IMG/VR virus record: IMGVR_UViG_3300020428_000051 | Span: 1-32,158 of that record | DNA length: 32,158 nucleotides | Direction: 5' to 3' (one strand) | Origin: a virus | Shown: piece after piece, positions 1 through 32,158 of the stretch | Position numbering within the stretch: the first letter of the stretch is position 1 | Layout: each line of letters starts with the position of its first letter | Position numbers and translations under genes: made by a program | Notes under the pieces: model-generated | The model's database searches: none | Seen by the model: the letters and a program-made list of their open reading frames with translations, nothing else | What the model was told of the DNA's origin: nothing

Positions 1-601
1 TTGTCTCACCAGCAGAGATAGTAGGATATACAGATGCGAAAAACTCATCTGCTATATTGTTTGGTATGATTGCAGCCTCATCGATGTACAACCAATTGAC
101 TGACTTACCCCGAATACCAGAAGCAGTGGTTGCTGATGTGAACACGCGAGAACCATTTTCCAAATCAACGTCACCCTTATTCCATGTCTTTACACCCTGT
201 TGCATCCAGATAGGAAGGTTCTCATACATAATCTGATATCTGTTCAACACCTCACGAGCAGCAGCAGTCTTGTTTGCCATGATGGCAACATTCTTATCAT
301 CATTGAAAATCGTGTAGTGTAGGATACATGCAGCTGCCGTAACTGTCTTTCCTTGCTGCCTACCTTCCATGAGAATAGTCTTACGACCTTTCATTATGAA
401 GTCAACTTTTTTCTTTTGACATTCATACAGCACGAAAGGTTGTAACCCTCTGTCTAGAGTTACTATCTGGCAGTAGTTCTCAATAAAATAGATAGGGTCA
501 TCTTGACACTTTACAAATTCTGTGAGTTCATCCTTTGTAAAATGGTGTTGATATCCTAAAGACTTTAGATTTGGATTACCATGATATGAAGCTTCATTCA
601 T
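1..601 (-). CDS. 17: Terminase large subunit gp17, N-terminal part (runs off the left edge)
   Basis: Packaging motor ATPase and nuclease that pumps DNA into the prohead and cuts headful lengths. Translating the minus strand from the ATG at 601-599 gives 200 open residues with no stop before the window edge. A Walker A-type loop lies at residues 80-86 (GRQQGKT, cf. the RQxGKT loop of T4 gp17). A Walker B segment, WLYIDEAAII, lies at 170-179, with E175 the expected catalytic glutamate. The C-terminal nuclease domain is outside the window. The start overlaps the gp16 stop codon (594-596) by 8 nt and has no clear Shine-Dalgarno sequence, which fits coupling to gp16. Position after gp16 and motifs agree with the T4 order; only the exact start is uncertain. 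Confidence 0.93.
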   Translation of the reverse strand, partial: MNEASYHGNPNLKSLGYQHHFTKDELTEFVKCQDDPIYFIENYCQIVTLDRGLQPFVLYECQKKKVDFIMKGRKTILMEGRQQGKTVTAAACILHYTIFNDDKNVAIMANKTAAAREVLNRYQIMYENLPIWMQQGVKTWNKGDVDLENGSRVFTSATTASGIRGKSVNWLYIDEAAIIPNNIADEFFASVYPTISAGET

Positions 602-1022
602 CTTGTTCTACGTCTATAACCTTCTGTTCATCACGCAATGCTTTAAGTATTTCTGTGGTTGTTCCAGCAAATACGACATTGTTCTGAGTAGTTATCTTCT
701 TCTCAGTTCCATTATTAGTATCCAGTTTTTGTTTTTGTACTTGGACATCCATGACATCTTTAGCCTGTTCGCCCATTGTTTTTATAATCTGGCCAGCAAC
801 TTCGTATGCACGAGGGTTATCACTATTCATCGCAACATTCAGTATACCCTCAGCTGCTTGCTCACTATAGTTCATTGCTTTCTCTAATGTATCTCGTGCC
901 TTCTGAAAGTCATCTTCAACATTATTTTCGCTACGGACTGCTGGGGGGTTCACCTTCTTTGTCTCAGTCATTTGAGTTTGAAAGGTTTTATCTAGTGCAT
1001 CAAATACTTTATTGCGGTTCAT
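594..1022 (-). CDS. 16: Terminase small subunit gp16
   Basis: 142-aa small terminase, which recognises DNA and stimulates the gp17 ATPase during packaging. The sequence is charged and mainly helical. Residues about 38-90 look like the central helical oligomerisation region (EDDFQKARDTLEKAMNYSEQ and following). Residues 91-142 form a Lys/Asp/Glu-rich tail. Its place between gp15 and gp17 is the T4 position, and its length is close to the 164 aa of T4 gp16. Its ATG overlaps the gp15 stop as TAATG, and its own stop overlaps the gp17 start, so gp15, gp16 and gp17 form a tightly coupled run. The call rests mainly on context plus helical character. Confidence 0.85.
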   Translation of the reverse strand: MNRNKVFDALDKTFQTQMTETKKVNPPAVRSENNVEDDFQKARDTLEKAMNYSEQAAEGILNVAMNSDNPRAYEVAGQIIKTMGEQAKDVMDVQVQKQKLDTNNGTEKKITTQNNVVFAGTTTEILKALRDEQKVIDVEQDE

Positions 1023-2023
1023 TATGTGAAACTCTCTTCAAATTGTTCTATGAATCTGTGGGGGTCATCTGCATCTGGAGAAGCCTCATAGTTTGGCGGT
1101 TCTTCAAAAGTTATAGTCGGCGCTTCTGAATATCCACTACCAGCATCATCGATAGTTATTGCAGTTACCACCCCATCTGTCAAAGTAGCACTAGCCCTCG
1201 CGTTCCCCGACAAAGTTATATTCGGGGGAGAAGTATACCCAGCGCCACCATAAGTTACTGTGAATCCTGTAACAGAACCACCACCAATCGTGGCAGTAGC
1301 TGTTGGTAAAGTTCCCGCCACTGTGAATGTTTGTGTAATCCTCGGCCCAGTTGGGTCTGTGCCTGTATTTTCAAACAACTGTGCGACTGACTTCTTAATA
1401 AATCCTTGTGTAGCCACGTTACCATAGTAGTGAAGTTTCATTGTAAAATTTAAAGACCAAATGATACTCCTACGAGAAGCGAAATCACCCTCATAGTTAT
1501 CCTCAAAAGTTACAGAGTCCATGACTATCTTGATATCTCTTTTGATGCCCAATTCTGGCAAATCATTGATAGTAACACTGAAGTCTGGATTGAAGTATGG
1601 CATTATTTGTTCTACCACTTGCAACGCATCTTCTTGATTCTTTGCAAACACATACAAAGATACTTGCATGTCGTATGGCGTAGACACAAATGTTTTACTA
1701 AAATTATTCTGGCCGTCAGATGTTGCACTGACATTTTTTTGAACAGGTGACAGTTTTCTACTAGGGTCAAAGTTGAGTCCAGTGATTTCAAATCCCATAC
1801 GAGGCAAACTGATAGCAACTTCACCACGGCTGTCCGTATCTGGAACAGCAGCAATTCTACTCAAGAATTTTTCTTTTGGCGAATACGCTAGTGGAACTCT
1901 AATAGTTTGTTGAGTCACACCAGCAGAATCTTTTCTTTCTATCTGTATATTATTAAAGATAGTACCAAAGACAATGATTGCCTTTTTAGTATGTTTGTGA
2001 TAAAAATATTGATTCTTAAACAT
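1022..2023 (-). CDS. 15: Tail completion and sheath stabiliser protein gp15, with C-terminal beta repeats
   Basis: 333 aa. In T4, gp15 (272 aa) forms the hexameric terminator at the head-proximal tail end and contacts the gp13/gp14 neck. Residues 1-215 are the gp15-like part, opening MFKNQYFYHKHTKKAIIVFG, with the tail-terminator-like stretch YDMQVSLYVFAKNQEDALQV at 117-136. Residues about 232-308 hold two copies of a beta repeat ending GGAGY and GSGY (GGAGYTSPPNITLSG and GSGYSEAPTITFEEP). The same repeat type occurs in gp8 and the gp7-like protein of this window and explains most of the extra length. The gene is coupled to gp14 upstream and gp16 downstream by TAATG overlaps. Confidence 0.88.
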   Translation of the reverse strand: MFKNQYFYHKHTKKAIIVFGTIFNNIQIERKDSAGVTQQTIRVPLAYSPKEKFLSRIAAVPDTDSRGEVAISLPRMGFEITGLNFDPSRKLSPVQKNVSATSDGQNNFSKTFVSTPYDMQVSLYVFAKNQEDALQVVEQIMPYFNPDFSVTINDLPELGIKRDIKIVMDSVTFEDNYEGDFASRRSIIWSLNFTMKLHYYGNVATQGFIKKSVAQLFENTGTDPTGPRITQTFTVAGTLPTATATIGGGSVTGFTVTYGGAGYTSPPNITLSGNARASATLTDGVVTAITIDDAGSGYSEAPTITFEEPPNYEASPDADDPHRFIEQFEESFT

Positions 2024-2766
2024 TATATTTCACCAAATGGATTAACTTCACTAAAGTCTATGATAGAATCTAAATTCTGTAGTGTATCAAAGTCTGCGTT
2101 ATCTGTGTTTGCCAGACTCCTTTGAGTAGAGAAATTCTCAAGTATGAGAGTATCGTTGTTCTCAAGTTTGAGTAAGTCGCCGTTCTCCAATTGAAACTGG
2201 AAGTTGAACACATCAAGACTACTTGAGGTTTCCACTGCATCGATGTCTGTAATACCAGTGTCAAGATTTTCTGAACTGTAGTCAAAGAGTTCAACCTGTA
2301 ATTTAAACACATATATCTTACCAAGCTGATAAAATGGATTTTGAAACTCTACATATTTAATCTGGAATAACGAACCTGTTTTTTCAAAGTACAAAAGGTC
2401 ACCCTCAGCTGGTCTAGTATCCAACTGGAATGGGCCTGGGTTAGTAGAAACTAAATCATCCCACCTTCTTTTAGATAAGACAAACGTAGCACTATCTCTA
2501 ACTTCGATGCCGAATCTGGTAAACAGATCTCCTTCGCCCTCATATCCATCCACCTGTTCCAAATACATCTCAACTGGATACGCTTGCTTAAATTCAGATA
2601 GAGCATCTTCATCAAAGATACTATCTCTATTCACAATAGTTCTAGGAATATAAAAGACATCGTGTCCATAAATCCTTATGGATTCCAACACCAAGTCTTC
2701 TACTAACTTCTGTTCAGAAGCTCTTCCTGCTGTGTTTCCTGACTGAAAATAAACATTAGTGGCCAC
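2023..2766 (-). CDS. 14: Neck protein gp14
   Basis: 247 aa, close to T4 gp14 (256 aa). It closes the head after packaging and joins it to the tail together with gp13 and gp15. The N-terminus has the family-typical stretch QKLVEDLVLESIRIYGHDVF at residues 20-39, then YIPRTIVNRDSIFDED. The remainder is a mixed beta domain. The C-terminal end is acidic and polar (NLDSIIDFSEVNPFGEI). It starts 3 nt after the gp13 stop, and its stop overlaps the gp15 ATG. Synteny gp13-gp14-gp15 and the N-terminal motif make the call firm. Confidence 0.9.
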   Translation of the reverse strand: MATNVYFQSGNTAGRASEQKLVEDLVLESIRIYGHDVFYIPRTIVNRDSIFDEDALSEFKQAYPVEMYLEQVDGYEGEGDLFTRFGIEVRDSATFVLSKRRWDDLVSTNPGPFQLDTRPAEGDLLYFEKTGSLFQIKYVEFQNPFYQLGKIYVFKLQVELFDYSSENLDTGITDIDAVETSSSLDVFNFQFQLENGDLLKLENNDTLILENFSTQRSLANTDNADFDTLQNLDSIIDFSEVNPFGEI

Positions 2767-2769
2767 AGT

Positions 2770-3726
2770 TTACCCCACCATCAGAGTAGGAGGCAATTCG
2801 TATCTGACTTGCATCTCCTCTTCTATTACTTGTATCTCCGCAACCGCCTCTTGATATATCTGGTCACCATTCAAAGTAACTCCGCCAGGCATTTGAACGC
2901 CTGCAAATTTCTTTAGATTCTCTCCCCACTGGCGTTTAATCAGAGCGGTTGCATATCTTTTCAAAAACATATCGTCATAGACTTCCGTGTATGTGGCAGG
3001 GTCTAAGATTGCGTATGCCTCTGCTACAATGTAATCATCTATATCGTATGTCTCTCCAAGGTCTGCATCTATGTGTAGTTTGTTTGTCTTCCTGTTCCAC
3101 CGAATCTGTCTTTCGTTTCGGAACAGTTGTTCCAGTGTGGTCATGTGAGATTTTGTCATCGCGTAGTATGTGATGTCAGCAGAAAGTAGATTGTATAAAT
3201 CGTTCAGTGCAAATTGGTAGTCTACATCGAATAGACCATCTGACTTAGAACCAACAATCGCACCAAACTTAAACACTCTTACAATATTGAGAATGCTGTT
3301 ACTGACAGTGATGAATCCGTTTTCTATATCACCTTTGGATATACTTTGGATAGTAGCAGTTGTGCCCGATTCTGCGCCTGTGATTGTTTCAGATGCTTGG
3401 AATGGAGCTGCCGTTGAAGTCTTTTCATATACGACAGAAGCACCAGAACTACTTGTATGAACTGTTGCTTTCGCTCCTGATGTCCCACCTGTGATAGTTT
3501 CTCCCACTGTAAAAGTGGCACTACCAGTTAATGTCAGCGTAGAACCAGTTAATTTATGTTTAACATATGTTCTTTCTGTTCCATCGAAATGATACTCATT
3601 CCAATGTTGGAGGGCATCGTCAATCCTGTCTGAAGTTTGGTCATCATCAACATTGACTTCGATTACTGGTTCACCCAATCGCCTAAGACAATAATCAATG
3701 AGTTCCGTTCTTGTTGACAAAGCCAT
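2770..3726 (-). CDS. 13: Neck protein gp13 with an inserted beta module
   Basis: 318 aa. The protein binds the portal after packaging and forms the neck. Residues 1-60 are a standard marine gp13 N-terminus (MALSTRTELIDYCLRRLGEP, then VDDDQTSDRIDDALQHWNEY). The gp13 sequence resumes at about 131 (DIENGFITVSNSILNIVRVF). Between them, residues about 61-130 hold two copies of a Gly/Thr-rich unit, FTVGETITGGTSGAKATV and FQASETITGAESGTTATI. From memory of cyanophage gp13 sequences this segment is absent there, so it looks like an insertion. GGGAG at 3734-3738 lies 7 nt before the ATG, and a late promoter lies about 34 nt upstream. Confidence 0.92.
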   Translation of the reverse strand: MALSTRTELIDYCLRRLGEPVIEVNVDDDQTSDRIDDALQHWNEYHFDGTERTYVKHKLTGSTLTLTGSATFTVGETITGGTSGAKATVHTSSSGASVVYEKTSTAAPFQASETITGAESGTTATIQSISKGDIENGFITVSNSILNIVRVFKFGAIVGSKSDGLFDVDYQFALNDLYNLLSADITYYAMTKSHMTTLEQLFRNERQIRWNRKTNKLHIDADLGETYDIDDYIVAEAYAILDPATYTEVYDDMFLKRYATALIKRQWGENLKKFAGVQMPGGVTLNGDQIYQEAVAEIQVIEEEMQVRYELPPTLMVG

Positions 3727-3759
3727 ATTAGAACTCCCGAAAAATATTTACCGTACCAC

Positions 3760-3767
3760 TATTTATA
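3760..3767 (-). promoter_or_regulatory. T4-type late promoter for gp13 and downstream genes
   Basis: Exact TATAAATA on the minus strand, followed by GTGG, in the 45-nt gap between the 477-aa fibre gene and gp13. With the T4 geometry (octamer at -13 to -6) transcription would start near 3754, leaving a leader of about 28 nt with a good Shine-Dalgarno sequence. It would drive gp13-gp14-gp15-gp16-gp17. Confidence 0.85.
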
Positions 3768-3771
3768 ATGT

Positions 3772-5205
3772 TTAGGATTGGTCATATGCATACAATAGAG
3801 CCTTGAGCGCGGTAATTTCCGCTTGGACGTATGCTGTGGTAGCAACTTGTGTTGTATTTGTCCCTGACGTTGCAGTAGGAGCGGTGGGAGTCCCAGTTAA
3901 AGCAGGACTGGCGAGTGGTGCTTTAGTTGCGATACTGTTAGTAACTGTAGTAGAAAAACTTGCATCATCTCCTAAAGCATCGGCAAGTTCATTCAAAGTG
4001 TTTAGAGCTGCTGGTGAAGAATCAACTATATTTGCAACCGCTACGTCAGCGTAGGCAGTAGTAGCGATTTGAGTATTGTTTGTACCAGCAGCTGCAGTCG
4101 GTGCTGTTGGTGTCCCTGTCAACGCTGGACTAGCAAGATTTGCCTTTGTTGATAAGTCTGGTGGCGTGTATGTAAATACACCACTAGAGTTATTGTATGC
4201 GATACTACCAGCACCAGAAGCACTAGCAGGAGACCCGACTGATAAACTAGCAAGAGTTATAGCATCTACCGCAACACCTTCCCACTTTTTACTGGTAGAA
4301 TTATATCTTAGGAATCTATTGTTTGTTAGTGCTGAGTCTCTATCAATGTCATCTAAGAATTCTAATCGAACTTCACCACCGCCACCGACTCCTTGCATAC
4401 CAAGAACCAATTGACGGATGTTTTTATCCATCTCAATGATTTGTCTCTTGATTTGTTCGGTCTCACCAACCTCTTCAACGACCTTTTGTTTCTTTTGTTT
4501 GAGATAAGATACTGCGAGTTCTTGTAATTGTTTTTCCTTGCTATCGCGTTTTTCTTGTGGTTTGAGAGACAGAACATCTTGAGCAGATTCTTTAATACTT
4601 TTTGTCTCTTCTTCCTCTACAACCTGTGTGAAAGTTTCAACTGCTTTGTTGTGTCCTTCTGCAATAGATGAGATAACTGAGGCCGCTCTTTCTTCTAATG
4701 CAGATATAGATGGTTGTCCTTCGATAATGGGTCTCGGTTCTGGTGTGACTCTTATCACATTTTCTGGCAATTCTGGGACTTCATCTTCTATTGGGTCATC
4801 TTCTCCACCCAAAAATTCAAATGTTTGTTCTGGTTTTGGCACCTCAAACTCAGATAGACTTATGGCCAATCTTTCTGGATTGATATGAGCGAATGGGTCA
4901 TCATTTATTGTCTCTGTTGTTTCTACCACTTCCTCTTCTTCTTTATATAAAAGAGAAGTAGTATCTTTGAACTGTTCTTTTATTTCTTCAAGTTGTTCTT
5001 TCTTAGATTTGTTTGCAGTCTCTTCTTCACTCAAAGATTTGAGTTCGCTCTTAAATACAGACCAAAAATCTTCTTGGACTCTTTTCTTGTGGGCCTGTTT
5101 CTTTTTTGTTTTTTCGACTGTCTTTAGAAGTTCTTGTTTCTCTAACTCTAAATTCTTAGTCTTCTCTTGAGCAATTGCTTCAAATAGTTTGGTGAGCTCA
5201 TCCAT
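3772..5205 (-). CDS. Coiled-coil virion fibre protein with tail-fibre repeats
   Basis: 477 aa. Residues 1-90 are a highly charged Lys/Glu helix, probably coiled coil. Residues 90-165 are an acidic, Pro-rich linker. Residues 200-270 form a second charged helix ending at GGGGEVRLEFLDDIDRD (274-290), a motif I associate with virion fibres of marine T4-like phages. The C-terminal 125 residues carry two copies of a classic phage fibre repeat, ASPALTGTPTAPTA...TTQIATTAY, at about 358-385 and 432-460, offset 74 residues. It is the last gene before gp13, where T4 has the whisker fibritin wac. A trimeric neck or tail fibre is likely, but there is no clear wac homology and the exact attachment site is unknown. 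Confidence 0.75.
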   Translation of the reverse strand: MDELTKLFEAIAQEKTKNLELEKQELLKTVEKTKKKQAHKKRVQEDFWSVFKSELKSLSEEETANKSKKEQLEEIKEQFKDTTSLLYKEEEEVVETTETINDDPFAHINPERLAISLSEFEVPKPEQTFEFLGGEDDPIEDEVPELPENVIRVTPEPRPIIEGQPSISALEERAASVISSIAEGHNKAVETFTQVVEEEETKSIKESAQDVLSLKPQEKRDSKEKQLQELAVSYLKQKKQKVVEEVGETEQIKRQIIEMDKNIRQLVLGMQGVGGGGEVRLEFLDDIDRDSALTNNRFLRYNSTSKKWEGVAVDAITLASLSVGSPASASGAGSIAYNNSSGVFTYTPPDLSTKANLASPALTGTPTAPTAAAGTNNTQIATTAYADVAVANIVDSSPAALNTLNELADALGDDASFSTTVTNSIATKAPLASPALTGTPTAPTATSGTNTTQVATTAYVQAEITALKALLYAYDQS

Positions 5206-5214
5206 GTTATAATC

Positions 5215-5550
5215 CTATGATTTTGTAACTTGAGGCGTAACCGTAACAATACCTTCTCTAACACGAATGACTTCTGGTGCATTTGCAATCTCCACATCAT
5301 ATACATATCTTCCAGACTTCAATGCTGTTGTCTGGGTTGCAGTAAGAGATATAGTAATAACACCAGTAGCATCAACTTGACTTGTAGTAAAATCGGTTGC
5401 GGTGCTACTGGCATAAGATTTTCTGATTTGTCCAGTTGTTGTGTACCCTGCTAGGTTTTTCACAGTGGAACCATCGGTGGTGACAGTGATGGTAGCACTG
5501 AATGTTGACCCTTGATCAACTACTAAATTCTTTACTGTTTTGACGGCCAT
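5215..5550 (-). CDS. Small beta-rich virion protein, possibly Ig-like or BppU-N-like
   Basis: 111 aa, with no charged helices or membrane segments. The layout, a Gly-Ser-Thr strand pattern opening VVDQGSTFSATITVTTDG, a middle GVITISLTATQTTALKSGRY and a closing VREGIVTVTPQVT, resembles the N-terminal beta domain of phage baseplate upper proteins and other small Ig-like virion decorations. I recognise the pattern but not a named family. It lies directly upstream of the coiled-coil fibre gene (9 nt gap) under its own late promoter, so the two are probably co-expressed late and may be partners. GAGGA lies a few nt upstream of the ATG. Confidence 0.6.
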   Translation of the reverse strand: MAVKTVKNLVVDQGSTFSATITVTTDGSTVKNLAGYTTTGQIRKSYASSTATDFTTSQVDATGVITISLTATQTTALKSGRYVYDVEIANAPEVIRVREGIVTVTPQVTKS

Positions 5551-5575
5551 AATGCTTTCCTCGTTGTCTAAATAC

Positions 5576-5583
5576 TATTTATA
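5576..5583 (-). promoter_or_regulatory. T4-type late promoter for the 111-aa and fibre genes
   Basis: Exact TATAAATA on the minus strand followed by GTAT, 26 nt upstream of the ATG at 5550. It lies in the 49-nt divergent gap between the virion block and the plus-strand cargo island. It faces only the virion genes. Confidence 0.85.
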
Positions 5584-5599
5584 ATATGGGAGGATTAAC

Positions 5600-6340
5600 T
5601 TGAAAACCATAGTGACGCTCCTCTATGGAGACAAATATAATGCTGATGATGTTCACCGTATTTATCAAGACACAAAACAGTATAATCATGTATGTATAGT
5701 TGATGAGAAAAATGCAAAGTACCTAGATAAAAACATACACACATTGCCGGCCGGCGATGATGAAACTTTTGAAAAGATAAAAATATTCAAAAATAATTGG
5801 GTAGGGGATTGCCTTTACCTAGACCTTGATGTTATAATACAAGGGTCTATAGAAAAATTATTTTGTAAGAAACCAACGATATGTTATTGTTATTGGAAAC
5901 ACCCTGACCAAGTAACATACGGTGACCATAAATATAAGCTAGGCGAAAGATATGTAGACAATGGAAATCCTCTAGCACCTTGGACTTCAAAGTGGATTGG
6001 CATGTGGAACTCCAGTGTGATGTCTTGGAGTGGTAACAATGCTAGATATATATACGACCACTTTGAAATGAAAGACCAATTCTACATGACTAAATATGCT
6101 GGAGATGACAGGTTTTTATATCACGAAAATTTATTCAACAATGTATTCCCACGAGGTTTGATATATTCGTGGCAGTTTGGTGTTGATTTTGAAACTGATA
6201 AGTCCCCCAGAGCATACCAATGGAAACCAGATTATCCTCTGATACTTTTAAATAGTACGCATGAAACAAAAGAAGAGTTGAGACAAAAATATTATGATGC
6301 ATTTTCTTTGCATGAAATGGGGCAACAAGTACAGTCCTGA
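5600..6340 (+). CDS. GT-A-type glycosyltransferase-like protein, copy 1 of the plus-strand array
   Basis: 246 aa, starting at a TTG. The perfect Shine-Dalgarno sequence GGGAGGA at 5588-5594, 5 nt before the TTG, decides this start. The N-terminal strand MKTIVTLLYGDKYNADDVHR, then CLYLDLDVIIQG at 71-82 with a DxD motif at D75/D77, and later SSVMSWSG and YSWQFGVDFE, match the other array members. DxD normally binds the metal-nucleotide sugar in GT-A enzymes. It is the most diverged copy: it has YGDKY in place of KWGTKY and lacks the CYTDD motif. The 3' end overlaps the next gene by 47 nt in another frame. Acceptor and sugar are unknown; a transferase acting on virion or host surface glycans is inferred. 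Confidence 0.72.
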   Translation: MKTIVTLLYGDKYNADDVHRIYQDTKQYNHVCIVDEKNAKYLDKNIHTLPAGDDETFEKIKIFKNNWVGDCLYLDLDVIIQGSIEKLFCKKPTICYCYWKHPDQVTYGDHKYKLGERYVDNGNPLAPWTSKWIGMWNSSVMSWSGNNARYIYDHFEMKDQFYMTKYAGDDRFLYHENLFNNVFPRGLIYSWQFGVDFETDKSPRAYQWKPDYPLILLNSTHETKEELRQKYYDAFSLHEMGQQVQS

Positions 6341-9023
6341 TTATGTAAATAATCTATACAAGATGGTGAAAGAAAACTACAGTAAACGACACAAGTTTAT
6401 CTGTTATACTGATGACCCAGAAGGTATAGACAAGAACATAAAAATTAGAACAATTCCAAAGGTTGACTCTTTACACCCAGACTTTTGGTTTGGTAAGGAA
6501 AACTATTGTTGGGATAGGTCAAAATTTCTAGTATTAAATTCCCATCGATGGTTGAGAACCAAGGGGCCTTTCTGTTATCTTGACTTGGATGTGGTCATAC
6601 AAAATAATATTGATGACATCTTTGAACTAAGCAAAACCCCACATATGATATACACTCACTGGGAAGACCCATCTGTACTAAAAGACAGACGTTTTCAAGA
6701 TGTCCGTGGCACACTATACAACTCTAGTGTGATGTTGTGGTGTAACAATGAGGGCGAAAAAATATACAACGATGTCATTAAACACAAAGACGTTGTGTAT
6801 AAAACATTCTGGAAAGGCACAGACAATTATTATCCTTGGAGAGAATATCAAGTAGTAGGAGACAACTATTGGTCATTCTTACCAAAAGATTGGGTCTACT
6901 CTTACAACAGAGGGCAAGAGTTCCCCAATGATTTGACAGAACACCTGTACAGAGAGACAGCAAAGTTTTGTATATTCGACTCCCCCACTGGGAGACCGCA
7001 AACAAATTACAAGCCGCATGAAGTTCGTGACTATAATATCCTTGTACACTGGCATGGCAAAAATGACTTTGAACGTCTATGGATGCCCAAGTTCCCCGAC
7101 AATTTTTTTGATAAAAACAAACACACTGAGAGGATTGACACTCTAATAGAAAATGCTAATGAGTATGACTCATTCGTAAAACAAATCGAATCTAGACATA
7201 GAAAAACCATAGAGGAACTTGAGAACGATTTGATATCAATGCACAAAAAGTTCTTAGCGGACTTTCCCAAAGACCCTCTGTTGATAGAAGGCAATGAGTC
7301 TTTGTATTGGAACAAAGACATTGACGGTATCTACAATTTTTATAAAGACAGATTTGTCTATAAGATGCACAAAGTTGTTTTCAATGTACTAGTAGATAAA
7401 TTCTATACCGATTTACCAAAACTAAAACAAGATTGGGAAAAGTACAGTAACAAGTTTGATAGTATAAAAAACTGGTCTCAGTTTGATTCCATGACGGATG
7501 ATACACTAGAAAAAAACTACATCGACCAAAAAGTAATAAGCAAAATAAAATACATGGTGAACCAAAATGATTTGACATCTTTGGCTTCCCTGATGATAGA
7601 GTTGTTTCCAGAACTAGAAAAACAATTGCAAGGAAGTATATCAGAAATAAAAGAAAACATCCCAGAACTAGAAAAAGAAATATCAGACTTAACATTTATC
7701 AGACGTATAGAACCAGAACATAGAAAAACAATAAGAGAGATATATGATACTGGTGATATGATTTCTATGCACAAAAAATTTCTTGCAGATTTCCCAGAAG
7801 ATAAGATGTTACAAGATGGCGACCAAGCTTTATATTGGAATAAAAGTTTTGACGGTGTGTATGATTTCTACAAAGAAAGATATATCTCTAGACAACATAA
7901 GATTGTCTTTGACGAAGCAAAAAAATATGGGCCAGTGAGATACTTTTGGAATATAAACTACGGCAGAATTTTCGCATTGTATAGGAGACTGTGGCATAAG
8001 AACGAACTGCCACTAGTCAAAAAAGAATTCATGGAGAACGTAAAAAGATATGGCATCCAGAGATTGTTTTGGGATGCAGATAATTCTGACACACAAAAAC
8101 TGTACAAAAGATATTACATTGACAACCTAAAAGAATTGTTTTACAAACAAGATTATGAGGCCGTGTTTGAAAGATTGTATAACATCATGCCCAAGGATGA
8201 GTTGTTAAATATTTTAAAACAGGATAATATATCAGACGATGATACTCTTGTCAAATATTTTCAGATGCATGGTGAACAATACAGTGATATGTACAAGGGG
8301 TTGTATGAGGATGGTTCCCCAGATGGTGCCCTGATACAACTGAGTAGCACTACAAATGATACCGATGACCCCTACAATGACATATTCCTGACAGAATACG
8401 AACACAACTTATCATCAATCAAAAAAATATTTGATAGGTACAGGGTAAATTGGGTAACTTTAATGTGTGAGATATCTGACCCCACCAAGTCTGAACATTT
8501 TGAAAACATATGTAAGTATTTTAAAGACAACGGTGTCACTCTGACCGTTCAAACATACGATAAAACTTTTATGAAACCCAGCTGGATAGACAACATGGAG
8601 TATGTTGAACAACCAGAACTAACGGAAAATATGCCAGTAGTAAAAGAAACCATTGCTAGTGACATACCAGTGAACCTAGACACGTTGAGGATGTTCAAGA
8701 AAAGGGATGAAGTAAGAAGACCAAAACCAAAGTCAAAGGTTGCTGACCCTGTGTGGTGTGATGCGAGAAAGAGCGGATACTTCTATGTTAGTGCTGATTC
8801 GGGTGCGTATCCGTGTGCTTGGATTGCTAGGGATGTACTAGAAAACAAACTTTTACCATATCATCCCCTTGACTACGCATACAATAATCAGTATAATAAT
8901 TTGAAAAACTTCACTGTTGGTGAGGTTATATATAATAATGACTTTGAAAATATAAGTCAAAATCTGAAGAGAAGTCCTCTGTCTATTTGTAATAAGAAGT
9001 GCGGTGATTGTCATGCGAGTTAA
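6294..9023 (+). CDS. Glycosyltransferase-like / internal-repeat / SPASM-like fusion protein
   Basis: 909 aa. Residues 1-280 are a GT-A-like domain: KWGNKY at 8-13, CYTDD at 37-41, YLDLDVVIQ at 95-103 with D97xD99, and YSYNRGQEF. Residues about 300-640 are helical, with two long repeats and four copies of a W-N/D motif. Residues about 685-909 resemble the end of a radical-SAM barrel plus a SPASM-type domain: C822, C841 (SADSGAYPCAW), then CNKKCGDC at C899/C903/C906. No CX3CX2C precedes the barrel-like part, so radical-SAM chemistry is not expected. ATG 6294 or 6297 keeps the first beta strand seen in paralogues; ATG 6312 would lose it. An Fe-S or structural metal role for the cysteines is inference. 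Confidence 0.7.
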   Translation: MMHFLCMKWGNKYSPDYVNNLYKMVKENYSKRHKFICYTDDPEGIDKNIKIRTIPKVDSLHPDFWFGKENYCWDRSKFLVLNSHRWLRTKGPFCYLDLDVVIQNNIDDIFELSKTPHMIYTHWEDPSVLKDRRFQDVRGTLYNSSVMLWCNNEGEKIYNDVIKHKDVVYKTFWKGTDNYYPWREYQVVGDNYWSFLPKDWVYSYNRGQEFPNDLTEHLYRETAKFCIFDSPTGRPQTNYKPHEVRDYNILVHWHGKNDFERLWMPKFPDNFFDKNKHTERIDTLIENANEYDSFVKQIESRHRKTIEELENDLISMHKKFLADFPKDPLLIEGNESLYWNKDIDGIYNFYKDRFVYKMHKVVFNVLVDKFYTDLPKLKQDWEKYSNKFDSIKNWSQFDSMTDDTLEKNYIDQKVISKIKYMVNQNDLTSLASLMIELFPELEKQLQGSISEIKENIPELEKEISDLTFIRRIEPEHRKTIREIYDTGDMISMHKKFLADFPEDKMLQDGDQALYWNKSFDGVYDFYKERYISRQHKIVFDEAKKYGPVRYFWNINYGRIFALYRRLWHKNELPLVKKEFMENVKRYGIQRLFWDADNSDTQKLYKRYYIDNLKELFYKQDYEAVFERLYNIMPKDELLNILKQDNISDDDTLVKYFQMHGEQYSDMYKGLYEDGSPDGALIQLSSTTNDTDDPYNDIFLTEYEHNLSSIKKIFDRYRVNWVTLMCEISDPTKSEHFENICKYFKDNGVTLTVQTYDKTFMKPSWIDNMEYVEQPELTENMPVVKETIASDIPVNLDTLRMFKKRDEVRRPKPKSKVADPVWCDARKSGYFYVSADSGAYPCAWIARDVLENKLLPYHPLDYAYNNQYNNLKNFTVGEVIYNNDFENISQNLKRSPLSICNKKCGDCHAS
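7188..7383 (+). repeat. Internal repeat A1 of the 909-aa protein
   Basis: Encodes about 65 residues, opening ESRHRKTIEELENDLISMHK and including KKFLADFP, LYWNKDIDG and FYKDRF. It is matched by copy A2 about 525 nt downstream, with roughly half of the residues identical by eye. The most conserved block is ISMHKKFLADFP. Confidence 0.85.
7710..7905 (+). repeat. Internal repeat A2 of the 909-aa protein
   Basis: Second copy, opening EPEHRKTIREIYDTGDMISM, then HKKFLADFP, LYWNKSFDG and FYKERY. It aligns to A1 with one short indel. The nucleotide sequences have diverged more than the protein, so the duplication is not recent. Confidence 0.85.
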
Positions 9024-9816
9024 TGTGGTGTGCAGTAAGTGGGGAACTAAATACGGCCCGCATTTTGTTAATCGACTTTACAACATGTCGAAAAGAAATA
9101 TACCAGAGGATAAATTTGATTTTCATTTCTACTGTTATACTGACGATGATAAGGGACTTCTACCTGATATCAAAGTTATACCATTTCCAGACATCGATTC
9201 CATACATCCTAAGTATTGGTTCGGCCATGATGACTTTAAGTATGGCATGGCTAGATGTTGGGACAGACCTAAAACAATGGTCTTCAATACTCACAATTTT
9301 GCAGCAGATAAGCCGACAGGACGTTTCATCTTCTTTGATTTGGATATAATAATACAAAATGATTTGACTCCCATCATCACATACAACTTAGAACAACCCA
9401 CAAAAATGCGGTCATGGTGGCAAGACCCCAGACCCATGTTAAGTAGACAATTCAAACTAGCACACGGCGCACACACAAACGGTAGTTGTCAAGTGTGGAG
9501 TGATGACCAGTGTGAACCTATCTGGAATGACGTACTAGAACACCAAGAAAAGATATGGTTCACTTTCACAGACGGTACAGATAACTACCACTCTTGGAGA
9601 TGGAAAAAACTGTGGGATTACTTTCCAAGTTGGATGGCATATTCATACAACCGTGGAAGGTCATGGGCCGAGGATGATTTGCGTGTAGGGATTTACAGAG
9701 AAAATTGCATCATCTGTGTATTTAACGTAGACCTTTTGCCTTTTGAGGACAAGAGTAGAGGTCACACAAAACAAGATGACCTTGCTGACCCAAGGTTACT
9801 GGAGCATTGGCGATGA
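9013..9816 (+). CDS. GT-A-type glycosyltransferase-like protein, copy 3 of the array
   Basis: 267 aa from ATG 9013, with GGTGA at 9003-9007 as ribosome binding site. A GTG at 9004 in the same frame is less likely. Family motifs: VNVVCSKWGTKYGPHFVNRL at 3-22, YCYTDD at 40-45, FFDLDIIIQND at 107-117 with D109xD111, WSDDQCEPIWNDV, and AYSYNRGRSW near the C-terminus. It resembles the N-terminal domain of the 909-aa protein closely in length and motif order, including HPKYWFG against HPDFWFG. It overlaps that gene by 11 nt, and its stop overlaps the miniprotein start as ATGA. GT-A fold and DxD suggest a nucleotide-sugar transferase; the substrate is not readable. Confidence 0.75.
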   Translation: MRVNVVCSKWGTKYGPHFVNRLYNMSKRNIPEDKFDFHFYCYTDDDKGLLPDIKVIPFPDIDSIHPKYWFGHDDFKYGMARCWDRPKTMVFNTHNFAADKPTGRFIFFDLDIIIQNDLTPIITYNLEQPTKMRSWWQDPRPMLSRQFKLAHGAHTNGSCQVWSDDQCEPIWNDVLEHQEKIWFTFTDGTDNYHSWRWKKLWDYFPSWMAYSYNRGRSWAEDDLRVGIYRENCIICVFNVDLLPFEDKSRGHTKQDDLADPRLLEHWR

Positions 9817-9980
9817 CTAATTTAAAAAAGTGGTGGAGAATATGGGCAAAATCTTTGGGAGAAAAAGCTTCCGATGATTCTAATGAAGCAGATTTGGTTG
9901 CGATATTTAGAACCATCGTAGTTCTTGTTAATTTCTTTACTTGTTTCTTTATCATATCTGGGGTTTTAAGACATTGGTAA
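9813..9980 (+). CDS. 55-aa membrane miniprotein between glycosyltransferase genes
   Basis: ATG at 9813, TAA at 9978-9980. The N-terminal half is polar and basic/Trp-rich (MTNLKKWWRIWAKSLGEKAS), then DDSNEADLVA. A hydrophobic stretch follows, about residues 29-52 (from LVAIFRTIVVLVNFF through CFFIISGVL), ending RHW. A single-pass membrane or membrane-surface protein is likely, with the basic/Trp segment on one side. It fills the gap between two glycosyltransferase genes exactly: its ATG overlaps the upstream stop (ATGA), and its stop overlaps the TTG start of the next gene (TTGGTAA). That fit supports a real gene despite its size. It could anchor the transferases at the membrane, but this is inference. 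I have a vague memory of similar small proteins in marine T4-like phages. Confidence 0.72.
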   Translation: MTNLKKWWRIWAKSLGEKASDDSNEADLVAIFRTIVVLVNFFTCFFIISGVLRHW

Positions 9981-10651
9981 ATATATACACCGTAAAGTGG
10001 GGAACAAAATACAACCACAAACATGTCCAACAAATCTATGAATCATGTTTGGAAAACTTGACCGTAGACTTTACATTTCACTGTCTAACTGATGATGCAA
10101 CCGACATATCTTCGGACATAAAAATCATATCTTTGCCAGGCGGAAACAAACTAGAGAAGTGGTGGAACAAGATGTATTTGTTCAATGATGATATTGTAAC
10201 CCAAAAGGGCGAAAAGATGTTCTTTGATTTGGATGTCATCATACAAAAAAATGTAGATGTGATTGCTAACTATGACCCAGAAGATAATCTGTGTCTAGTA
10301 AAAACTTGGTGGCATGATTTAGAAACACAATACAAAGAGACAAGACACATACCTCATAAATTTACTGACCTCAATTCGTCAGTGTTGAGGTGGAATGATG
10401 ACCTAAATACTAGAGAGCTTACAGAATATTTTAATAAATATCAAAAACAAATATTATGGTATTATCGTGGCCTCGACAATTTCTTTTACAATAGAAGAGT
10501 TATCAAAACAAAACTGTTCCCACTTGGATGGGTTTACAGTTTCAATCAAGGGTTTGTTTTTCCGCATGACATAGAAAAACACACCTATAGAGAACTACCA
10601 TACGTTTGTATTTTTGATTCAATGGGAAAAGGTGAAGATGTTAAATTTTAA
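9974..10651 (+). CDS. GT-A-type glycosyltransferase-like protein, copy 4 of the array
   Basis: 225 aa from a TTG at 9974 that overlaps the miniprotein stop. Earlier in-frame starts at and after 9941 would add residues unlike the paralogues, whereas LVNIYTVKWGTKYNHKHVQQ aligns at once with the other copies. Motifs: HCLTDD at 36-41, FFDLDVIIQKN at 83-93 with D85xD87, LNSSVLRWNDD, and VYSFNQGFVFP near the C-terminus. It is shorter than copy 3, mainly from loss of the HPKYWFG-type insertion. The start relies on coupling: the only upstream purine run is GGGG within ATCTGGGGTTTT. A nucleotide-sugar transferase of unknown substrate. Confidence 0.72.
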   Translation: MVNIYTVKWGTKYNHKHVQQIYESCLENLTVDFTFHCLTDDATDISSDIKIISLPGGNKLEKWWNKMYLFNDDIVTQKGEKMFFDLDVIIQKNVDVIANYDPEDNLCLVKTWWHDLETQYKETRHIPHKFTDLNSSVLRWNDDLNTRELTEYFNKYQKQILWYYRGLDNFFYNRRVIKTKLFPLGWVYSFNQGFVFPHDIEKHTYRELPYVCIFDSMGKGEDVKF

Positions 10652-11321
10652 TTTTTTAAATAATTTTAAGCACTGGGGCGAAGCACTACATGTTATCGAA
10701 AACAAGATGCCTCATAAACTTGCAGACTTCCGAAAGTCTATGGAAGAAAATAACATGGAGGCAAGTATCTGGTGCGTAGAGGAAACGAAAAAATATATTG
10801 AAGAGTATTACACCAAAACAGGTTCCCTGAGAGTGCTGATATTGAACTCGTGGTTGGGTGTTCCCCTAGTTCCGCTACTGTGTGAAAACATGGATGTGGC
10901 TCAAATTCACATGGTGGATATCGATGAAGAGTCTATTGAACTCTCTAAGATTTTCCATAAACATTATGCACAAGAAAAGTTCGTAAACATTCGACACTGG
11001 AATCTGGATGTCCCATTTGAGTTTGAGAATCTAAACAAAATTGACGTAGACCTTGTTATCTGTCTCTGTACAGAACAACTGTATCCTCTGGCAGAACTCA
11101 ACGGCAAGAATCCACAGGCGATATACGCCATTCAAAACTCAAATGTAGTAGAAGAAATGTTTGGTATCAACTGTGTTGGTAGTATTGAAGACTTAAAGAA
11201 ACAAGTCAACATAGAAGAATGTGGATACGAGGGAATCAAGAAACAAACATATTATTCTTGGGACGGCAAAAAGGAATATGATAGATTTATGATTATAGGA
11301 CAAAGAGAAGGATTCTTCTAG
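10638..11321 (+). CDS. Class I methyltransferase-like protein with an atypical motif I
   Basis: 227 aa. ATG 10638 is chosen over an in-frame TTG at 10614 because AAAGGTGA lies just upstream of the ATG. Residues 64-81 (LRVLILNSWLGVPLVPLL) sit where SAM-dependent enzymes have motif I, but the loop reads NSWLG in place of DxGxG. IHMVDIDEESIELSKIF at 90-106 is a typical motif II-like strand with the ribose-binding acidic residue (D94 or D96). WNLDV at 121-125 and VDLVICLC at 137-144 fit later strands. Fold assignment is moderate; activity is uncertain given the altered loop. It overlaps the preceding transferase by 14 nt and ends at a CTAG shared with the convergent gene. Confidence 0.55.
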   Translation: MLNFNFLNNFKHWGEALHVIENKMPHKLADFRKSMEENNMEASIWCVEETKKYIEEYYTKTGSLRVLILNSWLGVPLVPLLCENMDVAQIHMVDIDEESIELSKIFHKHYAQEKFVNIRHWNLDVPFEFENLNKIDVDLVICLCTEQLYPLAELNGKNPQAIYAIQNSNVVEEMFGINCVGSIEDLKKQVNIEECGYEGIKKQTYYSWDGKKEYDRFMIIGQREGFF

Positions 11322-11935
11322 GGTGCAAAGACTACGTTGCCTGATGCTGTAATTCTACACTCATTAGAAGTATAGAATGGATACACTATGTGCGGCAATT
11401 TAGCATCAAACAAAACCATCTTACCAATAAAACTCTCATCAACATCTAAAGTTATTTCTTCTGGGCCGGCAAGAGGTTCATTAAATACAAATCCAAGTCT
11501 AGAAGTTTTCTTATCTGGTGTGTCTGGAAAAACTTTATCTTCTTCGGATAAGTCGTATGGTATCTGAATGAATACCACAAAAGAAAACAATCCTCCATGT
11601 CTATGGAGAGGATTGAATTCATGTTTCTTCATATGATTCACCCATGTTGTTTCAAGTTTGATGGGTGGTATGGGATTTAAAGTATCTTTGTATTTACTAA
11701 CGTACTCTGTGACTTCTGGTTTCTTAAAGTTTTTCATTAAGTCATCACGAATGGTGACAGGCAAATTCTCTATTTTTATTTGTTTCTGAAGATGTCCAGC
11801 TAGATTCTCGTTGTTGGATAAAGTTCCAACATAATCTTTGTAGAAGTTTACAGTATCCCAACTGACTTCGCCAGACCAGATACCATCATACTTCTGCAAT
11901 TGTTCTTCTGCCATAAACCAGTTTATTGAGAACAT
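11318..11935 (-). CDS. 2OG-Fe(II) oxygenase-like protein
   Basis: 205 aa. The start at 11935 is chosen because GGAGG lies 4 nt before this ATG; an in-frame ATG at 11959 would lack one. Residues 108-126 (NPLHRHGGLFSFVVFIQIP) and 171-200 (GKMVLFDAKLPHIVYPF through RITASGN) match the double-stranded beta-helix oxygenase family common in marine phages (2OG-FeII_Oxy_5 type). Probable iron ligands are H111 or H113 and H182; R194 would bind 2-oxoglutarate. Here the usual HxD is HxH. Substrate is unknown; hydroxylation of a protein, sugar or nucleotide is possible. It overlaps the upstream oxygenase-like gene by 13 nt and ends tail-to-tail with the methyltransferase-like gene. Confidence 0.72.
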   Translation of the reverse strand: MFSINWFMAEEQLQKYDGIWSGEVSWDTVNFYKDYVGTLSNNENLAGHLQKQIKIENLPVTIRDDLMKNFKKPEVTEYVSKYKDTLNPIPPIKLETTWVNHMKKHEFNPLHRHGGLFSFVVFIQIPYDLSEEDKVFPDTPDKKTSRLGFVFNEPLAGPEEITLDVDESFIGKMVLFDAKLPHIVYPFYTSNECRITASGNVVFAP

Positions 11936-12534
11936 ATATCCTCCACCATCATTTCCCACATCGCCTGATTCGGAGTCACGAATCCAATAGTTTCTCTCAC
12001 TCCCCTACTTCCAGCACAATGCCAATACGGATTGTCTGGCCCACCATAGTATCCAACTTTAGCTTGCCATCCAATATCATCATCAATTGTTTTTACTTTG
12101 CCATGTTCTAGATATCGGAAAAATCCCTGACCATCACTCCTAGTCAAAAGTATATTATAGCCTGGACAGTCCCAATTATTATGCCAAGACATAAATCCTC
12201 CAACTGGATACAAAACATGAACAGCTGTATACTTTGTGCCCAACCAATCGCCAAGTTCAGTTGACAACTCTAAAGATTTCGTTCTCAATTCGTCTGGTAT
12301 ACCATGAGTATTATGAAAGTCTGTTACCTTTGCATACTCTGGCGGGCCTTTGTGATTACTATCGTTGTACATCACAGAATGTAAATAGTCATCCCCACAA
12401 TAGTAATCTATATCGTGTTCGCCATGTCTTCTCTCATCTGTAACTAAAGAACCATAGTTCTGATTATCAAACCAATCAGTCCAATTATCCAACATACTAA
12501 TGAGCTCTGGATTTATTTTATCTATCGTTTGCAT
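11923..12534 (-). CDS. Second 2OG-Fe(II) oxygenase-like protein
   Basis: 203 aa from ATG 12534; an upstream in-frame ATG at 12609 would overlap the glycosyltransferase by 88 nt. The 13-nt overlap given by 12534 equals that of the next gene pair. Residues 114-131 (FMSWHNNWDCPGYNILLT) and 171-186 (WHCAGSRGVRETIGFV) look like the two halves of a cupin/double-stranded beta-helix iron site. H118 and H172 are likely ligands and R180 the 2-oxoglutarate anchor. The acidic ligand is not obvious (N120 or D122). It is not closely similar to the neighbouring oxygenase, so this is not a recent duplication. The family resembles phage oxygenases with WHxNxNAPGYN-type motifs, recalled from memory. Confidence 0.6.
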   Translation of the reverse strand: MQTIDKINPELISMLDNWTDWFDNQNYGSLVTDERRHGEHDIDYYCGDDYLHSVMYNDSNHKGPPEYAKVTDFHNTHGIPDELRTKSLELSTELGDWLGTKYTAVHVLYPVGGFMSWHNNWDCPGYNILLTRSDGQGFFRYLEHGKVKTIDDDIGWQAKVGYYGGPDNPYWHCAGSRGVRETIGFVTPNQAMWEMMVEDICSQ

Positions 12535-13214
12535 TTTATCGTATAGTGTGTTATAATAACATCCTGTCCATCCAACTCTTCTGGTTTTTGACCCAAACAA
12601 AAATTCCATCTAGCATCTGGACTTGGGAAGTCACCAACCTTGATGGTATCTTTATACTTCGTTTTGTTCAATAGATACCACATAGTGAATGTGTCCCAAG
12701 GTCTCACCCTTTCCGAATACGGAGATGGGTCATAACTGTCTGAAATTTGATATTGATACTGGTCAAACCAATCATCGAATAAGTCTTGAGTTTTTGACTT
12801 ACGATAAACAAAAACGCCACAATGATATATCATTTCTTCTGTATCGTTTAGTTTTGTTATCTTTGCATTGTAGGGACGATTGCGAGTGAAGATAATATCG
12901 TTGTCATTAAGGTAATCAAATGCGGTTGATATATCTTCATGTTGAATATAGGTGTCACAATCCAGATACATTGTTTTTTCATATGGAGAACGTGATAGAG
13001 CCCACAACTTAGTTCTTATGTGGTTTGGGCCATACGTTGCAATGTTTTCAAAGATTTCATAATCTTCTTTCTCTACCCATTCTGGTATGGTAAATAAAGT
13101 TATTCTTGCATCTGGATAAAATTCTTTGAGAGATATTGCTGAGGTTTTTGCAGCTTCATAGTATTCTTTTTTTACTGTGGCTACATAAAGATACCCACTA
13201 TCCAATATGTTCAT
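12522..13214 (-). CDS. GT-A glycosyltransferase, minus-strand copy
   Basis: 230 aa. N-terminal SGYLYVATVKKEYYEAAKTS starts a nucleotide-diphospho-sugar transferase fold. KLWALSRSPYEKTMYLDCDT at 69-88 carries the DxD (D85xD87), followed by YIQHED. GVFVYRKS and a C-terminal VIITHYTIKCKR complete a GT8-like layout. It shares only the general fold and YLDxDxYIQ pattern with the plus-strand array and lacks KWGTKY and CYTDD, so it is a separate lineage. Its ATG overlaps the upstream gene by 17 nt and its stop overlaps the next gene by 13 nt. It is probably expressed from the sigma70-type promoter at 13681-13710. Substrate unknown. Confidence 0.78.
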   Translation of the reverse strand: MNILDSGYLYVATVKKEYYEAAKTSAISLKEFYPDARITLFTIPEWVEKEDYEIFENIATYGPNHIRTKLWALSRSPYEKTMYLDCDTYIQHEDISTAFDYLNDNDIIFTRNRPYNAKITKLNDTEEMIYHCGVFVYRKSKTQDLFDDWFDQYQYQISDSYDPSPYSERVRPWDTFTMWYLLNKTKYKDTIKVGDFPSPDARWNFCLGQKPEELDGQDVIITHYTIKCKR

Positions 13215-13650
13215 TTGGATTAAATTCTTCTTGCAATATCATAGTCGAATAGGCCTGAACCTCTATGGGGGTTTTAGCTTTGCGAATACATTTTTTCAAT
13301 TCTTTGTTCTTAGAATTTTTTATTAATTCGATTTCAAAAGCTTCCAACTTCATTTCAAACAAGGTCTCTTGTTTCACTCTGTTGATGTGAACTTCTCTTG
13401 CCTCTTCTGCTTTCTTTTGGTTCTCTTCACCTTCTTTATCAAAGAGTTCAGTATTCTGATCAATCTCTTCTTCGGAGTAGAGTTCTAAAAGAGCATCATA
13501 GTCTTTATTGATTAGTCCCTCTGATGGATTGCCAACATTGATGTTGCATTGGTGGTATTTGTCGTTGACTAAAATCTCGCACCAAATACGGCGGTTCTCT
13601 TTGTCAACCCATCTGGGATTTTTATATTTGGGTAAGGTTTCTTCGCTCAT
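13198..13650 (-). CDS. Conserved-type small acidic phage protein, possibly fibre-associated
   Basis: 150 aa. An N-terminal Trp/Cys-containing segment (PKYKNPRWVDKENRRIWCEI) is followed by an acidic, strongly helical region (about 70-130) rich in Glu and Lys. The pattern PRWxDxENxxIxCE is familiar to me from small genes following tail-fibre genes in marine T4-like phages, and the position just after two fibre genes suggests a fibre-assembly or chaperone role. That is inference, not a domain match. GAGGA lies 7 nt before the ATG, and a perfect sigma70-type promoter lies about 30-60 nt upstream. It is the first gene of a coupled four-gene run that continues to the oxygenases. Confidence 0.55.
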   Translation of the reverse strand: MSEETLPKYKNPRWVDKENRRIWCEILVNDKYHQCNINVGNPSEGLINKDYDALLELYSEEEIDQNTELFDKEGEENQKKAEEAREVHINRVKQETLFEMKLEAFEIELIKNSKNKELKKCIRKAKTPIEVQAYSTMILQEEFNPNEHIG

Positions 13651-13680
13651 AATATATCCTCATAATTATTGCATAGGTCT

Positions 13681-13710
13681 ATTATAACCTACTTCACTGT
13701 CAAATGTCAA
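13681..13710 (-). promoter_or_regulatory. Consensus sigma70-type (early) promoter
   Basis: On the minus strand, TTGACA (13710-13705), an 18-nt spacer and TATAAT (13686-13681), both hexamers matching the consensus in every base. A second TTGACA overlaps the spacer (13703-13698). The start point would fall near 13675, giving a leader of about 25 nt with GAGGA before the 13650 ATG. It lies just after the stop of the 325-aa fibre gene and is the only consensus host-type promoter I found. Confidence 0.82.
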
Positions 13711-13713
13711 GGT

Positions 13714-14691
13714 TTAAACTGTTCTGATAAACAACTGTTTTGTCTCTTGAGTAGAACTTGATGACTGAATAGTATTACCAGCATAGTATCCAGTATATGT
13801 TCCAGAATAAGAACCAGTGTAGTTAGCGTTCAAGAATCCAGCAAAGAATCTTGAGTAACTACCAGAGTATGAACCAGTGTAATCTCCAGAATAGTTTACA
13901 CTAGCAACGTCTTTCAACTGGTCAGTCATTGTTGCGCCCATCTGAACCCATGTTCCAGCAGCACTGGGAGCACCAGTTTGTAACAAGTATTTTCCAACAC
14001 CACCAGCCATAATTCGATTTCTAAAAGCTGGTAACAGTGTTTGGATATTGGCAGCAGTCATCTCTGTGATACTACCAGTGTCAGTATCAACTTTTAAGAG
14101 AAGGTCTTCATTGGTTCCAGCATCAGTAGTAGGAGCAGTTTTTTGCCAAAGGTAATAATTTACATCTGTTCCATCTACCTGTGTTTCCGCGATGGTATAT
14201 CTAGATGTCCATGTTCCACCAGAGGGTGAAGAAGTTTCTATTTTATATTGACCTACAGTATTCGCGTCTTCAGCACACATTGCGGTTATACAAAGGTCAA
14301 GAACTTCCGTATCAACTTCTGTATCTGTCCCCTGTTCTACAGCTTCGCCCGTCCACCTGAGAGGATTTATTTGTCCACTCTCAGAAGCAGTGGCACTTAT
14401 CTGATTAAATCGATGAACTGTGTCAGTCGTTGTCTGTGTAACTGGGTGTTGACCCACAGTTTGATCGCTTTCTCTGTTAGTAAAAGTTCCAATTTCATCA
14501 CTACCAGCAGAACCACCTTGAACCACATTTAGTTCAGCAGTTCCAGAACCATCGGTGTTATCTGCAAAATGCTTAGTGATTACACCAGCAACTTGGTTTT
14601 TGATTTCAGCTGATGTCAGCTCAATGAAACCTTCCAAACCATCCGCAGCTGCTGGATACGCACCAGCTTTAAGTGTAATTGGCCCTGCCAT
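13714..14691 (-). CDS. Tail-fibre-type protein with Gly-Tyr repeat tip
   Basis: 325 aa. Residues 1-60 (MAGPITLKAGAYPAAADGLE, then LTSAEIKNQVAGVITKHFAD) look like a fibre attachment region. The middle is a beta-rich shaft with Gly/Thr/Asp. Residues 266-306 form a low-complexity run of YSG, YTG and GSYSGxYTG units, followed by a short Ser/Gln-rich end. Such Gly-Tyr tips are common in the distal fibres of marine T4-like phages and are candidates for receptor contact. It starts 9 nt after the previous fibre gene, and no TATAAATA lies immediately upstream, so it is probably expressed from the 15636 promoter. It might be a short- or long-fibre subunit; which one is unclear. Confidence 0.7.
   Translation of the reverse strand: MAGPITLKAGAYPAAADGLEGFIELTSAEIKNQVAGVITKHFADNTDGSGTAELNVVQGGSAGSDEIGTFTNRESDQTVGQHPVTQTTTDTVHRFNQISATASESGQINPLRWTGEAVEQGTDTEVDTEVLDLCITAMCAEDANTVGQYKIETSSPSGGTWTSRYTIAETQVDGTDVNYYLWQKTAPTTDAGTNEDLLLKVDTDTGSITEMTAANIQTLLPAFRNRIMAGGVGKYLLQTGAPSAAGTWVQMGATMTDQLKDVASVNYSGDYTGSYSGSYSRFFAGFLNANYTGSYSGTYTGYYAGNTIQSSSSTQETKQLFIRTV
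13774..13896 (-). repeat. YSG/YTG repeat tract in the fibre protein
   Basis: Codes for residues 266-306, with tripeptide-like units SGD, YTG, SYSG, NYTG, SYSG, TYTG, YYAG. The units are interrupted by RFFAGFLNA. Codon use varies between units, so the repeat is kept at protein level rather than as a recent DNA expansion. Confidence 0.85.
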
Positions 14692-14700
14692 TTCAGTCTC

Positions 14701-15546
14701 CTAGTTTATCAATGTGCCACCAGAGTTATAAACCGCGAGTCCACGATGTTTAACCCAATCGGTAGCATCTTTACATGTCAAAGTGAATGTCGTGTTTGCC
14801 GGTAAAGTTACAGCAGCATTTGCAGACCCACCGTTGATTGTATCTGATGTAGCGGGATACAATTTACAGTTAGTAGCAGTCGCGTTTGCAACGATGTAAG
14901 TCAACCCAGCAGCTGCGGTTGGTAAAATCACACCTTGAGCTGCTCCACCGACTGTGGTGATAACATTAAAAGTTTCGGTAAGAGCGGTTGCATCCCCCTG
15001 ACTTGAACCAGCGGTTGATACAGCGGCAGTCACACCCACCTTTAAATCACCTAAGAGGGAGGCAGTTCCATTGATAGTAAAGTCTTGGACGTTATTACCA
15101 CCAGAACCTACTTGTCTCCATCCACCAGTAGAAGTTCCCACTAACTCAGTTCCATTAGCAGTTACCAATGTCACAGCAGCGTTTGCAGAACCACCATCGA
15201 TGTTCTCGGTTGAAGCGGGGTAAACTTTAATCGTGTTACCACTGATATTAAATACATTAATTACCAGACCAGCAGCTGCGGAAGGTAATATTACACCTTG
15301 GTTTGCAGAAGCGGTGGAAACAATGTTATATGTTTTTGTTAAAGCAGTTGCAGCTCCTTGTGTAGAGCCAGCTGCTGTTACTGTGGCGGCAATACCCAAG
15401 GTCACATTTCCACTAGCGGTTAAAGTGCCCACTGAGATATTATCGCCAGACTCATACTTATCGTTATTGAGGTTGGTAAAGTTAGTATCCACCTCAGTGT
15501 TAGTAAGTGGAGAGCCTTTACTTGACCTAAGTGTTATTGTAGCCAT
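14701..15546 (-). CDS. Fibre-type virion protein with duplicated beta domain
   Basis: 281 aa. The N-terminus TITLRSSKGSPLTNTEVDTN is a widespread start of phage fibre proteins. Two copies of a beta domain follow at about 55-145 and 174-266, offset 120 residues: AGSTQGAATALTKTYN then QGVILPSAAAGL, and AGSSQGDATALTETFN then QGVILPTAAAGL. Both include a YPA...I.GGSANAAVTL stretch. The domain type is common in marine phage fibres. It is likely a shaft or adaptor fibre next to the 325-aa tip protein. A late promoter lies 90 nt upstream, inside the preceding 81-aa gene. Confidence 0.72.
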   Translation of the reverse strand: MATITLRSSKGSPLTNTEVDTNFTNLNNDKYESGDNISVGTLTASGNVTLGIAATVTAAGSTQGAATALTKTYNIVSTASANQGVILPSAAAGLVINVFNISGNTIKVYPASTENIDGGSANAAVTLVTANGTELVGTSTGGWRQVGSGGNNVQDFTINGTASLLGDLKVGVTAAVSTAGSSQGDATALTETFNVITTVGGAAQGVILPTAAAGLTYIVANATATNCKLYPATSDTINGGSANAAVTLPANTTFTLTCKDATDWVKHRGLAVYNSGGTLIN

Positions 15547-15561
15547 GTTAGTCCCTATTCG

Positions 15562-15807
15562 TTATTTCTCTTGTTGTAAAGAATTCATTACTTGCATCAA
15601 GACATTTTTGAGTTCAGTCATATCTTCCTTTAGACTATTTATATCAGCTGACATTTTGTCTATTTGATTATTTCTAGATGAGAGAAGAGCTTTTCTTCTT
15701 TTGTACGCAAGAAGTCCACCTCCATCTACAGATACGACAGCTGATTGGTTTTTCTGGTCTCTCTGCCACTCTAGTGACGATACATGTAATTTACTATTTT
15801 CTGACAT
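15562..15807 (-). CDS. 81-aa virion-associated coiled-coil protein
   Basis: The N-terminal half contains SSLEWQRDQKNQSAVVSVDG followed by GGLLAYKRRKALLSSR. The C-terminal third (IDKMSADINSLKEDMTELKN onward) shows heptad spacing and is a likely coiled coil. Small proteins with an AYKxRK motif before a coiled coil occur in this place in marine T4-like phages, from memory. A structural or oligomerising role is inferred. It begins 5 nt after the giant DUF4815 gene, and a late promoter for the next gene is embedded in its coding sequence. Confidence 0.6.
   Translation of the reverse strand: MSENSKLHVSSLEWQRDQKNQSAVVSVDGGGLLAYKRRKALLSSRNNQIDKMSADINSLKEDMTELKNVLMQVMNSLQQEK
15636..15643 (-). promoter_or_regulatory. 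T4-type late promoter inside the 81-aa gene
   Basis: Exact TATAAATA on the minus strand followed by GTCT, about 90 nt upstream of the 15546 ATG. It would start transcripts for the two fibre genes. Because it lies in coding sequence it could be chance, but it shares the downstream G with the other sites. Confidence 0.65.
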
Positions 15808-15812
15808 ATTTA

Positions 15813-18800
15813 TTACGCCTGTAGAGCGATAGCTCTAAGTTGTTTTGCTTTTGGTGGCATCGATGTATTACTTGTCAACATTACCATCTTAATACTAAAA
15901 TACTTGAACCTAGAATAATTAACACCATCAACGGTACAAGTCATAGTAGGTTGTGGCCCTCGGTGTTCCCATGTACAACCACCATCTGCAACACTAGTTC
16001 CACCAGTATGAGATGGAGCAGAACTCGCGGATGCAGCACCAGTAGTTCCACCTATTGTGCATTTATACATTTGACCACCGTTAGCAACATAAACACCAGC
16101 GGCATATTGGCGAGACACCTCGTGAGGATATCCAACTGTTATTGTTGGTGCGCCACTGAACCCTCGGCCTGGATTCATAATCTCCACAGCACTGATACCA
16201 CCTGTTCCGTTCAATGCAGTTGCTTTGATTGATGCTTCCTCACCAAGACCACTAGAAGCTACTATGATATCAACTTCACTCAACGCTGCATAGCCAGGGT
16301 TTGATCCACCACCAGCTGCAGTGATAGTAACTGCTTTAACTCTGTTCGTGGTATAATTAAATTGTCCATCACCATTTAATGATGTTGAGGGTAATTTGAA
16401 ATCAAAGTCTATGAAATTTTTCTGAGCTTCTGAAGAACCACCTTGATTGTTATCATCAAATTCCATTTGAACCCACTCAAGGTCTCTTAGGAAATCAGCA
16501 TCATCCTCTTGTGCCATTCCTTTGAAGTATACTTCAAAAGAACTGCCAGGCGGAGTGAAGTGTGCGACTGAAACTTTAATGTCTTCAGCATCCTGTCCAT
16601 CGGCAAGTCTAACTTTTTTACTGATAAACTTAGAAAGAGCATTACCATTATTAGTAGTTTCATTTGTCGAATCGTTATTGACTGCATAGGATTGTGTTAA
16701 TACATTCATTCTGTTGTTATTCAGATGTGGTGAACTTGCACTATATTCAACACCAGCGGAATCTACATGTGACGTATCATCACCAGCCTTCATGGTACAC
16801 CTAACTTTGTAACTCTTTTTAGCTTGTTTATTCGCACCAGTAAAAGCTGCTTCATTTCTAAGAGAATATATTGCTTTTGAAACTAGAGTTTTCATTCTCA
16901 TTGAGGGAATGACATTTTCAAAAGTTGTTCCAGCAGCTGATATTCCAGTAGCATTACTAGTAGCAACAGTGTTAGTTACTGAATTACCTTCCATAACGTG
17001 AACTTTATTTGTTCCACCCAATCTGTGAGTATTAAAGACCTTATTGAAAATAGAGTCTACTGTAAATGCTTTTACTATTCCACCTTGAAAAGTATACAGT
17101 TGAACAAAGTCACCTACATTCAAAAGATAATCTAAATCGGCATCCTCAAAAGCCTTTCGGGGCATAATTTTGTTGTATCTAATGACCATCTCCTCTGTGC
17201 GGCCATTCACATCGTCAACCTGTCCACGAATCGCCTTAGATAAATTCATTGCGAAACCAGTGCCACTACCAGTAGTGGAACCCTGAGTAACGGCGCCTGG
17301 AGCATGAGTTAAAATAGGTGTGCTGAGAGGTTGGTCTGACTTAACAAAGTTATTGTATGCGGCCCAAAGGTCATTATCAGCTGCGATACCGTAGTCTAGG
17401 AATTTAAATCCAGTGACACCACCGCTTCCACTAACGGTGGTCACTTCTACTTTGATTCCATTGTAAGATAAAGTTTGACTTTCGGTAGATCCCCTAGTAT
17501 TTGTATAACTGTATGTGGTAGATTTATCAGCCATTGTTATTACATCACCGACTGCATGGCCAGAACCAGCAGTGGTTGATGCGTTTTTAAGAGCTACGAA
17601 AACACCATGATCCTGGCCTCCGTCATTAGGTCTTCCAGAGATGTAATCCTTTCCTTTAACAAATTCATAGTCCCCATTTGCCCATTGAGCAGTTCCAGTT
17701 CCCTTCTTGAACACTCTCATATCCATGAGATATTTAATATCTTGTCCTTGTATTGGCGACCATGTTCTATTATTTGAAGAAGTAAACATTACTCCACCCA
17801 AAGCAATATGACTACTCGCTCCCTGTGGCATAACATTGTCTTTAGTAACAATGATATCTTCATTCTGACCCAATGCTTTAGAACCCAATTTGAATGTCCA
17901 AACTTCATAGTCTGGATTGTTGCCTGATGGTTCTAATACAAAACAGTAGTTATCACTGCCATGTAAGAAAGGAGCTTTATCAAAGGAGAATGTTGTGCAA
18001 GTCGATAATGACACATCAAAAGCAGTTTCATTACCAAAACTTAAATCTGGTGTTGTCTTAACGTCAGTGTAACTTAGAGAAGTTCTAGCAATCTCTATAT
18101 TAGTAGGATATCCCTGATTCATTTTTCTTATGGTCATAGTCACATTGTGGCCACTTTTAGTTGCTGACGGCAACGTAGCGGATTCGGCATTATTGTGTTT
18201 TTCACCTGGCCTTCTCTTGAACCAAACCTTCACATTATCCAAGTAAAATCCAGCAGACCCAGCTCCGTTTATACTTGTATCAGCAGAGAAAGATTGTGCA
18301 AGTGGGTCACCAACTATTATTGGTGGATGATATATGTAAGTCGGTGAAGTAACGTCAATGTTATATTCTAAATCTGTCACAGTTATACCAGTTTCCAAAT
18401 TAGACATTTCTACATCAGTAATAACTTCCCCGACAGTTTTGGGGGGCAATGTATTACCACTTCTTGTCCCTGAGTTGACCACAGTGTGTAGTTCTGCAAC
18501 CAAAGTTACATCCTGTGACATGGATTGCATACCATAAGCAGAGTATTGTCCTTCTGCCTGCGTGGTTATAAAGTTGTCTCTTTGTTGTGGATCATCACAA
18601 ACAAAGATTCGTCTGTCTCCAATAGGGAAACGATTCCGTGGTATCTTGAAAGCAATAGCTGCTTCACCTTCAGTGTTGGATTGAGGTAGATTGACCCAAC
18701 CACCCATACTGTGAGCGAAATCTGTATAGTCTATAGTTCCTGATTGAGATTCCGCTAGTATTTGATCATCAAATTTATCCACATCCAATCCAAAACAGTT

Positions 18801-21800
18801 ATTACTTACATTTTCACCATCAAAAAACACATACAATTCTTGTAATGAGGGTTTTAATCCAGATATTCTAAACAATATAGTTATGGGTCTCATATGAGAT
18901 ATAAGAGAGACATCCCTCAAAACATTACCAATCGGGAAAGTTAAAGTCCCAGCAGGAGCTGATTTTTGATCCAACAATATTTCGGTACTGTGTTGAACAA
19001 TTGACTGTGTTGAAGTAGTTACATCAAAACTAGAACTAGCACTGATTGTTCCATCAATACTTGAATCAATCGTACCTTCTTGAGTTTGTTCAAACCAACC
19101 ACCCCAACGAGTAGCTGCCATTGGTAGACCAGAGGCTCCCGAAAACTCGGCCGAGGCGGACATATTTAAACTAGCTTCGCTCGCTTCAGCCTGTGTGATC
19201 GTGTCTTTGCTTGTATTCACCGCCCCTGATATAAAAGTATTTCCATCCATCACACCTTGGTCAAAACTTGTTTCATATCCAACCACATTACCACTACTAG
19301 CGGCCGCGGCCGCATCCGCAGCAGCTTTGTTATCTTGCCTGAGAATCAGTGGAGTGTCATCTCGTGAGTCTTTAAAGACATCACTTCTTGGATAAACAGT
19401 CATCTTTCCTATATAGTTGAACAACAAATCAGAAACAAGATTCTTTGGTTCTGTGATATACTGTCCATTTTGTGAGTGAGGTATATTTGTATATGGTCTA
19501 CTAACATACGACCCACCATCGAGGCCGAAGGGATTTCCACCACTGAGTTGCCAATCTGAGGTATTATAAGTTGCGTCAAATTCTAAATTGAAATTATCGT
19601 CTTGAACAAACGGTGATAGTTCATTCCTGAGACTATTAAATGAAGCACTGTAAGATGGGTCAAGTAATTCACTACCAACATCGTTGTTGAATATGTTTGT
19701 ATAGATACCATTCTTAAATCTATCTAATCCGTTTGCATCCAAAATTTGTTTGGATTTAGCATCCAATTCCAATAAAGAAAGAGCAAGATAATATTCTAGT
19801 CTACTGATTCTTTTCTCAATAGCACCGATATCTCGCATACTATATTTTCTATGCTGACCCAATGGTTTAGCATACACCGCTCTTTCGATTCTATCAATTA
19901 TTTTTGCAAAGTTTGGCGCTGGAGATGGATAGGGTGATATTCTTACTTCTCCTATCATAAATCCATCTTCAAGAACTGGAGGCCTAGCGGGTATTTCTGA
20001 TATTCCCTCTGAAACTTTTATATTACCTTTGAGGTCAATTAATAATCGGTCTATTCGCGGCAAGTAGTAAGTTACATCGGTATCAAAACTAGAATTCGGT
20101 AATGGGAACTGAACACCATTAGTAGGTAATTCAAACTCATCTGTCCTGTATGGATTTTCTGTTGCAGCTGCCAGTGTTGTTGCGGAAACAGCGCTGTTTT
20201 TAACATACGGTCTAAAATCAATACAGTCTCTTAAATCAAAAGCTCCAAGTCTCTGAGATTTGTAAATGGGAACTTCAGCTGTGTATATACCAGTTGCTCC
20301 AGTATCATCTATTGGATATGAGTTTAGAGCAAAATAAGTTCCATATGTTCCAGCATAGTCTGGCACAAAGTGTCTTAGTTTGACGGTGATAAAAGCATTA
20401 GTGGTATTAACATTTGAACCGTTGTTTTTGAAAAATTTGGCATGACCATACATGTTGTCCGTTTGACCATTCATCAAGGTAAAATCTTCTTTAAAATCAA
20501 CCCCAGTATCGTCATCTAGGTATACGTTACCAGATGCAGGCGCAACATAAATTGCCTCAATTTGTTGTACATCAGCGATACCAAGATTCCACGGGCCGTT
20601 AGCACCACCAGCAGCATCGGTTGTATTGATTCTAACATACCTACCAACATTCAAATTCTTTGTAACTGGAGCAGCATCAACAACCTTGACCTTCACTTGA
20701 AGATAGGCAGTTCCACTACTACCAACAGTTCCAAGGTCAAACGACATGGATTGTGTAGCGTGTGCGGTCACCATAGATGGCGTCAGTCTGATTTGTTGTC
20801 CTTCGTCATAACCAGTTCCACCAACAGTTTGTCCATTGGTCTTGTTTATCAAATAAAAACTACCATCCAAGGTGGCTTGTGTAGGAGAAGCAGAGTATGG
20901 TAATTGGATTCCCGCTCCAAGAGCAGAAGTGCTAATAGTAAATGACCCATCAGCGGCAACGGTTACATCAAATTCTTCGGTGTAGTGATAATCGTTATCT
21001 AGACTTCCACCGTCAGCGTAGAGAGTTTTTGTTGATTTCCAAGGACATGGGAAAACTAGTCTATTATGTTCGACACCTTTTAGGACAGCACTGTCACCAG
21101 TTCCATTACCAGTGGTATCTGTCAAGACAATATCAGCGAAACCACTATTAACACCATTTGAATAGTAAATGGTTCTAGCTAATTTTAGAGAAGCATCAGT
21201 AGCAGATGCTGCTATATTGTTTACTCTTATGTCGTAAAGGAAAATTCTAAACTTTGCGGCTGCGGCTCCAGGCGTTCCACTAGCGAAACGAACTTGTCTT
21301 ACTCTTGCAGTTGCTACGACTGTGGTTACAGCAGCATGGGAACCATGACTGCCATCAGTGATGGCTTGAGCAGCAGCGTTACCAGCATAGTATCCTAATT
21401 GAACCACTGAACCAGTTTCAAGATCCCATTCACCACAAACCTCCACACATTCAAAGAAATTACCATATCCCAATGGAACAGTGAGACTTTCTTCTGTGAC
21501 TGTCGAGGTTCCCTTCCTAATTTTAACAAAAGAATTATTAATAAATCTTCGTCTATATCCATTAACGTATGCTACGCCTGGCGAAACCTTTGCCACTAGG
21601 TAATTTATATCACCAGCATCCTGAGCATCAGTGGAGAAATTATATCCTTCATTGTCTATTCTGTAGGAAGTTCCTCTAGCGGCAAACTTTGCCGTGCCAC
21701 TCAAAACTTCTCCAGAAGAGTGAGTGGGGGGACTAGAAGAAACTGATGTACCTGTTACTGTAACCTCGTATAACTTACCTAAATGATTCACAAACTCGCC

Positions 21801-23003
21801 GCGACCATATTTAGTATTAGAAGTGGTATTAAAAGGAGTTCCCCTCACAGTCTTCAAGTGTTCTAACACCTTAAAGGTGAAAGGTTCAACAACGTAATCA
21901 CCAGATTCTTCGTGAGTTCTTTGTGCTAAAGTTTTTCCAAGTTGCGCTAGGTCTTGTAAATCAGCATTTGCTCTTTTCTGAAGAACTCCATTGACTACTT
22001 TGTAAACGGAAGAGAAGTTTGTTGGAGGACTTACATAAGTAAATTGAACTCCGCCATCTGTAACAGCACCAGTGGTGTGAGTAGGCCCTGCTCCAGAGGA
22101 TGCGGTAGTTCCCTCTATAGTTACCTCATAGATATTACTTTGATTTTCTACAAACTCTCCAAGTCTTAGAACTCTGTTGTTCTGATACTCATCACCAAAC
22201 CCTACTTTTGTTAATGTTGTGGTAAGTTTTGTCCTATCAGCGCCTGGAGCATTGTAGTTGTAAGTTCCTGTCGCTGGGTCTAAGAGAGTAGAGTCATCAT
22301 CTGAGGTGGTGAGAGTTTCATTGATTTGTACACCAATTAAAAAATTAACTCGAGCATGATATGGGTCAAGTCTAATAGTTTGTTTTTCATGTTTTACTAA
22401 TTTACCTTGTGCAAATATTACACCTTCTTGAATGGTAAAATCGATAACCTGTCCATAAAAGTTATTTGTAAAACTAGTATTATCGGTTGAACTGTTGACA
22501 ATAAACGTATCGCCATTTCTTCCAGAATCGGTTGATGATACTGTGAGGGTTTCACCAGCGTCAAACCTTTTATTGATATTGTCTCCAGCACCAGTGGTGT
22601 TAGGTGTTTGATATTGCAAGTAAAGAACTTTTTTTGCAGTAGTTTCTGTCTCAACACCGCTTAAAACAGAATGAATTTTTGCTGTGATACCAGTAGTCCC
22701 GCCAGTTAATTCATCTCCAATATAGTTTGCCAGAGTATCATTTGACACAGTAGCACTAGAAGCATCGGTATCATTAATCTTTATGTAATCTAAAACTACA
22801 GGGTCAGCATTAGCGCCTCTTATCGTAGCCCCCTCAGAAAATAAAAACTCTCCCATGTCCTTAATGGTTTCATAGAAGTAATCTTGCATCTGGGTCAGTT
22901 CTCTTGCTTGAACCGCTACGCCAGGCTTAAAGACCACACGATTGAACTTTTTATTAGAACTAAAATCGTTGTAGTATGGTGTTACATTTAAGTTAATCGC
23001 CAT
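15813..23003 (-). CDS. Giant DUF4815-type virion structural protein (2396 aa)
   Basis: The N-terminus (LNVTPYYNDF, FNRVVFKPGVAVQARELTQM) is the DUF4815 signature of baseplate or tail proteins in marine T4-like phages, where it follows gp8 and takes the place of T4 gp9/gp10. Residues 280-325, 400-445 and 2302-2349 carry three copies of a module with the pattern Y.v...G(T/S)...P(T/S)H..G...DG. A Gly-rich module resembling the gp13 insertion lies at about 96-115 (GDELTGGTTGITAKI). GSGY-like beta repeats precede the last module. The interior is long and beta-rich with an Ala-rich spacer (DNKAAADAAAAASSGN). It may form the long baseplate arms or fibre base; the exact role is not known to me. A late promoter lies 129 nt upstream, inside gp8. 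Confidence 0.82.
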   Translation of the reverse strand: MAINLNVTPYYNDFSSNKKFNRVVFKPGVAVQARELTQMQDYFYETIKDMGEFLFSEGATIRGANADPVVLDYIKINDTDASSATVSNDTLANYIGDELTGGTTGITAKIHSVLSGVETETTAKKVLYLQYQTPNTTGAGDNINKRFDAGETLTVSSTDSGRNGDTFIVNSSTDNTSFTNNFYGQVIDFTIQEGVIFAQGKLVKHEKQTIRLDPYHARVNFLIGVQINETLTTSDDDSTLLDPATGTYNYNAPGADRTKLTTTLTKVGFGDEYQNNRVLRLGEFVENQSNIYEVTIEGTTASSGAGPTHTTGAVTDGGVQFTYVSPPTNFSSVYKVVNGVLQKRANADLQDLAQLGKTLAQRTHEESGDYVVEPFTFKVLEHLKTVRGTPFNTTSNTKYGRGEFVNHLGKLYEVTVTGTSVSSSPPTHSSGEVLSGTAKFAARGTSYRIDNEGYNFSTDAQDAGDINYLVAKVSPGVAYVNGYRRRFINNSFVKIRKGTSTVTEESLTVPLGYGNFFECVEVCGEWDLETGSVVQLGYYAGNAAAQAITDGSHGSHAAVTTVVATARVRQVRFASGTPGAAAAKFRIFLYDIRVNNIAASATDASLKLARTIYYSNGVNSGFADIVLTDTTGNGTGDSAVLKGVEHNRLVFPCPWKSTKTLYADGGSLDNDYHYTEEFDVTVAADGSFTISTSALGAGIQLPYSASPTQATLDGSFYLINKTNGQTVGGTGYDEGQQIRLTPSMVTAHATQSMSFDLGTVGSSGTAYLQVKVKVVDAAPVTKNLNVGRYVRINTTDAAGGANGPWNLGIADVQQIEAIYVAPASGNVYLDDDTGVDFKEDFTLMNGQTDNMYGHAKFFKNNGSNVNTTNAFITVKLRHFVPDYAGTYGTYFALNSYPIDDTGATGIYTAEVPIYKSQRLGAFDLRDCIDFRPYVKNSAVSATTLAAATENPYRTDEFELPTNGVQFPLPNSSFDTDVTYYLPRIDRLLIDLKGNIKVSEGISEIPARPPVLEDGFMIGEVRISPYPSPAPNFAKIIDRIERAVYAKPLGQHRKYSMRDIGAIEKRISRLEYYLALSLLELDAKSKQILDANGLDRFKNGIYTNIFNNDVGSELLDPSYSASFNSLRNELSPFVQDDNFNLEFDATYNTSDWQLSGGNPFGLDGGSYVSRPYTNIPHSQNGQYITEPKNLVSDLLFNYIGKMTVYPRSDVFKDSRDDTPLILRQDNKAAADAAAAASSGNVVGYETSFDQGVMDGNTFISGAVNTSKDTITQAEASEASLNMSASAEFSGASGLPMAATRWGGWFEQTQEGTIDSSIDGTISASSSFDVTTSTQSIVQHSTEILLDQKSAPAGTLTFPIGNVLRDVSLISHMRPITILFRISGLKPSLQELYVFFDGENVSNNCFGLDVDKFDDQILAESQSGTIDYTDFAHSMGGWVNLPQSNTEGEAAIAFKIPRNRFPIGDRRIFVCDDPQQRDNFITTQAEGQYSAYGMQSMSQDVTLVAELHTVVNSGTRSGNTLPPKTVGEVITDVEMSNLETGITVTDLEYNIDVTSPTYIYHPPIIVGDPLAQSFSADTSINGAGSAGFYLDNVKVWFKRRPGEKHNNAESATLPSATKSGHNVTMTIRKMNQGYPTNIEIARTSLSYTDVKTTPDLSFGNETAFDVSLSTCTTFSFDKAPFLHGSDNYCFVLEPSGNNPDYEVWTFKLGSKALGQNEDIIVTKDNVMPQGASSHIALGGVMFTSSNNRTWSPIQGQDIKYLMDMRVFKKGTGTAQWANGDYEFVKGKDYISGRPNDGGQDHGVFVALKNASTTAGSGHAVGDVITMADKSTTYSYTNTRGSTESQTLSYNGIKVEVTTVSGSGGVTGFKFLDYGIAADNDLWAAYNNFVKSDQPLSTPILTHAPGAVTQGSTTGSGTGFAMNLSKAIRGQVDDVNGRTEEMVIRYNKIMPRKAFEDADLDYLLNVGDFVQLYTFQGGIVKAFTVDSIFNKVFNTHRLGGTNKVHVMEGNSVTNTVATSNATGISAAGTTFENVIPSMRMKTLVSKAIYSLRNEAAFTGANKQAKKSYKVRCTMKAGDDTSHVDSAGVEYSASSPHLNNNRMNVLTQSYAVNNDSTNETTNNGNALSKFISKKVRLADGQDAEDIKVSVAHFTPPGSSFEVYFKGMAQEDDADFLRDLEWVQMEFDDNNQGGSSEAQKNFIDFDFKLPSTSLNGDGQFNYTTNRVKAVTITAAGGGSNPGYAALSEVDIIVASSGLGEEASIKATALNGTGGISAVEIMNPGRGFSGAPTITVGYPHEVSRQYAAGVYVANGGQMYKCTIGGTTGAASASSAPSHTGGTSVADGGCTWEHRGPQPTMTCTVDGVNYSRFKYFSIKMVMLTSNTSMPPKAKQLRAIALQA
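15957..16100 (-). repeat. PTH/DG module, DUF4815 protein C-terminal copy
   Basis: Residues about 2302-2349, with VYVANGGQMYKCTIGGTTG, then APSHTGG and VADGGCTWEHRG. It shares the Y.C/V...GTT...P.H..G...DG...(W/F).(Y/H) pattern with copies at 22029-22166 and 21669-21806 and with one in the gp7-like protein at 27254-27388. Confidence 0.75.
21669..21806 (-). repeat. PTH/DG module, DUF4815 protein copy 2
   Basis: Residues about 400-445: RGEFVNHLGKLYEVTVTGTS, then PPTHSSGEVLSGTAKFAARG. It is clearly related to copy 1 (GEFVENQSNIYEVTIEGTT) 120 residues earlier, so a tandem duplication within the protein is likely. Confidence 0.8.
22029..22166 (-). repeat. PTH/DG module, DUF4815 protein copy 1
   Basis: Residues about 280-325: LGEFVENQSNIYEVTIEGTT, then GPTHTTGAVTDGGVQFTYVS. 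Same layout as the other copies. Confidence 0.8.
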
Positions 23004-23012
23004 GTGTTTTCC

Positions 23013-24614
23013 CTAAAAAGTAAAAATCAACTTTACTGTTTCTACCTGATCCGAATCTCTCGTTATTGGTTTTCTATTATCATAGTAAAGTAATTCCCCA
23101 CTATGAGCATTAAATTCTGGATTTGTAAGGCTATTTATAGTCAATCCAGTTATGTCCTTTGTGGTATTTGTTAAAGTATCTGTTGAAGCTATATCCGAAT
23201 CCACTTCCTGTAAGTAAATCGAATCTATAGTTCCATTGCCAGTGGTGTCTCTTTTTTGAGTAACCCGATAAGTTCCGTTTGACGATGTAGTTATAGTATC
23301 ATCGGTGTCATATGATGCCGGTGATAGTGTTCCAATTACATGGTCACCCGAACCAGTGGCTTCATTAAATAAATCAGTTGAATTATATTTTGTTATATTT
23401 TTTAACAATCCAACTTGTCTATAATCATTTCCAGTTAGCAAGTCTCTAGAATCATTATCAAAAGATGTAGTTATACCCACCCTATGAGCAAATAATTCTT
23501 GTTGTACATTGGCACCATGTCCACTATAGGGGGCAATGATTGCTCGAAAAGCAGCATTACTTCCAGAACCAGTAGTTTGTTGAATGGATACCGTGGCTTT
23601 GGTGTAACCAGAGCCTGGCGTTGTTACTGTTATTGCAGTGACGTTTCCATTTGAATTGACTGTCAAGGAAGCACCAGCACCAGTTCCATCTCCTGTTATT
23701 ACAACACTGGCGTCCCCAGATGTATAATCGGCCCCCATGTTAGTTATAACAATATTATCTATAGCACCACCAACAGCGGTGCTTTCAACTGAAGTTTGTA
23801 ATGTTGCGGTCTCCGTACTTCCCAAAACCGCATCAGCAGTAGCAGCAGTAGAAAATCCTCCGCCGGTGAGTCTAATATCTGCAAAGGAGTAACCAGAACC
23901 AGCGGCCGTAATAGTTATTGCGGTGACGGCACCAGCAGCGATAGTTGCAGTCGCAGTAGCACCTGTGCCATCTCCCAATATTGAAACAGTGGGGGCACTA
24001 GTATATCCAGCGCCACCTGTCAAAACCGTTCCACTATCAATTTCACCATTAACATCGAACGCTGGGTCACCAGCACCAGAACTTACTCTAACTGGCATAT
24101 AACTATCTGATAAAAATTTTGTTCTATCAGCAGCACCCACTTGGAATAAAAACTTCCATTTATATCCATCACTGGTTTCAAAAATTTCTGTACCAGTGCT
24201 AGTAGGTTTTATCGTGCTTTGTGCATTACTATTATTGTTGATGCACTTGTAAACATTAAATCCGTCAGTTAAGACATAAAAGTTAGCGGTAGACAGCTTA
24301 GTAGCACCAGAGTTAGAGGTATTAGTTGCAGACAAGGAATCATCATACTTGTCATAAACTGTTCCACTCGCCCAATCAATCCTACGAGCAAGCATGGCTA
24401 CGTCTGCGTTCTGAACCTTCTTTACAAAAAGAATGTCCCTTCTGAACTCAGACGTAAACACACGATTGTCGTATGACGTATCTGGTGCGGTATCGTCAGT
24501 CCAAGTTTGAGTTCTAGAGGCCGCCAAGAAAAATCTATCATTATCGTTATAGATATCTCTGTAAAACGACCTCGCTTGTTGAACTCTGGCTTGGTCTCTT
24601 AAAAGAATTGCCAT
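23013..24614 (-). CDS. 8: Baseplate wedge protein gp8 with beta-repeat insertion
   Basis: 533 aa against 334 aa for T4 gp8. Residues 1-175 follow the gp8 pattern: [54 protein letters not shown], and [12 protein letters not shown] with YMPV at 172-175. T4 gp8 shows the matching DGYVWEYLFEI. Residues about 196-355 hold four GxGY/GADY beta repeats ([70 protein letters not shown]), which explain the extra length. Residues after 360 return to the gp8 core. AGGAG lies 6 nt before the ATG but is within a hairpin. Position between the gp7-like gene and the DUF4815 gene agrees with T4 order. Confidence 0.88.
23132..23139 (-). promoter_or_regulatory. T4-type late promoter inside the gp8 3' end
   Basis: Exact TATAAATA on the minus strand followed by GCCT, 129 nt before the ATG of the 2396-aa gene. 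It would give that gene its own late transcript in addition to read-through from gp8. Confidence 0.7.
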
Positions 24615-24619
24615 CTAGC

Positions 24620-24641
24620 ACTCCTAGTTATTATTAGGAGT
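24620..24641 (-). promoter_or_regulatory. Hairpin that hides the gp8 ribosome binding site
   Basis: On the minus-strand RNA, ACTCCTA (24641-24635) pairs perfectly with TAGGAGT (24626-24620) across an 8-nt loop. The second arm contains AGGAG, the gp8 Shine-Dalgarno sequence, 6 nt before its ATG. The first arm overlaps the TAA stop (24636-24634) of the 149-aa gene, so ribosomes finishing that gene would open the stem. No U-run follows, so it is not a terminator. Confidence 0.75.
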
Positions 24642-25083
24642 CGCTGACCGTAACCGTCCAAGTAATTTTTAACGTATCAGCAGCGGCCTTATTCACCACG
24701 CTGAAAACCGTTCTACACAACAATGTTCCGCCAGAAGAAGCATTCAAAATCGCTGCTTCAACAACAGCTCCTGTGCCCGTGCCAGCGGGAAAATCACCTA
24801 CATAGGTGATAGCATTACTGGAAACAGTTGTTGAGGTCAAAGCAACTCGGCCAAGTTGTGTCTCAGGCGCAGTATCACCAGCAGCAGCTGCGGTGTTACC
24901 AGAACCTATCGCCATGTGTGACATTGCAGTGGCACTCGCATCTTTCATACGAGATGCGATATAGTTAAGACCGTTGTTTACAACAACATTTTTAATATTT
25001 TGGGTCTCTTTGAGATTCCCATCTTTGTCAAACAACTCAAGAGTCAACTGACCCTTGGCGTCTAAGGCATTATTTTGCAACAT
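24634..25083 (-). CDS. 149-aa virion protein, fibre-type beta domain
   Basis: Opens LTLELFDKDGNLKETQNIKN, then VVNNGLNYIASRM. The core MSHMAIGSGNTAAAAGDTAPETQLGR and the end TLLCRTVFSV...LKITWTVTVS follow the layout of a broad phage family with MxHMAIG and an EAxxFNAxSGGTLLxR-like stretch (here EAAILNASSGGTLLCR), common in fibre and baseplate accessory proteins. I cannot name the family exactly. It sits between gp7-like and gp8, where T4 has no gene, so it is an addition to the baseplate operon. It has its own late promoter, GGAG 7 nt before the ATG, and its stop codon lies in the hairpin covering the gp8 ribosome binding site. Confidence 0.68.
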   Translation of the reverse strand: MLQNNALDAKGQLTLELFDKDGNLKETQNIKNVVVNNGLNYIASRMKDASATAMSHMAIGSGNTAAAAGDTAPETQLGRVALTSTTVSSNAITYVGDFPAGTGTGAVVEAAILNASSGGTLLCRTVFSVVNKAAADTLKITWTVTVSDS

Positions 25084-25115
25084 TTTGTTCTCCTTTGGTT
25101 TTGCCTATTGTTACT

Positions 25116-25123
25116 TATTTATA
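25116..25123 (-). promoter_or_regulatory. T4-type late promoter for the 149-aa gene and gp8
   Basis: Exact TATAAATA on the minus strand followed by AGTAAC, 33 nt upstream of the 25083 ATG in the 46-nt gap after the gp7-like gene. Confidence 0.85.
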
Positions 25124-25129
25124 ATCTTT

Positions 25130-28100
25130 TTAGAAGTTAATTACAGTGTCAGCGACATAATCTTCGGCAAAATATGTCAAATCAACTGTATATGATTGTG
25201 ATATTAAACTACCAGCGTCACCAGCACCAAATGTATCGGCAGCTGTGGTTGTAACATCCAATTTATCTGGCGAATCACTGGTTGCTGCCGTGTCAGCAGC
25301 AGTAGCGGTCACATCAAACTTATCAAATGCATCAGCGATGTCTGAAGTATCTGCTGGGTTTCTCCCAATATCGAATTTATCTAAAGCATCCGCCGTGTTT
25401 GAAGTATCTCCCACCACCGGCCCAGCTTCAACTGAAGGCGCATCTTGAGTATTAAATGTATCAGCAGCAGTAGTGGTGACATCAAACGCAGTAGTATCTG
25501 CTCCGTTGAACGTATCAGCAGCAACGGCCTCCGCATCAAAGGCCACACTGTCTTGCATAGCAGCAACATCTGTAAGAGCAGTTTCTACATCGAACTTATC
25601 AACCGCATCTTGTACACTGGATATATCAGAAGGTCTTGGTTGAGCTTCGACAATGGCAGCATCAGCGGTATCAAACGTATCGGACGGTGTTCTAAAGAAT
25701 ACAAATGATATCAATATGGTGGAATCATCTGTTGTATAAGTGTCACTCGCCGTAGTCTCCACACCAAGAGATGTGACCGTATCTTGTACGGCAAAAGTAA
25801 TATCAATGGAATTGAGTCCAATCTCTTTCAGTGGGTTTCCTAGTTGTACATAATCCTCTGCAAAATAATCACCAGCTGTGAATCTTTCTACATAGTCATC
25901 GTCACCATCTACATTAGCTCCAAGCTCAAAGTATGGGGAACCAGTAGGAGTTCCATCTGAAGTAGCATAATAGTTATTTACAAGTGTTCCTGTTAGAACA
26001 TATGGTTCATCTGTACTTTGAATACCAGCACTATCGGCGGGAGCGGTGCCAACATCAAATCTGTTGAACGCTGTTCCACCAGCACGAGTAGCAAATCCAT
26101 CGCCTGGGAATATCTCATCGGGGCCGACTTCAGCAATGGCAATTTCTTTTGCCACCGAATCCTGTACCAATAATTCTTCTGTTTCTGGATATTTAAAGAG
26201 CATGTAAACATCAGTTTCAACCGCAAAATTGGTTGACATGTCTATAGCTTGTCTTATTTGCAAGTCACCAAATAAACCAAATCCAGCAGTATGAGTTGCA
26301 CGTTTGACATAATCATGCCACTCATGTTGTTGTCTTTCACTCTCAACAGAATAAGAGAATGGTTGATATGTTTTGTTATCGTAGATTTTGTTGATATCGG
26401 AGAGGAACGAACCAGCATCTCTATGTGTTCCAAGGAGTGTGGCGTTATATCCTGTCTTACAATTTAATACCGCAACATTACCAGTAGAGGATGTTATTTC
26501 AAACTCAAAATCAGCGCGGAGGAAACCTACACCAACAGCAACGATACTAAATGTAGATGGGTATCCATTACTGTCAAGTGATTTAATTTTTATGTATGCG
26601 CCATTGTCTACGCCAGTGAGAGTATAGTCCTCTGCAAAATAATCCAAGGCATAAACACCAAGAATGTCGCCAGTCTCATTTACTTTAAATGTTTGTCCAA
26701 CCGTGAACCCGCCAGCAGTTGCTGAAGACCCAGTTTTTACATTACTAAACACAGCTGATTTGAGTATTCTGATAGGGAACATTTGAGCATTTAATACACT
26801 CGGTGTTGTTCCCTTAGCGGTGATATAAGTTAATACGCCAGCTACGTTTATTGTTAGTGAGGGTGTGTTATTATATCCGACACCTTGTTGATTGTTTGTA
26901 AAGATGGTTGAAGTTATTACACCATCTGTAATTCTAGTGTCAAGAAGTGCATTTGTTGAGATGGTATCAGCATCATTAGGACGAATACTAACACTAGGGT
27001 TCGCACTAAATCCTGTTCCACCATCAAGTATCAATACCTCTGCAACTTTACCAGAACTTATTGTTGCGACTTTAAATGTAACGGCAGGAGTTCCAGACCC
27101 ACCGAACAGCGTTGTCGGCATTTCTATTATTTCGTTAGGACGATAATCAGTACCAGCCCCTGTTACAGTAACACTTGAAACAGCATTACCGGCAATGACA
27201 ACACTAAAGGTTGCACCAGAACTACCAGAAGTTATGGATGAAGCATCAGAGATATATCTAAATTTACATGTCCCATCTAAAGCGTCACCACTATCATGTG
27301 TGGGCCCAGATCCAGAATTTGCAGTAGTTCCTGACCCAACCACTACATATTGTTTTGACCCAGCTTTAACATTGTCTCCAACTGCGTATACCGTATTGTT
27401 TGCGTATGCTACATCAATTCTAGCAGTGTATCCACTAGTTATCGAATACGTCCCATCGACTACAGAAGAATGTGGATTTACAAAAGAACCACCCGCCCCA
27501 GTTCCAGTTACGGTGGCGATATTTCCAGAAACATAAGCATGTAATTGTTCATCATATCCAGCTTGTCCTATGCCTGGCCCAACAACCTCAAATGTCTTGT
27601 CGAGATTGAGAGTTAATTCATAAGCCTGTGGATTGGTATAAGATATCTTCTTAACTCTATCCACGGTGGCTGTTTTCAGATATTGTTGAGTAGCAACACC
27701 TGTGGAGATGAAATAATGTATGTCAATCTCCGCGCCTTCATATGTCTCAGGTTCAGCTGCTCCAGTGGCTTTATTAACTTTTACTACATAGTCTTCTTGC
27801 CACACATTGGATGAGGGTCTAAGTATAAATTGTTCTCTATTTACAACAGCAATAGATTCATTGAAGACAATCTTGAACAACCACTTAACCGCTTCTGGAC
27901 TACCTTTAGCAGTATAGAATTCATTGATATCCTTCAATACTCTTGATAATTTACTAGACTGAGTAATAGGAAAATCTTTAACGTAATCTCTATAAAATTC
28001 TTTTAAGAAATTGTCATCGGTATTAATGCTTCCATCGTCATTAAAATCTACATCCAATTTGGACAGAAAATCTTGTAATACTTTTAGGGGGCCGTGTTTA

Positions 28101-28789
28101 GTATTGTCACTAGCATCAGTCTGTTCCATGAACTCATAATACTTTTGCATGAAAGTAACAAACAGAGGAAAATCAGATTGAATATGTTCTGGTAATTGAT
28201 TCTTTGCGAACTCAGATATTTTTGGTTGTGAGTAAACATCTGACTTAGCAATTTTATCTACGGTGGTGGTGAACGAAGCGCCAGAACCATTATTGATTTT
28301 TGTAATATTAGCAGTGATACTCGCATCACTTGATTGACCACCTATAGAAATCGGATCAACAGTTAGAGTATCAAGTTCTTTATATCTCTCATTACCGTCA
28401 TCGGCAATTGTTATTGAAGTTACTGCACCACTTGAATCAACAGTAATATTGACCGTAGCACCACTACCAGTTGCTGAATTAGTAGTAGTAGGAATGCTTG
28501 TGTAGGTTCCAGCATCACGATTTGAATCTACTACACTTGTGTTTGTTAACTGTGTTGGAAACCCTATGACATAAGGGACAGGGGCGGTATCATAACCATC
28601 ACCCTCAGCAGTTATAGTGACACCAGTTACAGAACCACCAGTGAGTGTCAAAGTAGCTGCAGCTACTACAGGGTTGTCGCCTGTAGGAGCAGGGAAAAAT
28701 AAAGTAGGCGTGTCTATATAACCAGTGCCACCACCGACAATGGTTATTGAGTTGACAAACTCTTTAAATGATGGTATTCTATTAGTCAT
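25130..28789 (-). CDS. 7: Baseplate wedge protein gp7-like, extended by repeats
   Basis: 1219 aa (T4 gp7 is 1032). Residues 195-318 match the gp7 core layout: LPEHIQSDFPLFVTFMQKYY, DNFLKEFYRDYVKDFP, and INEFYTAKGSPEAVKWLFKI with VFNESIAVV. T4 gp7, from memory, has SYDFYSTKGIEASYKFLFKV with LYNEEVEIE. HTAGFGLFG at 833-841 parallels T4 HPVGFGF. Residues 12-165 are GxGY beta repeats placed before the core, 468-512 is a PTH/DG module, and 580-640 holds further GxG repeats. Residues about 1001-1193 are Asp-rich 18-19-residue repeats. YFAEDY recurs at 717, 975 and 1206. Its ATG overlaps the gp6 stop (TAATG). T4 gp7 is the wedge-nucleating subunit; the added modules are inferred to be surface-exposed. 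Confidence 0.78.
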   Translation of the reverse strand: MTNRIPSFKEFVNSITIVGGGTGYIDTPTLFFPAPTGDNPVVAAATLTLTGGSVTGVTITAEGDGYDTAPVPYVIGFPTQLTNTSVVDSNRDAGTYTSIPTTTNSATGSGATVNITVDSSGAVTSITIADDGNERYKELDTLTVDPISIGGQSSDASITANITKINNGSGASFTTTVDKIAKSDVYSQPKISEFAKNQLPEHIQSDFPLFVTFMQKYYEFMEQTDASDNTKHGPLKVLQDFLSKLDVDFNDDGSINTDDNFLKEFYRDYVKDFPITQSSKLSRVLKDINEFYTAKGSPEAVKWLFKIVFNESIAVVNREQFILRPSSNVWQEDYVVKVNKATGAAEPETYEGAEIDIHYFISTGVATQQYLKTATVDRVKKISYTNPQAYELTLNLDKTFEVVGPGIGQAGYDEQLHAYVSGNIATVTGTGAGGSFVNPHSSVVDGTYSITSGYTARIDVAYANNTVYAVGDNVKAGSKQYVVVGSGTTANSGSGPTHDSGDALDGTCKFRYISDASSITSGSSGATFSVVIAGNAVSSVTVTGAGTDYRPNEIIEMPTTLFGGSGTPAVTFKVATISSGKVAEVLILDGGTGFSANPSVSIRPNDADTISTNALLDTRITDGVITSTIFTNNQQGVGYNNTPSLTINVAGVLTYITAKGTTPSVLNAQMFPIRILKSAVFSNVKTGSSATAGGFTVGQTFKVNETGDILGVYALDYFAEDYTLTGVDNGAYIKIKSLDSNGYPSTFSIVAVGVGFLRADFEFEITSSTGNVAVLNCKTGYNATLLGTHRDAGSFLSDINKIYDNKTYQPFSYSVESERQQHEWHDYVKRATHTAGFGLFGDLQIRQAIDMSTNFAVETDVYMLFKYPETEELLVQDSVAKEIAIAEVGPDEIFPGDGFATRAGGTAFNRFDVGTAPADSAGIQSTDEPYVLTGTLVNNYYATSDGTPTGSPYFELGANVDGDDDYVERFTAGDYFAEDYVQLGNPLKEIGLNSIDITFAVQDTVTSLGVETTASDTYTTDDSTILISFVFFRTPSDTFDTADAAIVEAQPRPSDISSVQDAVDKFDVETALTDVAAMQDSVAFDAEAVAADTFNGADTTAFDVTTTAADTFNTQDAPSVEAGPVVGDTSNTADALDKFDIGRNPADTSDIADAFDKFDVTATAADTAATSDSPDKLDVTTTAADTFGAGDAGSLISQSYTVDLTYFAEDYVADTVINF
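25211..25789 (-). repeat. Asp-rich C-terminal tandem repeats of the gp7-like protein
   Basis: Codes for residues about 1001-1193. At least seven units of 18-19 residues are evident, with consensus-like K(F/L)DV.TTAADTF.T.DA.D. Examples are FDVTTTAADTFNTQDAPS, FDIGRNPADTSDIADAFDK and FDVTATAADTAATSDSPDK. Earlier units are more degenerate. Confidence 0.88.
27254..27388 (-). repeat. PTH/DG module in the gp7-like protein
   Basis: Residues about 468-512: YAVGDNVKAGSKQYVVVGSG, then GPTHDSGDALDGTCKFRYIS. Same pattern as the three modules of the DUF4815 protein, showing that the unit moves between different virion genes. Confidence 0.75.
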
Positions 28790-30702
28790 TAGTCATCCGT
28801 TACTCTAGCAGCAACAGTAACAGATACACCCTTTTTAATGTTATTGGGTAAATCTTCTACACTGTCATCCAACGATAAAATGATGTTCCTAGATGGAACA
28901 GCGTCTACCACATATGATTGTTCAGATGTACTTCTAATCAATAAATCAGTAGATATATTCTTGGAAGACTCATGCGGAGTAGCAACTATTCTAAGTAAAG
29001 TATTTCCATCACCACTGATGGACGATATATTTAGACTAGTGATATCTAAGGCACCAGTATCATAATCTATGGTGCCAGCATTTTGAGCAACGATTGTATT
29101 AGTGGATTTTGTTTTTAGTTGCAAAATTCCCTGACCAGAATAAGCGGGAGCAATCACATCAGCATTTGGTTTATCTGTTAGATATACTTCCTCTCTGGCA
29201 CCGTTCAAATCAGCAGTAAAGAAGTTTGTTCTGATTGACAGGGGTAAAATCTTATTGTTGTACTTTGGTTCGTATCTAGTAAGAGACCCAGTGGTAGGAG
29301 TAATCTTTTTCATAAGTCTCATTTCAATATTGTTTCCAATTATTGAAGTAGAGACATCATTTATCTCTTTAGATAATTTTGAATAAAAGAAGTTTTTCTT
29401 CAACTCATTTAAGTTCGTGTTGAAATGAGTTTCCACCGTTGAAGATACAGTGCTCTGTATAGCAGCTAAAGTGCTTGTGGTTAATTTTGGATCGTATGTT
29501 ATACTTATATTGAATCCAATGAAAACGGTATCTGGGTCAACAAATTCTAGTTGCAAACCAATAGGCATTTTTGGAGACAAAACAGAATTTTCAATCGTAT
29601 CTTTGTCACTCTGAGTGATTACAAATCCTGAGGCTGCTTGTAATGATAAAAATATTTTACCATAAATCGGAGGAATATTATCTTCGCCACCCCAAGCAGT
29701 AACCGACTTGATGTTTGGATTAGATGCTTTCACTGTGGACTCGTAGTCACTTTTAGTCACCACTCTACCCTTCGCAGAATTAAATCTTGGGGCATTGAAT
29801 CTGATACTGTCTATGGTTTCTCTATCAAACCCACCAGCGGCTGCCGTTACGGTGGTTCCTGTGACTGTTTCAGAATTACCAGTGAAATTAGTTGGAGTTC
29901 TAAAGTTCCTTGCACCATTACCCTTAGAACCATTAGTGACGATGAAGTCTGCTAAAACAATGTTATCGGCTTCCAGTTGTTGTCCTAAAATACCATCACC
30001 AAAATTGATTTGATAATGTCCATCTGTTCTTTCTTCCAAGTAATATACTTTGGATGTGGATGTAACAGATAAAACACTAGCAGATTCGGTGAAGGTAGTC
30101 AAAGCAGCATTTAATGCTGAAGTTTGAATTCTTACTCTAATAGTAGTGGTGTCAACATTATCGGTGGATAGTATAACTGGGCCAGACCTATTAAGAGACC
30201 CTATTACTTCAGAGACAGTGGTTCTCACACCTTCAATCAACTTAACATTAGTAAATCTAAATGCACCAACACCGTTTTCGACAGTTTTGGTGATAGTGTA
30301 ATCTGTGTCTGGAACGAAAGTAAATTGTTTTCCTTGTATCGTACTAGTAAATACTTTATCTCTCGTTATTGTCAATGTGTTACTAACATACGATGGGTCT
30401 GGAACCACTGTCATATTAATAACAGCAGAAGCAGCTCTTGAAGAACGAGGGGTGTATCCCATAGTTTTTGCGATTGAGACAACAGAGTTTCTTTTCACTG
30501 CTGAATCAAGAAAAGCCTCGTTAGACACCATGTGAGCGAGAACTGCATTGTAGTGAGTATTATATGCTAACAAATCTATGATAGCAGAAATACCAGAAGC
30601 TTCAAAATTATAATCTTGAAACTCAGATTGATTTTGCATAAAAGTTTTAAGATTACTTTTTATGGTATCGAAATCTAATTCTGTTACATTTTTGACTGCC
30701 AT
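28789..30702 (-). CDS. 6: Baseplate wedge protein gp6
   Basis: 637 aa, close to T4 gp6 (660 aa). In T4 it forms dimers that make the inner baseplate ring linking the wedges. The N-terminal block matches strongly: FDTIKSNLKTFMQNQSEFQD, YNFEASGISAIIDLLAYNTH, then SEAFLDSAVKRNSVVSIAKT with MGYTPRSSRAAS in sequence (T4 has YDFEGSRLNVLCDLLAYNT and NGYLPTSKSAA). A middle baseplate-J-like part follows (YYLEERTDGHYQINFGDGIL). Residues KGRVVTKSDYESTVKASNPN are typical of the J-like family. No inserted GxGY repeats were seen, unlike gp7 and gp8. AGGA lies about 9 nt before the ATG. Confidence 0.93.
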   Translation of the reverse strand: MAVKNVTELDFDTIKSNLKTFMQNQSEFQDYNFEASGISAIIDLLAYNTHYNAVLAHMVSNEAFLDSAVKRNSVVSIAKTMGYTPRSSRAASAVINMTVVPDPSYVSNTLTITRDKVFTSTIQGKQFTFVPDTDYTITKTVENGVGAFRFTNVKLIEGVRTTVSEVIGSLNRSGPVILSTDNVDTTTIRVRIQTSALNAALTTFTESASVLSVTSTSKVYYLEERTDGHYQINFGDGILGQQLEADNIVLADFIVTNGSKGNGARNFRTPTNFTGNSETVTGTTVTAAAGGFDRETIDSIRFNAPRFNSAKGRVVTKSDYESTVKASNPNIKSVTAWGGEDNIPPIYGKIFLSLQAASGFVITQSDKDTIENSVLSPKMPIGLQLEFVDPDTVFIGFNISITYDPKLTTSTLAAIQSTVSSTVETHFNTNLNELKKNFFYSKLSKEINDVSTSIIGNNIEMRLMKKITPTTGSLTRYEPKYNNKILPLSIRTNFFTADLNGAREEVYLTDKPNADVIAPAYSGQGILQLKTKSTNTIVAQNAGTIDYDTGALDITSLNISSISGDGNTLLRIVATPHESSKNISTDLLIRSTSEQSYVVDAVPSRNIILSLDDSVEDLPNNIKKGVSVTVAARVTDD

Positions 30703-30717
30703 TACTTTGTCCTATTA

Positions 30718-31041
30718 TTATACGCCATTGGTGACCGTTCCAGCGGCGCCAGTTATCGTGCCTGGACACGAAACAGTTGCTCCTTGATAAGCGAGTGGTT
30801 TGCCTCCCACTCTCACTGTAGCCGAACCTGATGTCACAGTTTGAGCTGGGTGAGGAACACAACTACTACCAACCAAAATTGTGTGTGCTTGTAATGCACT
30901 TCCAAGAACAGCTGCTGGTACTCCATTAATTGTAACACCAGATGCAAGTGCAATATTAGCTGCGCCCAAGTCAATGGGGACAGCTGTTTGACATCCATGT
31001 GCATTTGTTGTAATATCGCCCAAATGTGCAGTAAATGGCAT
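30718..31041 (-). CDS. PAAR-domain spike tip protein
   Basis: 107 aa. It is Gly/Thr/Val-rich with the PAAR pattern: HLGDITTNAHGCQT, GVTINGVPAAVLGSALQAH, and VRVGGKPLAYQGATVSCPGT. Such proteins form a small metal-stabilised cone on the central spike (gp5.4 in T4) and pierce the outer membrane. Likely metal ligands among the visible residues are H15, H53, H64 and C92, with C17 and C61 as alternatives; this is a family-based inference. Its ATG overlaps the gp25 stop as TAATG, so it is coupled to gp25. It is followed 15 nt later by gp6. Confidence 0.88.
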   Translation of the reverse strand: MPFTAHLGDITTNAHGCQTAVPIDLGAANIALASGVTINGVPAAVLGSALQAHTILVGSSCVPHPAQTVTSGSATVRVGGKPLAYQGATVSCPGTITGAAGTVTNGV

Positions 31042-31460
31042 TATCTTAACCTCTCTAGAACTATGTCAAGTTCTTGAAAATTTTCAATCCCAATCACATG
31101 AAATGTTACTTTTGCACTAAAAGAATTTTGATCTGGTTGTGCTCTTACTATAACTTCCTCTACTCTGACTCTGGGTTCAAAATTTTCAATACATACCCGA
31201 ACCTCGTTCGCTAATAAATTTGCGGTTGTAGTATCACAAGGTTCAAATAAAAGTGTCGGAATCGGAGAACCGTATGTTGGGTTAAAAGGTTTTTCATAGT
31301 ATGAAGTCCTTAGTAAGTTTCTCAAAGATTGTTTTACTGCTTGCACATCTACTTTCCGAGCCACATCATTCGTGTTCAGATTCCTAGCAAAAGACAAATC
31401 AAAATCCTTATAGATTTTAGTTGCATCTTTTGAGCCTATTAATGAGTTTCTAATTGCCAT
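31041..31460 (-). CDS. 25: Baseplate wedge protein gp25
   Basis: 139 aa, close to T4 gp25 (132 aa). It is the lysozyme-like-fold wedge subunit at the heart of contractile baseplates, equivalent to TssE in type VI secretion. Residues about 24-60 (ARNLNTNDVARKVDVQAVKQ, then SLRNLLRTSYYEKPFNPTYG), PTLLFEP at 68-74, and ENFEPRVRVEEV at 91-102 are family hallmarks; the EPR motif is the docking site for the sheath and gp6 in related systems. The gene has no Shine-Dalgarno sequence, and a late promoter ends 5 nt before its ATG. Confidence 0.92.
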   Translation of the reverse strand: MAIRNSLIGSKDATKIYKDFDLSFARNLNTNDVARKVDVQAVKQSLRNLLRTSYYEKPFNPTYGSPIPTLLFEPCDTTTANLLANEVRVCIENFEPRVRVEEVIVRAQPDQNSFSAKVTFHVIGIENFQELDIVLERLR

Positions 31461-31465
31461 GGCAC

Positions 31466-31473
31466 TATTTATA
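31466..31473 (-). promoter_or_regulatory. T4-type late promoter directly at the gp25 start codon
   Basis: Exact TATAAATA on the minus strand, then GTGCC and the gp25 ATG. With the T4 geometry (octamer -13 to -6) the +1 base is the A of the ATG at 31460. It overlaps the region just after the stop of the 211-aa gene. Confidence 0.82.
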
Positions 31474-31475
31474 AT

Positions 31476-32111
31476 TTATTTTGAATAAACCGAATCAACA
31501 AATTCATTAATGTTAGAACTTGTATTATCTACAGCATCTACAAGTTCTAAGTTCTTCAGTGCATCTTTTAATCTCTTAATTGTGGGCGAAAACCCCTCTC
31601 TCTTTATTTCCACCAAATCTATTATACCATCCAAACTACCTTTGTTATCGACAATTTTTAAATCACCGTCTTTTGCTTTTTGTATATTCGGGAACAAATC
31701 ACATAAGTTTTCTAAATCAGCACCAAAGTCTCTTACGAATCCAGCTGGGTCATCCAAAATACCGTTCACTATGTCATCACTGTCACCATACTTTGCCTTC
31801 AAGGATTCAACATGGTTTGCAAAGTTCTGACCTTGATTTGCCAGTTTGATTATAGTACCAATATCATCTGCAAAAGGCAATCCATTTTCTTTGAGTTTCT
31901 GGAATATCGAATCAAGAGATGGGAATTCACCTTGCAACGCACTCTGTATGATACCATATTCTGCGGCCATTTTTGCTTCTAGTGCGGTTATTCCAAGCGC
32001 GCCTGTAATTTTGTCAACTGCTTTGTCAACAGCTGCATCAAAAGTATCTTGAAGTTCATCAACCTTATCAGCGAGTTTCCCGAACTCTGCTCCAATACCT
32101 TTACAACTCAT
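31476..32111 (-). CDS. 211-aa helical protein upstream of gp25, unknown function
   Basis: Not recognised. The protein is mostly helical and acidic: FGKLADKVDELQDTFDAAVD and KAVDKITGALGITALEAKMA at the N-terminus look amphipathic, with alternating small and acidic residues. No membrane segment, signal peptide or cysteine cluster was seen; C3 and C137 are the only cysteines noticed. It starts after AAGGA with 6 nt spacing. Its place at the head of the gp25-PAAR-gp6 run suggests a virion or baseplate-assembly protein, and similar helical proteins occur there in marine T4-like phages, from memory. The stop is 15 nt before the gp25 ATG, and the gp25 late promoter fills that gap. Confidence 0.6.
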   Translation of the reverse strand: MSCKGIGAEFGKLADKVDELQDTFDAAVDKAVDKITGALGITALEAKMAAEYGIIQSALQGEFPSLDSIFQKLKENGLPFADDIGTIIKLANQGQNFANHVESLKAKYGDSDDIVNGILDDPAGFVRDFGADLENLCDLFPNIQKAKDGDLKIVDNKGSLDGIIDLVEIKREGFSPTIKRLKDALKNLELVDAVDNTSSNINEFVDSVYSK

Positions 32112-32121
32112 TCCTTATCCT

Positions 32122-32158
32122 TTAGTTAAGAGCAATTGTTAGACCAGTAACAGTAACA
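32122..32158 (-). CDS. C-terminal end of an upstream minus-strand gene (partial)
   Basis: In one minus-strand frame the last bases read VTVTGLTIALN followed by TAA at 32124-32122, just before the 211-aa gene. Another frame also stops nearby, so the choice rests on the beta-rich composition, like other virion proteins here. Too short to identify. Confidence 0.35.
   Translation of the reverse strand, partial: VTVTGLTIALN

What the first reader, a model, noticed from the sequence alone, without database searches (positions are those of the whole stretch)
6294..9023. Glycosyltransferase fused to a SPASM-like cysteine domain without the radical-SAM site
The 909-aa protein starts with a DxD glycosyltransferase domain and ends with C822, C841 and CNKKCGDC (C899/C903/C906), in a context resembling the end of a radical-SAM barrel plus SPASM domain. 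The CX3CX2C expected at the start of a radical-SAM barrel is absent; that region is a transferase plus repeats. A transferase joined to an orphan auxiliary cluster domain could be a new modification enzyme, or a recombinant that captured the tail of a radical-SAM gene.
Basis: partly seen in the sequence, partly recalled or inferred. Interest (0 to 1): 0.75.

Follow-up and report, generated by a model that had tools for sequence, protein, structure and literature searches.

The report
Glycosyltransferase carrying a disarmed radical-SAM tail
A family of uncultured marine T4-like phages makes a sugar-transferring enzyme whose tail is half of a radical-SAM enzyme that has lost its catalytic iron-sulfur site but kept, unchanged, the cysteines of its second (auxiliary) cluster, which suggests that the old radical enzyme now serves as a handle for the sugar transferase.

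Summary
ORF 6294-9023 (909 aa) has C822, C841, C899, C903 and C906 where stated, and all five are invariant in 35 of 35 non-redundant homologues that reach the tail. The architecture is not a one-off recombinant. Across marine virus contigs the tail is always fused to this glycosyltransferase: 69 complete long forms (with helical repeats) and 37 complete compact forms (465-481 aa, no repeats). It was never found intact on its own, and not in cellular genomes or cultured phages. The N-terminus matches GT8 enzymes (glycogenin). The C-terminus is a shortened radical-SAM barrel (about three of six beta/alpha units) plus a single-cluster (twitch) SPASM domain. Support: Pfam SPASM on homologues, HMM hits to intact phage radical-SAM proteins, Foldseek hits to SuiB and viral radical-SAM proteins. 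A sister lineage has a bare glycosyltransferase in the same syntenic slot. Most likely a GT8 enzyme in a host-recognition island uses a disarmed radical-SAM/twitch module, probably still metal-bound, to hold its acceptor. Metal binding and acceptor are untested.

The parts
6294..9023 (+). whole fusion ORF, 909 aa; overlaps the upstream GT ORF by 47 bases and the downstream GT ORF at 9004/9010
   Evidence: 69 complete long and 37 complete compact homologous ORFs
6294..7073 (+). residues 1-260: GT-A domain, GT8/glycogenin-like; DxD = D97/D99, conserved N143-S-S, G175-[ST]-D-N178, H252-W-x-G255-K
   Evidence: PHROG 1962 glycosyltransferase E 0.0019; Foldseek top hits glycogenin E 6e-5, then LgtC, GlyE; invariant residues
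7086..8288 (+). residues ~265-665: all-helical region with an internal ~70-aa duplication (301-365 / 473-540); absent from compact homologues
   Evidence: AF2 pLDDT ~80-94 for most of 370-610
8319..8573 (+). residues 676-760: first half of a radical-SAM barrel (beta1-alpha1-beta2-alpha2-beta3); CX3CX2C positions 687/691/694 are T/D/Y here, never Cys in the family; P730 is at the place of the proline of the GGEP-type motif
   Evidence: AF2 pLDDT ~70-93; column counts; HMM hits to intact phage radical-SAM proteins; HHalign P 2.4e-5; Foldseek
8355..8387 (+). residues 688-698 N-D-T-x3-(F/Y)-N-D-x-F: the conserved motif that stands where CX3CX2C would be
   Evidence: N688 35/35, D689 34/35, T690 34/35, F698 35/35
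8739..9020 (+). residues 816-909: twitch-type SPASM domain; C822, hairpin 829-839, C841, helices, C899/C903/C906
   Evidence: cysteines 35/35; Pfam PF13186 in 16/22 homologues, one above cut-off; hairpin between C822 and C841 in the model, pLDDT ~82; dN/dS ~0.02-0.07
5600..6340 (+). neighbouring GT8-like ORF (slot A of the island)
   Evidence: Pfam GT8 E 8e-4, PHROG 1962 E 9e-9
9010..9816 (+). neighbouring GT paralogue (slot C), 38% identical to the fusion's GT domain
9941..10651 (+). neighbouring GT paralogue (slot D), 33% identical to the fusion's GT domain
11318..11959 (-). 2OG-Fe(II) oxygenase in the same island
   Evidence: Pfam PF13759 E 4e-8, PHROG 81 E 5e-21
13714..14691 (-). putative virion protein with [ST]-G-x-[YF] repeats at its C-end; possible acceptor of the GTs (speculative)
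   Evidence: sequence only; relatives near the island in other loci and in both sister loci without the fusion

Best explanation
It is a GT8-type (glycogenin/LgtC-fold) glycosyltransferase of marine T4-like phages that long ago captured a radical-SAM/SPASM protein. The captured part was cut down to half its barrel plus the one-cluster (twitch) domain and lost all three cysteines of the SAM-binding cluster. SHOWN: domain order, absence of the CX3CX2C, invariance of the five tail cysteines, purifying selection, homology of the tail to radical-SAM/SPASM proteins. INFERRED: (1) the GT transfers a sugar from a nucleotide sugar, since DxD and other conserved motifs are intact; (2) four of the five cysteines (C822, C841 and two of C899/C903/C906) hold one metal site, most likely an Fe-S cluster, that keeps the tail folded; (3) the tail does no radical chemistry and acts as the acceptor-binding or docking module, presenting a protein or peptide acceptor to the GT. 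The acceptor is probably a phage tail protein of the same island, or else host surface glycan.
For: Fusion in 106 complete homologous ORFs, never a complete intact tail without the GT. Five Cys 35/35 and no Cys at any of the three radical-SAM positions. CT-family HMM: the best non-family hits among 4792 ORFs are the intact radical-SAM proteins of phages Mosig (2e-5) and F379 (8e-5) and of L103/L185 (5e-4), then their separate SPASM ORFs (0.009-0.01). HHalign to intact radical-SAM proteins P 2.4e-5, score 42.4 against at most 18.9 in 20 shuffles and in reversed and GT controls. Pfam SPASM in 16/22 homologues, one above the curated cut-off. Foldseek: SuiB E 3e-4 and viral radical-SAM proteins for the tail, glycogenin E 6e-5 for the full-length model. 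Third-Cys position to first SPASM Cys is 107-129 residues, against 197-199 in two intact relatives. Topology Cys-hairpin-Cys-helices-Cys as in the twitch domains of BtrN/SkfB (PMC6231123). A GT without the tail occupies the same slot in the sister lineage.
Against: No metal binding, activity or acceptor has been measured. The SPASM part of both AF2 models is mostly low confidence (pLDDT 35-80), and the SuiB match has poor global superposition (TMq 0.33, rmsd 17 A). The window protein itself matches neither SPASM nor GT8 in Pfam; membership is carried by homologues. Five cysteines, not four, are conserved. PMC7029224 proposes host LPS, not protein, as the acceptor of such phage GTs.
Confidence: 0.5

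Rival explanations
1. The tail is a redox or oxygen switch: its cluster assembles or falls apart with cellular iron or redox state and turns the glycosyltransferase on or off.
For: Five invariant Cys in a module that lacks the SAM-cluster cysteines.
Against: No sensor architecture or precedent found in the papers searched.
Confidence: 0.12
2. The tail docks with one of the phage's own intact radical-SAM proteins and supplies or takes electrons, so glycosylation and radical modification act on one substrate in a complex.
For: Large phage records with the fusion also carry seven to nine radical-SAM domains; some radical-SAM proteins have their SPASM part as a separate ORF; intermolecular electron transfer has been shown for a radical-SAM enzyme (PMC10470005).
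Against: No radical-SAM gene in this 32-kb window, though it is a fragment; several fusion records show none either, also fragments; no co-variation tested.
Confidence: 0.1
3. The cysteines are a structural zinc site; the fold is radical-SAM-derived but no iron-sulfur cluster is present.
For: CX3CX2C plus two distant Cys could bind zinc; the SAM cluster is already lost.
Against: Spacing and hairpin topology follow twitch domains, which bind Fe-S clusters.
Confidence: 0.2
4. A decaying chimera or assembly artefact: the GT gene ran into the tail of a radical-SAM gene and the tail is passive.
For: Radical-SAM genes are common in these phages.
Against: Same junction in dozens of independent contigs; dN/dS of the tail ~0.02-0.07 in pairs with estimable dS; cysteines invariant.
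Confidence: 0.03

Closest known systems
Twitch/SPASM radical-SAM enzymes (SuiB, BtrN, SkfB; PF04055 + PF13186)
   Same: Start of the barrel, C-hairpin-C then CX2C after helices, low but significant profile and fold similarity (PMC6231123).
   Different: All three SAM-cluster cysteines absent in every homologue; barrel 70-90 residues short; fused behind a glycosyltransferase.
Split radical-SAM + SPASM ORF pairs of marine phages (L103 1682-2461 with 2436-2705; Mosig_00084/00085)
   Same: Among the best sequence relatives of the tail in the ORFs searched.
   Different: Intact CX3CX2C and longer barrel; SPASM part is a separate gene; no glycosyltransferase.
Glycosyltransferase family 8 (glycogenin, LgtC, GlyE)
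   Same: GT-A fold match, DxD, HxxG.
   Different: Below the Pfam GT8 cut-off; carries a helical insert and a disarmed radical-SAM tail that the GT8 enzymes known to me lack.
Stand-alone GTs of the same island (L161 4433-5212, L165 1292-2062)
   Same: Sister sequences of the fusion's GT domain, same syntenic slot.
   Different: Lack the repeats and the radical-SAM/SPASM tail.

Membership tests
Radical-SAM superfamily (as an active enzyme) | CX3CX2C SAM-cluster motif | tested here: not met
   positions 687/691/694 hold no Cys in 35/35 homologues
Radical-SAM superfamily (as an active enzyme) | partial (beta/alpha)6 barrel | tested here: not met
   three confident beta-alpha units; 107-129 residues to the SPASM domain against 197-199 in intact relatives
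Radical-SAM superfamily (by descent) | significant sequence-profile similarity to intact members | tested here: met
   HHalign P 2.4e-5 with shuffled controls; HMM E 2e-5 to 5e-4
SPASM/twitch domain | CX9-15GX4C around a beta-hairpin | tested here: inconclusive
   22/35 homologues match exactly; the window protein has the Cys pair and hairpin but S instead of G at that place
SPASM/twitch domain | two further Cys as CX2C after the last helix | tested here: met
   C903/C906 35/35; model helices 884-893 and 896-903
SPASM/twitch domain | Pfam PF13186 above its curated cut-off | tested here: inconclusive
   compact homologue 21.6 bits against 21.5, one more only with its neighbours; window protein no match
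SPASM/twitch domain | bound auxiliary Fe-S cluster | not testable with these tools
   needs purified protein
SPASM (two-cluster form) | seven-cysteine motif CX9-15GX4C-gap-CX2CX5CX3C-gap-C | tested here: not met
   only five conserved Cys; the protein ends 0-4 residues after the last
GT8 | GT-A fold with DxD | tested here: met
   Foldseek glycogenin E 6e-5; D97/D99 34/34
GT8 | Pfam PF01501 above its cut-off | tested here: not met
   no match for this protein; paralogue 5600-6340 at 19.5 of 24.3 bits
GT8 | HxxGxxKPW motif | tested here: inconclusive
   H252-x2-G255 kept, K at +1 instead of +3 after the G

The most novel reading that the evidence does not exclude
A radical-SAM pseudoenzyme that has kept its auxiliary Fe-S cluster and serves a glycosyltransferase, either by holding the peptide acceptor at the cluster or by coupling glycosylation to redox state or to the phage's intact radical-SAM enzymes. 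This would be a use of an auxiliary cluster outside radical chemistry, which I did not find described.
Probability: 0.3. Interest if true: 0.8.

Novelty: new variant of a known kind. Interest (0 to 1): 0.58.

Why it matters
The role of SPASM/twitch auxiliary clusters in radical-SAM enzymes is still debated. Here evolution has removed the radical site and kept the auxiliary cysteines invariant, so the domain can be studied without radical chemistry. It also points to a GT8-type enzyme with a borrowed module in a marine phage host-recognition island whose glycosyltransferase targets are unknown.

Tried and rejected
Pfam and NCBIfam on the window protein alone gave nothing useful. PDB sequence search with tail and compact profiles: no match. 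Genome-contig scan with the tail: none. Tail in annotated phages: none. Extra conserved cysteines C725 and C740 as a substitute SAM-cluster site: rejected, absent in compact homologues. Decay or artefact: rejected by dN/dS and by recurrence. Full two-cluster SPASM: rejected, too few Cys. Paper searches for a glycosyltransferase-SPASM fusion or a radical-SAM pseudoenzyme found no description; most subscription papers are not held.

Full report
OBSERVATION. The ORF at 6294-9023 is open and 909 aa long, with D97xD99, C822, C841 and C899-X3-C903-X2-C906 as described. The window is a 32-kb virus record of a marine T4-like myovirus; its baseplate wedge protein is closest, at 35-37% identity, to Methylophilales phage Melnitz and Pelagibacter phages HTVC008M and Mosig.

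THE ARCHITECTURE IS REAL AND RECURRENT. Scans of viral contigs with the tail gave 56 loci at first, and more with profiles. Over all loci, 69 complete ORFs have GT + helical repeats + tail (735-916 aa) and 37 have GT + tail with no repeats (465-481 aa). Tail pieces without a GT are truncated by contig ends, except one frame-broken copy; 368 complete ORFs match the GT alone. These counts include overlapping loci of the same contigs; 91 distinct sequences carry the tail. The tail was not found in genome contigs or in annotated phages, where only the GT part matches weakly.

WHAT THE TAIL IS. The tail of homologues matches Pfam SPASM (16 of 22), the best compact one just above the curated cut-off; the window protein itself does not match. 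A tail-family HMM run on 4792 ORFs from all loci found, outside the family, first the intact radical-SAM proteins of phage Mosig (E 2e-5), Campylobacter phage F379 (8e-5) and L103/L185 (5e-4), then the separate SPASM ORFs beside such genes (about 0.01); apart from a piece of the family itself and the same radical-SAM and SPASM proteins in other loci, the rest is at 0.3 or worse. These loci had been fetched as radical-SAM relatives, so the ranking is meaningful but the set was not random. HHalign with four intact phage radical-SAM proteins gave P 2.4e-5, score 42.4; reversed, GT and 20 column-shuffled controls stayed at or below 18.9. AlphaFold2 predicts beta1-alpha1-beta2-alpha2-beta3 with high confidence and the cysteine part mostly with low confidence apart from a hairpin. 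Foldseek with the tail model returns SuiB as the top five PDB hits and viral radical-SAM or Fe-S proteins as the top five BFVD hits.

THE SAM SITE IS GONE, THE AUXILIARY SITE IS NOT. Aligning beta1 with intact proteins (by eye; LELTNKxNDTGNxF against YEISSTCQARCPMC) puts the three cysteines at 687, 691 and 694. In 35 homologues these are T/R/Q/S/H/Y/F/I, D/K/N/S/G/E and Y/F, never Cys, while N688, D689, T690 and F698 are almost invariant. The C-terminal cysteines are 35/35. Between the third-Cys position and the first SPASM cysteine there are 107-129 residues, against 197-199 in two intact relatives, so 70-90 residues, about half of the barrel, are missing. C822-hairpin-C841-helices-CX2C is the twitch pattern described for BtrN and SkfB (PMC6231123). 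Two-cluster SPASM is excluded by the number of cysteines.

SELECTION AND ORIGIN. Synonymous sites are near saturation between homologues. Where estimable, dN/dS of the SPASM part is 0.02-0.07, of the half-barrel 0.05-0.17, and of the linker up to 0.6. In a tree of GT domains the fused ones lie on one side of one branch (84/86, modest), next to the unfused GTs of L161 and L165. Those unfused GTs sit in the same slot of the same island. Hence the tail was gained, or less likely lost, by a GT in that slot, and the compact form shows the repeats are dispensable. Direction is inferred.

CONTEXT. The island holds four GT-like ORFs on the + strand (5600-6340, the fusion, 9010-9816, 9941-10651), a methyltransferase-like ORF (10614-11321), a 2OG-Fe(II) oxygenase (11318-11959), an oxygenase-like ORF without a Pfam match (11923-12609), another GT8-like ORF (12522-13214) and then a protein with [ST]-G-x-[YF] repeats (13714-14691). 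This resembles the host-recognition cluster of pelagimyophages, where GT8 enzymes and radical-SAM cassettes were noted and host LPS was proposed as the target (PMC7029224).

MECHANISM. The GT-A domain matches glycogenin and LgtC and keeps its DxD. The most economical reading is an active glycosyltransferase whose tail binds or docks the acceptor. Radical-SAM/SPASM proteins such as SuiB act on peptides, which makes peptide binding by the remnant plausible, and the repeat protein in the same island is a candidate acceptor. That step is speculation; relatives of the repeat protein also occur in sister loci without the fusion, so it does not depend on the tail.

VERDICT.

Noticed in passing
L103 1682-2461 with 2436-2705; L104 1866-2672 with 2647-2916; L186 1465-2100 with 2093-2431: Radical-SAM proteins of marine phages whose SPASM part is a separate, overlapping ORF (split radical-SAM/SPASM pair), also in Pelagibacter phage Mosig.
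   Followed up: partly
records of L018, L033, L039, L042, L043; L106: Seven to nine radical-SAM domains per phage record, several clustered, many with an N-terminal SPASM-like domain; an unusual density for phages.
   Followed up: no
window 13714-14691; L161 10112-11005; L165 6659-7750: Putative virion protein with long [ST]-G-x-[YF] repeats near the glycosyltransferase island; repeat number and type vary between phages.
   Followed up: partly
window 11318-13214: Three overlapping minus-strand ORFs: 2OG-Fe(II) oxygenase, a second oxygenase-like protein without Pfam match, and a GT8-like protein; the last two keep their order in L056 and L165.
   Followed up: no
window 7194-7388 and 7710-7913: Internal duplication of about 70 aa (DLISMHKKFLADFP...) in the helical region; one copy in the 835-842 aa homologues.
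   Followed up: partly
L056 6484-8439; L161 6012-6611: Optional cassettes in the island (methyltransferase-like, fatty-acid desaturase-like) between GT slots.
   Followed up: no

Follow-up and report, generated by a model that had tools for sequence, protein, structure and literature searches.

A syntenic glycosyltransferase cassette between two fibre blocks of a T4-like phage and a fibre-like protein as its candidate acceptor

Introduction

The passages of PMC7029224 devoted to the host recognition cluster of pelagimyophages and cyanomyophages locate it between VrlC and the neck genes, report fibres together with several GT8-type glycosyltransferases, characterise it as a large, non-syntenic and hypervariable island, and propose that its GT8 enzymes in pelagimyophages alter the host O-chain. 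The relevant portions of PMC12619734 mention DNA glucosylation by phage glycosyltransferases and cite virion glycosylation in mycobacteriophages (Freeman 2023), to which the locus studied here is likened by description, as glycans on phage virion proteins in different hosts. Glycosyltransferases of marine T4-like phages are known, and their target was not found in the literature searched. Hydroxylation-dependent protein glycosylation occurs on collagen, Skp1 and plant hydroxyproline-rich proteins.

The window analysed here is a 32,158-nucleotide stretch of viral DNA containing a cassette of ten genes, A to J. Like the host recognition cluster, the cassette sits between a VrlC-like gene and gp14, with tail fibres and glycosyltransferases; unlike the cluster as published, it has an eight-gene core that is syntenic in the relatives sampled. 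Because its position is that of the published cluster with known GT8 enzymes, the cassette is a variant of that cluster, and the original prediction of an undescribed system was too strong in the light of the sections cited above (PMC7029224). No paper describing the cassette was found in the open-licence literature. What is new lies within a known type of region: four transferases that are old tandem paralogues, a fusion protein (B) without the CxxxCxxC motif, and an oxygenase-like protein (H) with HxN.

Other described loci resemble the cassette in part. In the same interval, Pelagibacter phage Mosig carries fibres, 2OG oxygenases, a glycosyltransferase-like gene and MoaA-type genes, members of the radical-SAM family. 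Phage C48C1 (Kyanoviridae, OQ984149) shares J-I-H in the same order, flanked by a 3,347-aa fibre rich in a repeat similar to that discussed below and by a fibre-assembly gene; it lacks A-F at this site, and one glycosyltransferase relative was found (queries B and E) about 50 kb away. As in hydroxylation-dependent glycosylation, a prolyl-hydroxylase-like fold is encoded alongside several glycosyltransferases, but H has HxN instead of HxD, and the likeness is one of predicted fold and gene content. The GtrABC system of O-antigen glucosylation uses a membrane flippase and a membrane glycosyltransferase; the cassette encodes neither, although the record is a fragment and a flippase could lie elsewhere.

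Results

The cassette occupies positions 5600-13650 between two fibre blocks, with VrlC-like and fibre genes on one side and a fibre-assembly gene, a fibre and gp13 on the other. One border includes a 2396-aa protein whose listed relatives are 'virulence associated' or adsorption tail proteins, and the other leads to gp13-gp14. It comprises the following features:

5215-5550, minus strand: fibre-assembly-like protein at the cassette border, with its own TATAAATA late promoter at 5576-5583
5600-6340, plus strand: A, GT8-like glycosyltransferase starting with TTG; most variable paralogue
6294-9023, plus strand: B, glycosyltransferase at about residues 1-260, a helical part with internal duplication at about 300-660, and a degenerate radical-SAM/SPASM-like fold at 670-909
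9013-9816, plus strand: C, glycosyltransferase, strongly conserved
9813-9980, plus strand: D, membrane miniprotein of 55 aa with one helix (phrog_1679), accessory; counted at 65 loci without de-duplication
9977-10651, plus strand: E, glycosyltransferase, TTG start
10638-11321, plus strand: F, class I AdoMet-fold transferase, methyl- or aminopropyl-transferase-like
11318-11935, minus strand: G, 2OG-Fe(II) oxygenase (PF13759/phrog_81), accessory; two cassette places in relatives
11923-12534, minus strand: H, prolyl-hydroxylase-like 2OG fold, HxN..H..R; likely start Met26 of a 228-aa open reading frame
12522-13214, minus strand: I, second-type glycosyltransferase (GT8/GT2-like), also in phage C48C1
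13198-13650, minus strand: J, conserved 150-aa protein leading the minus-strand operon, also in C48C1
13681-13710, minus strand: sigma-70 promoter TTGACA-N18-TATAAT, upstream of J
13714-14691, minus strand: S325, fibre-like, with Y-[S/T]-G repeated in tandem; candidate acceptor

The original prediction recognised the region and its genes, including five transferase-like proteins, two 2OG oxygenase-like proteins and a membrane miniprotein, as well as the strand arrangement peculiar to the cassette, a plus-strand block (A-F) followed by a minus-strand block (G-J). It omitted J, the tenth gene; several starts have been revised (C to 9013, F to 10638, G to about 11935 and H to about 12534); and its placement between the fibres and gp13 was too simple, as two fibre blocks enclose the region. 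F, which it called methyltransferase-like, is here termed an AdoMet-fold transferase rather than a proven methyltransferase because the match of the window protein falls below the curated cut-off; among 16 members of its family, 13 match Spermine_synth and five Methyltransf_12. D has a single hydrophobic segment, and J is rich in Glu and Lys.

Profile searches matched A to Pfam GT8 (E 8e-4) and to the phrog_1962 'glycosyltransferase' family (9e-9), the latter being matched also by E (3e-10) and B (0.002), while I matched GT8 (0.006), as did 10/16 members of its family (E up to 0.1). Against the curated GT8 cut-off, A and I of the window score below, and B, C and E are unmatched. C matched nothing in the profile libraries and shares 38% identity with B and 32% with E. 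The DxD motif is kept across the five families: in A, C and E (19 sequences each), in I (20) and in B, where the first Asp is present in 21/21 and the second in 19/21 sequences of a set that includes two C-terminal-only proteins. In a phylogenetic tree, A, B, C and E are each monophyletic, and B pairs with C (support 1.0) and A with E (0.87). These four are old tandem paralogues, each retained as a separate orthologue with its DxD. No hydrophobic membrane segment was found in A, B, C, E or I, and within the cassette a hydrophobic stretch occurs only in D and, marginally, in F. Sequence-profile searches of the PDB with B, C, F, H and J returned nothing convincing, and defence-system models gave a single weak match (E, 0.007), regarded as noise.

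B is a glycosyltransferase fused to a C-terminal radical-SAM/SPASM-like fold, which in the predicted structure matches PqqE and SuiB (both Z 12.2) and BtrN (11.2). The model is poor overall (pLDDT 51), and this fold reading is confined to residues 670-885, within which 775-827, 841-867 and 879 onwards also lie below 50. The radical-SAM CxxxCxxC is absent, with no Cys in the first 45 aligned domain residues of 57/57 distinct full-length B sequences, whereas C...CG.C is retained in 54 of the 57, some of them from loci fetched by patterns containing part of the motif. Of eight B-type C-termini scanned with Pfam SPASM, seven gave a sub-threshold match, and the remaining one is that of the window. 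B appears to carry a cluster-binding-type domain that has lost the radical-SAM motif.

G matches PF13759 above the cut-off (33.9 bits against 27), and also phrog_81. H has no sequence match, but its confident predicted model (pLDDT 88.9) shows a double-stranded beta-helix fold, with 3dkq (Z 11.1, rmsd 3.4 over 158 residues) and P. putida P4H (Z 10.7, rmsd 3.8 over 154) among its neighbours; all 50 listed PDB neighbours are 2OG oxygenases, including halogenases of that fold. The prolyl-hydroxylase-like fold of the model suggests a protein substrate. In place of the iron triad HxD/E...H, WHxN is found in 49/49 non-redundant H sequences, of which 35 come from loci not fetched with H and some from loci fetched by patterns containing part of the motif; His197 and Arg205 are invariant in 37 sequences. 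From its sequence, H, without the canonical Asp ligand, may not be a hydroxylase or may be inactive.

Of the 29 loci that have both border genes, 28 show the cassette with its order and strands unchanged; these 28 were fetched with C, which is present by construction, and correspond to 18 non-redundant loci. In neighbour tests on best-80 samples from four seeds, 436/446 neighbours were as expected, a contig sometimes counting under several seeds: C-B 49/49 and C-E 47/47 from C; F-E 56/56 and F-H 56/59 from F; H-F 59/60 and H-I 52/55 from H; and I-H 62/65 and I-J 55/55 from I. All ten misses trace to three contigs where an in-place inversion makes H part of the plus-strand operon. The genes therefore travel as a unit, as a co-occurrence test proposed earlier had asked, and synteny on this scale rules out the reading of the region as inserted cargo of variable content: the eight-gene core is fixed in the sampled relatives, its order preserved over a range of protein identity with the window that runs from about 35% (A) to 87% (C), and only the accessory slots C/E, E/F, F/H and H/I vary. 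G occupies the D/E interval on the plus strand in 37 loci and follows F on the minus strand in 10 (not de-duplicated). Accessory genes in relatives include a cytidylyltransferase and FkbM methyltransferases, as well as a fatty-acid desaturase (locus L013) and an alternative oxidase, which resemble host metabolism. For A, E, G, H, I and J, dN is well below dS. In one locus that extends 10 kb on the fibre side (L136), the fibres lead directly to gp13 and the cassette is absent, and 9/37 gp14-fetched loci of at least 5 kb have no cassette gene, some perhaps ending too early.

In gp14-fetched rows, the identity of C with its window counterpart is 75-86%, above that of gp14 in 15/15 rows and above that of gp13 in 14/15; these 15, several of them close to one another, remain from 23 after eight with paralogue cross-matches under C (36-38%) were dropped. 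C is nonetheless not uniformly the slowest protein of the set, exceeding E in only 9/14 rows (with one tie) and F in 8/12, while E is more conserved than C in 4/14 and F in 4/12. Tree distances of 0.29 for C against 0.78-1.38 for A, B, E and I come from C-fetched loci and are biased towards C.

No DNA-level relatives were found in the phage collection, and tblastn of 50,697 phage records gave no homologue of C (E 1e-5) or F (E 0.01). A host-gene origin was rejected, as a search of genome contigs with C gave three loci only: a 27% match and two close ones (74-75%), assigned to MAGs with the labels Flavobacteriales and Bifidobacterium breve, one of which also holds H; both are probably binned phage. 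Nine records, comprising eight long relatives, some incomplete, and C48C1, gave no psbA-family match, leaving a cyanophage reading unsupported, and contained ribosomal S21 in 0/9 and CsgG in 1/9.

The window contains six TATAAATA late-promoter sites (2.3 expected; 5/100 shuffles reach six), all on the minus strand and none serving the cassette, so that the earlier report of a cassette devoid of late promoters holds for the window. It does not extend to the lineage: in relatives, the late motif ATAAATA sometimes precedes the first genes (A in 6/34, J in 8/25), which rules out general absence for A and J. Only these first genes are informative, since genes internal to virion operons (gp15, small terminase, S325) also lack a late promoter. 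The sigma-70 site of J in the window matches the consensus at 12/12 positions; sigma-70-like sites occur in 6/25 distinct regions upstream of J, the window included (expected 0.4), and in 6/34 upstream of A, the window not among them (expected 0.6).

S325 is the sole protein among the 27 of the window with at least three Y[ST]G motifs, having six copies against 0.39 in shuffled sequence, and proteins labelled as its homologues in 15/18 non-redundant relatives have 2-18 copies. Two loci that keep the cassette (L028 and L036) show only two copies in the translated part. The repeat does not imply the cassette: similar repeats occur in S-RIM2 and other phages that gave no H homologue, and in S-RIM2 the annotated neighbours of the repeat protein include neither a glycosyltransferase nor an oxygenase.

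Discussion

Taken together, the gene set fits the glycan-building function first suggested for it, and the cassette probably builds a short sugar chain. The explanation that we tentatively favour, at a little under an even chance, is that it constitutes an assembly line for a phage oligosaccharide, with sequential glycosylation of a fibre stalk, most likely S325. In such a pathway, H, and in some phages also G, would oxygenate acceptor residues or a sugar, I would add the first sugar, and C, B, E and A would extend the chain by one sugar each, with the strongly conserved C working close to its base and the variable A at its tip. A cap could come from F or an accessory methyltransferase, the SPASM-like part of B might serve as a scaffold or redox-sensitive module, and the finished chain would protect or retune the fibre. 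Ordered inheritance, DxD-bearing paralogues, the conservation of C above gp14 and gp13, the J-I-H genes beside a repeat fibre in C48C1, the repeats of S325, glycosyltransferases free of membrane segments, the accessory cytidylyltransferase and FkbM methyltransferases, and dN below dS speak for this explanation. Against it count the early-type promoter of the minus-strand operon in the window, as opposed to the late ones on the fibre blocks, the repeats in phages without an H homologue (such as S-RIM2), the few repeats of L028 and L036, the missing Asp ligand of H, and the fact that C is not always the most conserved protein.

The main rival, which we regard as a serious possibility although not the probable one, is that the cassette enzymes glycosylate host LPS or some other glycan of the cell surface during infection, altering receptors and excluding competitor phages. 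Host surface glycans are usually variable, and the conservation of C above gp14 and gp13 argues against such a target, as do the lack of a membrane glycosyltransferase, with hydrophobic stretches confined to D and marginally F, the protein substrate suggested by the fold of H, and the adjacency of J-I-H to fibre genes in C48C1 as well. The sigma-70-like sites before J and A, at frequencies well above expectation, nevertheless favour it, as does the desaturase, an accessory lipid gene that, like the alternative oxidase, looks like host metabolism and counts against a fibre target. Modification of the host O-chain is also what the passages on GT8 enzymes at this genomic position propose (PMC7029224).

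The remaining alternatives appear improbable to different degrees. The slots of the cassette gain and lose seemingly unrelated genes, such as the alternative oxidase and the desaturase, as hitch-hikers in an accessory hotspot that share no function would, but the core keeps its order across a wide range of identities, dN is below dS, and G is seen in two places only, both within the cassette, making this account improbable. We see only a slim chance that the product is small and diffusible or peptide-linked, resembling a natural product made with the SPASM part, the oxygenases, the methyltransferase and the glycosyltransferases and derived, for instance, from J or another small phage peptide; the combination of SPASM, AdoMet and 2OG domains is typical of pathways that modify peptides and the C-terminal fold of B matches PqqE and SuiB, but the radical-SAM motif is missing from all 57 B sequences and no obvious precursor peptide was noticed, J being a Glu/Lys-rich protein of 150 aa. 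Sequential glycosyltransferases and 2OG oxygenases also serve in some hypermodified phage DNAs, and T4-like glycosylation of phage DNA against restriction could recruit such a set; the linkage of the cassette to fibre genes, and not to replication genes, in the loci seen makes this very improbable.

Returning to fibre glycosylation, a more specific and distinctly speculative version, which we think rather unlikely to hold in full, is that this lineage evolved an ordered, oxygenation-dependent protein glycosylation for one fibre stalk. An ancestral J-I-H unit, with an HxN oxygenase and a priming transferase, would later have gained four transferases that arose by tandem duplication, and one of these would carry, as a new fused module for regulation or scaffolding, a radical-SAM relic keeping only its auxiliary iron-sulfur site. 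Both the fusion of a glycosyltransferase with a pseudo-radical-SAM/SPASM domain and the invariant HxN oxygenase H are unusual enzymes, of interest in themselves. The fixed and recurrent cassette, together with J-I-H next to the repeat fibre of a distant phage, supplies a delimited set of genes, a single candidate acceptor and a prediction of successive steps, and with these the question of whether such enzymes modify the host surface or the phage's own fibre becomes testable.

A Conserved Gene Cassette in a T4-Like Morphogenesis Block

The window is a complete record of 32,158 bases, itself a fragment, and along its minus strand the gene order resembles the morphogenesis block of a marine T4-like phage; the best named relatives of its gp14 show ~40% identity. 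The cassette and its surroundings are arranged as follows.

Minus strand, before the cassette: 2396-aa VrlC/adsorption-type protein, then fibre-like proteins of 281 aa (S281) and 325 aa (S325)
Within 5600-13650, plus strand: A, B, C and E (glycosyltransferases), D (one-helix miniprotein), F (AdoMet-fold transferase)
Within 5600-13650, minus strand: G and H (2OG-oxygenase folds), I (glycosyltransferase), J (conserved 150-aa protein)
Minus strand, beyond the cassette: fibre-assembly-like protein, 477-aa fibre, gp13, gp14, gp15, small terminase

Neighboring cassette genes touch or overlap in an operon-like manner. Glycosyltransferases A, B, C, and E are mutually related and I is of a separate type, with DxD kept across all five families. 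F yields weak yet recurrent AdoMet-binding-fold matches in 13 of 16 family members, and G matches the PF13759 oxygenase profile. Elsewhere in the window, the C-terminal domain of phrog_460, the gp14 family, seems from sequence matches to have moved between proteins, since the C-termini of gp15 and one baseplate protein (1022-2023 and 23013-24614) match its C-terminal part and the window gp14 matches in the N-terminal part only.

The original prediction of a glycan-modification cargo island proposed gene co-occurrence as one of its checks, and the cassette genes do co-occur as a unit. Genes A, B, C, E, F, H, I, and J lie in a single order and orientation in 28 of the 29 loci holding both border genes, the presence of C being given by construction because these 28 loci were fetched with C (best 80 of 382 loci); the exception is the Kyanoviridae phage C48C1 (OQ984149), and these 28 loci, the window, and C48C1 reduce to 20 non-redundant loci. 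Neighbor tests gave 49/49 (B) and 47/47 (E) from C and, in independent scans, 59/60 (F) and 52/55 (I) from H (best 80 of 378), 56/59 (H) and 56/56 (E) from F (best 80 of 394), and 62/65 (H) and 55/55 (J) from I (best 80 of at least 489). These samples comprise the nearest relatives of each query, with contigs recurring among them, and so cover close relatives rather than remote phages. All ten misses stem from three contigs in which H keeps its position but is inverted, joining the plus-strand operon. For G, 37 loci place it between D and E on the plus strand, and 10 place it after F on the minus strand.

Accessory slots carry a cytidylyltransferase, FkbM and other methyltransferases, a desaturase, an alternative oxidase, and a DUF6071 protein. 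The fatty-acid desaturase lies between E and F in L013, and one relative has a complete alternative oxidase between G and H (L028:13408-13986; PF01786, E 2e-72). Among 37 loci fetched with gp14 (best 80 of 144) that reach 5 kb or more towards the fibres, 28 show cassette genes and nine show none. At L136:133-8791 (gp14 65%), a possible cassette-free sister lineage, fibre genes directly precede gp13, with no cassette within 10 kb. Two C relatives (L166, L167) are binned in public MAGs labeled Flavobacteriales and Bifidobacterium breve, a placement that is probably phage contamination.

Expression Signals and Sequence Conservation

Counted within 110 bases upstream over distinct upstream regions per gene, ATAAATA precedes the fibre-assembly gene in 34/34, S281 in 20/20, and gp13 in 20/40 cases, and B, C, E, F, H, and I, pooled, in 1/173; internal genes of the virion operon also lack it (e.g., gp15 0/34, S325 0/21). 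The motif is found upstream of A in 6/34 (1.4 expected) and of J in 8/25 (1.9 expected), and sigma-70-like sites occur before J in 6/25 (0.4 expected) and before A in 6/34 (0.6 expected). The site before the window J scores 12/12, a score reached anywhere in the window in 11 of 200 shuffles. On these counts, the minus-strand operon of the window is probably early or constitutive, but the promoter class is not uniform across the lineage.

A tree built from 96 transferase domains recovers A, B, C, and E as separate monophyletic groups, with B and C paired at a support of 1.0, A and E at 0.87, and the node joining all four printed at 0.09. Mean tree distances over loci fetched with C are 0.29 for C, 0.78 for E, 0.95 for I, 0.97 for B, and 1.38 for A. 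A selection without bias towards C comes from the 15 rows that were fetched with gp14 and contain a true C orthologue; there, C is conserved above gp14 in 15/15, gp13 in 14/15, E in 9/14, and F in 8/12. For the pairs tested, dN/dS is about 0.17 (A), 0.03 (E), 0.05 (G), 0.18 (H), and 0.11 (I and J); in B, C, and F, dS has reached saturation.

Two Unusual Enzymes

The last 240 residues of B match radical-SAM/SPASM enzymes by predicted fold (PqqE, Z 12.2, rmsd 3.3, 139 aligned; SuiB, Z 12.2, 144 aligned; BtrN, Z 11.2, 147 aligned), with portions of this stretch modeled at pLDDT < 50. Pfam SPASM matches, below threshold, seven of eight scanned B-type C-termini, the eighth being that of the window itself. 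Among 57 distinct full-length sequences drawn from 257 loci, the first 45 residues of the domain are free of cysteine in 57/57 and a C-terminal C...CG.C is retained in 54/57, so that the B C-terminus looks like a radical-SAM relic that has kept its auxiliary-cluster cysteines and is fused to a DxD-keeping transferase. B occurs in length classes of 907-912, 835, about 735, and 438-466 aa; it is a glycosyltransferase alone in L071 and L078, and in L064 and L067 a glycosyltransferase accompanies a separate 499-501-aa protein bearing the B-like tail.

H, without any sequence match, has a confidently predicted fold (pLDDT 88.9) placed among prolyl hydroxylases (3dkq, Z 11.1, rmsd 3.4, 158 aligned; Pseudomonas putida P4H, Z 10.7, rmsd 3.8, 154 aligned). 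Its putative iron site, located by motif rather than coordinates, reads His-x-Asn instead of His-x-Asp in 49/49 non-redundant sequences, 35 of them from loci not fetched with H, and His197 and Arg205 are invariant in 37 sequences. To our knowledge, no characterized enzyme bears this His-x-Asn triad.

Association With a Repeat Fibre and Relation to Known Clusters

The fibre-like S325, which adjoins J, bears tandem Y-[S/T]-G repeats (6 vs. 0.39 shuffled); no other protein among the 27 of the window has three or more. C48C1 has no A-F at this site, and its J-I-H follows a 3,347-aa fibre gene (L004:666-10709) whose end resembles that of S325 and whose surrounding open frame holds 188 copies of a similar motif. 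This fibre is also very rich in Tyr/Phe-x-Gly repeats and has 97 N-x-S/T motifs; repeats in Synechococcus and Pseudomonas phages match it with weak similarity. The tandem run is absent from nine loci without a cassette in reach and from the corresponding interval of Pelagibacter phage Mosig; S-RIM2 has similar repeats, yet no such enzymes are annotated beside them. The association of cassette and repeat fibre is hence suggestive, not specific.

The cassette occupies the position of the host recognition cluster of marine T4-like phages, whose GT8 enzymes have been proposed to alter host O-chains (PMC7029224); Mosig displays this same arrangement. 2OG oxygenases are likewise reported to be abundant in cyanophages (PMC3037559). 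A cassette of this fixed form, including both odd enzymes, was found in none of the papers searched and, apart from J-I-H in C48C1, in none of the named phages searched. The kind of region is already known, and the fixed cassette with two odd enzymes is a variant of it.

Follow-up and report, generated by a model that had tools for sequence, protein, structure and literature searches.

This locus raises the question of how a block of genes inside the tail-fibre region of a marine phage comes to be headed by a host-type promoter, and when that block would be transcribed. The DNA analyzed (the window) is 32,158 nucleotides long and comprises positions 1 to 32,158 of a single 32-kb virus record, IMG/VR record IMGVR_UViG_3300020428_000051. 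The virus is a T4-like marine myovirus whose baseplate wedge protein comes closest to those of Methylophilales and Pelagibacter phages and of phage C48C1 (32-37 % identity). When the junction region was searched against cultured phages, no match was found at the DNA level, and C48C1 was the sole match in the protein search.

The promoter lies on the minus strand and consists of a -35 hexamer TTGACA (13705-13710), an 18-bp spacer and a -10 hexamer TATAAT (13681-13686). Both hexamers are exact consensus (12 of 12 positions), and the spacer falls within the 16-18 bp taken as typical of sigma70. As the earlier note had described, this perfect site at 13681-13710 is placed between a fibre gene and a 150-aa gene; the gap from the fibre stop codon (13714) to the ATG of the 150-aa gene (13650) is only 63 bp. 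The minus-strand order is the fibre end, 3 bp, TTGACA, the 18-bp spacer, TATAAT, AGACCTATGCAATAATTATGAGGATATATT and the ATG at 13650.

When spacers of 15-19 bp were allowed, this was the single perfect match in the window. In 100 dinucleotide shuffles of the window the mean number of perfect matches was 0.10, and 10 of the 100 shuffles contained at least one. Relaxed promoter-like matches (at least 9 of 12) numbered 54 against 49.0 +/- 7.2 expected, which is background; thus, weight was given only to the perfect match, to where it lies and to how it is conserved. A chance match without function could be argued from the ten shuffles, but the site falls in a 63-bp gap and is conserved across diverged lineages. 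That conservation already refutes chance, to which we give next to no credence.

The suggestion that a second TTGACA in the spacer might tune the site did not hold up. TTTGACA is present in the window's spacer, but it reads TTCGACA in the closest relative and is absent elsewhere. It was also rejected as a functional box, because it lies too near the -10 and several relatives, L002 among them, have lost it.

The gene upstream of the promoter (13714-14691, minus strand) encodes a fibre-like protein of 325 aa with Y/G/S/T-rich repeats, whose C-terminal ...TQETKQLFIRTV is conserved in relatives. Downstream lie four minus-strand genes with overlapping ends. The first (13198-13650) is the 150-aa gene, which always adjoins the fibre gene. 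Its product has no family match and no fold match (best viral E-value 0.11; best PDB E-value 0.21), and its local structure model is confident (mean pLDDT 87.6). Its position and the appearance of its N-terminus prompted the idea of a tail-fibre chaperone, but in the viral fold search a 'tail assembly chaperone' came only at rank 12 (E-value 0.49). The second gene (12522-13214; 230 aa) is a GT8-like glycosyltransferase with a sub-threshold match to Glyco_transf_8 (E-value 0.006), and is syntenic in all lineages. The third (11923-12609; 228 aa), called oxygenase-like in the earlier note, has syntenic homologues and no family match. The fourth (11318-11959; 213 aa) is a 2OG-Fe(II) oxygenase (phrog_81, E-value 5e-21; Pfam PF13759). 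C48C1 carries the same order, with a fibre-like gene, homologues of the 150-aa, transferase and 228-aa genes, and an L-shaped fibre assembly gene.

Relatives were fetched by protein homology (queries: 150-aa protein, fibre C-terminus, transferase), and the promoter played no part in the fetching. Extracting the stretch that separates the fibre end from the 150-aa gene in every relative gave 24 distinct junction sequences. In 17 of the 24, TTGACA is kept together with a -10 (TATAAT, TACAAT, TATAGT or TATTAT) at a spacing of 17-18 bp, in a count where members of one lineage are not independent. In another six (L029, L058, L059, L062, L067 and L072) the sigma70 promoter is replaced by the late promoter TATAAATA. 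The remaining junction, L003, has a terminator-like hairpin and neither promoter. Judged from these sequences, the junction promoter is real, conserved and of host type.

The same promoter class was found elsewhere in the relatives: a record has 1-18 perfect sigma70 promoters, compared with 0-1 matches to the reversed pattern. Among the genes immediately downstream of these promoters are gp32, DNA primase, an exonuclease, gp55 and DNA polymerase, as well as a porphyrin-biosynthesis family gene and UDP-glucose dehydrogenase. In the annotated C48C1 genome, perfect promoters precede gp55, SbcD and the clamp, and others stand just before polymerase and methyltransferase genes. This association with early or middle genes comes from the relatives only, the window being a fragment that holds no early genes. 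One perfect promoter is an exception, as it precedes a tail-tube gene. Since relatives carry this class ahead of their replication genes, the junction promoter is best read as one used early or in the middle phase by host RNA polymerase, with sequence fitting either time equally. This reading agrees with what is described for T4-like cyanophages, which lack the T4 polymerase modifiers and in which unmodified host polymerase is thought to transcribe the early genes (review, PMC2984593); host-polymerase early transcription in T4-like marine phages is also described in PMC9004378. The promoters before the relatives' replication genes resemble the early promoters of S-PM2, Syn9 and Melnitz in having TTGACA/TATAAT at 17-18 bp (PMC2984593, PMC9004378). 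Unlike those, the junction promoter lies inside a tail-fibre region and has its -10 in a hairpin loop.

Two features of this promoter class were observed in passing. In L095 and L100 (the records behind L028 and L023), the tail-tube gene is preceded by TTGACATTTGTTATAAATAGCAGTATAAT, in which TATAAATA occupies part of a perfect sigma70 promoter's spacer, possibly forming a dual early/late promoter. Among the perfect promoters of relatives (L081-L132), the third and fourth positions after the -35 are often TG (TTGACANNTG; T in 27 of 56, G in 29 of 56), a trend that might be a phage-specific -35 extension.

The hairpin mentioned above, which the earlier note missed, is an inverted repeat, TAGGT-TATAATAG-ACCTA, that encloses the window's -10 and leaves it in the loop. 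The 5' arm (13687-13691, minus strand) pairs with the 3' arm (13674-13678, minus strand). In L002 the stem is TGGGT..ACCCA, so that two of the few differences from the window junction compensate each other. Other lineages have unrelated arms that also pair around the -10: GGTAGGAT..GTCCTACC followed by AATTTTTT in L016, ATGAGTGT..GCACTCAT followed by AGTATTTTTT in L034, GGGAGTATA..TATACTCCC in L044 and GGGTAGGT..ACCTACCC in L022. Two junctions, L039 and L040, keep the sigma70 promoter without a hairpin. With compensatory changes, the arms pair in register at 84 of 84 positions against 53.6 with shuffled 3' arms, in registers that were taken from the best stems and therefore favour pairing. In a permutation control using the same arms from five lineage representatives, full pairing was obtained in only one of 120 arm assignments, the true one.

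When 67 perfect promoters were compared, the 12 junction promoters had the 12 strongest hairpins (shuffle frequencies 0.004-0.038; at least 0.07 for the others). Hairpin nesting thus sets the junction promoter apart from its relatives' other promoters. The idea of a nested hairpin as a general feature of promoters in these phages was dropped, as it is marked only at the junction (12 of 67).

The form of the hairpin differs among lineages. In a terminator scan, the junctions of L034, L016, L003 and L062 were called as terminators. The scan called none at the window junction, whose short stem has no T tract after it. The window's fold is also not unusually stable (z -0.60); the case for the hairpin is comparative. 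In the window the hairpin probably terminates weakly or is a relic.

Two other explanations of the inverted repeat were considered. Its dyad centre is the promoter -10, as would be expected of a DNA operator where a repressor or host regulator covers the -10. However, the arms are wholly different between lineages while pairing is kept, which is unlike a protein site, and several stems are followed by T tracts and located where a terminator is expected; we therefore regard an operator as very improbable. The hairpin could instead be a 3'-end stabilizer or processing site of the fibre message that overlaps the promoter merely because the gap is small. L003 has a strong hairpin with no sigma70 -10, and hairpins also occur in late-promoter lineages, both in keeping with this idea. 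Against it, the -10 is in or at the loop every time in the sigma70 lineages despite their differing arms, and we consider this explanation unlikely.

We favour the reading that a genuine sigma70 promoter (early and/or middle, used by host RNA polymerase) heads the four-gene operon with its -10 inside the loop of an RNA hairpin, at a probability of about 0.66. Activity, timing, start site and termination are inferred from sequence as the best explanation of these data. In several relatives, the hairpin has the form of an intrinsic terminator that would act on the late message of the fibre gene upstream. The sigma70 promoter would start transcription at about 13674, 7 nt after the -10, which is the end of the 3' arm and past the 5' arm. 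Since this predicted start is beyond the 5' arm, the promoter's own transcripts could not form the hairpin and would escape termination, whereas a polymerase arriving from the fibre gene would make RNA with both arms, in which the hairpin would form. In the T-tract lineages the same bases would stop upstream polymerases and start new ones. In all members examined, the leader predicted from the sigma70 start is short, with only weak structure. In the case of the TATAAATA versions, the predicted start is inside the 5' arm. Thus, one 60-base stretch may end one message and start the next.

A wider proposal is that the junction is a conserved self-escaping switch, in which the terminator loop is the -10 of the next promoter and the sigma70 and late classes are swapped repeatedly while the hairpin stays and the operon is retimed. 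We put this forward tentatively, as an idea with somewhat less than even odds. A related arrangement is found in gene e and I-TevI of T4, in which RNAs that start locally do not have the 5' arm of an inhibitory hairpin (PMC3014915). The likeness is that a local start, predicted in the present case, drops the 5' arm of a hairpin that read-through RNA forms. In the T4 genes the promoter is late and the hairpin hides the ribosome binding site (PMC3014915), whereas the junction has a sigma70 promoter, a Shine-Dalgarno GAGG (13661-13658, minus strand) free of the hairpin stem, and a terminator form in relatives. No natural phage precedent for an overlapping terminator and promoter was found among the literature titles listed, whose limited coverage makes this weak evidence.

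The window has six copies of TATAAATA against 2.3 expected, all on the minus strand. Four are within about 60 bp of a gene start, the one at 15636 is at about 90 bp, and the one at 23132 is inside a gene. Strong strand bias of TATAAATA was also seen in related records (e.g. 26:3, 3:26 and 30:4). The T4-type late promoter NATAAATA, from which cyanophage late genes are read (PMC2984593), is found at the same junction in six related sequences and at four close-by spots in the window, but is absent from the window's own junction; neither TATAAATA nor NATAAATA occurs in the 63-bp gap. The nearest upstream late promoter, a TATAAATA at 15636-15643 (minus strand), is the likely source of late read-through. 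The terminator scan of the window found no terminator-like site between 15643-15636 and 13650, so late read-through into the block is expected, and the short stem without a T tract likewise makes some read-through from 15643 likely. An exclusively early expression of the block is thus not supported.

These data bear on the alternative that the operon is dual or mainly late, with the sigma70 promoter adding early or middle expression whose timing has no host-directed meaning. Such a model is what is proposed for cyanophage 'middle' genes, where both promoter types overlap (PMC2984593). It gains from the terminator-free path between 15643-15636 and the block, from the six junctions where TATAAATA stands in place of the sigma70 box over the same genes, from CATAAATA overlapping the -35 in L010, L011, L014 and L016, and from the relatives' tail-tube promoter with TATAAATA in its sigma70 spacer. 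It is weakened by the window's gap, which has no late box, and by the T-tract hairpins of several lineages, which would block read-through. We judge this alternative unlikely, though it is the strongest of those considered.

The swap of promoter class was placed on a tree of the 150-aa protein, a single short protein whose inner branches are weak. The sigma70 label needs four changes, of which well-supported branches force three (two for the late label). L029, which has the late promoter, is placed in a clade of sigma70 members, but on a long branch. The operon and most of the convergent plus-strand glycosyltransferase genes are syntenic in sigma70 and late-promoter lineages alike, so the block is a stable component of the fibre region rather than special cargo linked to this promoter. 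A late promoter over the same syntenic genes in six junctions indicates that timing is evolutionarily switchable and leaves a host-directed role unproved.

The earlier note had proposed that the cargo half is read early by unmodified host polymerase and that its products act on the host or precede assembly. The host-type, conserved promoter and the position of its class before gp32, primase, gp55, polymerase and clamp in relatives favour the first proposal. Its scope has to be narrowed, as the promoter faces only the four minus-strand genes (13650-11318) and not the plus-strand glycosyltransferase genes (5600-11321). The second proposal does not follow, given the six late-promoter junctions over the same block and the constant place of the 150-aa gene beside the fibre gene.

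In pelagimyophages, host recognition clusters mix fibres with GT8 transferases that are proposed to alter host surface sugars, and middle or late promoters could not be assigned (PMC7029224). The window is similar in having tail fibres and GT8-type glycosyltransferases in the structural region. It differs from that study (PMC7029224) in that a conserved promoter heads part of the block. A change of host surface sugars would go with early expression, and a modification of fibre proteins with the synteny. If they are expressed early, the transferase and oxygenases could act on fibre proteins or, for superinfection exclusion, alter the surface of the host before it lyses. Because sigma70 and late promoters are swapped naturally before the same genes, these two roles are testable. 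The junction may serve as a sequence-level marker of host-recognition genes escaping the late programme in marine T4-like phages, and the nested terminator-promoter would be a small, easily tested regulatory part. In our view, the nesting of promoter and hairpin at one junction, together with the natural swapping of promoter class, is the more interesting finding.

Several minor observations were made on the plus-strand genes. At 5576-5586 (TATTTATAAT), the minus-strand TATAAATA of a tail-fibre assembly gene overlaps a plus-strand TATAAT; the latter stands just before the glycosyltransferase operon at 5600 and has no good -35. The 909-aa protein encoded at 6294-9023 (plus strand) has no Pfam match above the cut-off. 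Stretches of it are glycosyltransferase-like and related to the neighbouring proteins, and its C-terminus is Cys-rich (CNKKCGDCHAS). At 11318-11321 the minus- and plus-strand operons converge, their stop codons overlapping; the small gap has no evident terminator, and this convergence could yield antisense RNA.
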